In this document: piece after piece, positions 1-64,000 of the stretch
Layout of the letters: every line of letters starts with the position of its first letter
Numbering within the stretch: the first letter of the stretch is position 1
Source of the DNA: Candidatus Tumulicola scandinaviensis
Lineage (GTDB): Bacteria; Vulcanimicrobiota; Vulcanimicrobiia; Vulcanimicrobiales; Vulcanimicrobiaceae
NCBI GenBank assembly: GCA_003140835.1
Contig: PLLA01000097.1
Coordinates: forward strand, 1 to 64,000
Length of the DNA stretch: 64,000 bases
Reading direction: 5' to 3'
The notes under the pieces: generated by a model
What the model was told of the DNA's origin: nothing
Seen by the model: only the letters and a program-made list of their open reading frames with translations
The model's database searches: none
Made by a program: the position numbers and the translations under genes

Positions 1-588
1 CGCCTCGTTGATCATCGGCATCAGGACGCGATTCGAGACGAATCCGGGGAAATCGCGCACCTCCACCGGGGTTTTCCCCATCTGCTCGGCCAAATCGCGC
101 GTGAAATCGTAGGTCGTTTGCGAGGTGGCGATGCCGCGGATGATCTCGACGAGCGCCATCACGGGCACCGGGTTCATGAAATGCATGCCGATGACGCGTT
201 CGGGGCGGCGCGTCACTGCGCCGAGGATGGTGATCGAGATCGAGGAGGTGTTGCTGGCCAGAATCGCTGGCGGCGCGCACTGCGCGTCGAGCGCGCGGAA
301 AATGGCGAGCTTCGTTTCGAGGTGTTCGCTCGCCGCCTCGATCGCCAGATCGACGTCGAGCGACTCGATCGCCGGAGCGGCGACGATTCGTTCGAGGATA
401 GCGGCGCGCGTCGCTGCGTCGATACGGCCCTTTTCGACGCTGCGGTCGAGATTTTTGGCAATACCCGCAACGCCGCGAGCGATGAGCTCCGGCGTTCGGT
501 CGTTCAAGAGAACGGCGTGGCCGCTCGCGGCCGCCACCTGCGCGATGCCCGAGCCCATTTGGCCGGCACCCACGACGGCGATCTTCAA
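1..588 (-). CDS. 3-hydroxybutyryl-CoA dehydrogenase (C-terminus beyond window)
   Basis: NAD(P)-dependent oxidation of 3-hydroxyacyl-CoA to 3-oxoacyl-CoA, as in butyrate or fatty-acid metabolism; cytosolic. The first 196 residues are visible. A Rossmann motif GAGQMGSG lies at residues 7-14, NTSS at 113-116, the catalytic-His segment GMHFMNPVP around 134-142 (His136), and PGFVSNR around 181-187, all typical of the HBD/PaaH family. The only usable start is TTG at 588, because TGA lies in frame a few codons upstream and there is no ATG or GTG between. It begins 18 bases after the thiolase stop, so the two are probably co-transcribed and catalyse consecutive steps (3-hydroxyacyl-CoA to 3-oxoacyl-CoA, then thiolysis). 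The C-terminal helical domain runs off the window edge. Confidence 0.9.
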   Translation of the reverse strand, partial: MKIAVVGAGQMGSGIAQVAAASGHAVLLNDRTPELIARGVAGIAKNLDRSVEKGRIDAATRAAILERIVAAPAIESLDVDLAIEAASEHLETKLAIFRALDAQCAPPAILASNTSSISITILGAVTRRPERVIGMHFMNPVPVMALVEIIRGIATSQTTYDFTRDLAEQMGKTPVEVRDFPGFVSNRVLMPMINEA

Positions 589-606
589 GACAACGTCATT
601 TCAACG

Positions 607-1950
607 TCAGCCGACCCGAACCAGCAGCGCGTCGCCCTGGCCACCGCCCGAACAAATCGAGGCGATTCCGTAGCCGCCGCCGCGCTTGCGGAGCTGGTTG
701 ATGACGGTCCCAACCAAGCGCGCTCCCGAGGCTCCGATCGGATGTCCCATCGCGACGGCGCCGCCGTAGAGGTTGATCGCGCTTTCGTCGAGCCCGAGAT
801 TTCGCGCCGATGCGAGGGCCACTGCCGAAAACGCTTCGTTGATCTCCCACACCGCAATATCGCTGCGTGTCAAACCAACGCGGTCGAGCAGTTTTTGAGC
901 CGCCATCGCGGGCGTCAAACAAATGTACGGCGAGTCCCACGCCACGGTCGCATGGTCGACGATCGTCGCGAGCGCCTCGTAGCCGTGCTGCGCCGCGTAC
1001 TCCGCATCGGCGAGAATCAAGGCGGCCGCCCCATCGTTCACGCCCGGTGCGTTGCCGGCGGTAATGGTTCCGTCTTTCTCCAGCGGACGCAGTTTGCCCA
1101 TCGTTTCGATGCTGGCATCGGCGCGCACCGCTTCGTCGCGATCGACCAAGATCGCCGCTTCGTCGCCGGCCACGAACGGGCCGTACTTCTCGTAGTCGAG
1201 GGTGAACTGCGCGGACGGTTCGTGATCCCACATGCGGCTGCCAGCGCCACCAACTGCGGCCGGAACGCGGACTTGGCCTCGCCGCGGCAGCTGCTTGACG
1301 ACGACCTTTCCTTTGGCTTTCGTTGCGACGTTCACGGGAACGATTTCGTCGGCAAACGCGCCCGACGCGTGCGTCGCGGCGCTGCGATGATGGCTCGCGA
1401 GCGCGAAGCGATCTTGCTCTTCGCGAGTGAAGCCGAGCTCTGAAGCAACCTTACTTCCTTGCGTCGCCATGGTCATGGGAAAGTATTGATCCCACAAACC
1501 GTCGTAAATCATCGCATCGACGAGCGCTCCGTCACCGAAGCGATAACCCCAGCGCGCGTCTCGCAATAGGTAGGGCGCGTTCGACATCGACTCCATGCCG
1601 CCGGCGGCGACGACGGCGTTGGCGCCCGCGTTGATCGACCGCATCGCGTTTACCACGGCGAGCAGGCCCGACGCGCACACTTTGTTGACGGTATCGGCCG
1701 TCACGGTTTTTGCCAGACCGGCTTTGAAGATCACCTGGCGGGCAGGATTCTGGCCGACGCCCGCCTGCAGCACCTCGCCGAAGACGGCGTGTTCGATTTC
1801 GCTCGGATCGATCTTCGCGCGCTCGATGGCGCCGGCCAGGGCGACCGCTCCTAACGTGGTGGCGTTGAGCGGGGCCAGGCCTCCGCCGAGCTTGCCGAAC
1901 GGCGTGCGGGCCATCGAAAGAACGACGGCTTTGGAATTCGTTGAAGTCAT
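607..1950 (-). CDS. Acetyl-CoA acetyltransferase (thiolase II family)
   Basis: Condenses or cleaves acetoacetyl-CoA and related 3-oxoacyl-CoA. In the 447-residue protein the nucleophilic Cys lies in NKVCASGL (Cys92), the His in AMGHPIGASG (about 403) and the second catalytic Cys in ICSGGGQG (about 433), the full thiolase triad. It is some 45 residues longer than usual because of an extra segment between roughly residues 205 and 255, before the GNAPGVNDGAAA motif. I chose ATG at 1950; an upstream in-frame start would add 15 Arg-rich residues with no family match. The downstream neighbour is 3-hydroxyacyl-CoA dehydrogenase, 18 bases away. Confidence 0.92.
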   Translation of the reverse strand: MTSTNSKAVVLSMARTPFGKLGGGLAPLNATTLGAVALAGAIERAKIDPSEIEHAVFGEVLQAGVGQNPARQVIFKAGLAKTVTADTVNKVCASGLLAVVNAMRSINAGANAVVAAGGMESMSNAPYLLRDARWGYRFGDGALVDAMIYDGLWDQYFPMTMATQGSKVASELGFTREEQDRFALASHHRSAATHASGAFADEIVPVNVATKAKGKVVVKQLPRRGQVRVPAAVGGAGSRMWDHEPSAQFTLDYEKYGPFVAGDEAAILVDRDEAVRADASIETMGKLRPLEKDGTITAGNAPGVNDGAAALILADAEYAAQHGYEALATIVDHATVAWDSPYICLTPAMAAQKLLDRVGLTRSDIAVWEINEAFSAVALASARNLGLDESAINLYGGAVAMGHPIGASGARLVGTVINQLRKRGGGYGIASICSGGGQGDALLVRVG

Positions 1951-2063
1951 AGCCCGATGGCCTTCGCGCGCCGTCGCGCACACCCCTCGGCTCAATCGCG
2001 GCTTTCCTACGCTCCGAGTCCAGCGGCCTCACGCTTGGCGTCCGGCATGCATTCAGGGAATCT

Positions 2064-2927
2064 TCAGTGTCTAACGACGATAGGGCAATTGTCGCATTCG
2101 AATTGAATGGTCACGTGCGTGATGCCGAACTGCACTTGAAGACACCGGTCAATTTCGCGCAACACTTCGGTTGCTTCGCTGAGGCGGCGATCTTCGAGCC
2201 GCACGTGGGCCGACAACGCGTGCGATCCGCTGCCGATCGACCACACGTGGAGGTCGTGAACTCCCGAGATTCCGGCGATGCGCTCGAGGTGGTCGATCAG
2301 CTTGGATGCGTCGACGTCGCCGGGCATGCTTTCGAGCAAAACGTTGGTCGCATCGCGCATCACACGAAACACGCCGGCGACGATGATCGCGGCAACGAAC
2401 AGCGACAGCGCCGGATCGATCCACGCCAAGTGGGTGAGCGCGATGACGACGCCGCCGGCGATCACCGCCGCCGCGCCGAGGGCGTCTCCCAGCACGTGAA
2501 ATAGCGCCGCTCGTACGTTCAAGTCGCGCTGGCTCTGGCGGTGCAGCACCACGCCGACGCAGACGTTGAGTGCGAGTCCGATCGCCGCCACCCCCGCCAT
2601 GGTCGCCGCGTGCGGTTCCACCGGAGCGCCGAAGCGGCGCACCGCAGCATACGCGATGACGATGGTAGCGACCAATAACAACGTTCCGTTGACGAGCGCA
2701 CCGAGCACTTCGATACGTCCGTATCCGAAGGTCCGTCGCGGATCGGCCGGACGCGCCGCACCCGCGGCTGCGACCAACGCTAGGCCCAACGCGAACAGGT
2801 CCATACACACGTGAACCGCATCGCTGGTGAGCGCCAAGCTGTGCGAGCGGGCGCCACCCCAAAACTCGAGCGCCGCGACGAATGCCGTCGCGACGAGCGC
2901 AAACACCAACCCGCGCTGCGTCGTCAC
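2064..2927 (-). CDS. Cation diffusion facilitator (zinc/cobalt-type) exporter
   Basis: Inner-membrane proton/divalent metal antiporter of the CDF family (CzcD/ZitB type), 287 residues. About six membrane segments occupy roughly the first 200 residues. The metal site shows as HSLALTSDAVH in the second helix and HVLGDALG in the fifth, the paired HxxxD motifs of zinc CDFs. FGYGRIEVLGAL in the cytosolic loop is also a family signature. The C-terminal cytosolic domain has HDLHVWSIGSGSHALSAHV and ends in FECDNCPIVVRH, with Cys and His suited to metal binding. GTG at 2927 is chosen because it places the first helix near the N-terminus; there is no clear ribosome site. It lies 8 bases after the methyltransferase-like gene. 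Confidence 0.9.
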   Translation of the reverse strand: MTTQRGLVFALVATAFVAALEFWGGARSHSLALTSDAVHVCMDLFALGLALVAAAGAARPADPRRTFGYGRIEVLGALVNGTLLLVATIVIAYAAVRRFGAPVEPHAATMAGVAAIGLALNVCVGVVLHRQSQRDLNVRAALFHVLGDALGAAAVIAGGVVIALTHLAWIDPALSLFVAAIIVAGVFRVMRDATNVLLESMPGDVDASKLIDHLERIAGISGVHDLHVWSIGSGSHALSAHVRLEDRRLSEATEVLREIDRCLQVQFGITHVTIQFECDNCPIVVRH

Positions 2928-2935
2928 GAGCGCGA

Positions 2936-3532
2936 TTAGGCTTTGATGGCCTTGAGCGCGAGCGCGGCCAGCATTGCGCCGAACGTAAGGAACGTTTTGG
3001 TTTCCGCATCTTTGATGACGGCCGGCCGCCACGTTCCGGCACCGTTCGGCATCGGTTCGAGCTGCGGAACGACCGGCGGCACGCGTTCGCAGTAGCGTTC
3101 GAACTCCTCACCGAATTGCGAGTGCAAGAAACGCTCTTCGTGCGGGACGATCGCACAATAGACGCCGGCCATGGCGGCCAGCGAACCGGCGACCAGGGCC
3201 GCGCGCACGCCGGACGAGTTCTTTCCGGTGAACGCAACGGCGAAGCCGAGCGCGGTCAGAAAATTGCCCGCATAAAGCGGGTTGCGAACGTACCCGTACG
3301 GACCGGCGGTAACCAGCTCCGGTGCGCTGACGACGTCGCCGCGCGTGCTGACGCCGGAGTAACCGACCGCCCAGCATCGGACGAGTTCGCCGGCGATAGC
3401 GATCGGTAGCCCAAGGGTGACGCTCAGCGCGCTGGGTTTTCCGAACGCCGCCAACCCGACTGCCGGGAGGGCCAGCAACGCGCCGCGGTTTTTAAAAACG
3501 AACGCTCGCACGTCGTCGACCGGCTCGGACAC
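2936..3532 (-). CDS. Isoprenylcysteine carboxyl methyltransferase-like membrane protein
   Basis: A 198-residue multi-span membrane protein of the ICMT/PEMT-like methyltransferase superfamily. The diagnostic segment GPYGYVRNPLYAGNFL (around residues 106-121) is followed by EERFLHSQFGEEFERYCERVP, matching the SAM-binding C-terminal pattern of the family. The substrate cannot be read from the sequence. Bacterial members may methylate lipids or small molecules. The GTG start at 3532 overlaps the TAG of the upstream reductase by one base and has a strong AAGGAG site just upstream. An alternative upstream start would add 77 unlikely residues. Confidence 0.8.
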   Translation of the reverse strand: MSEPVDDVRAFVFKNRGALLALPAVGLAAFGKPSALSVTLGLPIAIAGELVRCWAVGYSGVSTRGDVVSAPELVTAGPYGYVRNPLYAGNFLTALGFAVAFTGKNSSGVRAALVAGSLAAMAGVYCAIVPHEERFLHSQFGEEFERYCERVPPVVPQLEPMPNGAGTWRPAVIKDAETKTFLTFGAMLAALALKAIKA

Positions 3533-4464
3533 TAGAGCTTCTCCTTTTCGAGCGCCGCCGCGTAAATCTCGCGCAGCGAACGGGCGAGGGGTATCGCCGG
3601 CGTCCACCCGGTGCGAGCGCGAAGTTTCTCGGCACTTCCGACGAACAGCGGCACGTCGAGCGGACGCATGCGTTGCGGATCTTCGCGGACCTCCACCGGG
3701 ACGCCCGCGATCGCGATCAGGTCGCGCAACACGTCGCGCACTTTGACGGCGGCCCCGCGACAAACGTTATAGACCTGACCGGATTCGCCGTCACGCGCCA
3801 GCGCGAGATAAGCCGCGACCACGTCGCGGACGTCGAGAAAATCGCGTGCGGCGTTGAGGTTCCCGACCAGCAAAACCGGCGATCCGCCGGCCGCGATCGC
3901 GGCCAGCTGATGCGCTAAAGACGGCACCACGAAACGGTCGCTTTGACCCGAGCCGATGTGGTTGAATGCGCGCGCCACCACGACGTCGAGCGCGAACGCC
4001 CGCGCTTCCGCGAGCAGGATCGCTTCGGCGGCGGCTTTGCTGGCGGCATACGGCGTCGCCGGACGCAGTTCGAGCGTCTCGTGCAGCGGGAAATCGGCCG
4101 CCTCGCGCGGACCGTAGACTTCGGCCGAACTGGTGAACACGATGCGCGGCATCTTCTCGCCCGAGCGCGCGTAATCGCGCACCGCTTGCGCCACACGAGC
4201 GGTTCCGATTGCGTTGGTTTCGTAGGTCGCCGCCGGCGCTGCAAACGAGTCCGGAACGAATGTTTGAGCGGCGAGATGGAACACCACGTCGGGCCGCGCG
4301 ATGTCGAGCGCGGCTCGAATCGAAGCGACCTCGGCCACGTCGATCGGCAACGAGCCGCCATCGTGCGGACCTCCGCACGCCACGACGTCCTCGCCTGCGC
4401 GCCGCAAGGCATCGACCAGGTAATGCCCGACGAAGCCACTGGCCCCGGTCACTAATGCCCGCAC
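3532..4464 (-). CDS. rmd: NAD-dependent epimerase/reductase, probable GDP-4-keto-6-deoxymannose reductase
   Basis: Extended short-chain dehydrogenase, 310 residues. The N-terminal nucleotide motif is TGASGFVGHYL (6-16). The active site has FTSSAEVYGPRE and PYAASKAAAEA (Tyr-x3-Lys). The directly upstream gene is GDP-mannose 4,6-dehydratase, so the likely reaction is NAD(P)H reduction of GDP-4-keto-6-deoxymannose to GDP-D-rhamnose (Rmd) or GDP-6-deoxytalose. The stereochemistry cannot be read here, and a bifunctional epimerase (fucose synthase) is less likely because of the short length. Gap of 14 bases to gmd. Confidence 0.82.
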   Translation of the reverse strand: MRALVTGASGFVGHYLVDALRRAGEDVVACGGPHDGGSLPIDVAEVASIRAALDIARPDVVFHLAAQTFVPDSFAAPAATYETNAIGTARVAQAVRDYARSGEKMPRIVFTSSAEVYGPREAADFPLHETLELRPATPYAASKAAAEAILLAEARAFALDVVVARAFNHIGSGQSDRFVVPSLAHQLAAIAAGGSPVLLVGNLNAARDFLDVRDVVAAYLALARDGESGQVYNVCRGAAVKVRDVLRDLIAIAGVPVEVREDPQRMRPLDVPLFVGSAEKLRARTGWTPAIPLARSLREIYAAALEKEKL

Positions 4465-4478
4465 GCAGCCGTCCTGCG

Positions 4479-5456
4479 TTATGCCGGCGCGCGATCGGCA
4501 AGGCGATCGAGGTCGGCCTTGACCATCATCTCCACGAGCTGTTCGAACGTCACCTCCGGAACCCAGCCGAGTTGACGGCGGGCTTTACCCGCGTCCCCGA
4601 TGAGCATATCGACTTCGGCCGGCCGCACGAAGCGCGGATCGGTGACGACGTACGGTTCGTACGAGCCGAGACCGGCCGCGTCGAACGCGATTCGAACGAA
4701 ATCCCGCACGCTGTGCGTGCGTCCGGTGGCGATGACGTAGTCGTCGGGCGCGTCGTCCTGCAACATCAGCCACATGGCGCGCACGTAGTCGCCCGCAAAG
4801 CCCCAATCGCGCTGCGCGTCCAAATTTCCAAGGCGGAGATTACTCGCCAAGCCCAGCTTGATGCGCGCGACTCCGTCGGAGATCTTCCGCGTAACGAACT
4901 CTTTGCCGCGACGCGGCGATTCGTGGTTGAAGAGCATTCCGCTGCATGCGAACATATCGTACGACTCGCGGTAGTTGACGGTTATCCAATGGCCGTACAC
5001 CTTAGCAACCCCATACGGGCTGCGCGGATAGAACGGCGTCGTCTCGGTTTGCGGGACCTCCACGACCTTACCGAACATTTCGGAACTCGAGGCCTGATAG
5101 AAGCGAATCGACTGATCGACGTGACGAACTGCTTCCAACGCGCGGGTAACGCCGAGCGCGGTGAACTCCCCGGTAAGCACCGGCTGGGTCCACGAAGCCG
5201 GTACGAACGACTGCGCCGCGAGATTGTAGAATTCGTCGGGCCGAACGTCGTTGACGATCGACGTCATCGACGTCTGATCGAGCAAGTCACCCGAAACGAT
5301 CTCGATGTTTTCGACGATGTGTTCGATGCGCTCGTGCACCTCGGTACTCGTGCGGCGCGTCATCCCGACGACGCGATAACCTTTGTCGAGCAGAAATTCG
5401 GCCAGGTACGAGCCGTCCTGACCGGTGATGCCCGTAATGAGTGCGGTTTTCTGCAA
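4479..5456 (-). CDS. gmd: GDP-mannose 4,6-dehydratase
   Basis: First committed step to GDP-6-deoxyhexoses: GDP-mannose to GDP-4-keto-6-deoxymannose, NADP-dependent, cytosolic. The 325-residue protein begins with [19 protein letters not shown], the family's hallmark GxxGxxG. The catalytic region is [11 protein letters not shown] and [32 protein letters not shown] and [14 protein letters not shown] are also typical GMD segments. Slightly short against the usual 340-370, but all core motifs are present. It sits 60 bases downstream of kamE and feeds the adjacent reductase, supplying a deoxyhexose for the surface glycan. Confidence 0.95.
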
Positions 5457-5516
5457 GCTAACGCCCTGCTCTGGAAGGTTGGTTCATAGCTCTCCAAGGG
5501 TTGACGGGAAAATCGT

Positions 5517-6269
5517 TCAGACTCGAGTTTCTTCGCGTAAGCGATGCGCCAGCGTTACGGCAATGAAGGCCGCGACTTCGCTCGGCAACGTTCCGCGGCC
5601 GAAGCCGGCATCGTAGCCCAGCTCGCTGGCCATCAGATTGGTGACGCGCGGTCCACCGCACACGAGCACCACCCGGTCGCGAAGGCCTTCGGCTTCCAAC
5701 AGTTCTGCCAGTTCGGTAAAATTCTTTAGATCGCTGCCCTTTTGGGTGACCACTTGGGACGCCAAGATCGCATCGACGGCATGCAGCTTGGTAAAAGCGA
5801 CGAGATCTTCGGGCGCGACTTGACTGCCCAAATTGAAGGTCTCGAACGAATGGTAGCGTTCTAAACCATAATCGCCTTTGTAGCCCTTCATATTGAGAAT
5901 GGCATCGATGCCGACGGTGTGCGCGTCGGTGCCGATGCACGCTCCGGCCACCCGAAGCTTGCGCCCGATACGGTCGAGGACGTAGGCATCGACCTCCTCC
6001 ATCGTCATCGCGTGCGTGCGGACCGACGGCGCGTGGATGGTCTCGAGGTCGACGCCTTGCGGCGTGCTGGCATACAGGACGAAAAAGGAAAAGCCGCCGG
6101 CGATCGGCCGCCCTTCGACCACCTGCACGTCGGCAAAGCCCATTTTGCCGGCTAGCTGGCGGGCCGCTTCGTCGGCGGTTTCGCTCCACTCCACCGGAAG
6201 CGTGAACGACATCTGCACTTTGCCGTCATTCATCGTATCGCCATACGGCTTGATCAATCTTCCGGTCAT
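5517..6269 (-). CDS. kamE: Lysine 5,6-aminomutase beta subunit (B12- and PLP-binding)
   Basis: Small subunit of adenosylcobalamin-dependent lysine 5,6-aminomutase, which moves the terminal amino group of D-lysine or L-beta-lysine to C5 in lysine fermentation. The 250-residue protein carries the base-off cobalamin motif DAHTVG (Asp115, His117). Eleven residues later Lys128 (in ILNMKGYKG) matches the lysine that holds PLP in the known enzyme, so both cofactor residues appear intact. The ATG at 6269 overlaps the kamD TGA (ATGA), implying translational coupling. The remaining lysine-fermentation genes are not adjacent; a likely kal lies near 51 kb. Confidence 0.93.
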   Translation of the reverse strand: MTGRLIKPYGDTMNDGKVQMSFTLPVEWSETADEAARQLAGKMGFADVQVVEGRPIAGGFSFFVLYASTPQGVDLETIHAPSVRTHAMTMEEVDAYVLDRIGRKLRVAGACIGTDAHTVGIDAILNMKGYKGDYGLERYHSFETFNLGSQVAPEDLVAFTKLHAVDAILASQVVTQKGSDLKNFTELAELLEAEGLRDRVVLVCGGPRVTNLMASELGYDAGFGRGTLPSEVAAFIAVTLAHRLREETRV

Positions 6270-7819
6270 GCCGTAAATGGTTCGCCGCGCAACGCGTTCT
6301 CGAACGGATTGACGTAGCCGGCCGCACGGGGAAATACTCCGTCGAATCCGCGGCCGCCGTCGGGCGACCGCTTGACGTCGGCAAAGAGCGCAGCATCGAT
6401 GGCGGCCATCAAGCCCATGCCGGCCACCCGATCCAACAGCGCTTCGCAACCGGCGAGCACGTCCTCGGCCCGCCGCTCGATTCGGCCGCCCGGCCGAAGC
6501 GCGATTTCGTCGCCGAAGTGACGCGCGGTATTCATGATGTAGCGCGCGTTTTCGATCGAAAGCGCGCGGTCGGCGAGATACGGCGTGTGGATCGCTTCGG
6601 TGAGCATTCCGCACAAGTGGATCGTCTGCCCGGTCATCACCGACGTAAGATTGAACAGCGCGTCGACGAGATGCCCCTTGAAGATGTCGCCGGTCATGTG
6701 CTTGGTGGGCGGCATGTACTTCAGCGGCGCGTTCGGGAATATCTGGCGCGCCAACTGTGCTTGCGCGACCTGAAACAGAAAGCCGTCTTCGAGGCCGGGG
6801 TCGATCTCGTACGCGTCGCCGAGACCGATCTGCGCGTCCGGCATGCCGGCCCGATGGGCGAACTCTTCGTTGATGAATTGCGAGGCGAGCACCGCCGGCG
6901 CCTGATCGACGGCATCGGCCGTCGTGAGATAGTTGTCCTCTCCGGTGTTGATGACGATGCCGGAGTAGGCGTTGAGCATGCGGCTGAAATGCTGGTCCAC
7001 GAACGTGCGCTTCATATTGATGTCGCGAAAGAGAATGCCGTACATCGAATCATTGAGCAGCATGTCGAGCCGCTCCAGCGCGGCGGTCGCCGCGATTTCC
7101 GGCATGCACAGCCCGCTCGCGTAGTTGGTGAGCATGACGTAGCGGCCGAGTTTTTCGGAAACCTGGTCGAGCGCCGCGCGCATGATGCGGAAGTTGGCCT
7201 GGGTGGCATACGTCCCGCCGAAACCTTCGGTGGTCGGGCCAAATGGAACGAAGTCGAGCAGCGACTGCCCGGTAGAGCGAATCACGGCGATGATTTGAGC
7301 GCCGGCCTCGGCCGCCGCTACCGCGGCCGAGCGATCCTCGTAGATGTTGCCGCTGGCGACGATCACGTAGAGCAGCGGCGGCGGGAGTTGCGGCCAGCGC
7401 GCGAGCAACGCCTGGCGTTCTTCGCGCCTGACGCGCAGGTGCGCCAGAGCCGACTCGACGTGGGGGCGCAAGGCGCCCAGCGCCGCCGCGTCGGGCACAC
7501 CAGCGAAATCGGCCAGCGCGTAGCGGCCAACGGCGATGGCTTCACCGAGTACGCCCGGGTCGAGCCCCGTCTCGGCGACGCCGCGCCCAAACGCCAGTGC
7601 GGCACCGCGCCGGCGCTCCGCCTCGGGGAGCGCGTCGACAATAAGGTTTGCCACCGGAACGTCGTCGGGCCCCACGCCGTCGACGCCGAAAAGGCGCAGC
7701 ACCGCGCGCTCGACCGAGACGGTCGAATGGGCGGCGATGAACTCTTGGACCGGCGCGGCGATGGCGGACGCTAACGCCCGGCAGCGGTCGACGGCGGTGC
7801 GATCGATCCGTAGTTCCAC
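6266..7819 (-). CDS. kamD: Lysine 5,6-aminomutase alpha subunit
   Basis: Large TIM-barrel subunit of the cobalamin/PLP-dependent lysine 5,6-aminomutase, 517 residues, the expected length. Recognisable family stretches include IIAVIRSTGQSLLDFVPFG, TEGFGGTYATQANFRIMR, NYASGLCMPEIA, PPTKHMTGDIFKGH and LTEAIHTPYLADR. The start is GTG at 7819. No Shine-Dalgarno sequence is visible, and the 57 bases after the reductase gene hold TAAGAT about 20 bases ahead, which might be a weak promoter element. It is directly followed by kamE with a 4-base overlap. The pair sits between deoxysugar genes, which is odd for a catabolic enzyme. Confidence 0.95.
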   Translation of the reverse strand: MELRIDRTAVDRCRALASAIAAPVQEFIAAHSTVSVERAVLRLFGVDGVGPDDVPVANLIVDALPEAERRRGAALAFGRGVAETGLDPGVLGEAIAVGRYALADFAGVPDAAALGALRPHVESALAHLRVRREERQALLARWPQLPPPLLYVIVASGNIYEDRSAAVAAAEAGAQIIAVIRSTGQSLLDFVPFGPTTEGFGGTYATQANFRIMRAALDQVSEKLGRYVMLTNYASGLCMPEIAATAALERLDMLLNDSMYGILFRDINMKRTFVDQHFSRMLNAYSGIVINTGEDNYLTTADAVDQAPAVLASQFINEEFAHRAGMPDAQIGLGDAYEIDPGLEDGFLFQVAQAQLARQIFPNAPLKYMPPTKHMTGDIFKGHLVDALFNLTSVMTGQTIHLCGMLTEAIHTPYLADRALSIENARYIMNTARHFGDEIALRPGGRIERRAEDVLAGCEALLDRVAGMGLMAAIDAALFADVKRSPDGGRGFDGVFPRAAGYVNPFENALRGEPFTA

Positions 7820-7876
7820 GGTGGGATGTTTATCTTACGGCTTTTGGAGGGCCTGGCTCGACCGTGTGAGTCCTAT

Positions 7877-8725
7877 TCAAAGGCTCCCAAGATAGGCCGC
7901 GATTCCTTGGCGCCACGAGGGCATGTCGAAGCCGAGGGCCCGCAGTTTCCCGCTCTCCAAGGCAGAGAAAGCCGGACGCCGGGCGGCCATTTTCCATTCC
8001 CGCGCGGAAATCGGCTCGACGGCATAGTCGATCCCCGCCTGGGCCAGCGCCTCGCACGCGAAGTCGTACCAGGTCACCGGGCCGGCGTTGGCGGCGTGAT
8101 ACAGTCCCGTTTCCCCGCTCTCGACCAACGCGAGCAGCGCCTCAGCCAAATGGCCGGCGAAGGTCGGGGACGCCCACACGTCGTTGACGATTCGTAAAGG
8201 CTCGTTGGCGCGAGCCTGCGCGATGACGCGATCGACGAACGTGTAACCCTTCGTGGCAGAGGGTCGCAGGCCGTACACTCCGCAAGTGCGCACCACCAGG
8301 GCGCGCGATCCGGCGGCCTCGACCAACAGTTCGCCGGCCAGCTTTGAAACGCCGTAGGCGGAGATTGGGTGAACCGGATCGTCTTCGACGTACGGCCGTG
8401 TCGACGTACCGTCGAAAACGTAGTCGCTGCTGACCGTGACGAAGAGGACGTCGCGATCGCGGCACGCACGGGCGGCGCGTGCGACGGCTACGGCATTGAC
8501 GGCAAGCGCGCGATCCGGCTCCGCCTCACACCGGTCCACGTTATGAAATGCCGCGCAATTCACGACCGCCGCCGGGACGACGCGGTCGATGGCGGCCGCC
8601 AGCGCATCCGTATTTTCGAGATCGAGGTCGGCGTGCGCCGGTGCCGTAACGTCGTAGTCCGTCCACCGGCGCCGAATTTCGGTGCCGAGTTGTCCGGAAC
8701 CGCCGATCACCAGCACCCGGTTCAT
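7877..8725 (-). CDS. rfbD: dTDP-4-dehydrorhamnose reductase
   Basis: Last step of dTDP-L-rhamnose synthesis (NADPH reduction of dTDP-4-keto-L-rhamnose), 282 residues. It has VLVIGGSGQLGTEI at 4-17, AAFHNVDRCE, TVSSDYVFDGTSTRPYVEDD, PISAYGVSKLAGE (catalytic Tyr-x3-Lys) and VVRTCGVYG, all RmlD signatures. It overlaps the preceding flippase gene's stop by ATGA. An RmlC-family epimerase starts divergently at 10202, but RmlA and RmlB are not in the window. Confidence 0.93.
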   Translation of the reverse strand: MNRVLVIGGSGQLGTEIRRRWTDYDVTAPAHADLDLENTDALAAAIDRVVPAAVVNCAAFHNVDRCEAEPDRALAVNAVAVARAARACRDRDVLFVTVSSDYVFDGTSTRPYVEDDPVHPISAYGVSKLAGELLVEAAGSRALVVRTCGVYGLRPSATKGYTFVDRVIAQARANEPLRIVNDVWASPTFAGHLAEALLALVESGETGLYHAANAGPVTWYDFACEALAQAGIDYAVEPISAREWKMAARRPAFSALESGKLRALGFDMPSWRQGIAAYLGSL

Positions 8726-10026
8726 GGCGCCGGCGCCCGGACGGAACGCCGGCCGCTCAGCGACTGCCAGATGAGGCCGACGGCCACAGCGACCGCAGTT
8801 ATGGCGTTGCCGGCGGCCACGACGTGAACCACTTGCTCGAGCGACGAATGCGCGTACACGACGGCCGAGAGCGTCCCGACGACGCCGATCAGCAGCGGCG
8901 CCGCGAACGCAATACGATGGGTGGCGATGCCGTACGAACCCAGCACGCTGCTCAGCGCCAAAAACATCATCGCGATGCTATACGGCAGCAGCAACGGCTC
9001 CGCACCGTCGAACGCGTGCCCGACGAGCGCGTGCAACAAGACGATGCCGAAGAACTTGACGGCGATCAATCCGACCACCGAGATCGCGAACAGAATTCCG
9101 ACGCACATCGCCAGCGCGTAGCGCGTGCGTTCGCCGCGCACGTGCCGCTCGGTAGCCTGCGGCAGCAGAACCGTCGGAACGAATCCCACGAAGTAGAGCA
9201 ACACTTTGCCGGCCAACGACGCTGCCGAATAGACGCCGGCCTGATCGGCGTCGAAGAAATGTTTGACCAGGATGACGTCGGCCGATCCGATCAGCGCCCC
9301 GGCCAACGTGATGGCCGCCGATCCGATGCCGCTTACCGCGATCCGCCGCCAGTCGTAGCGGATCGTGCAATCCTCCACGTTGCGGTAATGCGCGAAAAGC
9401 GTCATCCCCATGGCGACCGCTCCGCCGACCGCGCCGCAGAAAAATCCGAGCACGCCCCCGAAGAGCGCGAGTCCGACCATCGTGAACAAGACGACGCCTA
9501 CGACTTTGGCCACGCCGTCGGCCACGCACGATCGCGCGAATCCGGCAAAGTCTTGCGTGCCCTGAGCGATCGCGCGCAACACGAGGCTGAGCAGCATCGT
9601 CGCGCCGATCAGCGCGACTAACGGCGCCGCCCAAACGGGCGCGTGCAAAAACGACCCGGCCGGACGCATGACGAAAACGGAAGCGACGAGATAAAGCAGT
9701 CCGAGGAATCCGAAGAACCGAACGATGTCGAGCACTAAGCGCCGGATGTGCCGGTCGTCGTGCAACACCACGAACTCGGCGGCAAAACGTGCGATGACCG
9801 GCGCCGCCAGGTTGGCCGGAACCGCCAAGATCGTGCTGGTCGAAATCAGCGCGTACAGAATGCCGTAGGCGTCGACGCCGATCCGCCGGCTGGCGACGGC
9901 ATGGAAAGCAAAGCCGCCCAAATTCAAGACCATGGTCGCGGCGAAGACCAACACCCCTTGGCGCACCATGATGCTGCCTTGGAGCCGCGCGATGCCGCGG
10001 TCGATCAGGGCCGAGACGGATGCCAT
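8722..10026 (-). CDS. Polysaccharide flippase (Wzx/MOP superfamily)
   Basis: Inner-membrane lipid-linked oligosaccharide translocase, 434 residues with about 12 predicted hydrophobic helices. It opens with a Wzx-like amphipathic segment and MVRQGVLVFAATMVLNLGGF. The central charged loop has FAHYRNVEDCTIRYDWR, followed by a second helical half, as in the polysaccharide transport subfamily. ATG at 10026 is preceded by GGAA. It heads a minus-strand run with rfbD (4-base overlap), which fits export of a rhamnose-containing glycan. The MurJ-like protein at 35102-36739 is a separate flippase. Confidence 0.85.
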   Translation of the reverse strand: MASVSALIDRGIARLQGSIMVRQGVLVFAATMVLNLGGFAFHAVASRRIGVDAYGILYALISTSTILAVPANLAAPVIARFAAEFVVLHDDRHIRRLVLDIVRFFGFLGLLYLVASVFVMRPAGSFLHAPVWAAPLVALIGATMLLSLVLRAIAQGTQDFAGFARSCVADGVAKVVGVVLFTMVGLALFGGVLGFFCGAVGGAVAMGMTLFAHYRNVEDCTIRYDWRRIAVSGIGSAAITLAGALIGSADVILVKHFFDADQAGVYSAASLAGKVLLYFVGFVPTVLLPQATERHVRGERTRYALAMCVGILFAISVVGLIAVKFFGIVLLHALVGHAFDGAEPLLLPYSIAMMFLALSSVLGSYGIATHRIAFAAPLLIGVVGTLSAVVYAHSSLEQVVHVVAAGNAITAVAVAVGLIWQSLSGRRSVRAPAP

Positions 10027-10201
10027 CCGCTACGGATTCCCGGCAGTGCGTGGGAAATAGGCCGCTCCCGCGGTACGACGGCACGACCGAAGCATGTCAT
10101 CCAGCCCTACGAGGAAGGGTGACTCGAATCCCTTTTCGTGAAAGCAGCAGCGGTTGCGACCGGCGGAAGGCTCGCCGTGGCGCCTCTTGAACGGCCTCGG
10201 C
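10027..10201. other. Divergent intergenic region
   Basis: About 175 bases between the minus-strand flippase and the plus-strand epimerase. It must contain both promoters, but I see no convincing -35/-10 pairs. A short inverted repeat AAGGG/CCCTT separated by 10 bases lies around 10115-10134. Possible in-frame TTG starts for the epimerase lie at 10154 and 10187. Confidence 0.4.
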
Positions 10202-10741
10202 ATGCACGTCGAAGAACTCCCGCTGGCGGGCGCGATGCTGCTCTCGGTGCCGGCGTTTGCCGATGCTCGCGGATATTTCAAAGAAGCGTATTCGTCCGCG
10301 CGCTACCGGGCTGCAGGCATTCCCGACGACTTCGTTCAGGATAACGTCTCGTTTTCACGCCGCAACGTGGTGCGTGGATTGCACGGCGACGATCGAATGA
10401 GCAAACTCGTCGGCGTGCTCTCCGGAGAGGCCTACGACGTGATCGCCGACGTGCGGCCGGGAAGCCCGACGCGGGGGCGCTGGCACGGCGTGATGCTGCG
10501 TGCCGGCGAGCATCGGCAGATCTACGTACCGGCCGGTTGCTTGCACGGCTTTCTCGCCCTCTCCGACGAGGTGATCTTCCTTTACAAGCAGAGTGCTCTG
10601 TACGACCCCGCAACCGAGTTCGGCGTCCGTTGGGACGACCCCGATCTGGCGATCGCCTGGCCGGTTGCCGCTTCCGGCGCGATCTTGTCCGCCAAAGACG
10701 CCGCGAACCCGACCGCCCGGGCGCGGGGCTTGCTCGGCTGA
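10202..10741 (+). CDS. rfbC: RmlC-family sugar-nucleotide epimerase (dTDP-4-dehydrorhamnose 3,5-epimerase-like)
   Basis: Cupin-fold epimerase acting on dTDP-4-keto-6-deoxyglucose at C3 and/or C5, 179 residues. It shows PAFADARGYFKEAY, VVRGLH with the putative base His61, Lys68, VPAGCLHGFLALSDE, YDPATEFGVRWDDPDLAIAWP and DAANP, the RmlC order. The segment after the catalytic His is HGDDRMSKL instead of the usual HxQxxPxxxxKL, about two residues shorter, so it may be a 3-epimerase or a variant rather than strict RmlC. ATG at 10202 gives the family-length N-terminus; TTG codons at 10187 or 10154 are alternatives. Confidence 0.82.
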   Translation: MHVEELPLAGAMLLSVPAFADARGYFKEAYSSARYRAAGIPDDFVQDNVSFSRRNVVRGLHGDDRMSKLVGVLSGEAYDVIADVRPGSPTRGRWHGVMLRAGEHRQIYVPAGCLHGFLALSDEVIFLYKQSALYDPATEFGVRWDDPDLAIAWPVAASGAILSAKDAANPTARARGLLG

Positions 10742-10801
10742 CGCTCGCCCGTAACAAACACCGATGGCCCCGAGTAGACCTCCACTAAGAGACGCCTGCC
10801 T

Positions 10802-11425
10802 TTGACGGATGAAGAGGTCATCTCACGCGTGCGCGAGGGAGAAAGGGAGCTTTTCGGGGTGCTGGTCGAGCGCTACAAGCGCGGAATTGCCAACTTCATC
10901 GGTGCGAGCCTGCGCGATAGTTCGGATGTAGCCGACCTTTCGCAGGAGACGTTTTTGCGCGCCTACGCGCACTTGGGCACGTTCAATCCGCAGCTCGGAA
11001 AGTTTTCGACCTGGATCTACCAAATCGCCCGAAACGTCATTCGCACGCATCTGAGCCGATCGCTTCGCAAGCCGCCGCCGCAACCGCTCGCGGAGGACCA
11101 GACGCTCGAGAATTCGCTGCCGGATCTCTCGCTCGAAGCCGACCCGGCTGGCGGCGTGCTGCGCGAGGAGGCGGAACGCCAACTGCGTACCGCACTCGCC
11201 GAACTTCCCGAGCGCACGCGCACAGTTTTGGCATTACGCTATTTCGACAACATGGAATATCACACGATCGCCAGAACGCTCGGCCTTTCGCTCGGAAACG
11301 TAAAAACGCTGATCCATCGCGGAAAGATCGCCCTTGCCAAAAAGTTGCGCGAGATCGAAGGCCGCGAGTCGGCGGTGGCCGCCGCGGCGACTCGAGGGGG
11401 GCCGCGTGCGCTGCTCCTCGTGTGA
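10802..11425 (+). CDS. ECF-type RNA polymerase sigma factor
   Basis: Sigma-70 family group 4 factor, 207 residues, directing RNA polymerase to alternative promoters. Region 2 includes FGVLVERYKRGIANFI and DLSQETFLRAYAHLGTF. Region 4 has LPERTRTVLALRYFDNMEYHTIA followed by LGLSLGNVKTLIHRGK, the helix-turn-helix. The start is TTG at 10802, the only in-frame start before region 2. The next gene, a zinc-finger anti-sigma, begins inside its last codons (11406), the classic partner arrangement. Confidence 0.92.
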   Translation: MTDEEVISRVREGERELFGVLVERYKRGIANFIGASLRDSSDVADLSQETFLRAYAHLGTFNPQLGKFSTWIYQIARNVIRTHLSRSLRKPPPQPLAEDQTLENSLPDLSLEADPAGGVLREEAERQLRTALAELPERTRTVLALRYFDNMEYHTIARTLGLSLGNVKTLIHRGKIALAKKLREIEGRESAVAAAATRGGPRALLLV

Positions 11426-11945
11426 ATCTATGCTCGCCGCCTACATTGAGGCGACGCTGGATCCGGCGCGGGCCGCGGCGGTGGCGACCCATTTACGCGA
11501 CTGCAATGCATGTGAAGCGCTGCATCGCCGTGTGCGCGTCGTGGACGCGCTCTTGATGACCGCAGGCTCGCCGGACCTTCACGAAGACTTCACTCGACGC
11601 GTGATGCTAGCGGTGCGCGAGTTGCCCGCGCCCCAACTGCCGCGCAAGCCGTTCTGGCCGCTAGCTGCGTTCTATCTCGTCGCCGCGTGGATCGCGGCCG
11701 CTGCCGCGATCGCGCTCGCTCGGCCCACCAACCCGGCGGGGGCGAACGCGTTCGCGCGCTTGGCCGGCGGCCTGCTTCACGCGCTCGGGCAAGGGGCCCA
11801 CGCGCTCTGGCCGGTTGCGCCGGTCGCCCTTTCGGTGGTCGTCGGCATTCTCGCGATCGATGCGCTGCTGTTTGCGGCGGTGGTCGTATTTTATCGCCGC
11901 GTGCGGCCGCGCCTGACCGCCTATCTCGCTGCGGAGGCTCTATGA
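11406..11945 (+). CDS. Anti-sigma factor with N-terminal zinc finger and membrane anchors
   Basis: Likely membrane-bound regulator that holds the adjacent ECF sigma factor, 179 residues. The N-terminus carries CSSC and then HLRDCNACE, the H-x3-C-x2-C zinc-binding (zf-HC2) pattern of ZAS anti-sigma factors. Two hydrophobic helices follow, at about 80-105 and 130-160, so the N-terminal domain faces the cytosol. GTG at 11406 has a GAGGGGG ribosome site 6-12 bases upstream and overlaps the sigma gene by 20 bases. The stop overlaps the next start (ATGA). The sensory signal is unknown. Confidence 0.85.
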   Translation: MRCSSCESMLAAYIEATLDPARAAAVATHLRDCNACEALHRRVRVVDALLMTAGSPDLHEDFTRRVMLAVRELPAPQLPRKPFWPLAAFYLVAAWIAAAAAIALARPTNPAGANAFARLAGGLLHALGQGAHALWPVAPVALSVVVGILAIDALLFAAVVVFYRRVRPRLTAYLAAEAL

Positions 11946-12799
11946 AGGTTCGGCCGGCGGCGATCGCCGCACTCGTCGTCGCGTTCTTTGGGGCGTTCGC
12001 CGCGCCGGCGCTCGCCAATGCCTCGAGCATTTACCACGGCGGCACCTACATCGGTTCGGTCATCGTCGAACCCGGACAAACCGTCAAAGGCGATCTCACC
12101 GTCATCGCCGGCGATGCGACGATTGCCGGGGAGGTCGATGGAAACGTCGACGTGATCGGCGGTGACTTATACGAGCGGCCCGGCGCGGTCATCAGCGGAC
12201 AAGTTAACACCGTCGGTGGCGACGTCGTCAGCGCCGTCGTGCCGTGGTCGTCACCGCCCGACCGAGCGCCGTTGCTGGCAGACTACCGGACGCTGTGGCA
12301 CATCGCTTCGGGACTCGTCGTCGTGTTGTTCTTCCTTATCTTTCCGCTGCGGACGCGCATCGCGCTCGACCGGCTCGAGCGCCATCCGGGCCTGTGCTCT
12401 GCCGTCGGACTCTTAGGATGGGTCGCGGTCCTGCCGCTGGGGCTCTTGCTGCTTTGCACGATCGTGTTGATTCCGTTTATCGCCTTAGAAGCGGTCGCCA
12501 TCGTCGGCGCCGTGTTTCTCGGCAAGGCGGCGCTCGCGCTGTTGGTCGGCCGCCGGCTGTGCGAGCTGATCAAGCCGGCAACCACTCCGGCGCCGTTGGT
12601 CGCGTTGATTGCCGGTCTGGTGTTGGTGACCGCCGCCGAACTCGTTCCGGTGGTCGGCGTCCTGGTCACCGTTTTCGTCTTTCTGATTGGAATGGGCGCG
12701 GCGATTCTGGCCTTCACCGGCGAGCCGTTCGTCGGATCGAGCACGCCCATTGCCCAGTCCCGTCCGCCGCTGAGCGGACCACCGATGCCGGCTGGCTAA
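11942..12799 (+). CDS. Exported bactofilin-like (polymer-forming) domain protein with C-terminal membrane helices
   Basis: 285 residues in a coupled operon with the sigma/anti-sigma pair. A signal peptide (about 1-26, ending ALA-NA) is followed by a short beta-helix-like stretch: VIVEPGQTVKGDLTVIAGDATI, then EVDGNVDVIGGD, then GAVISGQVNTVGGDVV. These repeating G-D/N-V steps resemble bactofilin/polymer-forming cytoskeletal domains. From about residue 115 on there are four to five hydrophobic helices and a short Pro-rich tail. Such proteins often sit with anti-sigma genes in cell-envelope stress operons. Function is inferred only; it could be the sensor or a target of the sigma factor. Confidence 0.7.
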   Translation: MKVRPAAIAALVVAFFGAFAAPALANASSIYHGGTYIGSVIVEPGQTVKGDLTVIAGDATIAGEVDGNVDVIGGDLYERPGAVISGQVNTVGGDVVSAVVPWSSPPDRAPLLADYRTLWHIASGLVVVLFFLIFPLRTRIALDRLERHPGLCSAVGLLGWVAVLPLGLLLLCTIVLIPFIALEAVAIVGAVFLGKAALALLVGRRLCELIKPATTPAPLVALIAGLVLVTAAELVPVVGVLVTVFVFLIGMGAAILAFTGEPFVGSSTPIAQSRPPLSGPPMPAG

Positions 12800-12808
12800 G
12801 AAACCGGG

Positions 12809-14017
12809 ATGACAACGGTCTCCCGGGCGGCCAAGTTCGCAGAGCGCACCGCGCGGCTGCGCGCTTCGACCATCCGCGAGATGCTCAAAGTCACCCAACA
12901 ACCCGACGTCATTTCGTTCGGCGGCGGCCTTCCTGCGCCGGAACTCTTTCCCACGGCCGGTATCGCCGAGGCCGCTCGCCGGGTGATGGAACTGCGCGGC
13001 GCCGCCGCCCTGCAGTACAGCGTGACGGAAGGCCTTTCCGAAATGCGCCGCTGGGTCGCCGAACGCATGACCCGGCGCACTGGCCGAATCTTCGAAGCCG
13101 AGGACGTCACCATCGTCAACGGCTCGCAGCAAGGTCTCGATCTCGTCGGAAAGATCTTTCTCGATCCCGGCGATCATGTGGTAATGGAAAATCCATCCTA
13201 CCTGGGCGCGATTCAAGCGTTCGACGCGTATCAGGCGCGTTATCTCACAATCGATACCGACGAAGACGGTGCGATTCCCGAGTCGCTGGAACGCGTTCTC
13301 GACCGCGCCGACCCCTTCCCGAAGTTCGTGTACCTCGTCCCGAACTTTCAGAATCCGACCGGACGAACGCTCGCGCGCGAGCGCCGCGAGCGAATCGTGC
13401 GTATTTGCGAACGCTACGACCTGCCGATCGTCGAGGACGATCCCTACGGCGAGTTGCGTTTCGAAGGCGCCGACCTGCCGTCGCTGGTTTCCTACGAGAG
13501 CTCCGCGCCGATCCTGTATTCCGGTACCGGCAGCAAGATCATGTCGCCCGGCATGCGCGTCGCGTGGCTCGTGATTCGAGATGAGGAGATTCGCGAAAAA
13601 ATCGTGCTCTCCAAACAAGGCGCGGACTTACACAGCGGCACGTTTGCCCAGTACGTCTTTCACGAATACGTCAGCGACGGTGCCGCCTTCGACGCACACG
13701 TAGCGACGATTGCGCGAACCTACCGCCGCCGGCGAGACGTGATGGCCGCGGCGCTGAATCACATCGCCTCGGATGGTTTACACTTCGTACCGCCGTCGGG
13801 CGGCATGTTTCTTTGGGTGACGGTGTCCGGAATCGACACGACTGAGTTACTGAGGGTATCCGCCGAACAGAAAGTCGTCTTCGTCCCCGGGGTCAGTTTC
13901 TACCCGGCCCGCGACGTACACGACGGCATGCGACTGAACTTTTCGAACGCCTCGGAAGAGATGATCCGCGTCGGCATCGAACGTCTCGGTCACGCTATCA
14001 GTACGTTCAAGCGTTAA
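12809..14017 (+). CDS. PLP-dependent aminotransferase, class I (2-aminoadipate/LysN-like)
   Basis: Fold-type I aminotransferase, 402 residues, cytosolic. It shows ISFGGGLPAPELFP, ALQYSVTEGLSEMRRW, TIVNGSQQGLDLVGKIF, YLVPNFQNPTGRTL, IVEDDPYGELRF and the PLP lysine in YSGTGSKIMSPGMRVAW. This order matches the LysN/KAT-II subgroup (2-aminoadipate, aromatic or branched-chain amino donors); the exact substrate cannot be read. It follows the sigma operon by 9 bases, so it may be co-transcribed. Confidence 0.87.
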   Translation: MTTVSRAAKFAERTARLRASTIREMLKVTQQPDVISFGGGLPAPELFPTAGIAEAARRVMELRGAAALQYSVTEGLSEMRRWVAERMTRRTGRIFEAEDVTIVNGSQQGLDLVGKIFLDPGDHVVMENPSYLGAIQAFDAYQARYLTIDTDEDGAIPESLERVLDRADPFPKFVYLVPNFQNPTGRTLARERRERIVRICERYDLPIVEDDPYGELRFEGADLPSLVSYESSAPILYSGTGSKIMSPGMRVAWLVIRDEEIREKIVLSKQGADLHSGTFAQYVFHEYVSDGAAFDAHVATIARTYRRRRDVMAAALNHIASDGLHFVPPSGGMFLWVTVSGIDTTELLRVSAEQKVVFVPGVSFYPARDVHDGMRLNFSNASEEMIRVGIERLGHAISTFKR

Positions 14018-14038
14018 CGTCTCGTCAAGGAGTCCCAC

Positions 14039-14506
14039 GTGTCACAAGGTTTGGTTGTAGGAATCTTCGCCGGCGCAGATGCGGCGGCGATCCAGGGCGC
14101 GCTGGCCGCCCAGGCGATCGACGTGAGCAAAGTCAAGGTCCTTCGCAGCGCCTCGGCGGCCGCCGCGGCGGGCAACGGGTCGGAGCTCGACTTCACCGAC
14201 GTCATCGTCGATATGGAATCGAACAGCCTCTCCGACGACATGATGAAAGGCATGGGGGTTCTGGACGACGCGAGCGGTACGGGCGTGCCGATGGGGCGGA
14301 GTGCGCCGCTGACCTCGTTCAGTTCGCGCGAAGCGACCCAGAACTACCTCTCGGACCTTGCGGTTCCCGAAGACGAAGCCGAGAACTTCAACGAAGCGAT
14401 TGACGCTGGCCGCGCCGTCGTCGCCTATCCCGACGCCGGTTCCGATGCCGATAAAGTTGCCGCGGCGTTTCGAGCTGCCGGCCTACTCAACGTCAGAACG
14501 TATTAA
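14039..14506 (+). CDS. Hypothetical protein, stress-protein-like (155 aa)
   Basis: Not recognised with certainty. The acidic 155-residue soluble protein begins GLVVGIFAGADAAAIQGALAAQ and ends DADKVAAAFRAAGLLNVRTY, each resembling a small alpha/beta half. The general shape recalls YflT/general-stress-17M-like proteins, but I cannot confirm it. The GTG start at 14039 is well supported by AAGGAG 6-11 bases upstream, implying strong translation. The gene ends 8 bases before the convergent glycosyltransferase gene. Confidence 0.7.
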   Translation: MSQGLVVGIFAGADAAAIQGALAAQAIDVSKVKVLRSASAAAAAGNGSELDFTDVIVDMESNSLSDDMMKGMGVLDDASGTGVPMGRSAPLTSFSSREATQNYLSDLAVPEDEAENFNEAIDAGRAVVAYPDAGSDADKVAAAFRAAGLLNVRTY

Positions 14507-14513
14507 GAAGCCT

Positions 14514-15446
14514 TTAGCTTGGCAGCAGGGGTGGGGGCGGATCGGGAAGCGGCATCGTCAGGCCGGCAACTGCTCCGCGCACGAACGCCCAGGACGTGCG
14601 TAGACGCGCGCGGCTCGAGAACGCACAGATCGCCGCGTACGCGGCGACGGTCGCTGGAAAAAACACCGTAAAAAACGCCACGCGCTGTCCGGCATTTGCG
14701 TGACGCCGGGCTAAGAGCGCTCGCGAACGCGCGTGAAAGTACGCGCGATCCGGGTCGTCGATCGAGAAATCGCCCGAACCGATGAGCGGACGCCGCTTGG
14801 GAGCCGGCGTTTTATGCCACTCGCGCGCCCCGGCGGCGACGTAACTCCTGAAGCCGATCTTTGCCGCCCGGAAGGACCAATCGGCCTCTTCGTGGTGAAA
14901 CGGGAACGTCGCAACGTCCTGGCCGCCGATCGATGTAAGTACGCTGCGGCGAATCATATAGCAGTTCGGCGCGCATGCGGTTTCGACGGAGCCTTCGCGC
15001 GGCGGGTCGGTAAAAAAACGCGTCAGCCCGGTAAGCATGCTGACGTCACATCCGGCGAACCACACGCGCTCGGGCTCGTCGAAGAAATACATGACCGGCG
15101 CCACTAAGCCGGCATCGGGCAACGCCGCCATCGCATCGCGCAACGCGGACAGGCACTTCGGATCGACGACGTTGTCGTCGGCGGTGGCGTACACGAACTC
15201 TCCGCTGGCGGCCGCAATGCCTTGGTTGACGGCATGCGACCCCATGAAGTTCTCGCGATTGGCAATGATGCGGACGCCCGGAAAATCGCGTTCGAGCATC
15301 TCAACCGTGCCGTCCCGCGAGGCGTTATCGACGACGATGATTTCGTCGGGAACGAGATCCCCGCGATTGATGGACTCGAGCAAGGCGCGCACTTGTTCTC
15401 GCCGATTGTACGAGACCACGACAACGCTGACGGCCGGTTCGCTCAT
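14514..15446 (-). CDS. Family 2 glycosyltransferase (rhamnosyltransferase-like)
   Basis: Cytosolic or membrane-associated inverting glycosyltransferase, 310 residues. The GT-A fold begins VSVVVVSYNRREQVRALL, with VDNASRDGTVEM at about 40, ANRENFMGSHAVNQGI, and a metal site written ADDNVVD in place of the common DxD. FPFHHEEADWSFRA is the acceptor/base region (EEADW resembles the ED-Y/W of the WbbL group). It ends with a C-terminal hydrophobic stretch and a Pro-rich tail. ATG overlaps the stop of the upstream giant membrane protein (ATGA), suggesting they work together on one glycan. Confidence 0.88.
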   Translation of the reverse strand: MSEPAVSVVVVSYNRREQVRALLESINRGDLVPDEIIVVDNASRDGTVEMLERDFPGVRIIANRENFMGSHAVNQGIAAASGEFVYATADDNVVDPKCLSALRDAMAALPDAGLVAPVMYFFDEPERVWFAGCDVSMLTGLTRFFTDPPREGSVETACAPNCYMIRRSVLTSIGGQDVATFPFHHEEADWSFRAAKIGFRSYVAAGAREWHKTPAPKRRPLIGSGDFSIDDPDRAYFHARSRALLARRHANAGQRVAFFTVFFPATVAAYAAICAFSSRARLRTSWAFVRGAVAGLTMPLPDPPPPLLPS

Positions 15447-18400
15447 GCTTGTTTCACGCGCTCCATGTTAGTCCCGCGTTTATCGGTGGCTTCATGCTTC
15501 TCCATTACGGTCAACGCAATCGTGACCAGGCAGATCGCCGCCAGCCCCAGCGAAACGGCGATCCCGAACTCGAACGATCGCTGGGGCCAGAACTGCAAGA
15601 TCACGTCGCCCGCATCTGGGTTGGGGATTCGCCAGGCATTGGCGTATCCGTTTGCAACGACATGCTGCAACGTCACGCCAGCCTGGCTCGCGATCCAGCG
15701 ATCGTCGAAGGAATCGGTCAGAACGAGGTAGTTTCCCCCGGCGCGCAACCGCATCGTTCCCGGGCGTTCGTCCAGAAGACGGACCGACCCGCTGGTGCGG
15801 AACGCCGGCGGTTGGAAACGCGCGCTGGCGAGAACGATCGACTGCACGCCGACGTCGCCGTTGTCCGTCGCAGCACTGTTGCAGTACTGCAGCGCGAGGG
15901 TGTGCGGTCCGCGATGCAACGGCAGCGAAAGTAAGCGAACGAGCCGCTCGGTTTGGTCGGCGCGCGAGCCGGTTGCAGAACACCGACCTGCCCGGCCGTC
16001 GATCGAAGCGCGCAGCGACAGATTACGGTTCACGTCCTGGACGTGAGCCACGACGCCATACACGCCGTCGCGTCCTACGAAGGCGGTGGCATACACCGGC
16101 GTGCGGCCCGCGACCGGTCTGAATAGCACGTGCGGGCGATCGCCCCCGAAGTAAAACTTGTCCCAGCGATTTCCGGCTACCGTCAGGTAGGGCGGGACGG
16201 ACGTGTATCCGCGCTTATCGAGCCAGCGAAACGACCCGACGTACATACGCACGTCGCTCGTACCTGTATTGGTCGAGGCCAAACGCAAAAACCGAAGGCT
16301 CCGCACGGCCGGATTACCAACCGAACCGAAATCCTGAAAGTTTAGGACCACGTCCTGTACGGGGCCGCTAAAATCGACGGTCGCTTGCAAAAAATTGCGG
16401 GCGTCCGGGCTGTACAGTTGCACGTACACGCGACGCGGAGCGCTGGAGTGCATGCGCAGGGAGATGCCGGTCGCGTTCGCCGGGATCGGCGGCGTCTTGA
16501 AGATCTCGACGTCTTGCGTGCGCGGCGGAACGACCGCGTAGAATCCTCTTCCACCATCCGCCGGCTCGACCTCAACGTTGGTTTCGGGCAAGCCGATGGC
16601 GATTCCGGGCGCCGGCGCGGTTCGGAACGTCTCGGGAGTGATGATGAACTCGGAGCGCGCGCTCGGCACGTCGGTGGCAATCGCGGCGGGACTCGGGCAC
16701 GACGCGGCAGCGGGTGCGAGCGCCAGCACGTCGTAGGGATCGGCGTGTGGTGGAACGCCGAAAATGCAGTTGGGCGCGTACGCGCGCGAAACCGGTCCGT
16801 TGAAGCTCCAAATCGATCGATCGTCGAACGAACGCTCGAGCGTCGCAAGCCCGGTACGCCGGAGAGCATCGTCGAGGTACGCGCGGTCGTTCTGCCCGGC
16901 GAGCCGAATTCCGGCGCTCGGGACGCCGATCCGATGCACCACGAGATGCCTGACGCCGGCCATTCGCAAGAGCATCGCTTGAGTCTGGACGTCGGCGCCG
17001 TCGGGGACGAACTCGTCGAGGGCTTTCACTAGCTGCTGCGTTTTATCGTAGGGCGTCCACTTCTGACCGGCACCCATCGTCATGCCGGGAAGAAACCGAA
17101 TCTGCGGTTCGTCCGAGCCTTCAAAGTAGTAGTCGAAGATTGCGGGATGGAAATAGAAGCTGGCGCCGTTAGGGACGAACATCGTTCGGAAGCCGTCGTT
17201 CCCGGTTCCCTCCGCGAGGGCGACCGTCGCCCGCTCGCCGGTGGTTTCGCGAAACGGTCCGATCAACCCAAAAAACCCGCTGTGCACGAAGAATCCTTGC
17301 CCGTATGCGAGCACGACGACCGCCGCCGCAGCCAACGCAACCGCATGGTAGCGACGCGGGATCGCGCGCGCCGAAACGTACACCATCATTGGAATCACCA
17401 ACGCCATGATGAACATCAAATGCTGCGGCGTGCGCAAAAACAAACTGTACGGCAGTAAGAGCCGGAAAATCGCGATGATGAAGGGGCCGACGAACGCATT
17501 TCCGCCCAGGGGTACGATGGCGGTAAACGCAAAGATCGCGGCGAGGACGACCAGCAGCCGGGACCGGTTCTTGACCAGCGCTACGCCGCACAATACTAAG
17601 AGCGCTCCGTACGCGGCAAAAAACCACGGCGCGCCGTTGCCGAGCGCGTGCAGGTAAAAGTCGCCGGGGAATGCCAGCATGGTCAGCGTCAGCAGCGGAT
17701 TCGAAAACTGTCCGAACGTTGCGATCGCAGTGTCGATCGGCGACGTCTGCACGACGGTGCGCACCGCACCGCCGGCGAGCAGCGCGGGCAGCACCCAAAA
17801 CGCGCACAGAGCAAACGCGACCGACGTAAGCACCGCCAGCCGCGTCAGCGTCACGCGCGACCATTGGATTGCCAAACAGACGGCCCACATCACGACGCCC
17901 GTAAACAAAAAAACTTGGACCGATGCGACGATGATTCCCAACAGCAGCGAGGACCCCAACGCGTACGCCAGCCACACGCGTTCGCGCGCCGAAACCGCTC
18001 GCACCGCAAAGCCGATCGCCAGCGGGCTCAATGCGTCGGCGATCAGCGCGCTCTGATCGCCGGCCACGATTTGATTGTATGCGTACGGCGCGAGCGCGTA
18101 CAGCAATCCACCGAAGGTTGCGACGACGCCGTCGCGATCGTCGGGATCGTCGCGCACGAGCGAGAGGAGCAAGTACCGCATCGCGAGTCCCGAACCGAAA
18201 ACGCTGAGCAAGACCAATGCCTTGGTGACGAAGCCGCCGCCCAATCCGGCGTAGCCCGGTAATCCGAAGAGCAGACTGGTCAAGACCGTCGCGTACCGAT
18301 ACGTGACGTACGATCCGAAGTCGTAGTCCTGCCACGACGAGCCTTCGATCGCGGCAAAGCGGCGCAGCTCTGCGGGATCGGAAGGTATCAACCAGTCCCA

Positions 18401-18520
18401 ATGATGGCCGATGGTACCCGGCGTAAACAAAAGGCCGGCCAGCGCGGCGATCGCAACGACGGCATAGATGGCCACGGCGACGTTCCAACGCGAAAGTCGA
18501 GAGGTGATCGCCGCGAACAT
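15443..18520 (-). CDS. Very large multi-membrane protein, GT-C/AftD-like glycosyltransferase candidate
   Basis: 1025 residues. The N-terminal half (about 1-500) has some 11-13 membrane helices with an early extracytoplasmic loop WDWLIPSDPAELRR, where acidic residues would be catalytic in GT-C enzymes. The central half is a long extracytoplasmic region rich in beta structure, with PYLTVAGNRWDKFYFGGD and other jelly-roll-like segments, consistent with carbohydrate binding. One terminal helix is at about 985-1010. The layout resembles AftD/YfhO-type polyprenyl-sugar-dependent transferases; this is inference from topology. ATG at 18520 is preferred over the upstream in-frame start, which would add 42 basic residues. 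It overlaps the GT2 gene downstream. Confidence 0.75.
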   Translation of the reverse strand: MFAAITSRLSRWNVAVAIYAVVAIAALAGLLFTPGTIGHHWDWLIPSDPAELRRFAAIEGSSWQDYDFGSYVTYRYATVLTSLLFGLPGYAGLGGGFVTKALVLLSVFGSGLAMRYLLLSLVRDDPDDRDGVVATFGGLLYALAPYAYNQIVAGDQSALIADALSPLAIGFAVRAVSARERVWLAYALGSSLLLGIIVASVQVFLFTGVVMWAVCLAIQWSRVTLTRLAVLTSVAFALCAFWVLPALLAGGAVRTVVQTSPIDTAIATFGQFSNPLLTLTMLAFPGDFYLHALGNGAPWFFAAYGALLVLCGVALVKNRSRLLVVLAAIFAFTAIVPLGGNAFVGPFIIAIFRLLLPYSLFLRTPQHLMFIMALVIPMMVYVSARAIPRRYHAVALAAAAVVVLAYGQGFFVHSGFFGLIGPFRETTGERATVALAEGTGNDGFRTMFVPNGASFYFHPAIFDYYFEGSDEPQIRFLPGMTMGAGQKWTPYDKTQQLVKALDEFVPDGADVQTQAMLLRMAGVRHLVVHRIGVPSAGIRLAGQNDRAYLDDALRRTGLATLERSFDDRSIWSFNGPVSRAYAPNCIFGVPPHADPYDVLALAPAAASCPSPAAIATDVPSARSEFIITPETFRTAPAPGIAIGLPETNVEVEPADGGRGFYAVVPPRTQDVEIFKTPPIPANATGISLRMHSSAPRRVYVQLYSPDARNFLQATVDFSGPVQDVVLNFQDFGSVGNPAVRSLRFLRLASTNTGTSDVRMYVGSFRWLDKRGYTSVPPYLTVAGNRWDKFYFGGDRPHVLFRPVAGRTPVYATAFVGRDGVYGVVAHVQDVNRNLSLRASIDGRAGRCSATGSRADQTERLVRLLSLPLHRGPHTLALQYCNSAATDNGDVGVQSIVLASARFQPPAFRTSGSVRLLDERPGTMRLRAGGNYLVLTDSFDDRWIASQAGVTLQHVVANGYANAWRIPNPDAGDVILQFWPQRSFEFGIAVSLGLAAICLVTIALTVMEKHEATDKRGTNMERVKQA

Positions 18521-18582
18521 CCGCCCGCTCGTTGGCCACTTCCGAAGGCCTTCCCTCCCTCTCCTACAATACAGCACATTCC

Positions 18583-19125
18583 ATGACGATCGTTTTGTGT
18601 CGACACGGAGCGACCGACGGAAACGTCGCAGGCGGATTTCTTTCATGCGCCGACCCGCCGCTCAACGCCATCGGACGCGAGCAAAGCGAGCGCGCGCACG
18701 CCGCGTTGCGTGGGCTCGCATTCGACGCGGGATTTTCAAGTCCGATGCGCCGATGCGTCGAGACGCTCGCGATCGTTGCGCCGCAAACGCCGCATCGTTT
18801 TGACGAAGCTCTGCGCGAAGTCGACTTCGGAGCGTGGGAGGGCCGCACGATCGAGTGGCTCGAAGCGAACGACGCGGCCGGCGTCGCGCGGCGACGGCGC
18901 GATCCGGTGACGTTCCGGCCGGCCGGCGGCGAAAGTTTCTACGACGCATCGCATCGCTTGCGTCCGTTCGCCGATCGCGTGCGGGAGCTCACCGGCAAAA
19001 GCATACTCATCGTGGGACATCGCGGATCGCTCGGCGTCCTCGAACGCCTTTTGCGCGGTCTGCCGCTCGAATCGCGCGACGTCGAACCGCTCGAGCCCGG
19101 CGAGTTTCGTTTAGTGGAAATCTAA
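18583..19125 (+). CDS. Histidine phosphatase (phosphoglycerate-mutase-like superfamily)
   Basis: Cytosolic phosphatase of the His-phosphatase branch 1, 180 residues. It has IVLCRHGATDGN with the phospho-accepting His, SPMRRCVETL, REVDFGAWEGRT and the second catalytic His in LIVGHRGSLG. The substrate may be a sugar phosphate or cobalamin precursor (CobC/GpmB-like). ATG at 18583 places RHG at residues 7-9, as usual. It is divergent from the giant membrane protein and its stop overlaps the convergent ATP-grasp gene by four bases. Confidence 0.88.
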   Translation: MTIVLCRHGATDGNVAGGFLSCADPPLNAIGREQSERAHAALRGLAFDAGFSSPMRRCVETLAIVAPQTPHRFDEALREVDFGAWEGRTIEWLEANDAAGVARRRRDPVTFRPAGGESFYDASHRLRPFADRVRELTGKSILIVGHRGSLGVLERLLRGLPLESRDVEPLEPGEFRLVEI

Positions 19126-20111
19126 AGGTGCGACATGGCGGTTCCGAGATAGCGCTCGCCTTCGGGCGATTCGAACGCTTCGCTCCAGTAGCGCATCATG
19201 GTAACGCCGGCGCGATGCCGTCCACGCAAATCTGGAAGCGGTTTACCTTCGAACTGATCCAGCAGTAAGCTCGCAAAGTTGATTCCGGCGGCGGTCGTCA
19301 GTGCGAGTGTCCCCGAGAATCGCGGATTCATCTCGATGATCGAGAAGCTGCCGTCCTCGCGCAGCATACCTTGCACGTTTGCCGGACCCGAGATGCCGGT
19401 CTTCGCGACGACCTCGCTGGCGATCGTCTCGATGCCCGGATGATGGTAGGTGCGGCCTTTCACCGAAACGCCGGCTTTGATAGCGATCCGCTCGCGTGGA
19501 ACCGCCGCCACGACGCGCCCGGGTTCGGCGGCGAAGCAATCGACGGTGAACTCCGTACCGTCGACCGCTTCTTGGACGATCAGTTCGGAACGGCCAAGCG
19601 CCGCCTCGTGCAGCGTTTCGGCGCTTTCGAAGCGCTGCGTGCCCACGGATCCCGAGCCGCGCCGCGGTTTCAGATAGGCCGGAAATCGCAGGTTCTCGAG
19701 GCCGGCATCGTACGCCACCGTCTTCGGCGTTGCGATGCCGAGACGGTCGAGGAACTGCGCGAACGCAAGTTTGTCGCCGGTATTGAGCACGATCTCGCGC
19801 GGCGGGACGGCGACGCCGCAGCCGAGCGCTTCGAATTGCGGGCGAGCGGCTCCGAGCGGTAAGAACTCCCGCTCGACGATGATCGGAACCAGTAACTCGA
19901 TGTGCAGACGTTCGACCGCGTCCAAACATGCGGTAACGAATGCCGGATCGCCGGCCGGCGGCACGCGCACGAATTCGTCGACGAAAAACTTCGTGGCGTT
20001 ACGCTCGTCGATGTCGACGACGGCGATAAACGAATCGCGGCCGTCTTCGCGCAACGCCTTGACGACCGACTGCGCGGTGACCGTCCCACCGGCCGTGATG
20101 AGAACTCTCAA
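19122..20111 (-). CDS. ATP-grasp ligase (carbamoyl-phosphate-synthase-like)
   Basis: 329 residues with a pre-ATP-grasp Rossmann-like domain (VLITAGGTVTAQSVVKAL) and an ATP-grasp domain: FPAYLKPRRGSGSVGT for ATP binding, LIVQEAVDGTEFTVD, and IIEMNPRFSGTLALTTAAG with the metal-binding Glu and Asn. It lacks the duplicated halves of CarB, so it is an acid-amine or acid-thiol ligase with unknown substrates. It lies 10 bases after a UDP-sugar epimerase-like gene in a glycan locus, so it may attach an amino acid or carboxylate to a sugar nucleotide (inference). Start is TTG at 20111; nothing better exists in frame after the upstream stop. Confidence 0.82.
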   Translation of the reverse strand: MRVLITAGGTVTAQSVVKALREDGRDSFIAVVDIDERNATKFFVDEFVRVPPAGDPAFVTACLDAVERLHIELLVPIIVEREFLPLGAARPQFEALGCGVAVPPREIVLNTGDKLAFAQFLDRLGIATPKTVAYDAGLENLRFPAYLKPRRGSGSVGTQRFESAETLHEAALGRSELIVQEAVDGTEFTVDCFAAEPGRVVAAVPRERIAIKAGVSVKGRTYHHPGIETIASEVVAKTGISGPANVQGMLREDGSFSIIEMNPRFSGTLALTTAAGINFASLLLDQFEGKPLPDLRGRHRAGVTMMRYWSEAFESPEGERYLGTAMSHL

Positions 20112-20121
20112 CGGCCGCTCA

Positions 20122-21123
20122 CTAGTAGTGCATTTCAGTCCAGCGGCCGGAGTGCTCGCGCAGCCAGCTCCACTCGCGCGCGATTCCGTCGCGAAGGGTC
20201 GTCGACGGCGTGACTCCGAGCAGCCGTTCGGTTTTCGCGGGCGAAAGATGCATGACCGCGAGCTCAGCGGGCAGGCGCATCCGGCCGTCGACCAATGCGG
20301 AGCGTTCCCCGGGGAGGACGTTCTCGCGGACCGGCGCCTCCCCGATCCCGGTAACTTCACAGACGAGTTGCGCGAGGTGTGCGATCGACGTCGCTACTCC
20401 CGTGCCGGCATTGAACGAGTGCGCGCCGGTCAATCCGGTTTCCAAACACGCGCGGTGCACGGCGACGACGTCGTCTACGAAGACGAAATCCCGCTCCTGA
20501 TCGCCTTCCCCGAAAACCACCGGAGGACGGCCCTCGAGCGCGCGCTTGAGAAAGATCGTCAGCACCCGGCCGTACCATTCGCGAGGTCCGTAGACGATGC
20601 CGTACCGGAGCGAAAACGCCGGAAACCCATAGTCGCTCGAGAACACTTGCGCGTATTTTTCGGCCGCCAGTTTGCTGACGCCGTAGGACCAGTTCGGATC
20701 GTGAGCGTGAACGTCTTCCTCGCTGGGGCGCGCCACCGCTTGGCCGTAGATGCACGCCGACGAGGCGTTGATCATGCGCTCGACCCCGGCTTGGCGCGCG
20801 GCTTCGAGCACGTTGAGCGTTCCGATCAAGTTCGTGCGAAGGTCGCCGATGGGATCCTCCATGCACTTGGTGATTTCGAGTTGGGCGGCTTGGTGCGAAA
20901 TGACGTCTTTGCCGCGCGCCGCCGCAACGATCGCATCGCGGTCGAGAATGTCGCCGCTGACGATCTCCACGTCGTCGATGACGGATGCGAGATTCTCGCG
21001 CGAGCCGCTCGAGAAGTTGTCGAATACCGTCACGGCGTGGCCGGCGGCGAGTAGGTCGTCGACGAGGTGCGAGCCGATAAAACCCGCTCCACCCGTGATC
21101 AACACCGATTGGGGGGACGCCAC
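20122..21123 (-). CDS. NAD-dependent epimerase/dehydratase (UDP-glucose 4-epimerase-like)
   Basis: Extended SDR enzyme, 333 residues, interconverting or dehydrating a nucleotide sugar. It carries VLITGGAGFIGSHLVDDLL at the N-terminus, SSACIYGQAV, the catalytic WSYGVSKLAAEKY, RYGIVYGPREWYGRV and DFVFVDDVVAVH. Close in style to GalE/WbpP-type epimerases; the exact sugar is unknown. GTG at 21123 is strongly supported by GGAGGAG 5-11 bases upstream. Upstream is a 225-base divergent region shared with the aminotransferase gene. Confidence 0.88.
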   Translation of the reverse strand: MASPQSVLITGGAGFIGSHLVDDLLAAGHAVTVFDNFSSGSRENLASVIDDVEIVSGDILDRDAIVAAARGKDVISHQAAQLEITKCMEDPIGDLRTNLIGTLNVLEAARQAGVERMINASSACIYGQAVARPSEEDVHAHDPNWSYGVSKLAAEKYAQVFSSDYGFPAFSLRYGIVYGPREWYGRVLTIFLKRALEGRPPVVFGEGDQERDFVFVDDVVAVHRACLETGLTGAHSFNAGTGVATSIAHLAQLVCEVTGIGEAPVRENVLPGERSALVDGRMRLPAELAVMHLSPAKTERLLGVTPSTTLRDGIAREWSWLREHSGRWTEMHY

Positions 21124-21348
21124 GTTCTCCTCCGTTTTAAAAACGCCGCCGAGCGATCGGCTCTCGGCGCGCCGGGAGCGTTCGCGCCAGACTCCGCGGG
21201 GCCTGTAAAAAGCCCGACTCGGAATCGCGCGATCTGCCGCAAATGTAGCAATGGCGATACGGCGCATGGATGGACCCGGCGGCTCCCGAAAAGGGGCGCT
21301 TACCCTCACATCCTTTATCAACGCGAGCCCTTCAGGAGTTTCCCACCC
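21124..21348. other. Divergent promoter region
   Basis: 225 bases separate the epimerase (minus) and the DegT aminotransferase (plus), so two promoters should lie here. I see Shine-Dalgarno sequences at both ends (GGAGGAG for the minus gene, CAGGAG at 21333-21338 for the plus gene) but no clear -35/-10 pair or strong dyad. Confidence 0.4.
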
Positions 21349-22461
21349 GTGAACGTTCCATTCGTCGATCTCAAAGCGCAGTACGCCGCAATCAAGCCCG
21401 AGGTTGCCACGGCAATCGACGACGTGCTGGAGCGGACGAGCTTCATCATGGGTCCACAAGTCGGCCGCTTCGAGGAAGAGTACGCGCGGTTTATCGGCAC
21501 CCGTCACTGCGTCGGCGTCGAGTCGGGCACGGCCGCCCTGAAAGTGGCACTCGAAGCGCTCGGAATCGGTGCCGGCGACGAAGTCGTGATGCCGGCAAAC
21601 ACCTACATTGCATCGGCGCTGAGCGTTTCGGCGGCGGGTGCGACACCCGTGTTCGTCGATATGGGCGACGACTACCTGATCGACGAGACCGCAATCGAGA
21701 GCGCGCTGACGCCGCGCACGAAAGCCCTGATGCCGGTACACCTCTACGGCCAGGTCGTGCCGATGCAGCCAGTCCTCGACATCGCGCGACGGCACGGATT
21801 GCGCGTCATCGAGGACGCAAGTCAAGCGCACGGAGCGATGTGGCGGGGGCAGCGCGCCGGCGCCGTCGGCGACGTGGGCTGCTTTAGCTTCTATCCCGGT
21901 AAGAATTTGGGTGCGTACGGCGATGGCGGCGCGATCGTCACGAACGACGACGCGCTTTGCGAAAGCGTCCGTCTGTTACGCGATTTCGGACAGAAGAAAA
22001 AGTACGAGCACCTCATCAAGGGCGACAACTGCCGGCTCGACTCGATTCAAGCCGCCGTTCTCAGCGTCAAGCTACGCCATATCGACGGATGGAACGAGCG
22101 CCGGCGCGAAAATGCCCGGCGTTACGATGCGCTGTTGACGGCGGCCGGCTTCCGGGTGCCCAAACGGTGGACCGACGAAGGTCACGTCTATCATCTCTAC
22201 GTCGTTGAGGTCGCCGACCGGACCGCGATTGCGGACCGCCTGGCGCAGCGCGGCGTGCACACCGGAATACACTATCCGATTCCGATCCATCTGCAGCCCG
22301 CCTACGCCGAACTCGGCCTTTCGAAAGGCCGCTATCCGAAGACCGAAGCGGCTGCCGAACGCATTCTCTCGCTTCCGATGTTTCCCGAGTTGACCTCAGA
22401 GCAGATCGAGTACGTCGTCGATGCGCTCGGCGCGGTGGCCCGCCCCCTGCAACACGCGTGA
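21349..22461 (+). CDS. DegT/DnrJ/EryC1/StrS sugar aminotransferase
   Basis: PLP-dependent transaminase that makes amino sugars on nucleotide carriers, 370 residues. It opens VPFVDLKAQYAAIKPEV, with HCVGVESGTAALKVAL for PLP phosphate binding, GDEVVMPANTYIASALS, VIEDASQAHGA with the PLP-contacting Asp, and CFSFYPGKNLGAYGDGG containing the Schiff-base Lys. GTG at 21349 has CAGGAG 10-15 bases upstream. It is coupled by GTGA overlap to a Gfo/Idh/MocA dehydrogenase, a pairing found in 3-keto then 3-amino sugar pathways such as WlbA/WlbE. Confidence 0.93.
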   Translation: MNVPFVDLKAQYAAIKPEVATAIDDVLERTSFIMGPQVGRFEEEYARFIGTRHCVGVESGTAALKVALEALGIGAGDEVVMPANTYIASALSVSAAGATPVFVDMGDDYLIDETAIESALTPRTKALMPVHLYGQVVPMQPVLDIARRHGLRVIEDASQAHGAMWRGQRAGAVGDVGCFSFYPGKNLGAYGDGGAIVTNDDALCESVRLLRDFGQKKKYEHLIKGDNCRLDSIQAAVLSVKLRHIDGWNERRRENARRYDALLTAAGFRVPKRWTDEGHVYHLYVVEVADRTAIADRLAQRGVHTGIHYPIPIHLQPAYAELGLSKGRYPKTEAAAERILSLPMFPELTSEQIEYVVDALGAVARPLQHA

Positions 22462-23474
22462 GTCAACTCAACGTCGCCGTCGTCGGGCTCGGGTACTGGG
22501 GCCCGAACTTACTACGGAATTTCGCGGCGTCGACCAGTTGGAACGTCGCCTGGATCGTCGACGTCGACGAGCGGCGCCGTAGCCGCATGCAGCACCTCTA
22601 TCCGACCTGTCGCGCGAGCGCCGATCTGCAAGAAGCCTTGGACGATCCTTCGGTGGACCTGGTCGCCATCGCGACGCCTCCGAAGCTGCACTTCGACATG
22701 ACCCAGCGCGCCATCGCCGCGGGCAAACACGTCGTGGTAGAAAAGCCGCTCGCCGAAGAAACCGCCCAGGCGCGCGCACTCGTCGAGTCGGCGGAGCGGG
22801 GCCGCGTCAAGCTCTTTACCGATCACACGTTTCTCTATGCCGGCGCCGTCGAGGCGATGCGCGAAGGTTTCGTCAAGGGCGATCTCGGCGACGTGTACTA
22901 CGCCGAATCGTCACGCGTCAACCTCGGGCTCTTCCAACAAACCAACGTCATCTGGGATTTAGCTCCCCACGACGTCTCGATCCTCAACCACATTTTCGAC
23001 GAGCTTCCCGAAGCGATCGCGTGCCATGCGATGGCCTACATTCATCCGCCGGTTGCCGACGTTGCGTTCGTGCTGATGCGATATCGCAACGGGCGCATGG
23101 CGCACATTCACTTGAGCTGGCTTTCGCCGGTAAAAGTGCGCCGCATGATGCTCTCGGCCAGCAACCGCATGGCGGTCTGGGACGACGTCGATCCCTCCGA
23201 GAAGCTCCGTATTTACGACAAGGGTGTCGTCCGAAATCCTACCAGCGAGACGCTGTCGCAGCAAATGGTGAGCTATCGTCTCGGCGACGTCCGGATTCCA
23301 ATCGTTGACAGCCGCGAGCCGCTGGCGAAACTGGTGGATGACGTCTATCGCGACATCCGCGGCGGAACGCCGGCCCGGGTTGGCGGACGCGTGGGATACG
23401 ACGTGGTCCGTTGCATCGAAGCCGCCTGCACGTCGGTCGCAAACAACGGTATCTGGGTCGGCGTCGAAGCTTAG
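22458..23474 (+). CDS. Gfo/Idh/MocA-family sugar-nucleotide dehydrogenase
   Basis: NAD(P)-dependent oxidoreductase, 338 residues. VAVVGLGYWGPNLLRNF is the Rossmann start, VDLVAIATPPKLHFDM and HVVVEKPLAEE (the EKP motif with catalytic Lys) follow, then the alpha/beta dimerisation domain. By analogy to WlbA/KijD10-type partners of DegT aminotransferases it may oxidise the sugar at C3 before transamination. GTG start overlaps the aminotransferase stop. Its own stop overlaps a convergent membrane-protein gene by four bases. Confidence 0.9.
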   Translation: MSQLNVAVVGLGYWGPNLLRNFAASTSWNVAWIVDVDERRRSRMQHLYPTCRASADLQEALDDPSVDLVAIATPPKLHFDMTQRAIAAGKHVVVEKPLAEETAQARALVESAERGRVKLFTDHTFLYAGAVEAMREGFVKGDLGDVYYAESSRVNLGLFQQTNVIWDLAPHDVSILNHIFDELPEAIACHAMAYIHPPVADVAFVLMRYRNGRMAHIHLSWLSPVKVRRMMLSASNRMAVWDDVDPSEKLRIYDKGVVRNPTSETLSQQMVSYRLGDVRIPIVDSREPLAKLVDDVYRDIRGGTPARVGGRVGYDVVRCIEAACTSVANNGIWVGVEA

Positions 23475-25795
23475 ACGGGCTCCGCCGGGGCCAGTCGCGC
23501 GTCCGCGCGGCGCGCGAGTGGTATCGCAACGCCCAGCACGGCGCACGCGGCAATGATTCCGGCAAGTTGCAACATTCCCGGAATGTAGACGAGCCGTTGC
23601 GCGGCTGCCGAGGCATCCCAGGCCATCATCCAACCGTTGGCAAGCGCCGGCGGAGTCCATCTGCCGCGGTCGATCGCACGCCATCCGGAGTCGTAGCCGC
23701 TGGCAAATACGAACACTGAACGCGGCGTGGCCGCGAACCGCCCGCAGGGACGGCCGGCAACGGCGGAGACATCGCCGTTCGCCGGCAGAAATGCGGACAC
23801 CGGTGACGCCGCCGCAGCCGCGATCGCATACCGCTTCCACGCACCGCGTGCGACCAGCGCGGCTCCCTGCAACGTGAGTTTCGCGCCGTGCGGCGACGCG
23901 CCGGCGAGCACGCACGTCGCGCCCGCCGGTACGTCGAACGTGAGCGGCCTTGCCGACAGCGTCCAGACGAACGGATATAGGCTGTCGGGCAGCCATGGCG
24001 CGTACCGCCACCCAAGCGTGCCCGCGACCCATCCAAGCCGCGGGTCGGCGCTTTCGAGCGAGGTGGGCAGCGAGAGCGTCGGATCTTCCGGAGCGATCGC
24101 GACTCGATGCGACCCGAGTTCGGAATAGAGCATCGCGTCCGCATCGGTTCGAGCGGCGTACGTCGCACCCGCACTAGCGGCAAACTCGTACATGCTCGAT
24201 AGCGGCGTTTTGCGGAGCAGCACCAGCGGCCGCGCATGCTCCAGCCAGCGGCCCAGCCGTTCGTCGCCGAGTCCTTCGAACGCCATCGGGAAACCGGTGC
24301 CGAAGTTGAGCCGGCGCTCGGACCGGATGTAGTTGCGAAAGACGAGATACCGAACGTTCATCGCCGCAAACGCATTCCAGTCGGGAGCTCCGGATCGCAA
24401 CGTCGCCAACGCATACGCGAGTTGCGGATTTTGATAGTCGTCGCTTACCGACGGATTCCCGGGCGGCCCGTAGGCGGTGAAGTCGCGGCCCTGATTGTGC
24501 CCACCGCGAGGGCCGATCGGCTCCTCTGCGGGCAGCCACAACACCCGGCCGGGGCCGCTCGACGCCGCAACGTTCATGTCGGCAAGCGCGTCGGAGACGT
24601 ACGCCGGCGGAACCAGCAGTTCGCGCAGCTCGCTGCCGGTCAGCGCCGGCGCGACGACCCAGCTCACCACTAACAGCGCCGCCAGGGAAAATGCGGCCGG
24701 CAATCGTTGCAAGCTCACTCCCAACGCCAGGGCGATGCCTGCCGCCGTCAGCACCGCGAAATAGTGGAGATCTCGAAATACCGCAAAATACGGCGCATGT
24801 TCGAAACTCCAACCGAGCAACGGGCCGAGCGGTCCGTACAACCCGGCGACGAGCACCGTGCCCACGACGACGAGGGTTAGCGCGTAGATGCCCGCGCGTC
24901 GTTGCGCGAACGCCGCGACGAGGATCGAAGCGGCGAGCAACGCGTAGAGCGCGGCGAACGACCCCGCCATCGCGTGCGACTCGTAGTAGTGCGTAAAATA
25001 CCCGAGCATGACGGGCGCCGATGCGAACGGCGAACTGTTGTTGTACTCATAGCTCAACAGCGCCGGCTGAGCAGCATACAGTGCCGGCGTCGAGCCGAAC
25101 GCTATGGGCAGGATGGCTTGGAGTTGCACCGCTATGGCGATGAAAAGTGCAGCCGACAAACGTTGCCACCAGCCGTTGGCGCGCGGCACCGCAAATGCCA
25201 CCGGAATCACCGCCAGCCACGCGATTGCCAAAAACTGAATTTGGCTTGCGGCAATACCGACAGTCACACCGAGTGCGACCGCTGCCGTCGCGCAGGGGCG
25301 TTCGATCGTGCGTCGCGCGAACACGATGGCGAACGGAAGCAGTGCGTATGCGAGCACGTACGCCAAGTGCCCCGCCGCAATTCGCGTGAATACGACGGGG
25401 CTCAACGCGTAGAAGAACGCCGCCACGACGCGCGCCGGCCACGATCGGACGCCGAAGGCAGCGAGCATTGCGACGCAACCGGCGGCGGCCAGAAACTCCA
25501 ACAGGGCAATCCAGACGGCCAGCCCCGTTGCCGCGCCAAAGACTCCGATGAGCGCGACTTCGACGGCGACGGCATACGTCTGCCACGGAAGCGCGTTGCC
25601 CTGTCCCATCGAGCGCGCATCCCACAGACCGACAAACGCCTGCAGCCATTGCCACGCCAGCGGCCGCGACAGCGGCCACGCCCAATCTTGCTGAAATGCC
25701 GGAACGGTCTGCGACGCGATCAGCGGCCAAACCGAAACGATGCAGGCCAGCGCCAGCGCGCACAGACCGGCGACGGCGACCTGCCGGTCTCGCAT
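23471..25795 (-). CDS. Large multi-membrane protein, GT-C-like
   Basis: 774 residues. About 11-12 membrane helices fill roughly residues 1-390. A loop FQQDWAWPLSRPLAW directly after the first helix supplies the acidic residue expected for GT-C glycosyltransferases. A soluble extracytoplasmic part (about 400-735) with Trp- and Gly-rich segments and a final helix near 740-760 complete the layout. It is organised like the 1025- and 875-residue proteins of the same locus, and all three may be paralogues. Acceptor and donor are unknown; a polyprenyl-phosphate sugar donor is likely. It lies 13 bases after the 875-residue gene. Confidence 0.72.
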   Translation of the reverse strand: MRDRQVAVAGLCALALACIVSVWPLIASQTVPAFQQDWAWPLSRPLAWQWLQAFVGLWDARSMGQGNALPWQTYAVAVEVALIGVFGAATGLAVWIALLEFLAAAGCVAMLAAFGVRSWPARVVAAFFYALSPVVFTRIAAGHLAYVLAYALLPFAIVFARRTIERPCATAAVALGVTVGIAASQIQFLAIAWLAVIPVAFAVPRANGWWQRLSAALFIAIAVQLQAILPIAFGSTPALYAAQPALLSYEYNNSSPFASAPVMLGYFTHYYESHAMAGSFAALYALLAASILVAAFAQRRAGIYALTLVVVGTVLVAGLYGPLGPLLGWSFEHAPYFAVFRDLHYFAVLTAAGIALALGVSLQRLPAAFSLAALLVVSWVVAPALTGSELRELLVPPAYVSDALADMNVAASSGPGRVLWLPAEEPIGPRGGHNQGRDFTAYGPPGNPSVSDDYQNPQLAYALATLRSGAPDWNAFAAMNVRYLVFRNYIRSERRLNFGTGFPMAFEGLGDERLGRWLEHARPLVLLRKTPLSSMYEFAASAGATYAARTDADAMLYSELGSHRVAIAPEDPTLSLPTSLESADPRLGWVAGTLGWRYAPWLPDSLYPFVWTLSARPLTFDVPAGATCVLAGASPHGAKLTLQGAALVARGAWKRYAIAAAAASPVSAFLPANGDVSAVAGRPCGRFAATPRSVFVFASGYDSGWRAIDRGRWTPPALANGWMMAWDASAAAQRLVYIPGMLQLAGIIAACAVLGVAIPLARRADARLAPAEPV

Positions 25796-25808
25796 AACGT
25801 ACCCTCCC

Positions 25809-28436
25809 TCAGGCTGGCGAACGGACGCTGCTCGCCCGTCGCGGCGATCGGCTCGAGGCCGAACGCACGGCCAAACCTAACGCGAACAGCAAACACGCGA
25901 CGGTCAAGACCATACCTCCGACATAAGCGAACAGCGCGAGGTTGACGATTTGGAACGCGACCGGACCCGACCCTTCGACGATCCAACCGTTGGCAAACCC
26001 GTCGATTTGCAGATGGCCGAGAACGTTGGCCGACCCACTGCGCCGCAAGAGCACCCAGATCGGTGCAAAGGATTGGCGAAACACGACCGTGCAGCGCCCC
26101 TGGATGTTCCCTCGCAGGGAATACGCCAGTGGATTTTCTTCCGACCAGGTGACGCCCGACGCCGAGCAGCTGGGCGGCAAGGCGATCCGATTCACGCCTC
26201 CGCGAGTCGCCCATCGGATAGTCGCGCCGCGAAGCGTCGCGATGTTGTAGGGCGGAATGCGAATGAAGAGACGAGCCGACCGCGTACCGGGCGGTACTTC
26301 TTGCGCCGGCAGCGTGGGATCGACCCACTCCACGTCGTGCCGCCGGCGATAAAAGCCCAGCTGCGTTTGCGGGACGGTTGCGGGCTGCACATCGACCAGC
26401 GCTTGCAGGGCTGCGATGTTTGCCACGCCGGGTACGTCGAGGGAAAAGCAGCGCGGTTCGAGCTTCGTTTGCACGAACGCGACGGTCGTACGCACCGCTG
26501 CAACGGGACGTGGGTGCCGTCCGTCGCACGATCCGAACGCGCCGATCGGGACCGTCCGTTGCGTGAGCGGCGGGGCCGCAACGGCCGGCAACGTTTTTGC
26601 GCCGAACGTCGTTCCTTGCGCTACGTCAGCAGCGATCGGTTCGTATCGGCCGCGACCCTGCGTCAGGACCATCCACCACATGAAGTTGTCAAAACCACCG
26701 ACGTCGACCGGCTGATCGTAGATGCCGACCTCTGCCAAGGGCGGTCGCGTCGTCGCCGTTATCAAGTGAACGTCGAGGTCGCGATACTCTTTGCGAGGCA
26801 TCACGAAACCTGCGTGCCGAAGCGCCGCCACCGTCTCCAGCGACGCAGTGATTTCGGGATCGGGCCATTGGAAATCCGGACTCAACGAATCGGCCGCCAG
26901 CGCGATGGTCCCCACCCCTAGGCGCGGGGCCAATGCTTCTGCCGTTCGCGGCTGCATATTTAGGAACGCGTCGGCCAAGCGGGCCTGCACGCGCGCCGTT
27001 CCGGGAGCGACCCATTCGGCCATGGTTGGACCGATCGCGTCCGACGGAGAGTTCAGCGACGTGAAACCGTTGATGACGTAGGGCGACCAGCGATATTGTA
27101 CGCCGCGATCGGGCGGCATCCAGAGCGTGCTTCCCTGAACGCGCGACTGCGAAAACTCGCGGTATTGGCGCGGTTGATTGGACCGCGGCAGGCCCGAAGC
27201 CGCGCCGTCGATCGGAAGGAACGGTAGAATGCCGGTCAAGGCCATCCCCCATACGGCGAGATTCAGGAGCGCTCCGTAGGCGCGGAATCCCACCCGCAAT
27301 GCCGTCGCTAGGACGACGAAGGTGCCCAGGATGTAGAGCGGCGAGAAATAGTCTGGCTCGACGAACGACCGCAAACCGGGAACCGAATTGCGAAACCACA
27401 GGTAGGCGTTGGGCAAGAGCGCGATACCGTCGACCAGCCATAACCCGAGCAACGCGAGTGCAACGCCGCCATAGAAGTTCGAGCGCAGCGAGGGCCGCCG
27501 TGCGAGCAAGAGCAGTCCGAGCGATAGCACGGGAATCAGCCACAAGCCGAGCGCCACGACCGGCAGCTGCCGCGACACCGACGTAAAATAGAAGCTCTGC
27601 AGCATCAACGTGTTGAGAACGCCGACGTTGACCGAGTAGTGCTGGAAAATATTGGCGTCGAAACGCTGGTTGACCAGCGCGATATTCCCGCCGGCATTGA
27701 GCACCATATCGGCGATCATCGAGAAGATGTAAAACGCGTTCGCCGCGACCACGGCAAGCCCGAGCCACGCCAGAGCGCCGACGACGCGCCATCCCCGCAG
27801 AAGGACCTCGCGCACAGAAATTCCCAGACATATGACCGCCGCAAGGTAGCTGATTTGGAGCGCCGGGATGACCAGCAACAGCGAACACGCAAAATATAAT
27901 GCGGCGGCGACGCTCGGCCGCGCAACGTATCGCAAGAAGAGAAAAACGATCAGCGGCAAAGCCTGGTAGGACAGATAGATCGGCCCCTGCGCGATGCGGT
28001 CGTACGACCACAAGTTAAACGTGTAAAAAATCGCCAGCGGCGCCGAATAGTTGCCGGCACCGAGCCGCCGGGCCAAGGCCCAGGCGCCCATCAAACCCAG
28101 GGCGGACATCGACGAGTACCACACCCACTGCGCCATCTGCAAGTTGTGGAAGAACGCGATCAGACCGTTGATCCCGAGGTGATACACCAAGCGAGGCACG
28201 CCGATGAACGTGTTGTCGGCGCCGGCCGAGGCTGCACCGCTCCACGGCAGAATGTAGTCGAGCCAGAACGGGTTCAACGGAAAATTGGCGTCGCCGTATT
28301 CGTACAGCCCGCGGGAATCCAGTAACGGAAAGAATACCGCGAGCGGCAGGAGCAACAAGAGCGCCGGGTAGCGGTTCAGCGTTCGAACGGCGGCGCCTAA
28401 CACCTGATACACGCGTTTGGGCGCGGAGCGATTCAT
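25809..28436 (-). CDS. Large multi-membrane protein, AftD/GT-C-like
   Basis: 875 residues. An N-terminal helix is followed by an extracytoplasmic loop YEYGDANFPLNPFWLDYI, whose Asp and aromatic pattern resembles arabinofuranosyltransferase-type GT-C enzymes. About a dozen helices extend to roughly residue 430, then a long extracytoplasmic region (about 430-820), then a final helix (about 825-850) and a basic Ser/Arg-rich tail. ATG at 28436 overlaps the upstream GT4 stop (ATGA), so the much longer upstream open frame is not used. Probably adds a sugar to a lipid-linked or surface glycan outside the inner membrane (inference). Confidence 0.74.
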   Translation of the reverse strand: MNRSAPKRVYQVLGAAVRTLNRYPALLLLLPLAVFFPLLDSRGLYEYGDANFPLNPFWLDYILPWSGAASAGADNTFIGVPRLVYHLGINGLIAFFHNLQMAQWVWYSSMSALGLMGAWALARRLGAGNYSAPLAIFYTFNLWSYDRIAQGPIYLSYQALPLIVFLFLRYVARPSVAAALYFACSLLLVIPALQISYLAAVICLGISVREVLLRGWRVVGALAWLGLAVVAANAFYIFSMIADMVLNAGGNIALVNQRFDANIFQHYSVNVGVLNTLMLQSFYFTSVSRQLPVVALGLWLIPVLSLGLLLLARRPSLRSNFYGGVALALLGLWLVDGIALLPNAYLWFRNSVPGLRSFVEPDYFSPLYILGTFVVLATALRVGFRAYGALLNLAVWGMALTGILPFLPIDGAASGLPRSNQPRQYREFSQSRVQGSTLWMPPDRGVQYRWSPYVINGFTSLNSPSDAIGPTMAEWVAPGTARVQARLADAFLNMQPRTAEALAPRLGVGTIALAADSLSPDFQWPDPEITASLETVAALRHAGFVMPRKEYRDLDVHLITATTRPPLAEVGIYDQPVDVGGFDNFMWWMVLTQGRGRYEPIAADVAQGTTFGAKTLPAVAAPPLTQRTVPIGAFGSCDGRHPRPVAAVRTTVAFVQTKLEPRCFSLDVPGVANIAALQALVDVQPATVPQTQLGFYRRRHDVEWVDPTLPAQEVPPGTRSARLFIRIPPYNIATLRGATIRWATRGGVNRIALPPSCSASGVTWSEENPLAYSLRGNIQGRCTVVFRQSFAPIWVLLRRSGSANVLGHLQIDGFANGWIVEGSGPVAFQIVNLALFAYVGGMVLTVACLLFALGLAVRSASSRSPRRASSVRSPA

Positions 28437-29689
28437 CGCGAGCCCGCATCCTGCGCTTGCCGTACGCGCGGTTTGCCGTCGAGCGGATAGCGGGTGTCGG
28501 GCGAACGGCGCCCGCAGCGCACGTCCTGGATCAAATTCGCGATGACGCCGACGTCGCGCATGCGCGCGATGTCCTCGACCCGGTCGACCAGCACGCGTTC
28601 GTTCTTCTCGAAAAAGTCGACGATCGAACGCGCGCACGCATCGCGCTCGGGCACGAACGTCTGGCAGTCCAGCGCGCCGTCGAAGCGCACGAACGTGGAC
28701 ACCAGGACCGGTTTGCGCGCCGCGAAAACCGTGTTGAGCGCCGCGCTCGCGCCGTACGTCGCCGTATACGGCAAAACGACGACGTCGGCCGCCGCCAAGA
28801 GATCGGCCAGCTGCGCCTCGGGGACGAACTCGTGCATGTTCGCGCCGGCGGCGGCGGCCTTCGCGCATAGCCCGTCGTAAAACGTTTCGTAGCGCTCGTT
28901 GCCGCGCAGCCGCGGATGACGCCCGGCTACCACGTGGACGGCCACGTCCGCGATCGACGAGCGGACCGCGGGAAGCGCATCGAGCAGGACGTCGAGCCCC
29001 TTATAATAGGAAGCGTAGCCAAAAAACAGCACCACCTTGGCTTCGTCGATGCCGCACCGGACGCGCGCATCCTCCATTCTCGGGCGCCGTCCTTCGTGCA
29101 TGAGCGGAATCGGGCACACGTACAGCTTCTCTCGCGCTACTCCGTACTCCGACTCGAGAATCTCGGCCAGCTTGACCTCCAGCACGACGATCCGGTCGGT
29201 CGCCCAATTGAAGAGGCGATAGATCGCGGCGAATCCGGCTCGACCGATTCTCGAATACGGAAGCACGAAGCCGTTTTCGCGCAGCATCTCGCGGGTGACG
29301 ACGCGCTGCGATACGATGCCGTGAAGCGTGGCGACGATCTGCGTGCCGTGTATCCGGCGGATTAGACGCAAGACGAACGGCAGGAGCAACGCCGAGACGA
29401 CGCCGCCGTATAGGTACACGTCGTATTCCAAATGCAGCACGTCCACCTTGCTCTTCAGCGCCGCACGGAGAATTTGAAACGGAGCCAGATAGCCGAACCT
29501 CCAGCAACGCCGAACAGTGACGTTTGGAGCGTAGTGCTCGACGGTTCCCAACGCGCGCGTACCGTCGGCCAGCACGACGAACTCGTCTTCCCCGCCGCGA
29601 AGCGGCTCGAGGATCGTTTGCGAATAGTATGCGATCGCGCTCTTGACTACGCCGGCCTCCGGGAACGACGTGACGATGCCGATCTTCAT
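28433..29689 (-). CDS. Family 4 glycosyltransferase
   Basis: Retaining GT-B enzyme, 418 residues, cytosolic face. The N-terminal domain begins KIGIVTSFPEAGVVKSAIAYY; the C-terminal domain has VLFFGYASYYKGLDVLLDAL, VAGRHPRL, FVPEAQLADLLAAADVVVLPYTATYG and ASAALNTVFAARKPVLVS, a diverged form of the E-x7-E donor site. ATG at 29689 overlaps the upstream GT2 stop and its own stop overlaps the giant membrane protein start, so three genes are translationally coupled. Confidence 0.88.
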   Translation of the reverse strand: MKIGIVTSFPEAGVVKSAIAYYSQTILEPLRGGEDEFVVLADGTRALGTVEHYAPNVTVRRCWRFGYLAPFQILRAALKSKVDVLHLEYDVYLYGGVVSALLLPFVLRLIRRIHGTQIVATLHGIVSQRVVTREMLRENGFVLPYSRIGRAGFAAIYRLFNWATDRIVVLEVKLAEILESEYGVAREKLYVCPIPLMHEGRRPRMEDARVRCGIDEAKVVLFFGYASYYKGLDVLLDALPAVRSSIADVAVHVVAGRHPRLRGNERYETFYDGLCAKAAAAGANMHEFVPEAQLADLLAAADVVVLPYTATYGASAALNTVFAARKPVLVSTFVRFDGALDCQTFVPERDACARSIVDFFEKNERVLVDRVEDIARMRDVGVIANLIQDVRCGRRSPDTRYPLDGKPRVRQAQDAGSR

Positions 29690-30591
29690 CGCAACACTTT
29701 GGTGCTGGCGGCCACCGCCCACGGGCCTTCTTGCGATTGCGGCTTATGGCGGGTCGCCTTCACGGCAAGCATTGCCGCAAACGTCAACGCGCCGATCGGG
29801 TCGCGGACGGCTTGCGCCAAGGCGGTTTTCAGCAAATCGCCCGGCCGGGGATCGTAATAGCGTTCGAGCTCGCTGGAGGACCAGCGCGCCCGCAAGAGCG
29901 CGCGCCCTTCGCTGAAGCGATTCGATTGCCGTAGATAATCTTCGAGTGAATCGGGGGCGCGGTACGACAGTCCCGCATCGCTCCGGTACGAATAGTCGTA
30001 TCCTTGAGCCAAACAGACGAGCATGAAGTGCGCGTCTTCGGTGTGCGGCGGTACGTTCGAGTGCAGGATTGCGTCGACCAACCGTCTCGTCATTCCCAGC
30101 AACCTGCCATTGCTGCAGAGCGCGGGATACCGGCGAACGGCCTGCGCACGCAAACGTTCGTGACGTTTGGCGCTGAAGATCGCGCCGCGCTCCCAAATCG
30201 TGCGCGGGTCGGGCATTACGACGGGGTTCGCGAGCACCAGATCGACGCGTTCGAGTTCGCTCAGGACGATTTCCAGCGTTTTCGCCGGCAGCACCACGTC
30301 GCAGTCGAGCAGCAGAATCCGTTCGACCGCCGGGTCCAGAGAACGCATCGCGCTCAACAGCGACGCGACTTTTCCGATACGCTGCGCGTTTCGTACGACG
30401 CAAACGCGCGATCCGATACTAGACAGCGAATCCAGCGCGTCGCGGCTCTCTCCTTCGCTCCCGTCGTCGACGAAAACCACAGACAGATCCGGTACCGCCA
30501 AAAGCGCGGCGCAGATGTCGGCTGGGTTACGACCCTCGTTATAGCATGGAATCACCGCGACGCCGGCCGTTTTCGGGAAAGCGTCAGGCAT
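29686..30591 (-). CDS. Family 2 glycosyltransferase
   Basis: 301 residues with a GT-A fold: AGVAVIPCYNEGRNPADIC, VVFVDDGSEGESRDAL, ILLLDCDVVLPA (the DxD equivalent DCD), and a C-terminal region PPHTEDAHFMLVCLAQGYDYSY where ED is the base region. A weak amphipathic or membrane segment follows near 270-290. ATG at 30591 follows a 50-base gap from the upstream gene and has only a poor ribosome site. Donor and acceptor are unknown; context places it in assembly of the surface glycan. Confidence 0.86.
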   Translation of the reverse strand: MPDAFPKTAGVAVIPCYNEGRNPADICAALLAVPDLSVVFVDDGSEGESRDALDSLSSIGSRVCVVRNAQRIGKVASLLSAMRSLDPAVERILLLDCDVVLPAKTLEIVLSELERVDLVLANPVVMPDPRTIWERGAIFSAKRHERLRAQAVRRYPALCSNGRLLGMTRRLVDAILHSNVPPHTEDAHFMLVCLAQGYDYSYRSDAGLSYRAPDSLEDYLRQSNRFSEGRALLRARWSSSELERYYDPRPGDLLKTALAQAVRDPIGALTFAAMLAVKATRHKPQSQEGPWAVAASTKVLR

Positions 30592-30641
30592 GGTACGGGC
30601 GTTTATCGACGCGGCGGAGCAATTTTCCTTGGCGCTTAACG

Positions 30642-32390
30642 TTAGGTGCCTCCTCGCGAAAAGACATCGAGCCGCTGGAGGAGCGGTAACTTCGCGGCCG
30701 CTTGCTGCGCCGCGGCGAAATCGAACCGGTAGATCAGCAGCGGGTTCTCGCGAATGAGGCTGCACGGTCGTTCGATAAAGTGCTCCACGTCACGAAATGG
30801 CCGCAATAGCGAGGTCACGTCGAACTCGCGCGTGATTCGAACCGGCTCTTGCCCGAGCGTGCGCACATCGACGTTCTCGAAGACCGAGGGAAGCTTTTCG
30901 ACCGGCATCGCCCGTCCGCGAACGGTTATCTCCTCGGGCGAGAAGAGCGTGTAGCCCAGCGAGGCGGTTGCGAAACGCGACGCGTACTCGTTGCCGGCGT
31001 ATACGATGACGTCGTTTGCGGCAAACGTTAGAGCGCAGCCACCGGCCGATTCGCGAACGAGCGGATCGACGGCAATCGTATTGAGCAAACGCTCCTGCGC
31101 TGGATATCCGCTCGGCCGCGCGTGGATCGCAGCGAACGCCGTCTCGGCGGCGATCGCCGCCACGAACGCGGCAAAAACGATCGGTGGTGCGAGGCGTCCC
31201 GCTCGAGTCAGTCCGTCGATCCAACGCTGCGAGAACAGTTCGCGCCGGTAGCACGCAACCACGATGAAGGCCGCCGCCGCCAGCCCGGCGCCGGTAAGCG
31301 CGACCGGTGGCGAAACGCAGCGAAGCAGCTCGAGGCCGTGCCCAGGACCGAAGCTGAGCTGAAAGTATTCGTCGCTGCCTTCCTGGCAGAACTGCGTCAA
31401 CGGGGCCACGCAGGAGAGCACGAGGCCGCCGAGACTTACAACGTAATCGTTCGCGACTGCGGCGTAGAGCACCAACGGCCCCGCGATCCACAGATAGAAC
31501 GGCGGATGGGCGCCTGGATTCAGCAAGACGATCGACATCGCCGAAAGCAACGCCGCGCGCGCGACGTCGCGCCGCTGCGGACGGTGGCGAAGCTCGGCCG
31601 CGGCCAGCACCACCGGAACCGCGACGGCAAGCAATTGTTCGATTTGCGGTAACGGCCGAGACGCAAAACCGCGGGGGAGCAGCGACCAGAACGACGCGAT
31701 CGAAACTCCGGCGCTTTCCGGGCCGAAGCTATTGTTCGCGTACGCCGCCAACACCCAATGCGCTCTCCCCCAGAGGACGGGAAGCAACGCCAGCGCCGCC
31801 GTCGCCGCGAACGCTCCAAAAGCGAGCGCCGCGCGCCTGGACGAACTTTGCCGAAGAGCGCACACCACCAGCAGCGGCACGAACGCCGCCGGGAAAAACT
31901 TCGCGCCGGCACCCAGTCCCAACGCGACACCCGCCAGTTCGAAACGTTGCGTCAAGGTCAGCGCGATGCCGGCCAGCGCAAGGAACGCCGGAATCGCATC
32001 GGCTTGACCGTGGAAGACCGTAACGAAAACGACCGCGGGATCGAGTAGGTATCGCAGCGCCCATGAGTTGGCGTCGCCGGAGTTTAGGCTGCTTGCCCGG
32101 ATGACGGCAGCGCTTCCTACGTCCGCGCACCACGCCGGAAACTTCAAAAGGAGAATGCGCAACGGCAGCGCGCTCCACGATTGCGGAAACAGCACGATCG
32201 GAAGCTGCGAGAGCAGGAGGATGCCGAGTGAGATCGACCCAAACGGCCAAAGCGCGACCGGCGACACTCGCCCAAAGTAGACGCGCTCGGCGTGCGACAA
32301 AAACGCCGTTACGTCGTAAGCGTGGGCCGTCCACGGAAGCAACGCGCCCTCAATGAAGAGTACCGCTACGATCCACCAGCGGGTCTTCAC
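30642..32390 (-). CDS. Multi-membrane glycosyltransferase-like protein (GT87/GT-C type)
   Basis: 582 residues with about 11 helices over the first 470. The early loop AYDVTAFLSHAERVYFG and the segment RYLLDPAVVFVTVFHGQADAIPAFLAL resemble GT87/PIG-M-type mannosyltransferases, which use polyprenyl-phosphate mannose. A roughly 110-residue soluble C-terminus follows. GTG at 32390 has AGAAGA just upstream and lies 8 bases after the pentapeptide-like lipoprotein gene. The exact sugar is unknown. Confidence 0.75.
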   Translation of the reverse strand: MKTRWWIVAVLFIEGALLPWTAHAYDVTAFLSHAERVYFGRVSPVALWPFGSISLGILLLSQLPIVLFPQSWSALPLRILLLKFPAWCADVGSAAVIRASSLNSGDANSWALRYLLDPAVVFVTVFHGQADAIPAFLALAGIALTLTQRFELAGVALGLGAGAKFFPAAFVPLLVVCALRQSSSRRAALAFGAFAATAALALLPVLWGRAHWVLAAYANNSFGPESAGVSIASFWSLLPRGFASRPLPQIEQLLAVAVPVVLAAAELRHRPQRRDVARAALLSAMSIVLLNPGAHPPFYLWIAGPLVLYAAVANDYVVSLGGLVLSCVAPLTQFCQEGSDEYFQLSFGPGHGLELLRCVSPPVALTGAGLAAAAFIVVACYRRELFSQRWIDGLTRAGRLAPPIVFAAFVAAIAAETAFAAIHARPSGYPAQERLLNTIAVDPLVRESAGGCALTFAANDVIVYAGNEYASRFATASLGYTLFSPEEITVRGRAMPVEKLPSVFENVDVRTLGQEPVRITREFDVTSLLRPFRDVEHFIERPCSLIRENPLLIYRFDFAAAQQAAAKLPLLQRLDVFSRGGT

Positions 32391-32398
32391 AGAGTCTT

Positions 32399-33088
32399 CT
32401 AGTGTACGACCCACCGACCGTTGACGAGCGCGAAACTCCCGGAGTGCCGGAGGCCGCTGAACGAGCAAGCAACGCAATGTAAATCGCCCGCCAGCGTGAC
32501 TCCCGCAAACGCAGCGCCGCCGACGTTCGTCCGGCGCCACGTTCCGCCAAGCAAACGGCTGCCGGAGAAGTCGACGTTCGCAAGATTCATCTCTTGTCCA
32601 ACGAACGGTGCGTCGCAGCGCAAATCGGTGTAGGAAAGATCGACGGAGTCTTTCGCATAGTTCGCCCGCAGCGCCAGCATCAGCCACGCGAGCCGCGCGG
32701 TAGCGCCGGCCATTTGCCGCCCGCGAGCCGACGGATCGGTGCCGGCGGCGACGTTGTACTGTCGAATCCACTTCATCGCGCCCGTCCAGTCCACGGTAGC
32801 GAGATCGACGGCCGCCGCGTTGAGAATACGTTGCGGCACCGGCCGCTGGGCGAGCGATTCGACGACCGTCGACTCGACGGCGGCGTTGCTCGGGGTATTG
32901 AGTAATGCGACGCGAATCGGTTCCCAGGTTGCCGCGGTGGGCTGCTTTTCAAACGCGTCGATGTCCGAAATCAACGTTCGCGCATTCAGCTGCGGTTGAT
33001 CGTCGGACTGGCGCAGTGGGGCACATCCGGTCAGCTGGACGAACGTTACGATGGCAATCGCCGATGCTAGAAGCGGTCGGTAGTGCAA
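32399..33088 (-). CDS. Putative lipoprotein with pentapeptide-like C-terminus
   Basis: Not a recognised family. About 229 residues with an N-terminal hydrophobic stretch ending TFVQLTGC, a plausible lipobox, so likely exported and lipid-anchored. A helical middle region (about 30-150) is followed by segments such as ANVDFSGSRLLGGTW and VGGAAFAGVTL, which look like pentapeptide-repeat coils (A-x-F/V-x-G). The start is uncertain; TTG at 33088 puts the lipobox at the right distance, and a CTG lies slightly upstream. It sits inside the glycan operon. Confidence 0.6.
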   Translation of the reverse strand: MHYRPLLASAIAIVTFVQLTGCAPLRQSDDQPQLNARTLISDIDAFEKQPTAATWEPIRVALLNTPSNAAVESTVVESLAQRPVPQRILNAAAVDLATVDWTGAMKWIRQYNVAAGTDPSARGRQMAGATARLAWLMLALRANYAKDSVDLSYTDLRCDAPFVGQEMNLANVDFSGSRLLGGTWRRTNVGGAAFAGVTLAGDLHCVACSFSGLRHSGSFALVNGRWVVH

Positions 33089-33125
33089 GCGATGAGCTTT
33101 CAGGGACCAAAATAGGAACCCCTTG

Positions 33126-35105
33126 TCAGTTGCGAATGGAACGCGTGTCGAGCAAACTGGATGCGTCGTTCGCCGCCGGTGCTCCAAAAAACGTCCACCG
33201 GCCGTCCAGATCGACGGCCCGAAAGTCGAGACCGACGATCGCGCGCATGACTTCTTTGAGCATCTCGCGGGCGGTCTCGTCCCACGAAAACTTCGCGGCG
33301 CGTGCGAGCGCACCGCGTTCCAAACGTCTGCGCAACACGTCGTCCTTCAGCACCGCAAAGATTGCGTCCGCAACCTCGCCTCCATCGCGTACGATAAGCC
33401 CGCTGACGTCGTCGACGATGGCTTCGCGCAAGCCCGGGACGTCGTAGGCGATCGCCGGCGTACCGCAGGCGTTTCCCTCGATGGCGGTAAGTCCCCAGCC
33501 TTCCATTTCGGAAAGGCTCACCGTGACCCACGCGCGCTGCAGCAGTTCGCGCTTGCGATCGTCGTCGACGAACCCTTCGAACGTCACCGAGCCGTCCAGA
33601 CCCAAACGGGAAACGAGCTCTTTCAAGCTCGGGAGAGCGTCGCCGGTTCCGGCGATGCGCAATACCGCCGACGGTAACCGGTCGCGCACGCCGGCAAACG
33701 CTTCGATCAACCGATCGACGCGCTTATACGCTTTGAGCCGGCCCAAGTAGAGAACGGTCGGAACGGCGGCCTTCTCGCCCGGCACCAGCGAATCGTCCAC
33801 GCCGCACCGCACGAGTCCGGCACCGGGGTTGCCGATCCCGACGCGGCGCATTTCCGCGCGCGTATCGTCGGAGATGGTAACGAAATGGACGTTCCGGTAA
33901 ACCAGCGGCACGAGTTTTTCTTCGCACCAGGCGAGCGCGTGCGCGAGCCATCCGGGAAGATGTTTCTTGAAAACTTCCCGGTGCACGTGGTAGACGATGC
34001 ATACCTTCGGCTTCATCGAGAACAGCGGCGAGAAGAACGGAATGCCGTTCGAAGAATCCACGATCACGTCGAAGCGATCGCGAAACTCCCGCAGATACGC
34101 GTACGGTACGGCGGCGTATACGGTCACCGCGTTGCCGACCCGCCGGACCGGGATTGACTCAACGTCCTCGAGCGGCGCCCCGCCCGGGAACCCCCCGCTG
34201 AGCCACTCGACGTGATGGCCCCATCGCACCCAGCGCTTCGCCTGCTCGAAAAGGTAGGTCTCGGCGCCACCGGCCTGCGGGTGTTTGGGATCGCGCCAGT
34301 TCAGAATCAGAATCCGCAAGTGGTGGTGCAGGCGAACGGGGTTGGTCGGGAACAGCCGGTCGTAGAGCGGCACGACGAAATCGAGAAAAGAATGGCGCAG
34401 CCGCAGCCGCACCACCGCTGCAAACATGTGCAGCGAAGCGGACGCCAACCGGACCCGCGAACCCTGCATGTCGATCCAGTACGTCGGCTCCTCGCGAATC
34501 CGCATCCGCAAGCGCTTCATCATGAAGAGGAGATCGACGTCGAACGCGAGGTTCGCCGTTTCGACCTCACGCATCACGCGCTCGAGTGCGGCGCGGCGGA
34601 ACACCTTGGCTCCGCACTGCGTATCGCAGTATCCCAGACCGAATAGCGCGCGCACGATGAGATTGAAGTTCCGGCTGGCAACGCGCCGGGCCCACGATTG
34701 CCGGATGGCTACCAGCGAACCCGGAAGCCAGCGCGAGCCGATAACGCCGTCGCGGTCGCCGATCGCCTCGCATAGCCGCCGCATTTCGCACGCGGGCGTC
34801 GAGCCGTCGGCGTCGACGTACCCTACGACGTCGGCCCGCGCCATGAGAATCCCGGCGCGAACCGCTCCTCCCTTGCCCACGGCATCGGGGATCTCGATCG
34901 CCAGCAAGTTCTGATTCGACTCGCGCAAAGCGTCGACGACGGCGCGCGTTCCGTCGGTACAGCCGTTCAAGACGACGATAATCTCCGAGTCGGCGAATAC
35001 CTGAACGTAATCCTCGAGAGTTTTTGCGATGCGTTCCTGCTCGTTATGCGCGGGAACGATCACCGAGAAGCGCGGCGGACGCTCGCGGGTAGCGGTCATC
35101 GTCAT
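33126..35105 (-). CDS. Fused GT2-GT4 bidomain glycosyltransferase
   Basis: 659 residues holding two complete enzymes. The N-terminal GT2 domain (about 1-240) is DPM1-like: FSVIVPAHNEQERIAKTLEDY, VVGYVDADGSTPA with DAD, and FNLIVRALFGLGYCDTQCGAK. A short linker leads to a GT4 domain (about 275-620): LNWRDPKHPQAGGAETYLFEQ, TVLYLGRLKAYKRVDRLIEAF, TFEGFVDDDRKRELLQRA, SEMEGWGLTAIEGNACGTPA, the last being the E-x7-E-type donor site. ATG at 35105 overlaps the MurJ stop (ATGA). The fusion suggests sequential sugar transfers to the same lipid carrier (inference). There is no break or frameshift between the domains. Confidence 0.9.
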   Translation of the reverse strand: MTMTATRERPPRFSVIVPAHNEQERIAKTLEDYVQVFADSEIIVVLNGCTDGTRAVVDALRESNQNLLAIEIPDAVGKGGAVRAGILMARADVVGYVDADGSTPACEMRRLCEAIGDRDGVIGSRWLPGSLVAIRQSWARRVASRNFNLIVRALFGLGYCDTQCGAKVFRRAALERVMREVETANLAFDVDLLFMMKRLRMRIREEPTYWIDMQGSRVRLASASLHMFAAVVRLRLRHSFLDFVVPLYDRLFPTNPVRLHHHLRILILNWRDPKHPQAGGAETYLFEQAKRWVRWGHHVEWLSGGFPGGAPLEDVESIPVRRVGNAVTVYAAVPYAYLREFRDRFDVIVDSSNGIPFFSPLFSMKPKVCIVYHVHREVFKKHLPGWLAHALAWCEEKLVPLVYRNVHFVTISDDTRAEMRRVGIGNPGAGLVRCGVDDSLVPGEKAAVPTVLYLGRLKAYKRVDRLIEAFAGVRDRLPSAVLRIAGTGDALPSLKELVSRLGLDGSVTFEGFVDDDRKRELLQRAWVTVSLSEMEGWGLTAIEGNACGTPAIAYDVPGLREAIVDDVSGLIVRDGGEVADAIFAVLKDDVLRRRLERGALARAAKFSWDETAREMLKEVMRAIVGLDFRAVDLDGRWTFFGAPAANDASSLLDTRSIRN

Positions 35106-36739
35106 GCGATGGGTGCCTCGCGATTATCCGGCGGGCTAACCAGGTTGCGCTCGAACTTCGCGACGATCGTGCGCCGGGCTAACTCCAGCTCCTCGATGTT
35201 GAGCATGCGCGCGACCGCCAAGAAAACGGCGCCGCCGATCGCGATCTGGCCGAACAGGAACCACGCTCGCGAAGCGAGGGTCGCATCCGGCATGACGCCG
35301 AGGGCGCCGATCCAGCTCAATGCCAAGACCATCGCCAGCGAACTCAGGGCGATCTTCATCGACGAAACCAGGAGCGCGCCCCAGTCGATGCCGGAAACCA
35401 AGCGTGCCGTGAGCATGAGCAACAGGATGGCTTGCATCGTTTGGCTCACCGAGTTTGCCAGCAGCAATCCTCGCGCGCCGAGCGTCGGCAGCCAGACGAG
35501 CGAGAGCAGCACGTTGACGACGACCGTGCCGACCGAAATCGTCACCGGCCAAGCGGTTTCTTTGCACGCAAAGCAACAGCGCGTCAAAACGACGTTCGCG
35601 GCCAGCGCCAGCAAACCGACGGCTGCGTACGGGAGCAGACCGGCGGTCAAATCGGTGGCGCCGCCTTGGAAGGTGCCGCGTTCGAACAAGGTTTGAACCA
35701 TCGGACGCGCCAGCACGATCAGCGCGCACACGGCCGGAATCGTAATGAAGTTTACCAAGCGAAGACCGGTGACCAGACTGCGCGCGACGCCGCGGCGATT
35801 GTCGCGCGCGAACTGCGCCGCCAGCAACGGGAAGATGACCGTTGCGATGGCGGCCGCAAATATCTGCTGCGGAAAGTTCACCAGCTTGACGGCGTAGTTC
35901 ATCCCCGCAATGTATCCGGGCGACAGCGTCGATGCAAAAAAGCGGTCGAAAAAGAGCGCCAGCTGGCCGGCTGCCGACCCCACCATGATCGGCCCCAACA
36001 ACATCCAGATTTTCTGCAGGCCCGGATGGTGGAGATCGATCGTAAACCGGTACTTTCGAATGGAGAGGAACGACGGCAGCTGAACGAGCAGCTGGGCCGA
36101 CAACCCCAGCGCAGTTCCGATGACCAGCGCGTAAATCCCCAGGCTGCGGTTGAATGCCAGCACCGTCGCGATGGTCACCACGTTGACGGCGACGCCGACC
36201 AGCGCAGTCGCACGAAAACGGTGATATGCGTTGAGCATCGCCGAGAGGACGCCGCTCAAACTGACGGCGACGATACTCGGCATCAGCCAGCGCGTCATGC
36301 GAATGGCGACTCCCATCTGAGGCGCCGGAAAGCCGTGGGCGATCACCGGGACGTACCAGCGCGCCGTAAAAAACCCGACGACGGCGCACGCCGTCAACAC
36401 GATCGCGAGCAAGTTCAGAACCGTGCTTGCAAGGCGCCAGGCTTCGTCTTCCTTACGGTGCGCGAGGTACTCGGAGAACGTCGGCACGAGCGCGCTGACG
36501 AGCGCCCCGTTGAAGACGCCGAAAAGAATCGTCGGAATGGTGGCGGCCGCCAAGAACGTGTCCATCTCCCAGCGGGTGCCGTAGAATTTCGCGCTGACGA
36601 CTTCGCGCATGAAGCCCAGCACGGTCGACGCGAACGTCGCCCCCATGATGAACAGCGTCGAAGCGCCGATCGAAAAGCGATGCGGCTGCGGGCGTTTCGG
36701 CTCGGGAACGACGCGGAGATGCTGCTTAATGCGCGCCAT
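35102..36739 (-). CDS. murJ: MurJ/MviN-family lipid II flippase-like protein
   Basis: Inner-membrane MOP-superfamily flippase, 545 residues with about 14 helices. FIMGATFASTVLGFMREVVSA, GTRWEMDTFLAAATIPTILF and NGALVSALVPTFSEYL match MurJ helices 1-2, including the conserved Arg, Asp and Asn. Could flip lipid II (cell wall) or the lipid-linked glycan made by the surrounding genes. It overlaps the sugar-phosphate transferase gene by 14 bases. The separate Wzx-like protein at 8722-10026 means the window carries two flippases. Confidence 0.9.
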   Translation of the reverse strand: MARIKQHLRVVPEPKRPQPHRFSIGASTLFIMGATFASTVLGFMREVVSAKFYGTRWEMDTFLAAATIPTILFGVFNGALVSALVPTFSEYLAHRKEDEAWRLASTVLNLLAIVLTACAVVGFFTARWYVPVIAHGFPAPQMGVAIRMTRWLMPSIVAVSLSGVLSAMLNAYHRFRATALVGVAVNVVTIATVLAFNRSLGIYALVIGTALGLSAQLLVQLPSFLSIRKYRFTIDLHHPGLQKIWMLLGPIMVGSAAGQLALFFDRFFASTLSPGYIAGMNYAVKLVNFPQQIFAAAIATVIFPLLAAQFARDNRRGVARSLVTGLRLVNFITIPAVCALIVLARPMVQTLFERGTFQGGATDLTAGLLPYAAVGLLALAANVVLTRCCFACKETAWPVTISVGTVVVNVLLSLVWLPTLGARGLLLANSVSQTMQAILLLMLTARLVSGIDWGALLVSSMKIALSSLAMVLALSWIGALGVMPDATLASRAWFLFGQIAIGGAVFLAVARMLNIEELELARRTIVAKFERNLVSPPDNREAPIA

Positions 36740-37370
36740 CCTTCCGCAACACCGCCGGGATTGTCAGGACGATGAGCGCGAGGTCGCCGAGCGGAGTCCA
36801 CGTCTCGACATAATGGTTGTCGAGATTCATCCACTCTTCGAATGAGACGCCGCTCCGCCCGTTGATCTGCCACAGACACGTCAGGCCTTGAGGCACGGTC
36901 AGACGACGCATGGCGAAGGCGTCGTAGTGCTCGACCTCAGACGGCAGCGCCGGGCGCGGGCCGACCAACGACATGTCGCCGAGAACGACGTTGACGAGGT
37001 TGGGCAGCTCGTCGATACTCGTGCGCCGCAAGAAGCGTCCCAGCGGATGCATGCGAGGATCGTTTCGAATCTTGAAGACCGGGCCGTCGACTTCGTTGAG
37101 GTGCATAAGGTCGTCGCGCATTTTGTGCGCCCCGTTGACCATCGTTCGCAGCTTAACCATTTTGAAGCGGCGGCCGTGCATTCCGATCCGGTCCTGCGCG
37201 TAGAACGGCGCGCCGCCGGTCGTGCAGACGATGCCGATGGCCGCCAGCAGAACGATAGGGGAGGCCGCGATCAGGATCGTCAGCCCGAGAACGAGATCGA
37301 CGGCGCGTTTGAGAATGCGCCACGTCTCCGGAACGTTGCGCTCGGCCACCGGAGCAATCGCAATTTGCAT
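36726..37370 (-). CDS. Bacterial sugar transferase, polyprenyl-phosphate glycosyl-1-phosphate transferase
   Basis: Initiates glycan assembly by moving a hexose-1-phosphate onto undecaprenyl phosphate at the inner membrane. 214 residues: one N-terminal re-entrant or transmembrane segment (about 27-48), then APFYAQDRIGMHGRRFKMVKLRTM, PLGRFLRRTSIDELPNLVNVV, LGDMSLVGPRPALPSE and GLTCLWQINGRSGVSFEEW, the WcaJ/PglC-type core with catalytic Asp-Glu (DELPN). The short, single-helix form lacks the multi-helix N-terminus of WbaP. ATG at 37370 begins just after the stop of a possible small upstream ORF. Confidence 0.93.
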   Translation of the reverse strand: MQIAIAPVAERNVPETWRILKRAVDLVLGLTILIAASPIVLLAAIGIVCTTGGAPFYAQDRIGMHGRRFKMVKLRTMVNGAHKMRDDLMHLNEVDGPVFKIRNDPRMHPLGRFLRRTSIDELPNLVNVVLGDMSLVGPRPALPSEVEHYDAFAMRRLTVPQGLTCLWQINGRSGVSFEEWMNLDNHYVETWTPLGDLALIVLTIPAVLRKDGAH

Positions 37371-37372
37371 GC

Positions 37373-37552
37373 TTAGGCGGCAGCCCCGGCAGCACGCCCG
37401 GCCAATCCGGGCCGCCGCACGAACGCATGAGAGTCTACGCTACGCAAAAGGTCGAACGTCCTTTTTTCCCATCGTATCGCCGTCGTGGCTTCACGGAACG
37501 CCCCACGTAAGCCCGTACCCGGCAAAGTAAACAGTCGCGGATCCCACTGCAT
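37373..37552 (-). CDS. Possible small ORF upstream of the sugar transferase
   Basis: A 59-residue frame starting ATG with GAGG four bases ahead and ending TAA two bases before the sugar-transferase ATG. The predicted protein begins MQWDPRLFTLPGTGLRGAF and contains RWEKRTFDLLRSVDSHAF. No family is recognised and the third-base pattern is only moderately GC-biased. It could be a short leader gene or chance. Confidence 0.3.
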   Translation of the reverse strand: MQWDPRLFTLPGTGLRGAFREATTAIRWEKRTFDLLRSVDSHAFVRRPGLAGRAAGAAA

Positions 37553-37663
37553 GCACCTCGACACCCGTCGATTCATCGAGCAAGCCGGCAGGCGGCCCGA
37601 TCGCATCGCTTCGTCGTTTCGTCGTTCGACGTAAACCCCCCGGTGGCCGGCCCGCCGGAGCGG

Positions 37664-37675
37664 TGACCTCGGTCA
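37664..37675. promoter_or_regulatory. Possible operator dyad
   Basis: Perfect inverted repeat TGACC-TC-GGTCA in the middle of the divergent intergenic region, a placement and form suited to a dimeric repressor. No matching regulator gene is seen nearby. It also falls just inside the start of an unsupported minus-strand frame. Chance is possible. Confidence 0.3.
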
Positions 37676-37856
37676 TCTTACTTCATGCAATCTTTGCTAA
37701 TTCTCATGCGCCGCGAGCGTCCGGTTGGCCGTTAATCCCCGTCTCGGCGGACTTGCAGGCTTCGAAGCAGGCTGGGGAACTGCCGATAGGATACGGTAAG
37801 CGTCGGCCAAAACCGTTCGCAGGCTCTCAGATCTCTCGACTTTTCCAAGGAACATC

Positions 37857-39752
37857 GTGCGACGTATCCTGCTCTGCGCGATTCTGGCGCCCCTCACGTT
37901 CGCGATCGCTTGCGCCTCGGCGCGGGCGAACACGACTATTGCGTTGACCGCGGATCACATCGCCTTCTACTACGATACCTTCCAGGTCGAAGCCGACGGC
38001 AACGTGCGGATCCGCACCAGCGACGGGTTCTCCGCCAGCGGCGACGCTTTTTCGATGGATCTCAAGCTCAACCGTTTTCTGCTGGCAGGGCACGTGACGC
38101 TGCGGTCGGGCAAGGACCAGCGCAGCGGTGCCGCGCTATCGGACTTCCTCGATTTCAATCGCATCTATTTCGTCCCGGTGACGACCGAGCCGGATCGCTG
38201 GACCTTCCTCAACGGCGACCTCGCCCATCCGGTCATGGGTCGGGTGATGCCCGGCGACACGTTCGCGTTTCCGCAGGTTCCGAAAGACCCCAGCATTACC
38301 GCGTCCGAGGCCGTTATCGGCACCAAAAGCTACGCCCGCTTTGCCGGCGCCTGGGCCTACCTAGGCGGCGTCGGCCTCCCCTTGGGTTCCTACGTCATCA
38401 ACTTTTCGCCGAATCAGTACTTCGCGCAGAACTCGCTGACCGGTGCGAATTTCGACGCGACCTGGAACTTTGCAGGGAACAACAACTCGCTGTCCGCGCT
38501 GCACCTGCGGTACGACACGTTCAACCATACCTACTTGGCGTTCGAGCAGCACTTCGTGGGCGATCACGAGTACGCGATCTTCTCGGCCAATCCGCTAACT
38601 AAGTCCGACCGCTTCTTCAACCTGACCGCATACGAGAAGCTCGGGCAACGCTTTCAGATTCAGACCTTCACGCAATACAACGTCAATCAAGATATCTTCT
38701 TTACGACTCCGCCATTTTCGGCGACCCAGACGACGTATGTGAATTTGACGCAGGCGTTTCCGCATTCATACGTTCAACTCAACTCGAACTTTACGAACTA
38801 TAATTTGCTCGGCGTCGGCTCCATTAACCCGAGAAACCCCGTCGGCGCTGGCAATCTTTCGCACCCATCCCAGATCCAGCTCACCGCCACCAGCTTCCAA
38901 AACAAAGTCGGCAAGCTGCCGCTCTTCGAGCAGATTTACGGAGGATACGGTTTCAACCACGATTCGGTTGGTTCGGGTCAATACGGAGCTACGACGCCCA
39001 ATGCAGTCGAAGGTCTGCAGTCGTACGGCGGTTCCTGCCGCACTGCGCTTCCTACTTACTCGGTGCGCGGGGATGCAGAGGGAACGCAGGCAGTGCCCTG
39101 CCCCACCACCTACCAAACCATCTGGAACACCGTGTTCGGCTTCACGTTCTTCACGCCGTCGGTAAAAATCGGCAACCGGGACAAGCCATACCAAGCCTAC
39201 TATCTCAACGCCACCTTCAACAAGCAGCGGCAATGGAACTCGCTGCCGCATCACATCGACAACACGACGACGACGGTGAGTTTGAGCCGGCAGTTCTCGC
39301 GTCCGGTGAACGCGTATCTGAACTACCAGATCCAAAACACTGGCGACTACTATTTGCAGGGCGGCTACCCGGCCTGTACGGTGCAGCTCGATCCGACGAA
39401 ATCCGGCTATTGTCCGCCGAGCCTCACCGCGTTCCGCGGGGTCTCGACCCTGCGTACGTTGAGCTTGGGAACGGTGTACGATCCCAATCCCGATTTCAAT
39501 GCGTCGCTGGTCGCGCGCCACCACGCCGACTTTCCGATCCCGGTGCCGGGCCTTTTCCCGCTGCCGCTCACCAACGTGATCGGCCAACCGCTCTACAATA
39601 ACTATCTCGGCCAACCGCCCTACGACCTCACCGGTGACGTGCGCTTCCGAATCCTGCCGCACATGGTGCTAGACGTTCAACGAACCTACTATTTCGACTT
39701 CGGGAACATCCGCTGGAGCCCGAACTTCATCGTTCAGGTGCTGCCGCAATGA
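37857..39752 (+). CDS. OstA/LptD-like outer-membrane protein
   Basis: 631 residues with a signal peptide (about 1-24, ending ASARA). The N-terminal OstA/LptA-like domain has ALTADHIAFYYDTFQVEADG, NVRIRTSDGFSASGDAF and RFLLAGHVTL, the GNV-type beta-taco repeats. The rest (about 150-631) is rich in alternating aromatic/polar strands such as YLAFEQHFVGDHEYAIF and LDVQRTYYFDFGNIRW, consistent with a beta-barrel. Likely transports a lipid-linked glycan or LPS-like molecule to the cell surface. GTG at 37857 follows AAGGAAC. The stop overlaps the next gene start (ATGA). Confidence 0.75.
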   Translation: MRRILLCAILAPLTFAIACASARANTTIALTADHIAFYYDTFQVEADGNVRIRTSDGFSASGDAFSMDLKLNRFLLAGHVTLRSGKDQRSGAALSDFLDFNRIYFVPVTTEPDRWTFLNGDLAHPVMGRVMPGDTFAFPQVPKDPSITASEAVIGTKSYARFAGAWAYLGGVGLPLGSYVINFSPNQYFAQNSLTGANFDATWNFAGNNNSLSALHLRYDTFNHTYLAFEQHFVGDHEYAIFSANPLTKSDRFFNLTAYEKLGQRFQIQTFTQYNVNQDIFFTTPPFSATQTTYVNLTQAFPHSYVQLNSNFTNYNLLGVGSINPRNPVGAGNLSHPSQIQLTATSFQNKVGKLPLFEQIYGGYGFNHDSVGSGQYGATTPNAVEGLQSYGGSCRTALPTYSVRGDAEGTQAVPCPTTYQTIWNTVFGFTFFTPSVKIGNRDKPYQAYYLNATFNKQRQWNSLPHHIDNTTTTVSLSRQFSRPVNAYLNYQIQNTGDYYLQGGYPACTVQLDPTKSGYCPPSLTAFRGVSTLRTLSLGTVYDPNPDFNASLVARHHADFPIPVPGLFPLPLTNVIGQPLYNNYLGQPPYDLTGDVRFRILPHMVLDVQRTYYFDFGNIRWSPNFIVQVLPQ

Positions 39753-40591
39753 CGGCGCTGCGCCGGACGCTGTCGTTGGCCGCCGCTTTGCTCGCGATCC
39801 TATTGGTGGCGGCAACTCCGTCGATCGTCGTCACCGGCCAAATGCTGGCCTATCAAGACGGCTTCGTCTTCTTTACGACCGGTGACGGTTTTCGCGTAGC
39901 ACCGGGCGTCTTGATTCGCGATGCGGCCGGCGGAGCACCCACGACCATCGCACCGGCTCCGCGCGTGTGGGCGCGCGCGCACTTCGATCCGAACGGCACC
40001 GTAACCGAGCTCGATCTTTCGCGCAAACCGCTTCCCCAGGAAGGCAGTTTTGCCGACGTCGCACGATTTGCGGTCGCACTTTCGTCGCCGGTCCCAAATC
40101 CCGACCTTATGCCCCCATCGCCGTTGCCCGGTCAAAGCGCGCTGCCGGTGCAGCATTTTTCGGGACGCCCGGTGCTGGTCACGTTCACGGTGCAAGTCCC
40201 GCCCAATACGCCGTTTTCTTCCAGCGTCTACATCACGACCGATGCCAGCGGTTGGAACGCGCAAGCCATTCCACTCGACCGCACCGATACGCTGCATTAC
40301 CAAATCACGCGGCGGCTGAACTCGGGAACGATCTTCCGCTATCTGTACGATCGCGGCTCGTTCCAGTCCCAAGAAATCGCGCAGAACGGCCTGCAGCGGG
40401 CGCCCCGCCAAATCGTCGTCACCGACGCCGACGTGCGAACCATCCGCGACACGGTCTACGCATGGCTGGATTCACAGAGCGGTTCGAACGGGCAGCAGCC
40501 CAACGGGCTGCCGACGCCGTACAATCCGGCGCCGTTCCCGAATCTTCCGTCCGGATTCCCGACACCGCGGGTTCCGCCGCAGGCGCGCTGA
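39749..40591 (+). CDS. Exported protein with possible starch-binding-like (CBM20/CBM48) fold
   Basis: 280 residues, coupled to the OstA/LptD-like gene by ATGA. A signal peptide or anchor (about 1-22) is followed by a beta domain (about 25-95, VVTGQMLAYQDGFVFFTTGD) and by VLVTFTVQVPPNTPFSSSVY...ITTDASGWNAQAIPLDR, then YQITRRLNSGTIFRYLYDRG, which read like a CBM20/CBM48 Ig-like domain. It ends in a Pro-rich tail. I cannot assign a function; a periplasmic carbohydrate-binding partner of the exporter is plausible. Confidence 0.6.
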   Translation: MTALRRTLSLAAALLAILLVAATPSIVVTGQMLAYQDGFVFFTTGDGFRVAPGVLIRDAAGGAPTTIAPAPRVWARAHFDPNGTVTELDLSRKPLPQEGSFADVARFAVALSSPVPNPDLMPPSPLPGQSALPVQHFSGRPVLVTFTVQVPPNTPFSSSVYITTDASGWNAQAIPLDRTDTLHYQITRRLNSGTIFRYLYDRGSFQSQEIAQNGLQRAPRQIVVTDADVRTIRDTVYAWLDSQSGSNGQQPNGLPTPYNPAPFPNLPSGFPTPRVPPQAR

Positions 40592-40599
40592 TCCGGCGC

Positions 40600-41178
40600 C
40601 TAGTGGACGGTGATGGGCAATGTCTGTTGCGCGGCGTCGCCGCGCGCGTTGCGCGCGATAACACGCATCTCGTACGTTCCGCGCACGAAGAACGGAAGAT
40701 TCCCCAGCGTGTAGTTGAGCGTGAAGCGCCCGACGCCGACTTTGTCGAGGGACACGCCGTAGCCGGCGACCCGAACCTCGACGCTGGCAACGTTCGAACT
40801 CGTCAGCACCGTACCCGACACCCGGTCGCCCGATCCCACCGTCGTCTTGTCCACCGCGATTGAGACGATGCGCGGAGCAGCGTCCGACGGCAACCGCGGG
40901 ATCGCCGGCGTCGGGGTTGCTGCGGCCTGCGCCGGCGGGGTCGTGGCGGCGGCGGTTGCCGAGCCGGCGGGATGGTTCGCTCCAACCGCGGGCGCGGTCG
41001 CGCGCGGGCGCACGAAAGGCTTTGCCGCATTGGACGGGCGAACGGACGGCGTCGATTTCGGCGTGAGCTCGGGGCGCGGAGCCGAGGCGGACTGCATGCT
41101 TCGCGACGAGGGCGCCTGGCTGCAGGCGGCGGCGAAGAGCAGGCCGGTGGCGAGGGATAACGTTCGACGGCGGAGCAC
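40600..41178 (-). CDS. Putative lipoprotein with Pro/Ala-rich linker and Ig-like domain
   Basis: 192 residues. Signal peptide with lipobox (LLFAAAC, Cys19), a long Pro/Ala/Thr-rich linker (about 25-100), and a C-terminal beta-sandwich-like domain (IVSIAVDKTTVGSGDRVSG, then LGNLPFFVRGTYEMRVIARN). Such linkers commonly span the periplasm or wall. Convergent with the exported-protein gene (8-base gap). No enzyme motif. Confidence 0.65.
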   Translation of the reverse strand: MLRRRTLSLATGLLFAAACSQAPSSRSMQSASAPRPELTPKSTPSVRPSNAAKPFVRPRATAPAVGANHPAGSATAAATTPPAQAAATPTPAIPRLPSDAAPRIVSIAVDKTTVGSGDRVSGTVLTSSNVASVEVRVAGYGVSLDKVGVGRFTLNYTLGNLPFFVRGTYEMRVIARNARGDAAQQTLPITVH

Positions 41179-41274
41179 AGCCCGCCAGGATTCTCGACCG
41201 GTGCCGCGGTTCCGCCAGCTTGTCTCGCTTTTCCACCGGCCGGTTTGCCGGGCTCGCGAGACGCGCCGTAGCCC

Positions 41275-41288
41275 AGCTCAGGATGACA
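41275..41288 (-). repeat. Copy of the TGTCATCCTGAGC-type interspersed repeat
   Basis: On the minus strand this reads TGTCATCCTGAGCT, matching 13 of 14 bases of two copies at 51262-51275 and 51284-51297. It lies in the divergent gap between the lipoprotein and GT2 genes, just upstream of the GT2 start. Confidence 0.6.
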
Positions 41289-41307
41289 CGGGTTTACGTC
41301 GAAACGC

Positions 41308-42279
41308 ATGGCCGACATGACAACCGCGCGCGGCGAGCAACCGATGCTGAGCATCGTCGTGCCGATGTTTAACGAACGACCCAACGTGGCGCCCCTCGTC
41401 GAGCGCATCGCGGCCGTCGTCGAAGGCCTGCCCGGCAAGCCCACCTACGAAATCGTGCTGGTCAACGACGGCAGCTCGGATGCCACGGCGGACGCGATCC
41501 GCGAGCAACTCCAGCTCCGCCCGCACTTGGTGTTCGTGAATCTTTCGCGCAACTTCGGCCACCAGCTGGCGGCTACCGCCGGCATCGAGCTCGCGACCGG
41601 CGCCGCGGTTGTATTGATGGACGGCGATCTGCAAGATCCGCCGGAACTCATCGCCGCGTTCGTCGAAAAATGGCGTGCGGGCTTCGACGTCGTCTACGCG
41701 GTCCGGCGAACGCGCAAGGGCGAGAGCGCTTTCAAACTTTTCACCGCCGGCTTCTTTTATCGCATCATCACGCAACTCACGAAGGTGTCGATTCCGGTCG
41801 ACACGGGAGACTTTCGCCTGATGAGCAGGCGCGTGGTCGATGCGCTCCGACGGTTGCCCGAACGTCATCGCTTTCTGCGCGGGATGGTCAGCTGGGTCGG
41901 ATTCAATCAGGTCGGGGTCGAGTACGACCGCGACGTGCGTTTGAGCGGCGAGACGAAATATCCGTTGCCGAAGATGCTGCGCTTTGCGATCGACGGGATT
42001 ACGTCGTTCTCCGACATTCCGTTGCGATTCGCATCGTATTTCGGGTTCGTCGTCAGCGCGCTCGCGTTCGTGTACGCGTTGGTCGTCGTCGTTGACAAGC
42101 TGTTCGGCGTTAATCCGCCGGCGTATACGCCGGGCTGGGCTTCGACCATCGTGGCGGTCGTGTTCTTGGGCGGCGTGCAACTGATCAGTCTCGGGATCAT
42201 CGGCGAATACTTGGGCCGAATTTACGACGAGGTCAAGGGCAGACCGCTCTATTTGATCAGCGATATCGAACGCTCTTGA
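41308..42279 (+). CDS. Polyprenyl-phosphate glycosyltransferase (GtrB/DPM-like GT2)
   Basis: Transfers a sugar from a nucleotide to undecaprenyl phosphate at the inner membrane, giving a donor for GT-C enzymes. 323 residues: LSIVVPMFNERPNVAPLVERI, IVLVNDGSSDATADAI, VVLMDGDLQDPPELIAAFVEKW (DxD and following QD), VDTGDFRLMSRRVVDAL, then two C-terminal membrane helices (about 240-262 and 280-300) as in GtrB. It is followed, with a TTGA overlap, by an O-antigen-ligase-like gene. Confidence 0.93.
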   Translation: MADMTTARGEQPMLSIVVPMFNERPNVAPLVERIAAVVEGLPGKPTYEIVLVNDGSSDATADAIREQLQLRPHLVFVNLSRNFGHQLAATAGIELATGAAVVLMDGDLQDPPELIAAFVEKWRAGFDVVYAVRRTRKGESAFKLFTAGFFYRIITQLTKVSIPVDTGDFRLMSRRVVDALRRLPERHRFLRGMVSWVGFNQVGVEYDRDVRLSGETKYPLPKMLRFAIDGITSFSDIPLRFASYFGFVVSALAFVYALVVVVDKLFGVNPPAYTPGWASTIVAVVFLGGVQLISLGIIGEYLGRIYDEVKGRPLYLISDIERS

Positions 42280-43574
42280 TCTACCATCCGGTCGTCGATC
42301 GGTTCGCAATCCCAATTCCACTCGACCCGTGGTCGGCCACCATCTTCGTCGCGGCCTTCGTCGCAGCGGCGGTCGTCACGTGGCGCCGGCCTGCGTACGG
42401 ATTGGGCGGATTGATCGTGGCGATGCCGTTCGCGCTGTATCGCGAAGTCGCCGGTACCACCGTCACGCTGCCGAAAGCCGTACTGATCGGCGTGCTGATC
42501 GGTTTGGCGGTCTATCCGGGATGGATTCAGCGGCTGCGCGAGCGCCCCATGCCGCTGTTGCTCGGAGCCCTCGGCGTCTACATTGCGGTCACCGCATTAT
42601 CGGGAGTCGACGCACTCCATCCGGGCGCGACGGTCCGCGAAACGCTCAAGTTCGTCGAGTATGCCGCGCTCCTGATCGCCGCATATTCGTGCTATCGCGT
42701 CGACCCCGACGATCGGGCGGTCGCCGGCGCCGTCGCGGTGGCGGCGATCGCCGTCGCCATAACCGCGCTCGCGCAGGAAGTGACCGGCGCGCCTTCCGGA
42801 TTGTACGTCGGCAAGGCGATCGTACCGCGCATTGCGGGCGTTCTCGAAGGCCCCAATCAGTTGGCCGGATATTTCCAAGTTGCGATCGCAACGCTCGGTG
42901 CGTGGGCGGTCGCGCGCCGCTCCGCATTGATTGATGCCGGTCTTGGCCTGGCCACGTGTGCCGATGTGCTCACCTTCTCGCGCGCCGGACTTTTCGGTCT
43001 CGCCGTCGTCGGCGCCGTCCTCGTCATCGCCGGCGGGCGCCCCGCTCTAAAGTCGCTTAAAGCCGCCTACTACGGCTTAGCTGCCGGTCTCGCGGTGGTT
43101 GGCTGGTGGTCGTTTTACGCCCATACCGTCAACGTGCTGCGCGTGTCGTTGGAAGAAAGCGCGTACGCCGGCGGAGTCGGCGACCGAGGCGAACTGTGGC
43201 GCGCTGCGTGGCGCATGTGGCGCGCGCGACCGTGGCTCGGCGTGGGCGCGGGAAACTACGAACTGGAACTCCCGCTGTACGGCGCGCCCGGGTTGCGAAC
43301 CCATGCAAACAGTTGGTTCCTTCAATCTTTGGCCGAGGGCGGCGTCGCCTTGTTCGCCGCCACGTTGGCTCTAGTCGCGGCCAGCATCGCCGCTTTCGCG
43401 CGGCGGCTCGGCGCCGGTTCGCCGTGGACGCTCGCGGCGTTTGCCGCCGGCATCGCGCTGGCCGTGCATCAGATCGCCGACTATCTCGTCTTCTACCCGA
43501 AAGTCGGCGGACCGTGGTGGCTATTAATCGGAATCGCCGCGGCGGCGATTGCGCGCAATCCAGCGAACGCCTAA
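42276..43574 (+). CDS. O-antigen ligase/polymerase-like membrane protein (Wzy_C family)
   Basis: 432 residues with about 11-12 helices. A large extracytoplasmic loop holds GDRGELWRAAWRMWRARPWLGVGAGNYELEL and HANSWFLQSLAEGGVALF; the arginines, the His and the ExG are typical of WaaL/Wzy_C ligases or polymerases. Start is TTG at 42276, overlapping the GT2 stop. It could ligate glycan to an acceptor such as lipid A or protein, or polymerise it; sequence alone does not decide. Confidence 0.85.
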   Translation: MIYHPVVDRFAIPIPLDPWSATIFVAAFVAAAVVTWRRPAYGLGGLIVAMPFALYREVAGTTVTLPKAVLIGVLIGLAVYPGWIQRLRERPMPLLLGALGVYIAVTALSGVDALHPGATVRETLKFVEYAALLIAAYSCYRVDPDDRAVAGAVAVAAIAVAITALAQEVTGAPSGLYVGKAIVPRIAGVLEGPNQLAGYFQVAIATLGAWAVARRSALIDAGLGLATCADVLTFSRAGLFGLAVVGAVLVIAGGRPALKSLKAAYYGLAAGLAVVGWWSFYAHTVNVLRVSLEESAYAGGVGDRGELWRAAWRMWRARPWLGVGAGNYELELPLYGAPGLRTHANSWFLQSLAEGGVALFAATLALVAASIAAFARRLGAGSPWTLAAFAAGIALAVHQIADYLVFYPKVGGPWWLLIGIAAAAIARNPANA

Positions 43575-43590
43575 CGACGTACGGCGCCGC

Positions 43591-44961
43591 ATGAAAGCCC
43601 TGCGTTTCGCGTTCGCGATTCCGGCGGCGTTCCTCGGCGCCGCGGTGGCGATGCGGCTATTGTTGCCGTACGCTCCGCCCCGCATCGCCATCGACGTGGC
43701 GCAGCCAATTGCCGTCGTGACGGGTTGGCATGCGTTCGGGGCCGTCATGCTCGGCGTTCTCTTTGCCGCCACGATCCCGGCGACGGCAGCGTATCTGCGC
43801 ATCCCGAGGCTCGTCACATCCACCCCGGACGCGCGGTGGGTGTTGATTATTGCCGCCATCGTCGCGCTGTCGCTGGCCTGCGCGTGGGCGCTGCCGGTCC
43901 TATTCTCGAGCGACGTGTATGCCTACGCCGCCTACGGCGAACTCGTGCGCTTGGGCACCGATCCCTACGCCCACGCATTGTTGCCCGCCGGGGATCCCAT
44001 CTTCGACGCTGCCATCGTGCAGTGGGGCAATCCGCCGCCGACCTGCGTCTACGGTCCAGTCTTCGTCTGGGCGGCCGCAGCGATCGTTGAGGCCACCCAT
44101 TCCTTTGGAGCGGCGGCGGCGCTCGGCGGTTTGCGCGCCCTCTCGTCGGCCGGACTGATTCTGAGCACGTTGCTCGCTTATGCGGCCTACCGCGGAGATC
44201 GTTGCGACCGGCTTCGGGCAGCGGCGACCATCGGCTTAAACCCGGTGATCGTATGGTGCGCGGCCGAAGGACACAACGATACCATCGCGCTCGCCGTGGC
44301 GTTGACGGGTTTTGCATGTGCTCGTCGCGGCTACGCTGGTATCGGCGCTTTCGTCGCGGCCTGTTCGGGAGCCGTGAAGCTGCCGGGGATCGTCGCCGCC
44401 GTTCCCCTCTCATTCTCGAACCGGCGCGCGTGGCCGGGCGCGGGCGCCGGTATCGTCGCGACGCTCGCGGTCTCGTTCCCGATCTTCGCCGGCGTCACCA
44501 AGCACCTCGCTCCACACGCGCGATACGCTCCAGAGGCTTCCTTTCAAGCCGTCGTCTATTCGATCGGGCGATTCGGGCTTTCCGACGCCGCAGCGTCCGC
44601 CCTGACGTGGAGCATCGCGGCGGCTGCGGCGATTGGATGCGCCCTGGTCGCGATCGCATTCCTGCGACGGCGCGAACTCGAGGGATGGACCTATCTCGCC
44701 TCGGCCGGTTGGCTGCTGGTACCGAATCCTTACCCGTGGTACGCCGTCTGGCTGGTGGCCATCGCGGCGGTTGCGCCGGGAACTCGCGGGGCAACGGTGC
44801 TGCTCGCGCTCGGGTTTGCGTCGATGCTTCGATACGTTCCCGATGCCGTCGGTACGCCGGGGCCGGCCGCCTCCGCGCTGCTCGGCGCCGCCGCGGCGCT
44901 GCCGTTGCTGCTTCTCCTCGCTCGCCGAAAGCCGTCTGCTATAATCAACGGCCCACCATGA
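43591..44961 (+). CDS. GT87-like polytopic glycosyltransferase
   Basis: 456 residues with about 12 helices. An early extracytoplasmic loop VLFSSDVYAYAAYGELVRLGTDPY carries the acidic residue of GT-C enzymes, and GLNPVIVWCAAEGHNDTIAL plus NPYPWYAVWL are similar to bacterial alpha-mannosyltransferase (MptA/PimE-type) segments. It probably uses the lipid-linked donor made by the GT2 at 41308. ATG at 43591; the stop overlaps the mfd start (ATGA). Confidence 0.78.
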   Translation: MKALRFAFAIPAAFLGAAVAMRLLLPYAPPRIAIDVAQPIAVVTGWHAFGAVMLGVLFAATIPATAAYLRIPRLVTSTPDARWVLIIAAIVALSLACAWALPVLFSSDVYAYAAYGELVRLGTDPYAHALLPAGDPIFDAAIVQWGNPPPTCVYGPVFVWAAAAIVEATHSFGAAAALGGLRALSSAGLILSTLLAYAAYRGDRCDRLRAAATIGLNPVIVWCAAEGHNDTIALAVALTGFACARRGYAGIGAFVAACSGAVKLPGIVAAVPLSFSNRRAWPGAGAGIVATLAVSFPIFAGVTKHLAPHARYAPEASFQAVVYSIGRFGLSDAAASALTWSIAAAAAIGCALVAIAFLRRRELEGWTYLASAGWLLVPNPYPWYAVWLVAIAAVAPGTRGATVLLALGFASMLRYVPDAVGTPGPAASALLGAAAALPLLLLLARRKPSAIINGPP

Positions 44962-47900
44962 CCACCGCTCAACTCTCCCCCGAAGGCCTGCCGTCGCCGC
45001 GACCGCCGCGCGCGGGACTTCAGGATGCGCTGATCTGGCATCTGGCAAGCACGAGCCGTCCGCTGGCCACCGCCGTCGAACGCCTGCAAACCATTCGCGC
45101 AATAGCGGGCGCGAAACCGGGTGCGTACGCGCTGCACGAGACGATTGCTGCGGCTCGACCGGCGATTATTGCCGCCGTGCATCGGGCAATGGGTGGAACG
45201 TTGCTGGTCGTCGTGCCGACGCCGGATGCTGCCGAGCGCGCCTTCGCCGATCTTCTCTACTACCTTGGCGAAGACGAACCGCAAACGCCTGCGCTGCTGC
45301 GTTCGCGCGACGAGGCCGTGGGGGCGATTGAAAGCCCGTCGGAACGCAGCGCGCGCATGACGCTGCTCGCCGACCTTGCAGACGGCGCGCCGCGTATCGT
45401 GCTGGCCCCGGTTGCCGCCGTGCGGCAATATCTCATGCCCCGCTCGCTCTTCGACGAACTGCGTTTCCGTCTGCGAGTGGGAGACGAAGCCGGCTGGGAG
45501 CTGACGCAAGAACGTCTCTACTATTTGGGCTATACCCGCTCGGACGTCGTCAGCGCGGTCGGCGAATACGCGGTACGCGGCGGCATTCTCGACGTCTTCC
45601 CAGCCAGCGCGGAAGCGCCGGTGCGCGTGGAGTTCTTCGGGGACACGATCGACGGCATTCGCCGCTTCAAGTTGGATACGCAACGCAGCGACGCGACCGC
45701 GGCTGCGGTCGACGTCGTGCCGTGGGGAGAGATACCGCGCGACGACCGTTTCCGCCGGCGCATTCTCGAACGCTTCGACGGCCCCGAGAGTGCCCGCCGC
45801 GAACTGACGGCTTTTTTGGGCGCGCAGGGCGACGTTCCGGAGACGTGGCTGCCGCTCGCCTTCGACGAACGGGCGACCATCTTCGATTACGTACCTGCGG
45901 ATGCGCTGTTGGTGCTCGACGAACCCGCAATGATTTCGACGGTCGCGCGCGCGCTCGACCAAGAGCGGACGCGCGAACAGAACGTGCTGCTGGCCGCAGT
46001 CGAAGCCGGCGAGCTTTCCGTCGACGAGACGCGCGTGGAAGAAGCGCTGCTCGGTGACGTCGCCGCACCGCATCCGTCGCTCGACGAGCTGGGCGTTGCT
46101 ATGAAGCGTCACGCGACGCTGGTCGTTCCAGGCGCGATCGAACACCCGGACCTCTCCGGGTGGGTACCGCCTTCGATCGACTCGTTCGTTCTTGAGTGCC
46201 GGCCGGCCGAACACTTCAACCGTCAAATCGACCTCTTCTCGCGGAGCGTGCGCGAGGCGGCCGCCGCCGGCGAAACGACCGTCGTCGTGAGCACCGCGGT
46301 TGGACGAACGACCGACCTGTTGCGTGCAGCAGGGGTTCGGCTGGGAGAGAAGCTCGCGGCCGGCTCGGCGTTCGTCGATCACGGGAGCATCGAGGCCGGC
46401 TTCGCGATTCCGAGCCTGCACTTGCGCGTGCTGGGCGATCGCGAGATCTACGGTGCACCGCCAAAGCGCGTCAGAATGCGTGCGGTCAAGGAAGGCGTGC
46501 CGGTGACGCTTGCCGACCTGCGGGTCGGCGATCACGTCGTGCACGCAGTCCACGGGATCGGCCAATACCTCGGCTTGCGCGCGGAAACGATTCTCGGCGC
46601 GACGCAAGACTATCTCGATCTCAAATATGCCGGCAGCGATCGGATGCTCGTGCCGGTCACCCAGATGCACCAGATCGCGAAATACTCGGCGGCCGAGGGA
46701 CAGGCGCCGCGCCTTTCAAAAATGGGCGGCGCCGACTGGGCGCGCACCAAGGCGCGCGTCTCCGAATCGCTGGCGAAGATCGCGGACGGCCTCGTGCAGC
46801 TCTACGCCGAGCGCGAACTCGCCCGCGGTTTTGCCTTCGGTGCCGACACGCCGTGGCAAATGGAAATGGAAGAAGCGTTTCCGTACGAGACGACTCCCGA
46901 CCAGCAAAAAGCGATCGACGAAACCAAGCAGAACATGGAAATGCCGCGACCGATGGACCGTCTCGTCTGCGGCGACGTCGGCTACGGAAAGACCGAAGTC
47001 GCCATGCGCGCCGCTTTCAAGGCCGTTGCCGACAAAAAGCAAGTCGCCGTGCTCGTTCCCACCACGCTGCTGGCGGATCAGCACTACCGCACTTTCAGCG
47101 CGCGCTTTGCGGGCTTTCCGATGCGCATCGAAGAGCTGTCGCGTTTTACGAGCAAAGCCGAGCAGAAACAGATCTTGCGCGCGCTCGCCGAAGGCAAGGT
47201 CGACATCGTCATCGGCACGCATCGTCTGCTGCAAAAAGACGTCGCATTCTCCGATCTCGGCCTCATCGTCATCGATGAGGAACAACGCTTCGGGGTCATG
47301 CACAAGGAGCGGCTCAAGGAATACCGCGCGAGCGTCGATGCGCTGACGCTGTCGGCAACGCCGATCCCGCGCACCTTGCACATGTCGCTGCTCGGGGTGC
47401 GCGATCTCTCGCTCATCCAAACCGCGCCCAGAAACCGCATGTCGATCAAAACGCTCGTCGTGCCGGCGAGCGATGCGGTGGTACAGCACGCGATTGCGGC
47501 CGAACTCGATCGCGGCGGACAAGTTTACTACCTGCATAATCGCATCGAATCGATCTATGCGGTGAAGAACGCGCTCGCGAAATTGGTCCCGCGTGCACGC
47601 ATCGGCGTCGGACACGGGCGAATGACCGAAACTGAGATCGAACCGGTCATGCAGGCATTCATCGAAGGCGAACTCGACGTCCTGGTGGCCACTACCATCA
47701 TCGAAAACGGGATCGATATTCCCAACGTCAACACGATGGTCGTCAACGACGCCGATCGCTTCGGCCTCGCGCAGCTCTATCAACTGCGTGGCCGCGTCGG
47801 AAGGTCGAACCATCAGGCGTACTGTTATCTGCTCTACCAGGGCCACAAAGTGCTGACCGAGGAAGCCAAAGCTCGTCTCGAGGCGATTCGTGAGTTCACC

Positions 47901-48521
47901 CACCTCGGTTCGGGACTTCAGATCGCGATGCGCGATTTGGAAATTCGCGGCGCGGGCAACCTGCTGGGGGCGGCCCAGTCGGGGTTCATCGCGTCGGTCG
48001 GGTTCGATACCTATTGCGAAATGCTGGCCGAAGCGATCGCTCAGCGCCGTGGGATGACGGCGGCGCTCGAGGACCGGCGCGAAGCCGTGATCGACGTGAA
48101 GATCAGCGCGTTCATTCCGAACGACTACATTCCGCAGGTCTCTCAAAAAATTGCGGTCTATCAGCAGCTCGCCAAGGCCCGGACGGAAGCCGAAGTCGAG
48201 GAGATCGCGGCCGGCGTCCGCGACCGTTTCGGCCCCTTCCCGCTGCCGCTCGAACACTTGATCGAACTCACCAAGCTGCGGACGATCGCGCTGGCCAAGC
48301 ACGTAACTCGCGTCATCGTCGCCGATGCCCGTCTCACCCTCGGGGTCGGCTCGGGTTTCGACCTCAATCCAGCGGCGATTCCGACCTTTCAATCCCTCAC
48401 TAAGAACAGGTTTCGGTTTGCCGAAGGCCGGATTTTGGTCGACCTGCCCCCGGCGCGCGGCACGCAGCGGGCCGAAGGCATCTGGATGCCCCTCCTTCGC
48501 CGGCTCCTCGAAGCGATGTGA
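44958..48521 (+). CDS. mfd: Transcription-repair coupling factor Mfd
   Basis: DNA translocase that removes stalled RNA polymerase and recruits UvrA to lesions; 1187 residues, near the usual length. UvrB-like N-terminal modules include YLGYTRSDVVSAVGEYAVRGG. The RNA-polymerase-interacting (CarD-like) domain is near 520 (LRVGDHVVHAVHGIGQYLGL). The RecG-like helicase has Walker A CGDVGYGKTEVAMRAAF near 672, DEEQ near 772, TLSATPIPRTLHMSLLG, and the C-terminal TRCF domain ends the protein. ATG at 44958 overlaps the membrane-protein stop; a much longer upstream frame is not used. Confidence 0.97.
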   Translation: MTTAQLSPEGLPSPRPPRAGLQDALIWHLASTSRPLATAVERLQTIRAIAGAKPGAYALHETIAAARPAIIAAVHRAMGGTLLVVVPTPDAAERAFADLLYYLGEDEPQTPALLRSRDEAVGAIESPSERSARMTLLADLADGAPRIVLAPVAAVRQYLMPRSLFDELRFRLRVGDEAGWELTQERLYYLGYTRSDVVSAVGEYAVRGGILDVFPASAEAPVRVEFFGDTIDGIRRFKLDTQRSDATAAAVDVVPWGEIPRDDRFRRRILERFDGPESARRELTAFLGAQGDVPETWLPLAFDERATIFDYVPADALLVLDEPAMISTVARALDQERTREQNVLLAAVEAGELSVDETRVEEALLGDVAAPHPSLDELGVAMKRHATLVVPGAIEHPDLSGWVPPSIDSFVLECRPAEHFNRQIDLFSRSVREAAAAGETTVVVSTAVGRTTDLLRAAGVRLGEKLAAGSAFVDHGSIEAGFAIPSLHLRVLGDREIYGAPPKRVRMRAVKEGVPVTLADLRVGDHVVHAVHGIGQYLGLRAETILGATQDYLDLKYAGSDRMLVPVTQMHQIAKYSAAEGQAPRLSKMGGADWARTKARVSESLAKIADGLVQLYAERELARGFAFGADTPWQMEMEEAFPYETTPDQQKAIDETKQNMEMPRPMDRLVCGDVGYGKTEVAMRAAFKAVADKKQVAVLVPTTLLADQHYRTFSARFAGFPMRIEELSRFTSKAEQKQILRALAEGKVDIVIGTHRLLQKDVAFSDLGLIVIDEEQRFGVMHKERLKEYRASVDALTLSATPIPRTLHMSLLGVRDLSLIQTAPRNRMSIKTLVVPASDAVVQHAIAAELDRGGQVYYLHNRIESIYAVKNALAKLVPRARIGVGHGRMTETEIEPVMQAFIEGELDVLVATTIIENGIDIPNVNTMVVNDADRFGLAQLYQLRGRVGRSNHQAYCYLLYQGHKVLTEEAKARLEAIREFTHLGSGLQIAMRDLEIRGAGNLLGAAQSGFIASVGFDTYCEMLAEAIAQRRGMTAALEDRREAVIDVKISAFIPNDYIPQVSQKIAVYQQLAKARTEAEVEEIAAGVRDRFGPFPLPLEHLIELTKLRTIALAKHVTRVIVADARLTLGVGSGFDLNPAAIPTFQSLTKNRFRFAEGRILVDLPPARGTQRAEGIWMPLLRRLLEAM

Positions 48522-48601
48522 GCCGCCCGGCCCTGACCTGGGAATTTGCCGAGAAGCTTCTCAAAGGAGCCCCGGGCTTCCGCACGAACCAGCGGGATGA
48601 C

Positions 48602-48619
48602 GCGGGGCCCTCGCCCCGC
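48602..48619 (+). terminator. Possible weak terminator after mfd
   Basis: A 6-bp GC stem GCGGGG/CCCCGC with a 6-base loop, followed by TTATT rather than a continuous T-tract. It lies in the 134-base gap between mfd and the PpiC gene and could only partly terminate. Confidence 0.4.
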
Positions 48620-48655
48620 TTATTACACACTGACCTTTTTTCTGTGGAGCCGACA

Positions 48656-49600
48656 ATGTCGAAAGCCCAACGTCTCATTACGGGCCTCGCTGCCCTGCTT
48701 CTCGGTACCGGCCTGGCCGCGTGCGCGAGCGGCGGTTCGGTCGCGACGGTGAACGGCGAGGCGATCAGCAAAACCGCGTTCGAAGACAAACTCGAAGCGA
48801 GCCCCGGGGCGCGCAACACCCTGCAGCAGCTCGTGCAAGAAACGCTGATTCTGCAGTACGCCAAGAGCAACAACATCACCGTCACCGACGATGAAATCAG
48901 CAAGCGCGAAGACGACCTGAAAGCCAACTTTCCGAGCGGATCGTGGGACGAGATGCTGAAAGCGCGCGGTTTGAGCGAAGACGACGTCAAACAAGCGCTG
49001 CGCGAACAGATCATCCTCGACAAGGCGCTCGAGAAGCGCGTGACCATTTCGCCCGCGCAAGTGAAGGCCTACTACGATAAGAATCATGCCGCCTTCGACA
49101 AACCGGAACAGATCAAGGCCCGCCACATCCTCGTTAAGGATCTCCCGACGGCCGATAAGGTCGAAGCCGCGTTGAAGGCGGGACAGCCGTTCGACGCCGT
49201 CGCCAAGCAATATTCGACCGATCCGGGAAGCAAAGACAAAGGCGGCGAGCTCGGATTTTTCCGTCGCGGACAGATGGTACCGGCGTTCGACAAGGTCGCG
49301 TTCTCGATGAAGCCCGGGCAGATTAGCGCGCCGGTGAAATCACCGTTCGGCTATCACATCATTCAAGTCGAGGCCGTCCAGCCCGGCGTGAAAGCGACGT
49401 TGGAGAACTCCACGCCGCGCATCACTGAAATGCTTCGTCAACAGCAAGAAGCGCCGCTGATTCAGCCGTTCCTGCAAGGCCTGCAGCAGTCGGCTAAGAT
49501 CGAGGTTCAAGATCCGCGCTTCGCCGATCTGTTCCCGTCCCCGCCGCCCAGCGCTGCCATGCCATCCGCAGCTGAGCCGTCGACCGCGCCGACAAAATAG
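48656..49600 (+). CDS. PpiC-type peptidyl-prolyl isomerase lipoprotein (PrsA/SurA-like foldase)
   Basis: Envelope protein-folding factor, 314 residues. The signal sequence ends in LGTGLAACASGG, a lipobox with Cys near 24. The N-terminal helical SurA-like region (about 30-145: VATVNGEAISKTAFEDKL, then LQQLVQETLILQYAK) leads to a parvulin domain (about 150-245: KARHILVKDLP, then SKDKGGELGFFRRGQMVPAF and SPFGYHIIQVE) and a Pro/Ala tail. ATG at 48656 has GGAG 8-11 bases upstream; the upstream in-frame start at 48518 is rejected for lack of a signal sequence. Confidence 0.9.
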   Translation: MSKAQRLITGLAALLLGTGLAACASGGSVATVNGEAISKTAFEDKLEASPGARNTLQQLVQETLILQYAKSNNITVTDDEISKREDDLKANFPSGSWDEMLKARGLSEDDVKQALREQIILDKALEKRVTISPAQVKAYYDKNHAAFDKPEQIKARHILVKDLPTADKVEAALKAGQPFDAVAKQYSTDPGSKDKGGELGFFRRGQMVPAFDKVAFSMKPGQISAPVKSPFGYHIIQVEAVQPGVKATLENSTPRITEMLRQQQEAPLIQPFLQGLQQSAKIEVQDPRFADLFPSPPPSAAMPSAAEPSTAPTK

Positions 49601-49628
49601 CGCACCGACGTCTTCGCGTCATTCTCAA

Positions 49629-49657
49629 GGCTCCGGCGGTTTTGCCGGGGCCTTTTT
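49629..49657 (+). terminator. Rho-independent terminator
   Basis: Nine-pair stem GGCTCCGGC / GCCGGGGCC (one G-U pair), six-base loop GGTTTT, and TTTTT immediately after. It ends the mfd/PpiC transcription unit before mazG. Confidence 0.85.
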
Positions 49658-49682
49658 CCTGACGCCGCGAAGTCGCGCAGCC

Positions 49683-50876
49683 ATGCTAGTCCGGATCACG
49701 GGATTAGGCCCGGGCGACCCAAGCCTTTTGACCATCGGCGCACTCGATGCGCTTCGGGCCATCGGGCGCGCGGTCGCGCTGCTGGCTCCGCCGGATTTGA
49801 GCGGCTATTTGAGCGGCAACGGCGTGCGAATCGAGCGCGGGCTGGTCGACGATCCCGCTCTCTTCGTACGCGGAGGCCGCGACGAAATCGAACGCTTCGT
49901 CGAGCGGATTCAGGCAAACGAGTCGTCGGATTTGGGGCTCGGCGTGCTGGGGAATCCGCTTTCCGACTTCCCGGGTCTGCCCCAGCTGCTGCGGTTGCTC
50001 GAACGCGCAAAAATCGCCGCGGAAATCGTCCCTGGCGTCCCCCGCTCGACCCTCGCCGCCTCGATCGCGCTGCCCCTGGTTCCACTCCCGCCGCACTCGT
50101 CGCTCTACTCGTGGGACGATTTGATCGAAATCATGGCGCGTCTGCGTTTGGGATGCCCGTGGGATCGCGAACAGACGCACCGCACGCTCCTGCCCTATCT
50201 CATCGAAGAGACGTACGAAGTCGTCGAAGCCGTCGAGAGCGGCGACTTAGATGCCCTGTGCGAAGAGCTCGGCGACTTGCTGCTCCAAATCGTCTTTCAC
50301 TCGCAAGTCGCCACCGAGACGGGGAAGTTCAGCATCGCCGACGTGGTGAACGCGCTGTCGAACAAAATGGTGCGCCGGCATCCGCACGTCTTCGGCGACG
50401 CCGTCATCGAGGACGTCGACGCACAGTGGCGCAATTGGGAGAAACTCAAAGCGCTCGAAAAAACCGGCCGCAATCGCAAAAGCCGGCTCGACGGCATACC
50501 CAAACAGCTCGGCGCTCTGCAGCGCGGCCAGCGGATGCAAGAAAAAGCCTCGCGCGTCGGCTTCGATTGGCCCGGCGTCGGCGGCATTCTCGACAAGTTG
50601 ACCGAGGAGTTGCAAGAACTGGCCGAAGCGCGCCGCACCAAGCAAGACGATCCGCACGTGCGCGAAGAGCTGGGCGACGTCTTCTTCACGCTGGTGAATC
50701 TTTCGCGGGCGCTCGGCATCGATGCGGAAACCGCCATGCGCCAAGCCAACGAAAAGTTCTACAAACGGTTCGGCTTTATGGAAGAACGCGCCGCCGCCGG
50801 CGGCAAGACCCTCTCCGACCTCTCGCTCGACGAACTCGAGGAACTGTGGCAACTGGCGAAAACCCAAGCGGCGTAG
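49683..50876 (+). CDS. mazG: MazG nucleotide pyrophosphohydrolase with shortened methylase-like N-domain (YabN-like)
   Basis: Hydrolyses non-canonical or damaged NTPs to NMP and pyrophosphate. 397 residues. Residues 1-140 look like a reduced tetrapyrrole-methylase domain ([33 protein letters not shown]), about 80 residues shorter than in YabN. Two MazG segments follow: [28 protein letters not shown] with [14 protein letters not shown] (EExxE...ExxD metal motifs), and [12 protein letters not shown] with [14 protein letters not shown]. The order mfd...mazG...rqcP mirrors the Bacillus mfd-yabN-yabO region. It follows a terminator. Confidence 0.93.
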
Positions 50877-50881
50877 CCCGC

Positions 50882-51250
50882 GTGAGGCTGCGCATGAGCG
50901 CGCACGACGCCCACTACGGCGGCAACTTGGTCGACGGCGCGCGAATGCTCGCGCTCTTCGGCGACGTCGCGACCGAACTCCTCATCAGGCTGGACGGCGA
51001 TGAAGGCCTCTTCGTGGCGTACGACGCGGTCGAGTTTCTGGCGCCCGTGTATGCCGGCGATTACATCGAAGCCGAGGGCCGTATCGTAAAAGTCGGCAAC
51101 ACGTCGCGACGGATGGAGTTCGAGGCACGCAAGGTCGTCGCGGCCCGCCCGGAGATTTCCGACAGCGCCGCCGATGCGCTCGATCCACCGGTCGTCGTTT
51201 GCCGTGCGAGCGGCACCTGCGTCACTCCTAAAACCAAGAAGCGCCACTAG
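50882..51250 (+). CDS. kal: 3-aminobutyryl-CoA ammonia-lyase (hotdog fold)
   Basis: Small hotdog-fold enzyme of lysine fermentation that removes ammonia from 3-aminobutyryl-CoA to give crotonyl-CoA; 122 residues. [59 protein letters not shown] and [14 protein letters not shown] match the Kal pattern I know from fermentative Firmicutes and Fusobacteria; a beta-alanyl-CoA ammonia-lyase is the closest alternative. GTG at 50882 lies 5 bases after the mazG stop. Its partners kamDE lie at 5.5-7.8 kb, far away in this window. Confidence 0.85.
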
Positions 51251-51261
51251 AAAAAATTCTC

Positions 51262-51325
51262 TGTCATCCTGAGCGAAGGCGCTTGTCATCCTGAGCGGAG
51301 GCGCGAAGCGCCGCAGTCGAAGGAC
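51262..51325 (+). repeat. Tandem TGTCATCCTGAGCG palindromic repeats
   Basis: Two direct copies of TGTCATCCTGAGCG start 22 bases apart. The second is followed by a hairpin GGCGC-GAA-GCGCC (51300-51312) and by AGTCGAAGGAC, the partially complementary right half. This is the widespread GTCATCCTGAGC...GAAGGA type of dispersed palindrome seen in many bacterial genomes. It may act as a bidirectional terminator here. Confidence 0.65.
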
Positions 51326-51338
51326 GGCCCGCGCAAAT

Positions 51339-51486
51339 CGTCGGAAGCGCGGGACGCGCACACCTTCGGGACGTTCGCGTTTTGGGGTCCGTCCGAAAAC
51401 GCTACTGCCTGGCGCGTCGCTCTCGGCATCCGGCCTCCGCTCCGCGTCCAGAGCCCCTCAGGTGTGCGCGTCCCGTGCTTCCGACG
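51339..51486. repeat. 148-base element with 27-base terminal inverted repeats
   Basis: The left arm 51339-51365 and right arm 51460-51486 are complementary over 27 bases with a single mismatch (base 51349 versus 51476). The 94-base interior contains its own hairpin, GCGTTTT (51377-51383) with AAAACGC (51396-51402). No ORF. It could be a MITE-like element, a stable 3' RNA structure or a transcription barrier between convergent genes. Confidence 0.75.
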
Positions 51487-51511
51487 CTCATCGCTGGCTC
51501 GCGACCGATCG

Positions 51512-52903
51512 TCACACGAGGCGTTCGTGAGTTTTGCGCTTCCAGACGAACTCGTAGTAGCAGAACTGTAGCACCAGGCCGGTGCAGAACGCGATCGGAT
51601 AGCCCATCCAAACGCCGTCGAGGCCGAAGCGGTGCATCAGCAAGTATGCGGCCGGAACTTCGACGCCCCAAATCGCGAAAATGCCGATGGCCGTCGGCCA
51701 GAGGACCGTCCCGCTGCCGCGCATGATGCCGCTGAGAACCGCCGAGTTGCCGAAGACCGCGTAACTCCACAGCGTAATCATCAGCAGCTGATGAGCGATC
51801 CCGAGGGTGCGCGCGTCGGTGATGAACCATCCGAGGATGTTCCAAGCGAAGAGGTAGCAAGCGCCGATGAGCGTCGCTCCCACGATGTAGTTCAGTCCCA
51901 CCGCCGAGCGAATGACGCTGCCGAGTTTGTCCTCCCTCCGCGCGCCGATACATTGCGCGCCGAAGATCGAGGCCGCGATGCCGATCGAGATGGCCGGGAA
52001 CTGCACGTAGCTCACGACTTGATTTACCGCGCCGTAAGCGGCGGTCGCACTCGATCCGAAACGGTTGACGAAGGAAATCACCGCAATCTCGGCCAGCGAA
52101 ACCATCATCACTTGCACGCCGGTCGGAACGCCGATGCGGACGACCGCTCCCAAAATCTTCCAGTCGAGCCGCATGTCGCTCAAGGTTTCGCGGTCGAATT
52201 TCAGCGGATGATCGCGCCGGGCGAGATACACCAGCAGCCACGCGAGGGCGGACGCATTGGCGATAAGTCCGGCGACGGCCGCACTCACGACGCCGAGCTT
52301 CGGCAGACCGAACCATCCGAGAATGAACAGCGGCGTGATGACGATCGCCAGCAACGCCGACACGATCAGGGCGTAGAACGGCGTGGTCGAGTCGCCCGTG
52401 CCGCGCAAAATCGTCGCGTATACGAAGTACACGAAAAAGACCGGCATCGTGAGGAAGATCACCTTCGCGTAGGCGTCCGCCTGGGCGATGATATCCGGCG
52501 GCGTCGCCAGCAACGATAGGATAGCCGGCGACCCCAGCGATCCCAAAATTGCGACGACGATTCCGAGATAGAGGGCCGCGCCCAGGACCGTTCCCGCGAC
52601 CTTCTTGACCTTGTGGTAGTCGCGAGCCCCGAACGCCTGGCCGATTAAGACGCTACTTCCGCTCGACACGCCGAAAACGAATGAAAACAGCAGAAAAATA
52701 ATCGGAAAAACCGCCGAAACCGCACCGAGCGCCTGCGTCGAGATCAACCGGCCGATCCAGATGCTCGCCATCGTCTGCGATGCCGATTGCAGAACGTTGC
52801 TAAGCATAAGCGGTACGAGAAAGACGAGCAGGAGCCGCCACATTGGGCGGCTCTCGTCGAAAATATTTACTCCTGGACGCCGAGCGGCAGACGCCTGCGC
52901 CAT
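51512..52903 (-). CDS. MATE family efflux transporter
   Basis: Inner-membrane multidrug/toxin antiporter, 463 residues, about 12 helices in two similar halves: LVFLVPLMLSNVLQSASQTM, SVLIGQAFGARDYHKVKKVA and, in the second half, VGVPTG-type helix 7 and AASIFGAQCIGARREDK. The substrate is unknown. It lies 4 bases after the padR-like gene, so the regulator probably controls it. Confidence 0.92.
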   Translation of the reverse strand: MAQASAARRPGVNIFDESRPMWRLLLVFLVPLMLSNVLQSASQTMASIWIGRLISTQALGAVSAVFPIIFLLFSFVFGVSSGSSVLIGQAFGARDYHKVKKVAGTVLGAALYLGIVVAILGSLGSPAILSLLATPPDIIAQADAYAKVIFLTMPVFFVYFVYATILRGTGDSTTPFYALIVSALLAIVITPLFILGWFGLPKLGVVSAAVAGLIANASALAWLLVYLARRDHPLKFDRETLSDMRLDWKILGAVVRIGVPTGVQVMMVSLAEIAVISFVNRFGSSATAAYGAVNQVVSYVQFPAISIGIAASIFGAQCIGARREDKLGSVIRSAVGLNYIVGATLIGACYLFAWNILGWFITDARTLGIAHQLLMITLWSYAVFGNSAVLSGIMRGSGTVLWPTAIGIFAIWGVEVPAAYLLMHRFGLDGVWMGYPIAFCTGLVLQFCYYEFVWKRKTHERLV

Positions 52904-52907
52904 CGGG

Positions 52908-53426
52908 TTACTCCTGTGCGAGCAGTGTGTAGATCTCTCTTCGCGTTCGGTCGAGCAGGTCGCGGACCCGCTCGATCGTCTCGGCTTTCGAGCTGGGTCC
53001 CAATTGCGTCACCGCCTGCATCAACCTGCCGGCAGCGTCGCGCAGGTCGCTGCCTGCGTCGTTCTCCGCTACGGTATCCGCCCCGCCGTCATCCTCAAAG
53101 AAGGCGCCGAAGTGGTTTCCGTGCTCTTTGAGATGCCGGCGACCCTCGTCGGTCGCTTCGTAGGTACGCCGTTCGCCCTCGTCACGTCCGGCGATCAGGC
53201 CCTCCTCCTCGAGTGCCGCCAGCAGCGGATAAATCGACCCTGCCCCGCCGGCCCAACCCTTATGCCGGAACTCACGAATCAAGTCGTACCCATGGCGAGG
53301 CTCGTCGGCCACCAGCTTGAGCAACACAAACTTGAGAATTCCGCGTTTGAATCGCCGGGCGTGGCGAAGCCGCCGGCCTCCGAAACCCTCGCCCCATCCG
53401 GAGCCATGCCAAAACCCTGTATGCAT
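52908..53426 (-). CDS. PadR-family transcriptional regulator
   Basis: Winged-helix repressor, 172 residues. LKFVLLKLVADEPRHGYDLI, GSIYPLLAALEEEGLIA and RRTYEATDEGRRHL are the PadR DNA-binding domain (about 27-105); the C-terminal helices (120-170) would form the dimer and effector region. A Gly/His-rich N-terminal extension of about 25 residues precedes the domain. ATG at 53426 has no Shine-Dalgarno sequence. The promoter places transcription start at or next to this ATG, so the message may be leaderless. The MATE exporter gene follows by 4 bases. Confidence 0.9.
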   Translation of the reverse strand: MHTGFWHGSGWGEGFGGRRLRHARRFKRGILKFVLLKLVADEPRHGYDLIREFRHKGWAGGAGSIYPLLAALEEEGLIAGRDEGERRTYEATDEGRRHLKEHGNHFGAFFEDDGGADTVAENDAGSDLRDAAGRLMQAVTQLGPSSKAETIERVRDLLDRTRREIYTLLAQE

Positions 53427-53433
53427 GGTTGAG

Positions 53434-53462
53434 ATACTATTCGATATATCGCTATCTGTCAA
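53434..53462 (-). promoter_or_regulatory. padR promoter with operator palindrome in the spacer
   Basis: On the minus strand: TTGACA (53462-53457), a 17-base spacer and TAGTAT (53439-53434). The spacer holds a perfect 10-base palindrome CGATATATCG (53442-53451) flanked by GATA/TATC half-sites. Transcription would begin about 7 bases later, at the padR ATG. This is a good site for PadR autorepression. Confidence 0.75.
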
Positions 53463-53549
53463 TAAGGGGCGAGCTATCTCGACCTGGATGAGGCGACGAG
53501 CGTCTTCGCGAGCCAAAGTGTGCGTCGCGAGAGCGCCGAACAACGCCGA

Positions 53550-53825
53550 GTGCGGCTCGATCGCTTTCTGAAAGTTTCTCGCCTTTCCAAGCGGCGCAGT
53601 GAGGCGCACGAGGCGATCGAGCACGGACGCATTACCAAAGACGGCAAGGCACTCAAACCCGGATACCAGGTCAAGGCGGGCGACGTCCTCGAGATTCACT
53701 ACGCGACGCGATTCGTGACGGTCGCGGTTCGAGAAGTACCGCTGCGCGTCACCCCGCGCGTGAAGCCCGGCGACTTGTACGAGATTCTGTCGACGCGCAA
53801 AGACGAGCCCGCGGACTGGATATGA
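53550..53825 (+). CDS. rqcP: S4-domain ribosome-associated quality control protein RqcP
   Basis: Small RNA-binding protein that binds nascent-chain-tRNA and 50S and aids RqcH alanine tailing in Bacillus (YabO). 91 residues starting RLDRFLKVSRLSKRRSEAHE after the initiator. GRITKDGKALKPGYQVKAGD and VRPRVKPGD-type segments (here TPRVKPGDLYEIL) complete the S4 fold. GTG at 53550 gives the canonical family start; GTG at 53520 would add ten residues. The stop overlaps whiA (ATGA). Hsp15-like proteins are longer and a weaker match. Confidence 0.88.
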   Translation: MRLDRFLKVSRLSKRRSEAHEAIEHGRITKDGKALKPGYQVKAGDVLEIHYATRFVTVAVREVPLRVTPRVKPGDLYEILSTRKDEPADWI

Positions 53826-54697
53826 TCTCGGCGGATACGAAAGACGCGCTCGCGCGCGACCTGCCCGAGCACCGCCACTGCCGCGATTCGCTGCTGTCGG
53901 GCTTGGCGCTGTACGGTACGGGCGCCGAAAACCGGGAGTTCGTTACCCATCGAAACGCCGTCGCGCGCCTCTTTTGGTCGCTCCTCGACGACGATCGGAA
54001 ATCGTATCCGATCGAAAATCGCGGGACGACGCGGCTGCAACGGCTGCAAACGTTTGCGATCGCCGTTCCGCCGCGCCTCAGCGCTCGCCCGGGAAAACCC
54101 GCGCACCGATGCGATCGGCTGATGGAGATTCGAGCCGCGTTCCTGGCCTGCGGGTCGCTGGCGGCCGGCGCGCACGGTTATCATTTGGAATTCGTGCCGG
54201 CCGATCGTGTGCTCGCGACGCGCCTGGAATGGACGTTGCGTAGTGCCGGCGTACCGCCGAAGCGCACCCAGCGCAAGGGCCGCATCGTCGTTTACTATAA
54301 GGACTTCGATGCGATCGTCGAGCTGCTCACGTTGATCGGTGCGTTTGGAGCGGTGTTGCGGCTCGAAGACGTGCGGGCGCTGCGCGAAACCAAAAATCGC
54401 ATCCACCGTCTCGTCAACACCGAAGCCGCCAACCTGGAGCGCACTGCGGCCGCTGCGGCGGCGCAGCGACGTGTGATTGAGTACCTCGAGAACGCCTACG
54501 GCTTGCCGCAGCTTTCTCCGGCACTCCGAGAAATTGCGGAACTCCGCTTAGCGCATCCCGACGAATCTCTTACCGAGCTGGGCCGCCGCTGCAACCCGCA
54601 AATTGCGAAGCCGACCGTGAGCAGCCGTCTTGGGGCGCTGGCTCGGCTCGCCGATCACGTACGCCGCGGGCAGGGGCAATCCAAGCACGCCCGGTAG
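53822..54697 (+). CDS. whiA: DNA-binding protein WhiA
   Basis: 291 residues. An N-terminal LAGLIDADG-derived domain (AFLACGSLAAGAHGYHLEFV, RKGRIVVYYKDFDAIVELL, LIGAFGAVLRLEDV) and a C-terminal helix-turn-helix (LREIAELRLAHPDESLTELG, VSSRLGALARLADH). WhiA controls division and sporulation genes in actinobacteria and associates with the nucleoid in Bacillus; its role in this organism is unknown. It is coupled to rqcP and followed by gap-pgk-tpiA, the same neighbour set as in actinobacteria. Confidence 0.94.
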   Translation: MISADTKDALARDLPEHRHCRDSLLSGLALYGTGAENREFVTHRNAVARLFWSLLDDDRKSYPIENRGTTRLQRLQTFAIAVPPRLSARPGKPAHRCDRLMEIRAAFLACGSLAAGAHGYHLEFVPADRVLATRLEWTLRSAGVPPKRTQRKGRIVVYYKDFDAIVELLTLIGAFGAVLRLEDVRALRETKNRIHRLVNTEAANLERTAAAAAAQRRVIEYLENAYGLPQLSPALREIAELRLAHPDESLTELGRRCNPQIAKPTVSSRLGALARLADHVRRGQGQSKHAR

Positions 54698-54732
54698 AAC
54701 GCAACCTGCTCGTTTATCACACGGAGTATTGC

Positions 54733-55761
54733 ATGCGCATCGGGATCAACGGCTTCGGCCGTATCGGAAGAAATTTCACTAAGGCGCTGATGGAACGCCA
54801 TCCACAGGTCGAGATCGCAGCGATCAACGATCTGACCAGTGCGGCCGAGTGCGCGCATCTCTTCAAATACGACAGTAACTACGGAACGTTTGACGGGGAG
54901 GTTTCGGCAAGCGGCGACACGCTGCTCGTCGACGGCCGGAACATCCGCGTCATGGCCGAACGCGACCCCGGCAAACTGCCCTGGAAGAGTCTCGGCGTCG
55001 ACGTCGTCATCGAGTCGACCGGTTTGTTCACCGATGCCGCCAAGGCGCGGTCGCACATCGATGGCGGCGGAGCTCAGAAAGTCTTGATCTCCGCACCGGC
55101 CAAAGGCGAAGACATCACGATCGTTCTGGGCGTCAACGACGCGTCGTACGATCCGCTCGCGCACCACGTGATTTCCAATGCGTCGTGCACCACCAACTGC
55201 TTAGCGACGGCCGTGAAGCCGATCGTCGATCGTTTAGGCTGGGTCAAGGGCTTCATGACGACTATCCACTCTTACACGAACGATCAGAACATCTTGGACG
55301 CGCCGCACAAAGACTTGCGCCGCGCGCGTAATGCCGCCACCAACATCATTCCGACCTCGACGGGGGCCGCCAAGGCGCTGTATCTGACGATCCCGGAGGT
55401 CGAAGGAACGTTCGACGGATTTTCGCTGCGCGTACCGACGCCGACGGTCTCGATGATCTATCTCGTCGTGCAAACCAAAAAACCGACCACGCGCGAGGGC
55501 CTCAACGCCATTTTGCGCGCCGCCGCCGAAGGCGAGCTTTCGAAGTACGTAGCGTATACCGAGGAAGAACTCGTCTCCAGCGATTTCAAAAGAAATCCGA
55601 ACAGTTCGGTCATCGACGCGAAACTGACCAACGCCATCGGCGATTTGGTGCAGATCGGCGCTTGGTACGACAACGAGTGGGGCTACTCGTGCCGGCTTGC
55701 GGACTTGACCGCGATGGTCCTCGAAAAACTTCCGGCCGCGGCGTCGCAGACCGGGTCCTAA
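54733..55761 (+). CDS. gap: Glyceraldehyde-3-phosphate dehydrogenase
   Basis: Converts glyceraldehyde-3-phosphate, phosphate and NAD to 1,3-bisphosphoglycerate. 342 residues. INGFGRIGRNFTKALM at the N-terminus, SNASCTTNCLATAVKP with catalytic Cys152, HSYTNDQNILDAPH with the catalytic His, and WYDNEWGYSCRLADL. ATG at 54733 has CGGAG 8-12 bases upstream. First gene of the gap-pgk-tpiA-gpmI operon; 35 bases from whiA. Confidence 0.98.
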   Translation: MRIGINGFGRIGRNFTKALMERHPQVEIAAINDLTSAAECAHLFKYDSNYGTFDGEVSASGDTLLVDGRNIRVMAERDPGKLPWKSLGVDVVIESTGLFTDAAKARSHIDGGGAQKVLISAPAKGEDITIVLGVNDASYDPLAHHVISNASCTTNCLATAVKPIVDRLGWVKGFMTTIHSYTNDQNILDAPHKDLRRARNAATNIIPTSTGAAKALYLTIPEVEGTFDGFSLRVPTPTVSMIYLVVQTKKPTTREGLNAILRAAAEGELSKYVAYTEEELVSSDFKRNPNSSVIDAKLTNAIGDLVQIGAWYDNEWGYSCRLADLTAMVLEKLPAAASQTGS

Positions 55762-55768
55762 CTTTTTT

Positions 55769-56947
55769 GTGAACGTTCGTTCCATCGAGGACCTCGACGT
55801 GCGTGGCAAGCGCGTCTTGGTTCGGGAAGACCTCAACGTGCCGATGGACGGCACCGCAATCGCCGATTACACTCGCATCGATGCGGCGATTCCGACGCTG
55901 AAATGGCTGCGCGAACGGGGAGCTCGAACCGTCGTGATCTCGCACCTCGGGCGCCCTGGCGGCACGCCCGATCCCGGGCTGTCGTTGCGGCCGCTGGTCG
56001 CCGCCCTGTCCGAGCGGCTCGGAACCCCGGTGGCCTTTGCCGAGGACTGCATCGGCGAGTCCGCCCGCCGAGCGGTCGCTGCACTGAAAGACGGCGACCT
56101 CGCCTTGCTCGAGAACGTTCGGTTTCACCCGGAAGAGGAACGCAACGATCCGGCGTTCGCTAAATGCTTAGCAGAGCTGGGGGATCTCTACGTCAACGAC
56201 GCTTTCGGGACGGCTCATCGCGCGCACGCCTCGACCGAGGGTGTCGCTCACCTCTTGCCGAGCGCGGCGGGGTTGCTGATGCAAGCCGAGCTTACGGCCC
56301 TCACGCGCCTGACGGAGAATCCCGTCAAGCCGTTCGTCTGTGCCATCGGCGGCGCGAAGATCAAAGACAAGATCGGCGTCTTCAACCATCTCATGGAAAA
56401 CGTGGACGCATTCTGCGTCGGTGGCGGGATGGCGAATACGTTCTTGGCCGCGCTCGGCATTAACGTCGGCACGTCGTTACGCGACGACGACTTGGAGCCG
56501 GCGCAGTACATCCTCGACCATGCCAAACAGTGCGGCGTCGACATCCATCTACCCAGCGACGCGGTCGTCGCGTTGGCCTTGGATGCGTCCGACCCGCGGG
56601 TCGTCGAAATCGCCGGCGTCGGGCACGACATGATCCTCGACATCGGGCCCGCGACCGCGCAGGCCTACGCCGGTGCGATCGAACAGGCCAAAACGATCGT
56701 ATTCAATGGACCGATGGGCGTCTACGAAAAACCCGCCTACCGTCGCGGTACGCAGGTCGTGGGCGAAGCCATCGCCCGGGCGACCGAGCACGGCGCAATC
56801 AGCGTCGTGGGTGGCGGCGATGCGGCGGCGGCGGCGCATCTCCTAGGCTTTGCCGGCGCGATGACGCACGTTTCGACGGGCGGCGGCGCGACGCTGGAGT
56901 TTTTGGAAGGGGGAACGCTGCCGGGTGTCGCCGCACTCGAGCGGTAG
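55769..56947 (+). CDS. pgk: Phosphoglycerate kinase
   Basis: ATP-forming step from 1,3-bisphosphoglycerate, 392 residues, cytosolic. RGKRVLVREDLNVPMDG, VVISHLGRPGGTPDPGLSLR, LLENVRFHPEEERNDPAFAK, CAIGGAKIKDKIGV and FNGPMGVYEKPAY cover both domains. It starts at GTG 55769, 7 bases after gap, with a poor ribosome site (TTTTTT precedes the start), so translation probably relies on coupling. Confidence 0.98.
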   Translation: MNVRSIEDLDVRGKRVLVREDLNVPMDGTAIADYTRIDAAIPTLKWLRERGARTVVISHLGRPGGTPDPGLSLRPLVAALSERLGTPVAFAEDCIGESARRAVAALKDGDLALLENVRFHPEEERNDPAFAKCLAELGDLYVNDAFGTAHRAHASTEGVAHLLPSAAGLLMQAELTALTRLTENPVKPFVCAIGGAKIKDKIGVFNHLMENVDAFCVGGGMANTFLAALGINVGTSLRDDDLEPAQYILDHAKQCGVDIHLPSDAVVALALDASDPRVVEIAGVGHDMILDIGPATAQAYAGAIEQAKTIVFNGPMGVYEKPAYRRGTQVVGEAIARATEHGAISVVGGGDAAAAAHLLGFAGAMTHVSTGGGATLEFLEGGTLPGVAALER

Positions 56948-56956
56948 ACGCGTACG

Positions 56957-57706
56957 GTGCCAGTGATTCGTTCGATCGTCGCCGCTAACTGGAAAATGCA
57001 TAAGACGGCCGCCGATACCGCCGCGTTCTTCGACGCCTTCCTGCCGCTGAGCGCTTCGCTGCCGCCCGAGATCGAAATCGTCGTCGCTCCGCCGTTTACT
57101 GCGATCGCCGAAGCGTCGAAACGCCTCCGTGGAACGCGCATCCTTTTGGGCGCGCAGACGATGCATTGGGATCTCGAAGGGCCGTTCACCGGCGAAGTGA
57201 GCGCGCCGATGTTGCTCGAATTCCGCGTGTCGCACGTCATCCTCGGACACTCCGAACGCCGCGCCGCCTGCGACGAAACCGATCGCACCGTCAACTTGAA
57301 GGTGCGGACCGCACTGGCGCAAGGCTTGACCCCGATCGTCGCGGTTGGCGAAAGCGGAAACGAGCGGTCGGCCGGACGAACCGACGATCGCGTCGTCGCC
57401 CAAACGCGCGCCGCCTTTGCGGGCGTTCCGGCCGCCGAACTCGCGCGGGTAACGATTGCGTACGAACCGATTTGGGCAATCGGCACCGGGCGGAACTGCG
57501 ATCCGGAAGAAGCCGACCGCGTGATGGCGACCATTCGCGGAAGCCTCGACGGGCTCGACGAAACGCCGATTCTCTACGGCGGCAGCATGAAGCCGGAGAA
57601 CGTGGCCGCATATATGGCGAAGCCTAACGTCAACGGTGGTTTGGTGGGCGGTGCGTCGCTCGATCCGACCGGCTTCGCCATGTTGATTGCGAACGCCGCG
57701 CGATGA
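56957..57706 (+). CDS. tpiA: Triose-phosphate isomerase
   Basis: Interconverts dihydroxyacetone phosphate and glyceraldehyde-3-phosphate. 249 residues: VAANWKMHKT (substrate Lys), VILGHSERR (His), VTIAYEPIWAIGTGR (catalytic Glu) and ILYGGSMKPENV (phosphate loop). The start is GTG at 56957; a second in-frame GTG lies two codons later. Gap of 9 bases from pgk, 4-base overlap with gpmI. Confidence 0.98.
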   Translation: MPVIRSIVAANWKMHKTAADTAAFFDAFLPLSASLPPEIEIVVAPPFTAIAEASKRLRGTRILLGAQTMHWDLEGPFTGEVSAPMLLEFRVSHVILGHSERRAACDETDRTVNLKVRTALAQGLTPIVAVGESGNERSAGRTDDRVVAQTRAAFAGVPAAELARVTIAYEPIWAIGTGRNCDPEEADRVMATIRGSLDGLDETPILYGGSMKPENVAAYMAKPNVNGGLVGGASLDPTGFAMLIANAAR

Positions 57707-59289
57707 CGTTCCGTCCGGTTGTGATCGCCGTTCTCGACGGCTGGGGATGCAGCGATTCGCCCTACGGAAACGCCGTTGCGGCCGCCGCGCTTCCGCACTG
57801 GCGCGCATTTTTCGACCGTTATCCCTGGACGACGCTGGCGGCCTCGGGCGAAGCGGTCGGCCTGCCCAAAGGCATCATGGGCAACAGCGAGGTCGGCCAC
57901 ACGAATCTCGGCAGCGGCCGCGTCGTCGCGCAGGGCCAGGTACTCATCGACGAAGCAATCGCTTCGGGAGCATTCGACCGCAACGACGTCGTGCAGGCCG
58001 CCATCGCGCACGTCAAGCGCAGCGGCGGAACGTTACATCTCATGGGTTTGCTGTCCGACGGACGCGTGCACAGTTCGCTCGAGCACCTCTACGCCCTGAT
58101 CGATGCGGCCCTTGCCGGCGGCGTTCCGATTGCGGTTCACTGCTTTCTCGACGGTCGCGACACGCCGCCGCGCTCGGCCGAAACGTACGTCACGCGGCTC
58201 GAAGAAAAGCTCGCGGCCATCGGACGTCAAGGCTCGATTGCAAGTGCCGGCGGACGGTACTATGCCATGGATCGCGACAAGCGCTGGGAGCGCACCGAGC
58301 GAGCCTATGCAATGCTGGCCACCGGCCGTGCCGAGCATCGCGCGCCGACCGCGCTCGACGCGGTGCGATCGGCGTACGAGCGCGGCGAAGACGACGAGTT
58401 CGTACTGCCAACGATCGTCGGCAAACCGCGTCCAATCGAGGACGGCGACGCATGCATCTTTTTCAACTTTCGGCCCGATCGCGCGCGTCAGTTGACGACC
58501 GCGTTCGACGCCGGCATCGCCGCCTATGGCCGCGACGCGTTCGTCGCCTTCGCACCGCGGCGATACGGCGACGTGCTTTTTGCGACGATGACGAAATACG
58601 AGGAAGATTTCCCGAATCCGGTGCTCTTCGGACCGCACCCGCAGTACGACACGTTTGGTGAAATTCTCGCGCGCGCCGGTCTGCGCCAGCTGCGACTGGC
58701 CGAGACGGAAAAATACGCGCACGTCACGTATTTTTTTAACGGCGGCCGCGAGGACGAGTTTGAGGGCGAAGACCGCGTGTTGATTCCGTCCGACCGTTCG
58801 GTGCCCACCTACGATCTCGCACCGGCGATGCGCGCCCGCGAGATTACCGATGCGGCCGTCGCCGCGATCGCGGCGGGAACCTACGACGCCATCGTCATGA
58901 ACTATGCGAACGCCGACATGATCGGGCACACCGGCAAATGGGAACCGACCATCCAAGGTCTCGAGGTGCTCGACGGATGCCTCGAACGTCTGGCCGCCGC
59001 CACGTTGAAGGCCGGCGGACTCTTGGTCATTACCGCCGACCACGGCAACGCCGAAGAAAAGCTCGACCGGGACGGGAACCCGCTGACGGCGCATACGACC
59101 AACCCGGTGCCGCTGCTGTTCGTCGCCGACGGACTAGGTGGGACGTTCGCCGGCGGCGGGAAGCTCGGCGACGTCGCACCAACGCTGTTGCGCATCATGA
59201 ACCTCCCGGTTCCGGAACGAATGAGCGGCGTCAATCTCTTCACGCCGAAGGGCGCAGCCGCCGACGTTCTCAGCACGCGCCCTGGATAA
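57703..59289 (+). CDS. gpmI: 2,3-bisphosphoglycerate-independent phosphoglycerate mutase
   Basis: Mn-dependent interconversion of 3- and 2-phosphoglycerate, 528 residues. VIAVLDGWGCSDSPYGNAV, GIMGNSEVGHTNLGSG (phospho-Ser), VHCFLDGRDTPP, IASAGGRYYAMDRDKRW, ADMIGHTGKW and TADHGNAEEKLD (metal ligands), HTTNPVPLLFV. ATG overlaps the tpiA stop. Unrelated to the histidine phosphatase at 18583. Confidence 0.98.
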   Translation: MTFRPVVIAVLDGWGCSDSPYGNAVAAAALPHWRAFFDRYPWTTLAASGEAVGLPKGIMGNSEVGHTNLGSGRVVAQGQVLIDEAIASGAFDRNDVVQAAIAHVKRSGGTLHLMGLLSDGRVHSSLEHLYALIDAALAGGVPIAVHCFLDGRDTPPRSAETYVTRLEEKLAAIGRQGSIASAGGRYYAMDRDKRWERTERAYAMLATGRAEHRAPTALDAVRSAYERGEDDEFVLPTIVGKPRPIEDGDACIFFNFRPDRARQLTTAFDAGIAAYGRDAFVAFAPRRYGDVLFATMTKYEEDFPNPVLFGPHPQYDTFGEILARAGLRQLRLAETEKYAHVTYFFNGGREDEFEGEDRVLIPSDRSVPTYDLAPAMRAREITDAAVAAIAAGTYDAIVMNYANADMIGHTGKWEPTIQGLEVLDGCLERLAAATLKAGGLLVITADHGNAEEKLDRDGNPLTAHTTNPVPLLFVADGLGGTFAGGGKLGDVAPTLLRIMNLPVPERMSGVNLFTPKGAAADVLSTRPG

Positions 59290-59308
59290 GTCCAGTCGGT
59301 TATCAGGT

Positions 59309-59317
59309 TGATATGAT
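59309..59317 (+). promoter_or_regulatory. Extended -10 element upstream of the microprotein
   Basis: TGATATGAT: TG at 59309-59310, one base, then TATGAT at 59312-59317, one mismatch from TATAAT. It lies about 36 bases before the microprotein ATG and 20 bases after the gpmI stop. No -35 is obvious, which extended -10 promoters tolerate. Confidence 0.5.
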
Positions 59318-59352
59318 TCCATAATCGCAGTGGCCGAAAGGAGGTCGCTCCG

Positions 59353-59469
59353 ATGCACAAACGCTTTACCGAAAAGAACCAAGAACTGCTCGTCGCCCAA
59401 GCTATGGTGTATTTCGTCTTCCTTGGTGCGGCGACCGTGGCGGTCGCGCTGGCGGCCCACCTGCATTAG
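59353..59469 (+). CDS. 38-residue single-span membrane microprotein
   Basis: Too short for routine gene finding. The ribosome site AAAGGAGGT ends 9 bases before the ATG at 59353, close to perfect. The protein has a polar, basic N-terminus (MHKRFTEKNQELL) and a single hydrophobic helix (VAQAMVYFVFLGAATVAVAL, about residues 14-33) ending AHLH. It lies 64 bases after gpmI, with an extended -10 box ahead of it. Its last 68 bases are antisense to the 3' end of the TPR gene. Function unknown. Confidence 0.7.
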   Translation: MHKRFTEKNQELLVAQAMVYFVFLGAATVAVALAAHLH

Positions 59470-60670
59470 TGGAACTCTCGATCTCGCTGATGCTTTCCCG
59501 CGCCGAAATGGCGATCGAGGGATCGAGCGACCGTTCAGCGGAGCGGAACTCCACGACAGCTTCGGCTCGCTTGCCGTGGACCTCGTCGACCACGCCGAGC
59601 AAGTAGTGAATGCGCGGGTCGTCGGGTGCGACGGCGAGACCTTTGAGCAACACCGGTTCCGCCTCGTCGATCGTTCCTTCCTGTACCTCGTCAAAGCCCA
59701 AGTCGACGTAGGAGTCGGGCGAGTAGGGCCACACGTCGATCGCCTGCCGGTAATATCCAACCGCATCGCGACGGTCTCCGCGAGCATCGGCCAAGTATCC
59801 GAGATTCACTAACGCCTCCGGACCCTCGGGCGCCAATTCATGGGCCCGGCTGAGTTCGCGTGCGGCCGCATCGTAGTGCTTCTCGTCGAGATACAGCGAA
59901 CCCAAGTCGTTCGTGCACGCATAGCTGCCGGCGTCGAATCGCAGACAGGTGGCGAACGTTCGCTCGGCCGCGGCGTCGTCGTGTGTCTGCATTTGGGCGA
60001 CCGCCATTCCGTTGAGAAAGTCGATCGAGGCCGGATAAATCGCCAGCGCTCGCCGGAAGTAGGTCAGTGCATCGTACGGCAAGCGCAGGTCGTCGTAGGT
60101 CTCACCCAGTTCGTATTGCGCCTCGGCATCGCCCGGACGGGCGGCCGCTTGCCGCTGCATGTCGCGCTCGAACCCATCGAAATCGCCCTTGCGCTGGTGT
60201 GCCATCACCAAGTCGTCGATCGATTCCGGCAGACTCGCGCCAAACTCGTGAATCGCGGCGTCGATGTGCTGCTGGAGGACATCGAGCATGCCCAACCGGT
60301 GGTGCGCTTGCGAATCGTACGGATAACTCTCGACGATTTCTCGATAAGTCGTTTCGGCGCGCTGCAAATCGCCAGTGCGAAAATACAGATCGCCGAGGAA
60401 GCGGCGTACGACCACTTCCTGCGGATAGACGCTCAGGTAGCGCTCGAGTCCGCCTTCAGCACCGAGAACGTCGCGCGCAAGCAGGCGCCGGCGAGCGAGA
60501 GCGAGCGCCGCGTCGGGATCGGTCACTTCCGAACGGGCGGCGTCGCGAATGTTGATCGAGGTAACGTCGGCGCGCGCGGCAAGCGGTTCGAGCACCGGGC
60601 ACGCGAGCAGCAGCCCGGCCGCCGCGAGCGCGAGATGGAGCGTAATGCGTACTGAGAAAAACTGATTCAC
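59402..60670 (-). CDS. Exported TPR-repeat protein
   Basis: 422 residues. An N-terminal signal sequence (ALAAAGLLLACPVL) has a possible lipobox LLAC near residue 18. Between about 50 and 375 it contains tandem tetratricopeptide repeats, e.g. RRFLGDLYFRTGDLQRAETT, AHHRLGMLDVLQQHIDAAIH, LGETYDDLRLPYDALTYFRR, LVNLGYLADARGDRRDAVGY. A Pro/Arg-rich tail follows and overlaps the microprotein gene on the opposite strand. Probably a periplasmic scaffold. GTG at 60670 overlaps the TGA of the small frameshifted gene (GTGA). Confidence 0.82.
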   Translation of the reverse strand: MNQFFSVRITLHLALAAAGLLLACPVLEPLAARADVTSINIRDAARSEVTDPDAALALARRRLLARDVLGAEGGLERYLSVYPQEVVVRRFLGDLYFRTGDLQRAETTYREIVESYPYDSQAHHRLGMLDVLQQHIDAAIHEFGASLPESIDDLVMAHQRKGDFDGFERDMQRQAAARPGDAEAQYELGETYDDLRLPYDALTYFRRALAIYPASIDFLNGMAVAQMQTHDDAAAERTFATCLRFDAGSYACTNDLGSLYLDEKHYDAAARELSRAHELAPEGPEALVNLGYLADARGDRRDAVGYYRQAIDVWPYSPDSYVDLGFDEVQEGTIDEAEPVLLKGLAVAPDDPRIHYLLGVVDEVHGKRAEAVVEFRSAERSLDPSIAISARESISEIESSTNAGGPPARPPRSPHQGRRNTP

Positions 60671-60974
60671 ACGTCTGCCCGGTAACTGCCGCTCGGATCG
60701 ATCCGGACCCGGCGATCCCCAACAACGATACAACGCGGGCGATGGTCCCAGAGTGACGCCACCGCAACCACCACCGGCTTGAGCTTTTCGAGGAGAACGC
60801 GGGCGCGGTGCGATACGGCGATGGCATCGCGTACCCAGCGAGGTCGTGGGGAAGGCCGGTGGTTTCGAGATCGGTCTCCGCAACCGCCGGCACGACGGCC
60901 TCTGACGGCCGCGCCGAGCTTGACGGAATACCGAGGGCGGCCGCGCCTTCTTCCGGTTCAATCCGGCGAAGCAT
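60667..60974 (-). pseudogene. Small gene after fliA, disrupted by one missing base (or assembly error)
   Basis: Frame one starts at ATG 60974 (MLRRIEPEEGAAALGIPSSS) and reads to about 60850. Frame two continues with VSHRARVLLEKLKPVVVAVA, has RRVRIDPSGSYRADV and stops at TGA 60667, which overlaps the TPR start. Adding one C to the CCCC run where frame one reads GLP would make one uninterrupted protein of about 102 residues. No family is recognised. It overlaps the fliA stop by 17 bases, in keeping with the tight spacing around it. Confidence 0.55.
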
Positions 60975-61638
60975 GCGCGCTTGCCTGAAGCTTGGCGATC
61001 GCAGCCAGGTGCAGCTGCGACGCGCGTTGCGGCGAGATGGCCATCCGCTTTCCGATCGAGCGCAATGAGCGGCCGCCGTAGTAGTGCGCCAAGACGACGT
61101 CGCGCTGCCGCGACGGAAGGCGCGCGATGAGTGCCGCGAGTTCGGTATGCCGGCTGCGCTCCTCCAAAATTCGTCCCGGATCGCCGCTCCAGTCGCCCGA
61201 TAACGATTCGCCTTGTGGAAGCGGCGCGTCGAGCGATAGCGGTTGTCCGCGATTGGTCGCCGACATCGCACGAAGATATCCCGGGCACCGCCGCTCCACT
61301 TCGGCCGCCGACGGAATCTCACCGCGCACCACGGCCATGGCGAAGCGCTCGTTCTCCCCATCCCGCACGATTCGGCGTGCGCGCTCCGAAACCGGATCCA
61401 TTCGGCGAATCCCGTTGAGCATCGCTCCGACGACGAGACGGCGTGCGTACTGCAGCAGCGTCGGACCGCGCGAGGGATCGTAGGAATCGACGGCGCGAAT
61501 CAAACCGAGACTGCCGTCGCCGACTAAGTCGTCGAGATCGAATCCGGGAACCAGGCGTTTGATACGCCGTGCGATGCGGCGAACGAACGGCAGCAGCGTG
61601 CGAATCGATTCCTCGCGCACCGTCTCCGGAACGCTCAC
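60958..61638 (-). CDS. fliA: Flagellar/FliA-WhiG-type sigma-28 factor
   Basis: RNA polymerase sigma factor directing late flagellar (and related) genes, 226 residues. Region 2: RRIARRIKRLVPGFDLDDLV, GDGSLGLIRAVDSYDPSRG; region 3 central; region 4: ARLPSRQRDVVLAHYYGGRSL, RSIGKRMAISPQRASQLHLA (helix-turn-helix). The GTG start overlaps the small FlgJ-like gene's stop (GTGA). Position directly after flgG supports a flagellar role. Confidence 0.9.
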   Translation of the reverse strand: MSVPETVREESIRTLLPFVRRIARRIKRLVPGFDLDDLVGDGSLGLIRAVDSYDPSRGPTLLQYARRLVVGAMLNGIRRMDPVSERARRIVRDGENERFAMAVVRGEIPSAAEVERRCPGYLRAMSATNRGQPLSLDAPLPQGESLSGDWSGDPGRILEERSRHTELAALIARLPSRQRDVVLAHYYGGRSLRSIGKRMAISPQRASQLHLAAIAKLQASAHASPD

Positions 61639-61826
61639 TCCGCCGTATCCACCTCGGCGGCGACGACGGCCGCAAAGCCGTGCGGGTCGTGCGCGGCGAT
61701 TTCGTACGCCAGCAGATCTAGCCCATATTCGCCGAATGCGTCGGTTTCGGGAAGCATCGGTCGTAGCATCGGCGCAAGCAACATCGCCTCGGGGGCCCTA
61801 CCGGCTCGAACGCCCGCGCTATCCAC
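61635..61826 (-). CDS. Minimal FlgJ-like rod-binding protein
   Basis: 63 residues starting GTG (VDSAGVRAGRAPEAMLLAPM). The segment PEAMLLAPMLRPMLPE and the following GLDLLAYEIAAHD resemble the rod-binding domain of FlgJ/CheL (the F/PE-xMxL-xxML pattern). It lacks any muramidase domain. It overlaps flgG (8 bases) and fliA (GTGA). The assignment rests on a short motif and on context. Confidence 0.5.
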   Translation of the reverse strand: MDSAGVRAGRAPEAMLLAPMLRPMLPETDAFGEYGLDLLAYEIAAHDPHGFAAVVAAEVDTAE

Positions 61827-62535
61827 GTTGCAGGTTGTTGGCGATGCGCAGCATTTCGTCGGCAGCCTGAACGCCTTTCGCGTTGGCTTCATACGCGCGC
61901 TGCGCGGAGAGAATCTGCATCATTGCCTCGACGATCGATACGTTCGAGCGCTCCAGCATACCGAAGCGGACTTTCGGACCATCGCCGGAGCCCGGCACGA
62001 CGTCGCGCGGTGCTCCAGACGCGGCGGTAGCCGTAAACAAGGAGCCGCCGATGCCGTTCAAACGATCCGGCGCGGGGAACACCGCAATTCGGAGACGACC
62101 GATCGTTCGCGTTTCGTTTGCAAAGGCGGCGCGCACGCTGCCGTCGTCAGCGACGGACAGCGAAAGCGCGTCGGCGGGCACGCGCAGGTTCTCCAAATGC
62201 ATTCCGCGGGAGGTGCGCAGCGTGCCGTCGGCGGCACGCTCGAACTCACCATCGCGCGTGTACGCCCGGCGGCCGCGCGCATCGACCACGGTGAAGAATC
62301 CGGGGCCCTCGATCGCCACGTCGAACAGGCCGCCGCTTTTGGCGAGTTTCCCCTGCGTGAACAACACGCGCGCCCCGAGCGCCACCGTTCCGGCGCCGCC
62401 TTCTCCCGGCGCGGCCAGCTCGGCGGACCCCTTGAATCGGGCAACGTCGGCGTTGGCCAGATCGTCGGCGATCGTATCGAGGTTTTGCTGTTGTGCCGCC
62501 ATGCCGGTGGCGGCCGCGTACATCGCACGATCCAT
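61819..62535 (-). CDS. flgG: Flagellar distal rod/basal-body protein FlgG
   Basis: 238 residues. MDRAMYAAATGMAAQQQNLD with the Flg_bb_rod motif ANADVARFKG; LAKSGGLFDVAIEGPGFFTV and AYTRDGEF are the FlgE/F/G core; SNVSIVEAMMQILSAQRAYE followed by ADEMLRIANNLQRG is the conserved C-terminal rod motif. ATG at 62535 lies 8 bases after the flgF stop. The typical FlgG is about 260 residues; the middle is slightly short. Confidence 0.92.
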   Translation of the reverse strand: MDRAMYAAATGMAAQQQNLDTIADDLANADVARFKGSAELAAPGEGGAGTVALGARVLFTQGKLAKSGGLFDVAIEGPGFFTVVDARGRRAYTRDGEFERAADGTLRTSRGMHLENLRVPADALSLSVADDGSVRAAFANETRTIGRLRIAVFPAPDRLNGIGGSLFTATAASGAPRDVVPGSGDGPKVRFGMLERSNVSIVEAMMQILSAQRAYEANAKGVQAADEMLRIANNLQRG

Positions 62536-62543
62536 TCGTGCCC

Positions 62544-63150
62544 CTATTTCACGCGTGCGACGTCGCTGGCCGATTTTTCGCGCGAGCGATCGATCGAGGT
62601 CACCACTTTTTGCGCGCTCTCGAACGAGCGCTCGGCGGACAGAACGTCGATCATCTCGTGAATGGCGTCGACGCTCGCACCTTCCAAAAAGCCGGTTTGA
62701 ATCGAGCTGCCGCGGCAGCGGAATGCGATCGACCGTACGCCCATCGCTCGAGACGGCGTACCCGCGGGCGTCGATGTGGCCGCCGGCGGGAACGCGCAGC
62801 ACATCGTCGCCGGCCATCAGCCGGCGGCCGGAAACGTCGCGCAAGCTACCGTCGCTCTCGCGGGTGAAATCGCCGGCCCGGGTGGCACTGCGATGTCCGG
62901 CCGAGTCCGCGACGACGAAAGCGCCGTTGCCGACGATGGCCAGGTCGAAGTCGCGGCCGGTTTTTCGCAGCGCGCCACGGGCGTTCGCGTCCGTCCCGCG
63001 CGCGATCGCAACCCCCGCGGGAGTAAGCGAGCCCCGTGCGACGATCCGCGTGAAGCCGTCGGTCGAGCCGTTCGCAAGATTGTGGGTCGCGATTTCAAGA
63101 CGGGCGCGCGCGGCGACCATTGAGCTGCCTGCCCATGCAATTCCATCCAT
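62544..63150 (-). pseudogene. flgF: Flagellar rod protein FlgF, frameshifted
   Basis: Starts ATG 63150: MDGIAWAGSSMVAARARLEI, ATHNLANGSTDGF, GRDFDLAIVGNGAFVV, TRAGDF. Around 62710-62718 the frame breaks. The correct C-terminus continues in another frame as GSSIQTGFLEGASVDAIHE, MIDVLSAERSFESAQKVVTS and stops at TAG 62544. One extra base (or two missing) explains it. Without repair the first frame happens to run on into flgG. It could be a sequencing error, a true lesion or programmed shifting. If intact it would be about 202 residues. Confidence 0.8.
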
Positions 63151-63191
63151 GACCGCATGGTAGGCGCGGGCCGTAACCGAAACGTTGCCCG

Positions 63192-63560
63192 ATGATGACC
63201 CCGGTGCGGCACCTCGTGTTCGGCGCACTCGTGCTTGCGTCGGTAGGCTGCGCCTCACCGCAGTCCCCGAGCGAGCGCGCCGTGGCGTCCGAGCTCGCGC
63301 AGATGTCGGCGTCGAAACGCGACTATCCGGGCATCGTCATGGGATTCGACGTGCGAAACGGGACGACGCTGCTCGTGAGTTTGGATCTGCAAAGCTTTAT
63401 CGGCATGGACGACGATGCCGTCGTCGCCATGAAGCGGCACGTGGTCGCGCGCTGGCGCGGTGCGTGGACGTCCGCGCATCCCGGCACCCACGCCACCTTG
63501 CAGGTGCGTTTCATCGACTTCATCGGGCGTAAGATCGCCGAACAGTCGACGAGCGTTTAG
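63192..63560 (+). CDS. Putative small lipoprotein
   Basis: 122 residues. Signal sequence with lipobox (ALVLASVGC, Cys20), then a compact soluble domain containing VMGFDVRNGTTLLVSLDLQS, FIGMDDDAVVAMKRHVVARW and LQVRFIDFIGRKIAEQS. No family recognised. Two ATG codons at 63192 and 63195 are equally possible. Divergent from flgF (41-base gap); its TAG overlaps the next GTG by one base. Confidence 0.6.
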   Translation: MMTPVRHLVFGALVLASVGCASPQSPSERAVASELAQMSASKRDYPGIVMGFDVRNGTTLLVSLDLQSFIGMDDDAVVAMKRHVVARWRGAWTSAHPGTHATLQVRFIDFIGRKIAEQSTSV

Positions 63561-64000
63561 TGAATCTTCCGCGAAGTATCCGCCGGCGCGGCTACTCAGC
63601 GGCAGCAGTCCTTGCGTTCGTCGCGCTGCTGCCGCGTGCGGCGAGTTCACAGCAGCCGGCCGTAACCCCCGCGGCATCTCCCGCTATCGCCGAACTGGGC
63701 GTCGAGATCCCGACGCTCGGGGGCGCCAAGTGGGGCGCCGTGCAACGGAGGTACGTCAATCCTCAAACCATGCAGGACATCCGCGAAAATCTGCACGCGA
63801 CCTACGTGCGAACCGGGTGGATTCCCGACCGCCTCCGCTTCGAGAAGATCCGGTGGTACCGCGAGGATAGCGGCATGGACATCATCTGCGGCTCCGGCCT
63901 TCGGCTGATGGTGATCGTCCCCGGCCCCAAGGAGGACGTCAAACTAGGTCAAGACCTCGTCGACAACGTCCGCGAGTTTTTCGCGCGTTACACAAAGCGC
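63560..64000 (+). CDS. Exported protein, C-terminus beyond window
   Basis: First 147 residues visible, running off the edge. A signal peptide (about 1-30: RRGYSAAAVLAFVALLPRAA, then SSQQ) is followed by IAELGVEIPTLGGAKWGAVQ, EDSGMDIICGSGLRLMVIVP and DLVDNVREFFARY. No family recognised. GTG at 63560 overlaps the lipoprotein stop. Confidence 0.6.
   Translation, partial: MNLPRSIRRRGYSAAAVLAFVALLPRAASSQQPAVTPAASPAIAELGVEIPTLGGAKWGAVQRRYVNPQTMQDIRENLHATYVRTGWIPDRLRFEKIRWYREDSGMDIICGSGLRLMVIVPGPKEDVKLGQDLVDNVREFFARYTKR

Follow-up and report, generated by a model that had tools for sequence, protein, structure and literature searches.

Why should the genes of a lysine 5,6-aminomutase lie within a block of deoxysugar genes, and do they belong to a functioning pathway? 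The window, that is, the whole stretch of DNA analysed, comprises 64,000 nucleotides (C37:1-64000, beginning at contig base 1) of a 4.0-Mb draft genome that is distributed over 130 contigs and is 92% complete. Its lineage is Candidatus Eremiobacterota/Vulcanimicrobiota, probably of the order Baltobacterales, an assignment that combines the order name of the published taxonomy (PMC9758169) with the presumed identity of genome G009 as Vulcanimicrobium alpinus. A sequence-only reading of this DNA had proposed a dispersed lysine-to-crotonyl-CoA pathway, of the type used in lysine fermentation. Our analyses make it probable that kamDE and kal are parts of a complete catabolic pathway from lysine to crotonyl-CoA and acetoacetate, used oxidatively and split over four sites by the stepwise dissolution of an operon.

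Identity and neighbourhood of kamDE and kal

In profile searches, KamD matched the lysine 5,6-aminomutase alpha-subunit model NF052384 with 769 bits (cut-off 600) and PF09043 with 761 bits, and phmmer aligned it end to end with the alpha subunits of PDB entries 8t0v, 9q1a and 1xrs (E about 1e-180). KamE scored 343 bits against NF052385 (cut-off 280). Its ATG start, at 6269-6267, overlaps the kamD stop codon as ATGA, and its His117 and Lys128, for cobalamin and PLP, align with His133 and Lys144 of 1xrs_B, thus confirming the two intact genes and the 11-residue spacing described earlier. Kal scored 196 bits against NF052388 (cut-off 160), and its GTG start lies 5 bp past the mazG stop. These matches to curated models indicate that KamD, KamE and Kal are full-length family members, rather than chance similarities. 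The only other model matched by KamD was OraE, at 117 bits and thus far short of the cut-off of 800, and D-ornithine 4,5-aminomutase was therefore rejected as its identity. The possibility that a phylogeny would place it with a different aminomutase was likewise not borne out, as KamD stays among the lysine 5,6-aminomutases in the tree.

The sequence-only reading also described the surroundings correctly: kamDE lies between rmlD (rfbD) and gmd, kal lies far away, and a thiolase and a 3-hydroxyacyl-CoA dehydrogenase are encoded at the contig start (Table 1). All four genes from rmlD to gmd are on the minus strand. Because the gaps are short (57 bp between rmlD and kamD, 60 bp between kamE and gmd), they may form an operon. 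The thiolase is a candidate for the last step, from acetoacetyl-CoA to two acetyl-CoA. No RNA elements or tRNAs, such as a cobalamin riboswitch, were found in the window at the gathering threshold, and a scan for promoters and terminators gave matches near the chance level.

Table 1. Features of the window, and of contigs C47 and C15 of the same genome, that are discussed in the text
Feature	Position	Strand	Basis and remarks
kamD, lysine 5,6-aminomutase alpha	6266-7819	-	517 aa; NF052384 and PF09043; PDB 8t0v/1xrs alpha subunits
kamE, lysine 5,6-aminomutase beta	5517-6269	-	250 aa; NF052385, PF16554, PF02310; alignment to 1xrs_B
kal, 3-aminobutyryl-CoA ammonia lyase	50882-51250	+	122 aa, GTG start; NF052388; directly 3' of mazG
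mazG-like gene (context)	49683-50876	+	ORF upstream of kal; named by sequence recognition
acetyl-CoA acetyltransferase/thiolase	607-1995	-	PF00108/PF02803, TIGR01930 398 bits; same block 3' of kamDE in relatives
3-hydroxybutyryl-CoA dehydrogenase (HBD)	1-588	-	3' part lost at contig start; PF02737, NF004474 263 bits over the part present
rmlD, dTDP-4-dehydrorhamnose reductase (context)	7877-8725	-	TIGR01214 268 bits, cut-off 224; upstream of kamD
gmd, GDP-mannose 4,6-dehydratase (context)	4479-5456	-	TIGR01472 439 bits, cut-off 415; downstream of kamE
kamA	C47:11178-12233	same as kdd	TIGR00238; kdd immediately upstream
kce	C15:125185-125982		directly downstream of kamB and kamC

The remaining pathway genes and their layout

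The three enzymes on whose presence elsewhere in the genome the earlier proposal depended, KamA, Kdd and Kce, are all encoded there, together with the KamBC reactivase of lysine 5,6-aminomutase. KamA scored 226 bits against the subfamily model TIGR00238 (cut-off 199) and 238 bits against the AblA equivalog TIGR03820 (cut-off 525). It aligns to the Clostridium lysine 2,3-aminomutase 2a5h at C125/C129/C132, R134, D293, D330 and K337, positions that correspond to the CxxxCxxC motif of the iron-sulfur cluster, Arg134, the lysine-binding Asp293 and Asp330, and the PLP-binding Lys337. These aligned residues and the adjacent kdd support calling the C47 gene KamA-like. Kdd scored 244 bits against NF052381 (cut-off 200) and KamC 310 bits (cut-off 300), while KamB, the sole match in the genome, reached 173 bits, below its cut-off of 210. 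Kce, of the BKACE family, scored 379.6 bits against NF052387 (cut-off 382), the best among the matched NCBIfam models, and its closest PDB entry is the Kce structure 2y7d, from Candidatus Cloacamonas. A second, longer BKACE-family gene of about 300 aa was seen in several genomes (G006:C3:1097251, G019:C37:115493, G025:C47:16196 and G027:C183:15437), including G019, which is devoid of the lysine pathway.

The pathway to crotonyl-CoA and acetoacetate is thus predicted to be complete at the gene level. KamA, a radical SAM enzyme, would convert L-lysine to beta-lysine, and the B12- and PLP-dependent KamDE, kept active by KamBC, would produce 3,5-diaminohexanoate, which Kdd would turn into 3-keto-5-aminohexanoate. 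Kce would then combine this product with acetyl-CoA to yield 3-aminobutyryl-CoA and acetoacetate, and Kal would release ammonia from the former to give crotonyl-CoA. Hydration and oxidation of crotonyl-CoA would fall to crotonase, HBD and thiolase, whereas acetoacetate would be activated by ScoAB, and the resulting acetyl-CoA would feed the TCA cycle and respiration. For these later steps, the genome encodes ScoAB-family CoA transferase subunits on C15, with an adjoining acyl-CoA dehydrogenase gene, several crotonase-family proteins and a 2-oxoglutarate dehydrogenase-like protein. Thiolase, HBD, crotonase and ScoAB are widespread in aerobes and unspecific to lysine. At one locus (L032:1069-5031), a single 1320-aa ORF looks like a fused E2/E1 2-oxoglutarate dehydrogenase of the multifunctional type.

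The genes occupy four chromosomal sites: kamDE, kal, kdd-kamA and kamBC-kce. The earlier proposal of a dispersed pathway therefore stands, but with the correction that the dispersal is family-wide and its positions conserved, rather than a feature of this genome alone. Among the relatives, kal is located 3' of mazG in 20/20, in the order mfd-prsA-mazG-kal; kdd precedes kamA in 18/18; and oppB-oppC follow kce on its 3' side in 20/20, with kamB and/or kamC on its 5' side in 18. KamC is missing in some relatives that retain KamD. In the presumed V. alpinus genome, kamC (L218; G009:C1:875092-876612) is not adjacent to kce, but about 10 kb upstream. A solute-binding gene facing kdd was seen in the window genome and, of five inspected relatives from the same family, in four (L199, L200, L201 and L208); the two such genes that were scanned encode SBP_bac_5 proteins. 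The block around kamDE, in the order sigma factor-rmlC, flippase-rmlD-kamD-kamE-gmd-rmd-methyltransferase-CDF-thiolase-HBD, recurs whole or in part across genera. Such stable positions may reflect ordinary conservation of gene order.

The position of kamDE could instead reflect a function together with the dTDP- and GDP-deoxysugar genes, for example by providing a surface glycan with an amino-acyl group made from lysine. The short same-strand gaps to rmlD and gmd would fit such a role, as would the fact that 12 of the 18 Eremiobacterota loci extending far enough to judge have gmd no more than 2 kb from kamE. However, gmd is missing near kamDE in five loci (L123, L130, L135, L138 and L139), and unrelated genes separate kamDE from its neighbours in others, including PilZ-type genes between kamE and gmd in some relatives and a VapBC-like pair. 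Moreover, the rest of the pathway is retained, down to the deaminating Kal, and kal is kept just as stably beside mazG, to which it has no apparent link. We give the glycan explanation almost no credence, and regard the deoxysugar neighbourhood as an inherited gene order, absent in some relatives, that implies no tie to deoxysugar synthesis. By eye, the VapBC-like pair consists of two small genes, one antitoxin-like and one PIN-domain toxin-like, which split kamD from kamE at L131:9576-10249; at L123:6288-8656, kamD and kamE are separated by two ORFs, which look like an ATP-binding regulator and a ParA-type ATPase, respectively.

The sister family presents a less dispersed layout. Its kdd-kamA-(response regulator)-kamB-kamC-kce-oppB-oppC genes form a single run (L203 and L204), from which kamDE and kal are already apart. 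For the other bacteria identified in the KamD scan, the usual arrangement is a cluster around kamDE, with short contigs hiding some of the genes. The operon therefore seems to have come apart stepwise, as kdd-kamA-kamBC-kce is still in one piece in the sister family and a single cluster is found in most other bacteria. In the first step, kamDE and kal would have departed before the split of the two Baltobacterales families; in the second, kdd-kamA would have separated from kamBC-kce in the family of the window, and the new positions would thereafter have been retained by ordinary inheritance. Such a two-step dissolution appears to be the simplest history, with an order of events that is read from the layout only. 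Near kdd in the sister family, we also observed a histidine kinase gene (L204:2189-4216) and, between kamA and kamB, a receiver-only response regulator (L204:7283-7648), which are candidate regulators of the pathway.

Distribution and physiology of the hosts

The nearest KamD proteins, 73-82% identical to that of the window, belong to records named Candidatus Eremiobacterota, Vulcanimicrobiota or WPS-2, or to MAGs that group with these, while the next-nearest are at most 61% identical. In two Baltobacterales families, nearly every member carries KamD, Kdd, Kal and Kce; a sample of 12 genomes from the next family lacks them and yielded only weak Kal-like matches below the cut-off. KamD was likewise absent from the genomes sampled in another family of the class. 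We rejected the idea that the window contig is a contaminant or was misbinned, as these genes have the same neighbours in many independent genomes, one of which is a single contig. In a quick tree, with SH-aLRT support only, the Baltobacterales KamD proteins form one clade with 100% support, and those of several other families of the phylum fall outside it. The tree therefore does not support the view that KamD descends from the common ancestor of the phylum.

Within the family of the window, 54 of the 57 genomes that are each at least 90% complete carry KamD. Both KamD and Kdd are present in 51, neither in three, KamD alone in three and Kdd alone in none (Fisher one-sided p 7e-4, a value overstated by treating the genomes as independent). 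The three double absences fall in three separate genera (g19, g22 and g36). Thus, the unlinked KamD and Kdd genes tend to be lost together. In one draft genome of 360 contigs (G027), kdd, kamA and kce are contiguous, without kamB and kamC between them (L235; G027:C328:8000-17000). KamD gave no match in this genome and KamC none above the cut-off, which may reflect a joint loss of the mutase and its reactivase.

How would such a pathway be used? Radical SAM enzymes are of an oxygen-sensitive type, and true fermentation of lysine to butyrate and acetate under anoxia, as in Fusobacterium and clostridia, would accord with this property of the enzymes, with an identical enzyme set up to crotonyl-CoA and with the acyl-CoA dehydrogenase gene adjoining ScoAB. 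The physiology of the hosts argues otherwise. Genes for COX1-family heme-copper oxidases were found in all of the 41 genomes searched (41/41), and the window genome has the 2-oxoglutarate dehydrogenase-like gene. V. alpinus, the sole isolate of the phylum, is obligately aerobic and has complete TCA-cycle genes, and none of the anaerobic or fermentative conditions tested supported its growth (PMC9758169). Since every genome searched has the oxidase genes and the isolate is an obligate aerobe without fermentative growth, fermentation in these hosts is unlikely, to the point that we accord it only a slim chance, and oxidative lysine (co-)catabolism is the likely role. The earlier assignment of kamDE and kal to a lysine-fermentation pathway therefore holds for the genes, which are all present, while the fermentative physiology is probably wrong.

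The same isolate did not grow with L-lysine as the sole carbon source, even with B12 supplied (PMC9758169), although G009, presumably its genome, carries the pathway genes. Lysine use by these bacteria is thus a prediction. This lack of growth, the dispersal of the operon and the missing KamC in some KamD-bearing relatives could point to a relic or repurposed pathway, with beta-lysine or 3,5-diaminohexanoate serving as a solute, or with lysine detoxification in place of carbon catabolism. However, the window genome has intact ORFs that are strongly conserved between genera (75-83% identity for KamD), the unlinked KamD and Kdd tend towards joint loss, and peptide-type transporter genes remain beside kce and kdd. 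We consider a relic or repurposed pathway improbable and retain oxidative catabolism as the best reading. The genes, their model matches, key residues and conserved positions, and the respiratory oxidase genes are observed, and from these we infer the flux, the oxidative use, the substrate of the neighbouring peptide-type transporter and the order of events. In its fullest form, our proposal is that an oxygen-respiring order uses an "anaerobic" B12/radical-SAM lysine route oxidatively, and that the operon for it broke up, in two or more steps, to leave the genes at fixed positions within housekeeping and polysaccharide blocks but still forming a functional unit; we favour this broader statement by a modest degree.

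If true, it would be an instance from nature in which an operon broke up while its pathway was retained, and a clear example of stepwise dissolution, with sister families displaying intermediate and final layouts and with unlinked genes tending towards joint loss. It would also provide an unreported amino-acid catabolic route for a widespread and poorly cultured soil phylum from which an isolate is available. For metagenome surveys, the KamADE-Kdd-Kce-Kal set should not automatically be read as fermentation or butyrate production.

Comparison with known systems

The lineage and the gene layout are new here, whereas the enzymology is known. A search of the openly licensed literature found neither an Eremiobacterota paper on this pathway, in keeping with the earlier remark that the lineage is not usually credited with it, nor a description of the family-wide dispersed layout. 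The pathway scheme, its enzymes and reactions have been described, as has the Kat variant of lysine fermentation in Candidatus Cloacamonas (PMC3149608).

OraSE, the D-ornithine 4,5-aminomutase, has its fold and cofactors in common with KamDE, but matches weakly, and the KamD of the window is not a member of that family. The Kce of the Kat variant provides the closest solved structure to the Kce described here; in contrast to that variant, Kal is present, as in the canonical route. The lysine fermentation of Clostridium/Acetoanaerobium, Fusobacterium and Intestinimonas employs the same families (KamA, KamDE, Kdd, Kce and Kal) in each of the five steps that lead to crotonyl-CoA and acetoacetate. 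Here, however, the genes lie at four separate sites in an oxygen-respiring host, and the downstream route is probably of the beta-oxidation type with the TCA cycle, rather than butyrate formation.

The kdd-kamA-kamBC-kamDE-(kal)-kce clusters of Burkholderiales, Alicyclobacillaceae and Thermoactinomycetaceae, whose KamD proteins are about 54-60% identical to that of the window, contain largely the same gene set. The genera concerned are generally known as aerobic. Because KamD thus also occurs in cultured genera of this kind, this phylum is probably not alone in using the route for purposes other than fermentation. In those bacteria the genes form one run, whereas in Baltobacterales they are dispersed.

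Follow-up and report, generated by a model that had tools for sequence, protein, structure and literature searches.

In the window, that is, the whole 64,000-nucleotide stretch of Candidatus Tumulicola scandinaviensis DNA analyzed here, an open reading frame of 38 codons lies downstream of the glycolytic genes pgk, tpiA and gpmI. It starts with ATG at 59353, ends with TAG at 59467–59469 and translates as MHKRFTEKNQELLVAQAMVYFVFLGAATVAVALAAHLH. The features of the locus are as follows.

55769–56947: pgk, before tpiA (PGK domain)
56957–57706: tpiA, before gpmI (TIM domain)
57703–59289, plus strand: gpmI, cofactor-independent phosphoglycerate mutase, the upstream neighbor (iPGM_N and Metalloenzyme domains)
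59267–59323, plus strand: conserved promoter region with 11-bp-phased direct repeats and a -10 region (alignment, matrix, self-similarity)
59267–59273, 59278–59284, 59289–59295 and 59300–59306, plus strand: promoter repeats TTCTCAG, CGCCCTG (weak), AGTCCAG and TTATCAG, respectively
59309–59325, plus strand: -10 region with alternative candidates, namely TGATATGAT at 59309–59317 (from the earlier, sequence-only reading), the family-aligned element at 59317–59322 and CATAAT at 59320–59325
59337–59345, plus strand: Shine-Dalgarno sequence AAAGGAGGT, 7 nt before the ATG of the small ORF
59353–59469, plus strand: small ORF for a single-helix membrane protein of 38 aa (profile matches, dN/dS, AlphaFold2)
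59402–60670, minus strand: TPR-repeat ORF of 422 aa from a GTG, with its 3' end overlapping the small ORF; not found there in relatives

A start codon so placed is uncommon in the window, where only 12 of 1385 ATGs on both strands have GGAGG 3–16 nt before them. The encoded protein has one hydrophobic stretch (residues 17–35, mean Kyte-Doolittle value of 2.22), and AlphaFold2, supplied with 26 rows, predicted one helix spanning residues 4–37 with a mean pLDDT of 86. Coordinates, AAAGGAGGT and predicted helix thus agree with the sequence-only reading, which had described a small ORF with its own ribosome site and a single hydrophobic helix. Across the 26 family members described below, proteins range from 33 to 45 residues (G036 is cut by a contig end), every one displays a single 19-residue hydrophobic peak, and the charge on either side of the helix is variable and close to zero. 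With fewer than about 50 residues and one hydrophobic helix, the protein fits the descriptive, non-homologous class of small bitopic membrane proteins.

Relatives were collected in three rounds. The single protein had matches in 12 of 60 genomes at E ≤ 1, seven of them at E ≤ 0.01 (the window genome, G010, G007, G001, G030, G036 and G033). G003 (E 0.25) was added to the seed set on account of its identical layout and Shine-Dalgarno sequence, and the other four matches were dropped as chance. The resulting eight-member profile matched 69 of the 117 genomes of the class at E ≤ 1, 26 of these at E ≤ 1.1e-9; the next best match (7.5e-4) lay inside a 1012-aa frame. A 26-member profile, run against 149 genomes from the phylum, which named relatives identify as Candidatus Eremiobacterota, returned exactly the same 26 genomes with one match each, the weakest at E 9.9e-13, and no relative at E ≤ 0.01 in the other 123, a distribution that marks the small ORF as more than chance. 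Carriers make up 7 of 70 genera, all within the family of the window genome. No member contains an internal stop, and none lacks a start codon (ATG in 25, GTG in G072), so the gene withstood the comparison in which the sequence-only reading had seen its possible refutation.

A tree of gpmI with 49 rows places all 22 carriers used in the same half of the family, which comprises 35 rows, 13 of them lacking the gene; the small gene is absent from all 12 rows of the sister half and from both outer rows. Among the rows that lack it, at least G078 and G069 are near-twins of carriers, so incomplete assemblies or recent losses have to be reckoned with. Thirty genomes without a match were chosen for a search of the region behind gpmI for hidden members; two had no gpmI match, and in the other 28, some of whose contigs end early, no member appeared within about 1.5 kb. 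The small protein had no significant family match in Pfam, NCBIfam or PDB, and among the literature matches listed nothing concerned the gene. The family is apparently undescribed.

Substitutions in the small gene are mostly synonymous, and the protein is kept by selection. dN was lower than dS in all 12 computable pairs (dN 0.012–0.478 versus dS 0.12–2.69; a 13th pair was saturated), and differences summed over eight disjoint pairs numbered 43, 28 and 112 at codon positions 1, 2 and 3. The best-kept residues (window numbering) are Ala15, Leu18, Tyr20, Phe21, Gly25, Thr28, Val29, Ala30, Ala32, Ala35, His36 and Leu37. Conservation is weakly one-sided around the helix (170 of 5000 shuffles as high), and small residues showed no such one-sidedness (4640 of 5000 shuffles as high). 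These data bear on whether the frame might be an ORF that arose by chance over a conserved promoter or RNA and is not translated. It is short, and antisense frames in this GC-rich DNA yield many chance ORFs. Nonetheless, the excess of third-position changes with dN below dS, the recovery of relatives by protein profile, a Shine-Dalgarno or leaderless start in every member, and the lack of any conserved RNA fold upstream of the gene leave that explanation close to refuted. The frame at 59353–59469 is a real, conserved gene for a single-helix membrane microprotein.

The neighborhood is largely constant. On the same strand, gpmI lies within 200 nt upstream in 15 of the 26 members and 0.4–4.5 kb upstream in 8 more, which bears out the expectation that relatives would carry the ORF after gpmI. 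It was not seen in the examined piece in the remaining three (G003, together with G075 and G065, in which 0.5 and 3 kb of contig precede the small gene). Several members have a purine nucleoside phosphorylase, named by eye, between gpmI and the small gene. The locus of G033 (L018, 2152–8305) holds a larger carbon cluster of gpmI, purine phosphorylase, phosphoketolase-like and acetate kinase-like genes (by eye), and here too the small gene comes last.

Downstream, the window genome departs from its relatives. The TPR ORF lies opposite 68 of the 117 nt of the small ORF, and the sequence-only reading had drawn from this a possible antisense control. When the TPR protein was compared by tblastn with the stretch downstream of the small gene, up to 2.5 kb long, none of the 25 other members had a match at E ≤ 1e-3 (contig ends shortened the stretch to 110 nt in G036, 1438 nt in G071 and 2072 nt in G068). 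The convergent neighbor in relatives is another gene, whose recognized end overlaps the small gene by 4 nt in 4 of 17 cases and not at all in 13. Because the TPR gene was not found downstream in relatives and the convergent neighbor differs, the 68-nt overlap looks like a local accident particular to this genome. Antisense regulation in either direction between the small gene and the TPR gene was therefore rejected as a general mechanism. Most members have, downstream, this convergent gene of about 100 residues followed by a sigma factor of the flagellar type and by flgG-like genes (the latter named by eye). The convergent frames, recognized in 17 of the 25 other members, end in VDPSGCYR or similar. 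In the window the conserved gene of this type is at 60667–60774 on the minus strand with the TPR ORF between it and the small ORF; its stop overlaps the TPR start codon (GTGA), as though the operon of this gene had gained the TPR gene at its end.

A short protein with one hydrophobic helix and a convergent neighbor overlapping by 68 nt might also be a membrane-damaging type I toxin, repressed by an antisense or base-pairing RNA, which in the window genome could come from the TPR side. That toxins of this kind exist is illustrated by TimP, outlined in PMC7667032 as a small, sRNA-repressed membrane toxin of Salmonella; like it and other small membrane toxins, the protein is short, hydrophobic and easily overlooked by annotation. 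The small gene differs from the TimP type in having no conserved repressing RNA at its locus and in being a single-copy gene, one per genome in 26 of 26, that evolves slowly in a fixed neighborhood. The convergent overlap is not conserved, no conserved antisense or base-pairing RNA was found at the locus, and the window contains no match to an Rfam family. We regard a toxin as improbable.

The small gene has its own conserved, regulated-looking promoter region, the first repeat of which lies inside the end of gpmI; the sequence-only reading did not mention these repeats. MAFFT aligned the upstream regions of all 26 members without gaps over 57 columns. Family members have upstream repeats every 11 bp, of the form TTCAG/TCnCAG/TTACG/TATCAG or, in other genera, TTCTCAT, followed by an extended -10 with TGn and then A in the second and T in the sixth place. 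The self-similarity peak at lag 11 reached z 6.4 over the 26 related rows and z 3.1 with seven genus representatives (0 of 1000 shuffles as high). A matrix built without the genus of the window scored the window site at 20.5 bits versus 5.05 for the next best of 127,888 places, and ten other rows, each scored with its own genus left out, reached 9.8–31.0 bits, above all window places except the window's own site. Rows were anchored by eye on the last CAG, with G007 and G088 then shifted one base to fit the -10; such anchoring inflates scores somewhat, and the choice among about 100 offsets per row inflates matrix scores by perhaps 7 bits (an estimate), which makes G003 (11.5 bits) and G088 (9.8 bits) weak cases. 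The promoter region stays with the small gene even where gpmI is 0.9–4.5 kb away. Together with the 26-genome family, it bears out the proposal that the ORF is a true gene for a small membrane protein and has a promoter of its own. The extended -10 of that proposal fared less evenly: TGATATGAT is present at 59309–59317, but the -10 shared by the family lies slightly downstream, at 59317–59322, a position that fits poorly in the window genome, as does one of its repeats. A strict sigma-70 scan of 58500–60500 found no promoter.

Promoter geometry and translation start vary together. Shine-Dalgarno-like sequences occur in 21 of 26 members, all with an ATG at least 36 nt from the CAG of the last repeat. 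The five without one (G010, G088, G064, G074 and G066) are exactly those whose ATG lies 25–26 nt past the last CAG. The -10 position ends 18 nt past that CAG, and a transcript with its predicted start 7 nt further on would begin at the ATG of these five members, which for this reason look leaderless. Two of them, G064 and G074, have a TGA in frame a short way before the ATG, which forces this start. Were the labels unrelated, such a split would arise once in 65,780; the figure is indicative only, as the rows are related and those without a Shine-Dalgarno sequence represent two genera and perhaps three events. The split links promoter, start site and translation.

Direct repeats of 11 bp beside a -10 are a habit of OmpR/PhoB-family activators, and by analogy the spacing suggests an activator of this family. 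PHO boxes likewise consist of 11-bp direct repeats adjoining the -10. It is conceivable on these grounds that PhoB binds the phased repeats and that the protein belongs to phosphate starvation, the more so with the TCTCAT repeats of G033 and G096, which we take to resemble the PHO half-site. However, the promoter model had no match before pstS in 11 genomes, where CTTAA-type repeats stand instead. Since pst promoters here carry different repeats, the activator is probably not the phosphate regulator, and we give the phosphate-starvation reading only a slender chance. Membership in the Pho regulon was rejected, the operator not being shared with any of the 11 pst operons. The repeats upstream of pstS in these genomes (L230–L240), several spaced by about 11 bp, make up a candidate phosphate box for the family.

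Searching the 26 genomes with the promoter model (150 first-look candidates scored per genome, so that weaker sites may be missed) ranked the small gene's own site best in each, a result that is partly circular because these rows built the model. Other sites examined (10 plus 4 loci) were mostly inside coding sequence and shared no gene; they look like chance, except for two in G001. Only there were further strong sites found: a lipoprotein gene follows one (E 5.3e-4), and the other (E 0.02) lies upstream of a large membrane protein. The signal is therefore not indicated by any regulon. A degenerate promoter pattern found nothing in G000 and G001 and did not match even the known sites. The extra promoter and leader copies of G001, a genome of the same genus, lie at L158 1490–1620 (G001:C5:52983–53113) and L164 ~1500–1600 (G001:C4:26098). 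The copy at the lipoprotein gene is 75% identical over 95 nt to the small gene's own promoter and leader, and the second precedes a very short frame and then the large membrane protein. Both are perhaps relics of duplicates.

Single helices of 30–45 residues are also found in CydX, KdpF and PetL, small subunits of membrane complexes. The small protein resembles these in its single helix and similar length, and could be a constant subunit of a respiratory or transport complex, CydX-like or Pet-like, whose promoter only sets the level; its size and the kept Gly and Ala positions of its helix would suit such a role. Unlike these subunits, it is not encoded with a complex, being never beside one in the loci examined, and it has no family match, comparisons with known small subunits being at chance level (PetL, E 0.19, for 1 of 8 members). 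The gene is, moreover, absent from 123 of 149 phylum genomes. A constant subunit is thus possible, if doubtful.

From these observations we infer a function, and consider it moderately probable that the gene encodes a signal-induced small bitopic inner-membrane protein. Under control of its own promoter, the protein would be made on demand upon a signal and placed in the inner membrane as a single bitopic helix. Ala15, Leu18, Tyr20–Phe21, Gly25, Thr28, Ala30, Ala32 and Ala35–His36 (window numbering) would offer a contact surface through which the helix may bind a larger membrane protein, as regulator or small subunit. A more specific and rather unlikely version is a nearly single-target two-component circuit, in which a regulator induces a 38-residue peptide that acts back on the regulator's own kinase, with shifts between Shine-Dalgarno and leaderless starts around a fixed promoter. 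The four putative operator repeats were found, in most genomes searched, only before the small gene; we know of no such kinase-feedback peptide in the phylum. The closest known parallel in kind is MgrB, described in PMC2789325 as a small inner-membrane peptide (47 aa) of enterobacteria that binds PhoQ and whose gene is switched on by the OmpR-family regulator PhoP. Both are small membrane peptides, and the 11-bp-phased operators here suggest the same kind of switch. The likeness proposed here is one of kind rather than of sequence.

Collectively, these data give good support to a family of very small membrane proteins that has apparently gone undescribed, in a phylum of which hardly any members have been cultured, Vulcanimicrobium being the cultured genus. 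Its conserved promoter offers the family a concrete handle: once the regulator is found, function would follow. Moreover, the split between Shine-Dalgarno and apparently leaderless starts within one orthologous gene, around a fixed promoter, may offer those who study translation starts a clean example from nature.
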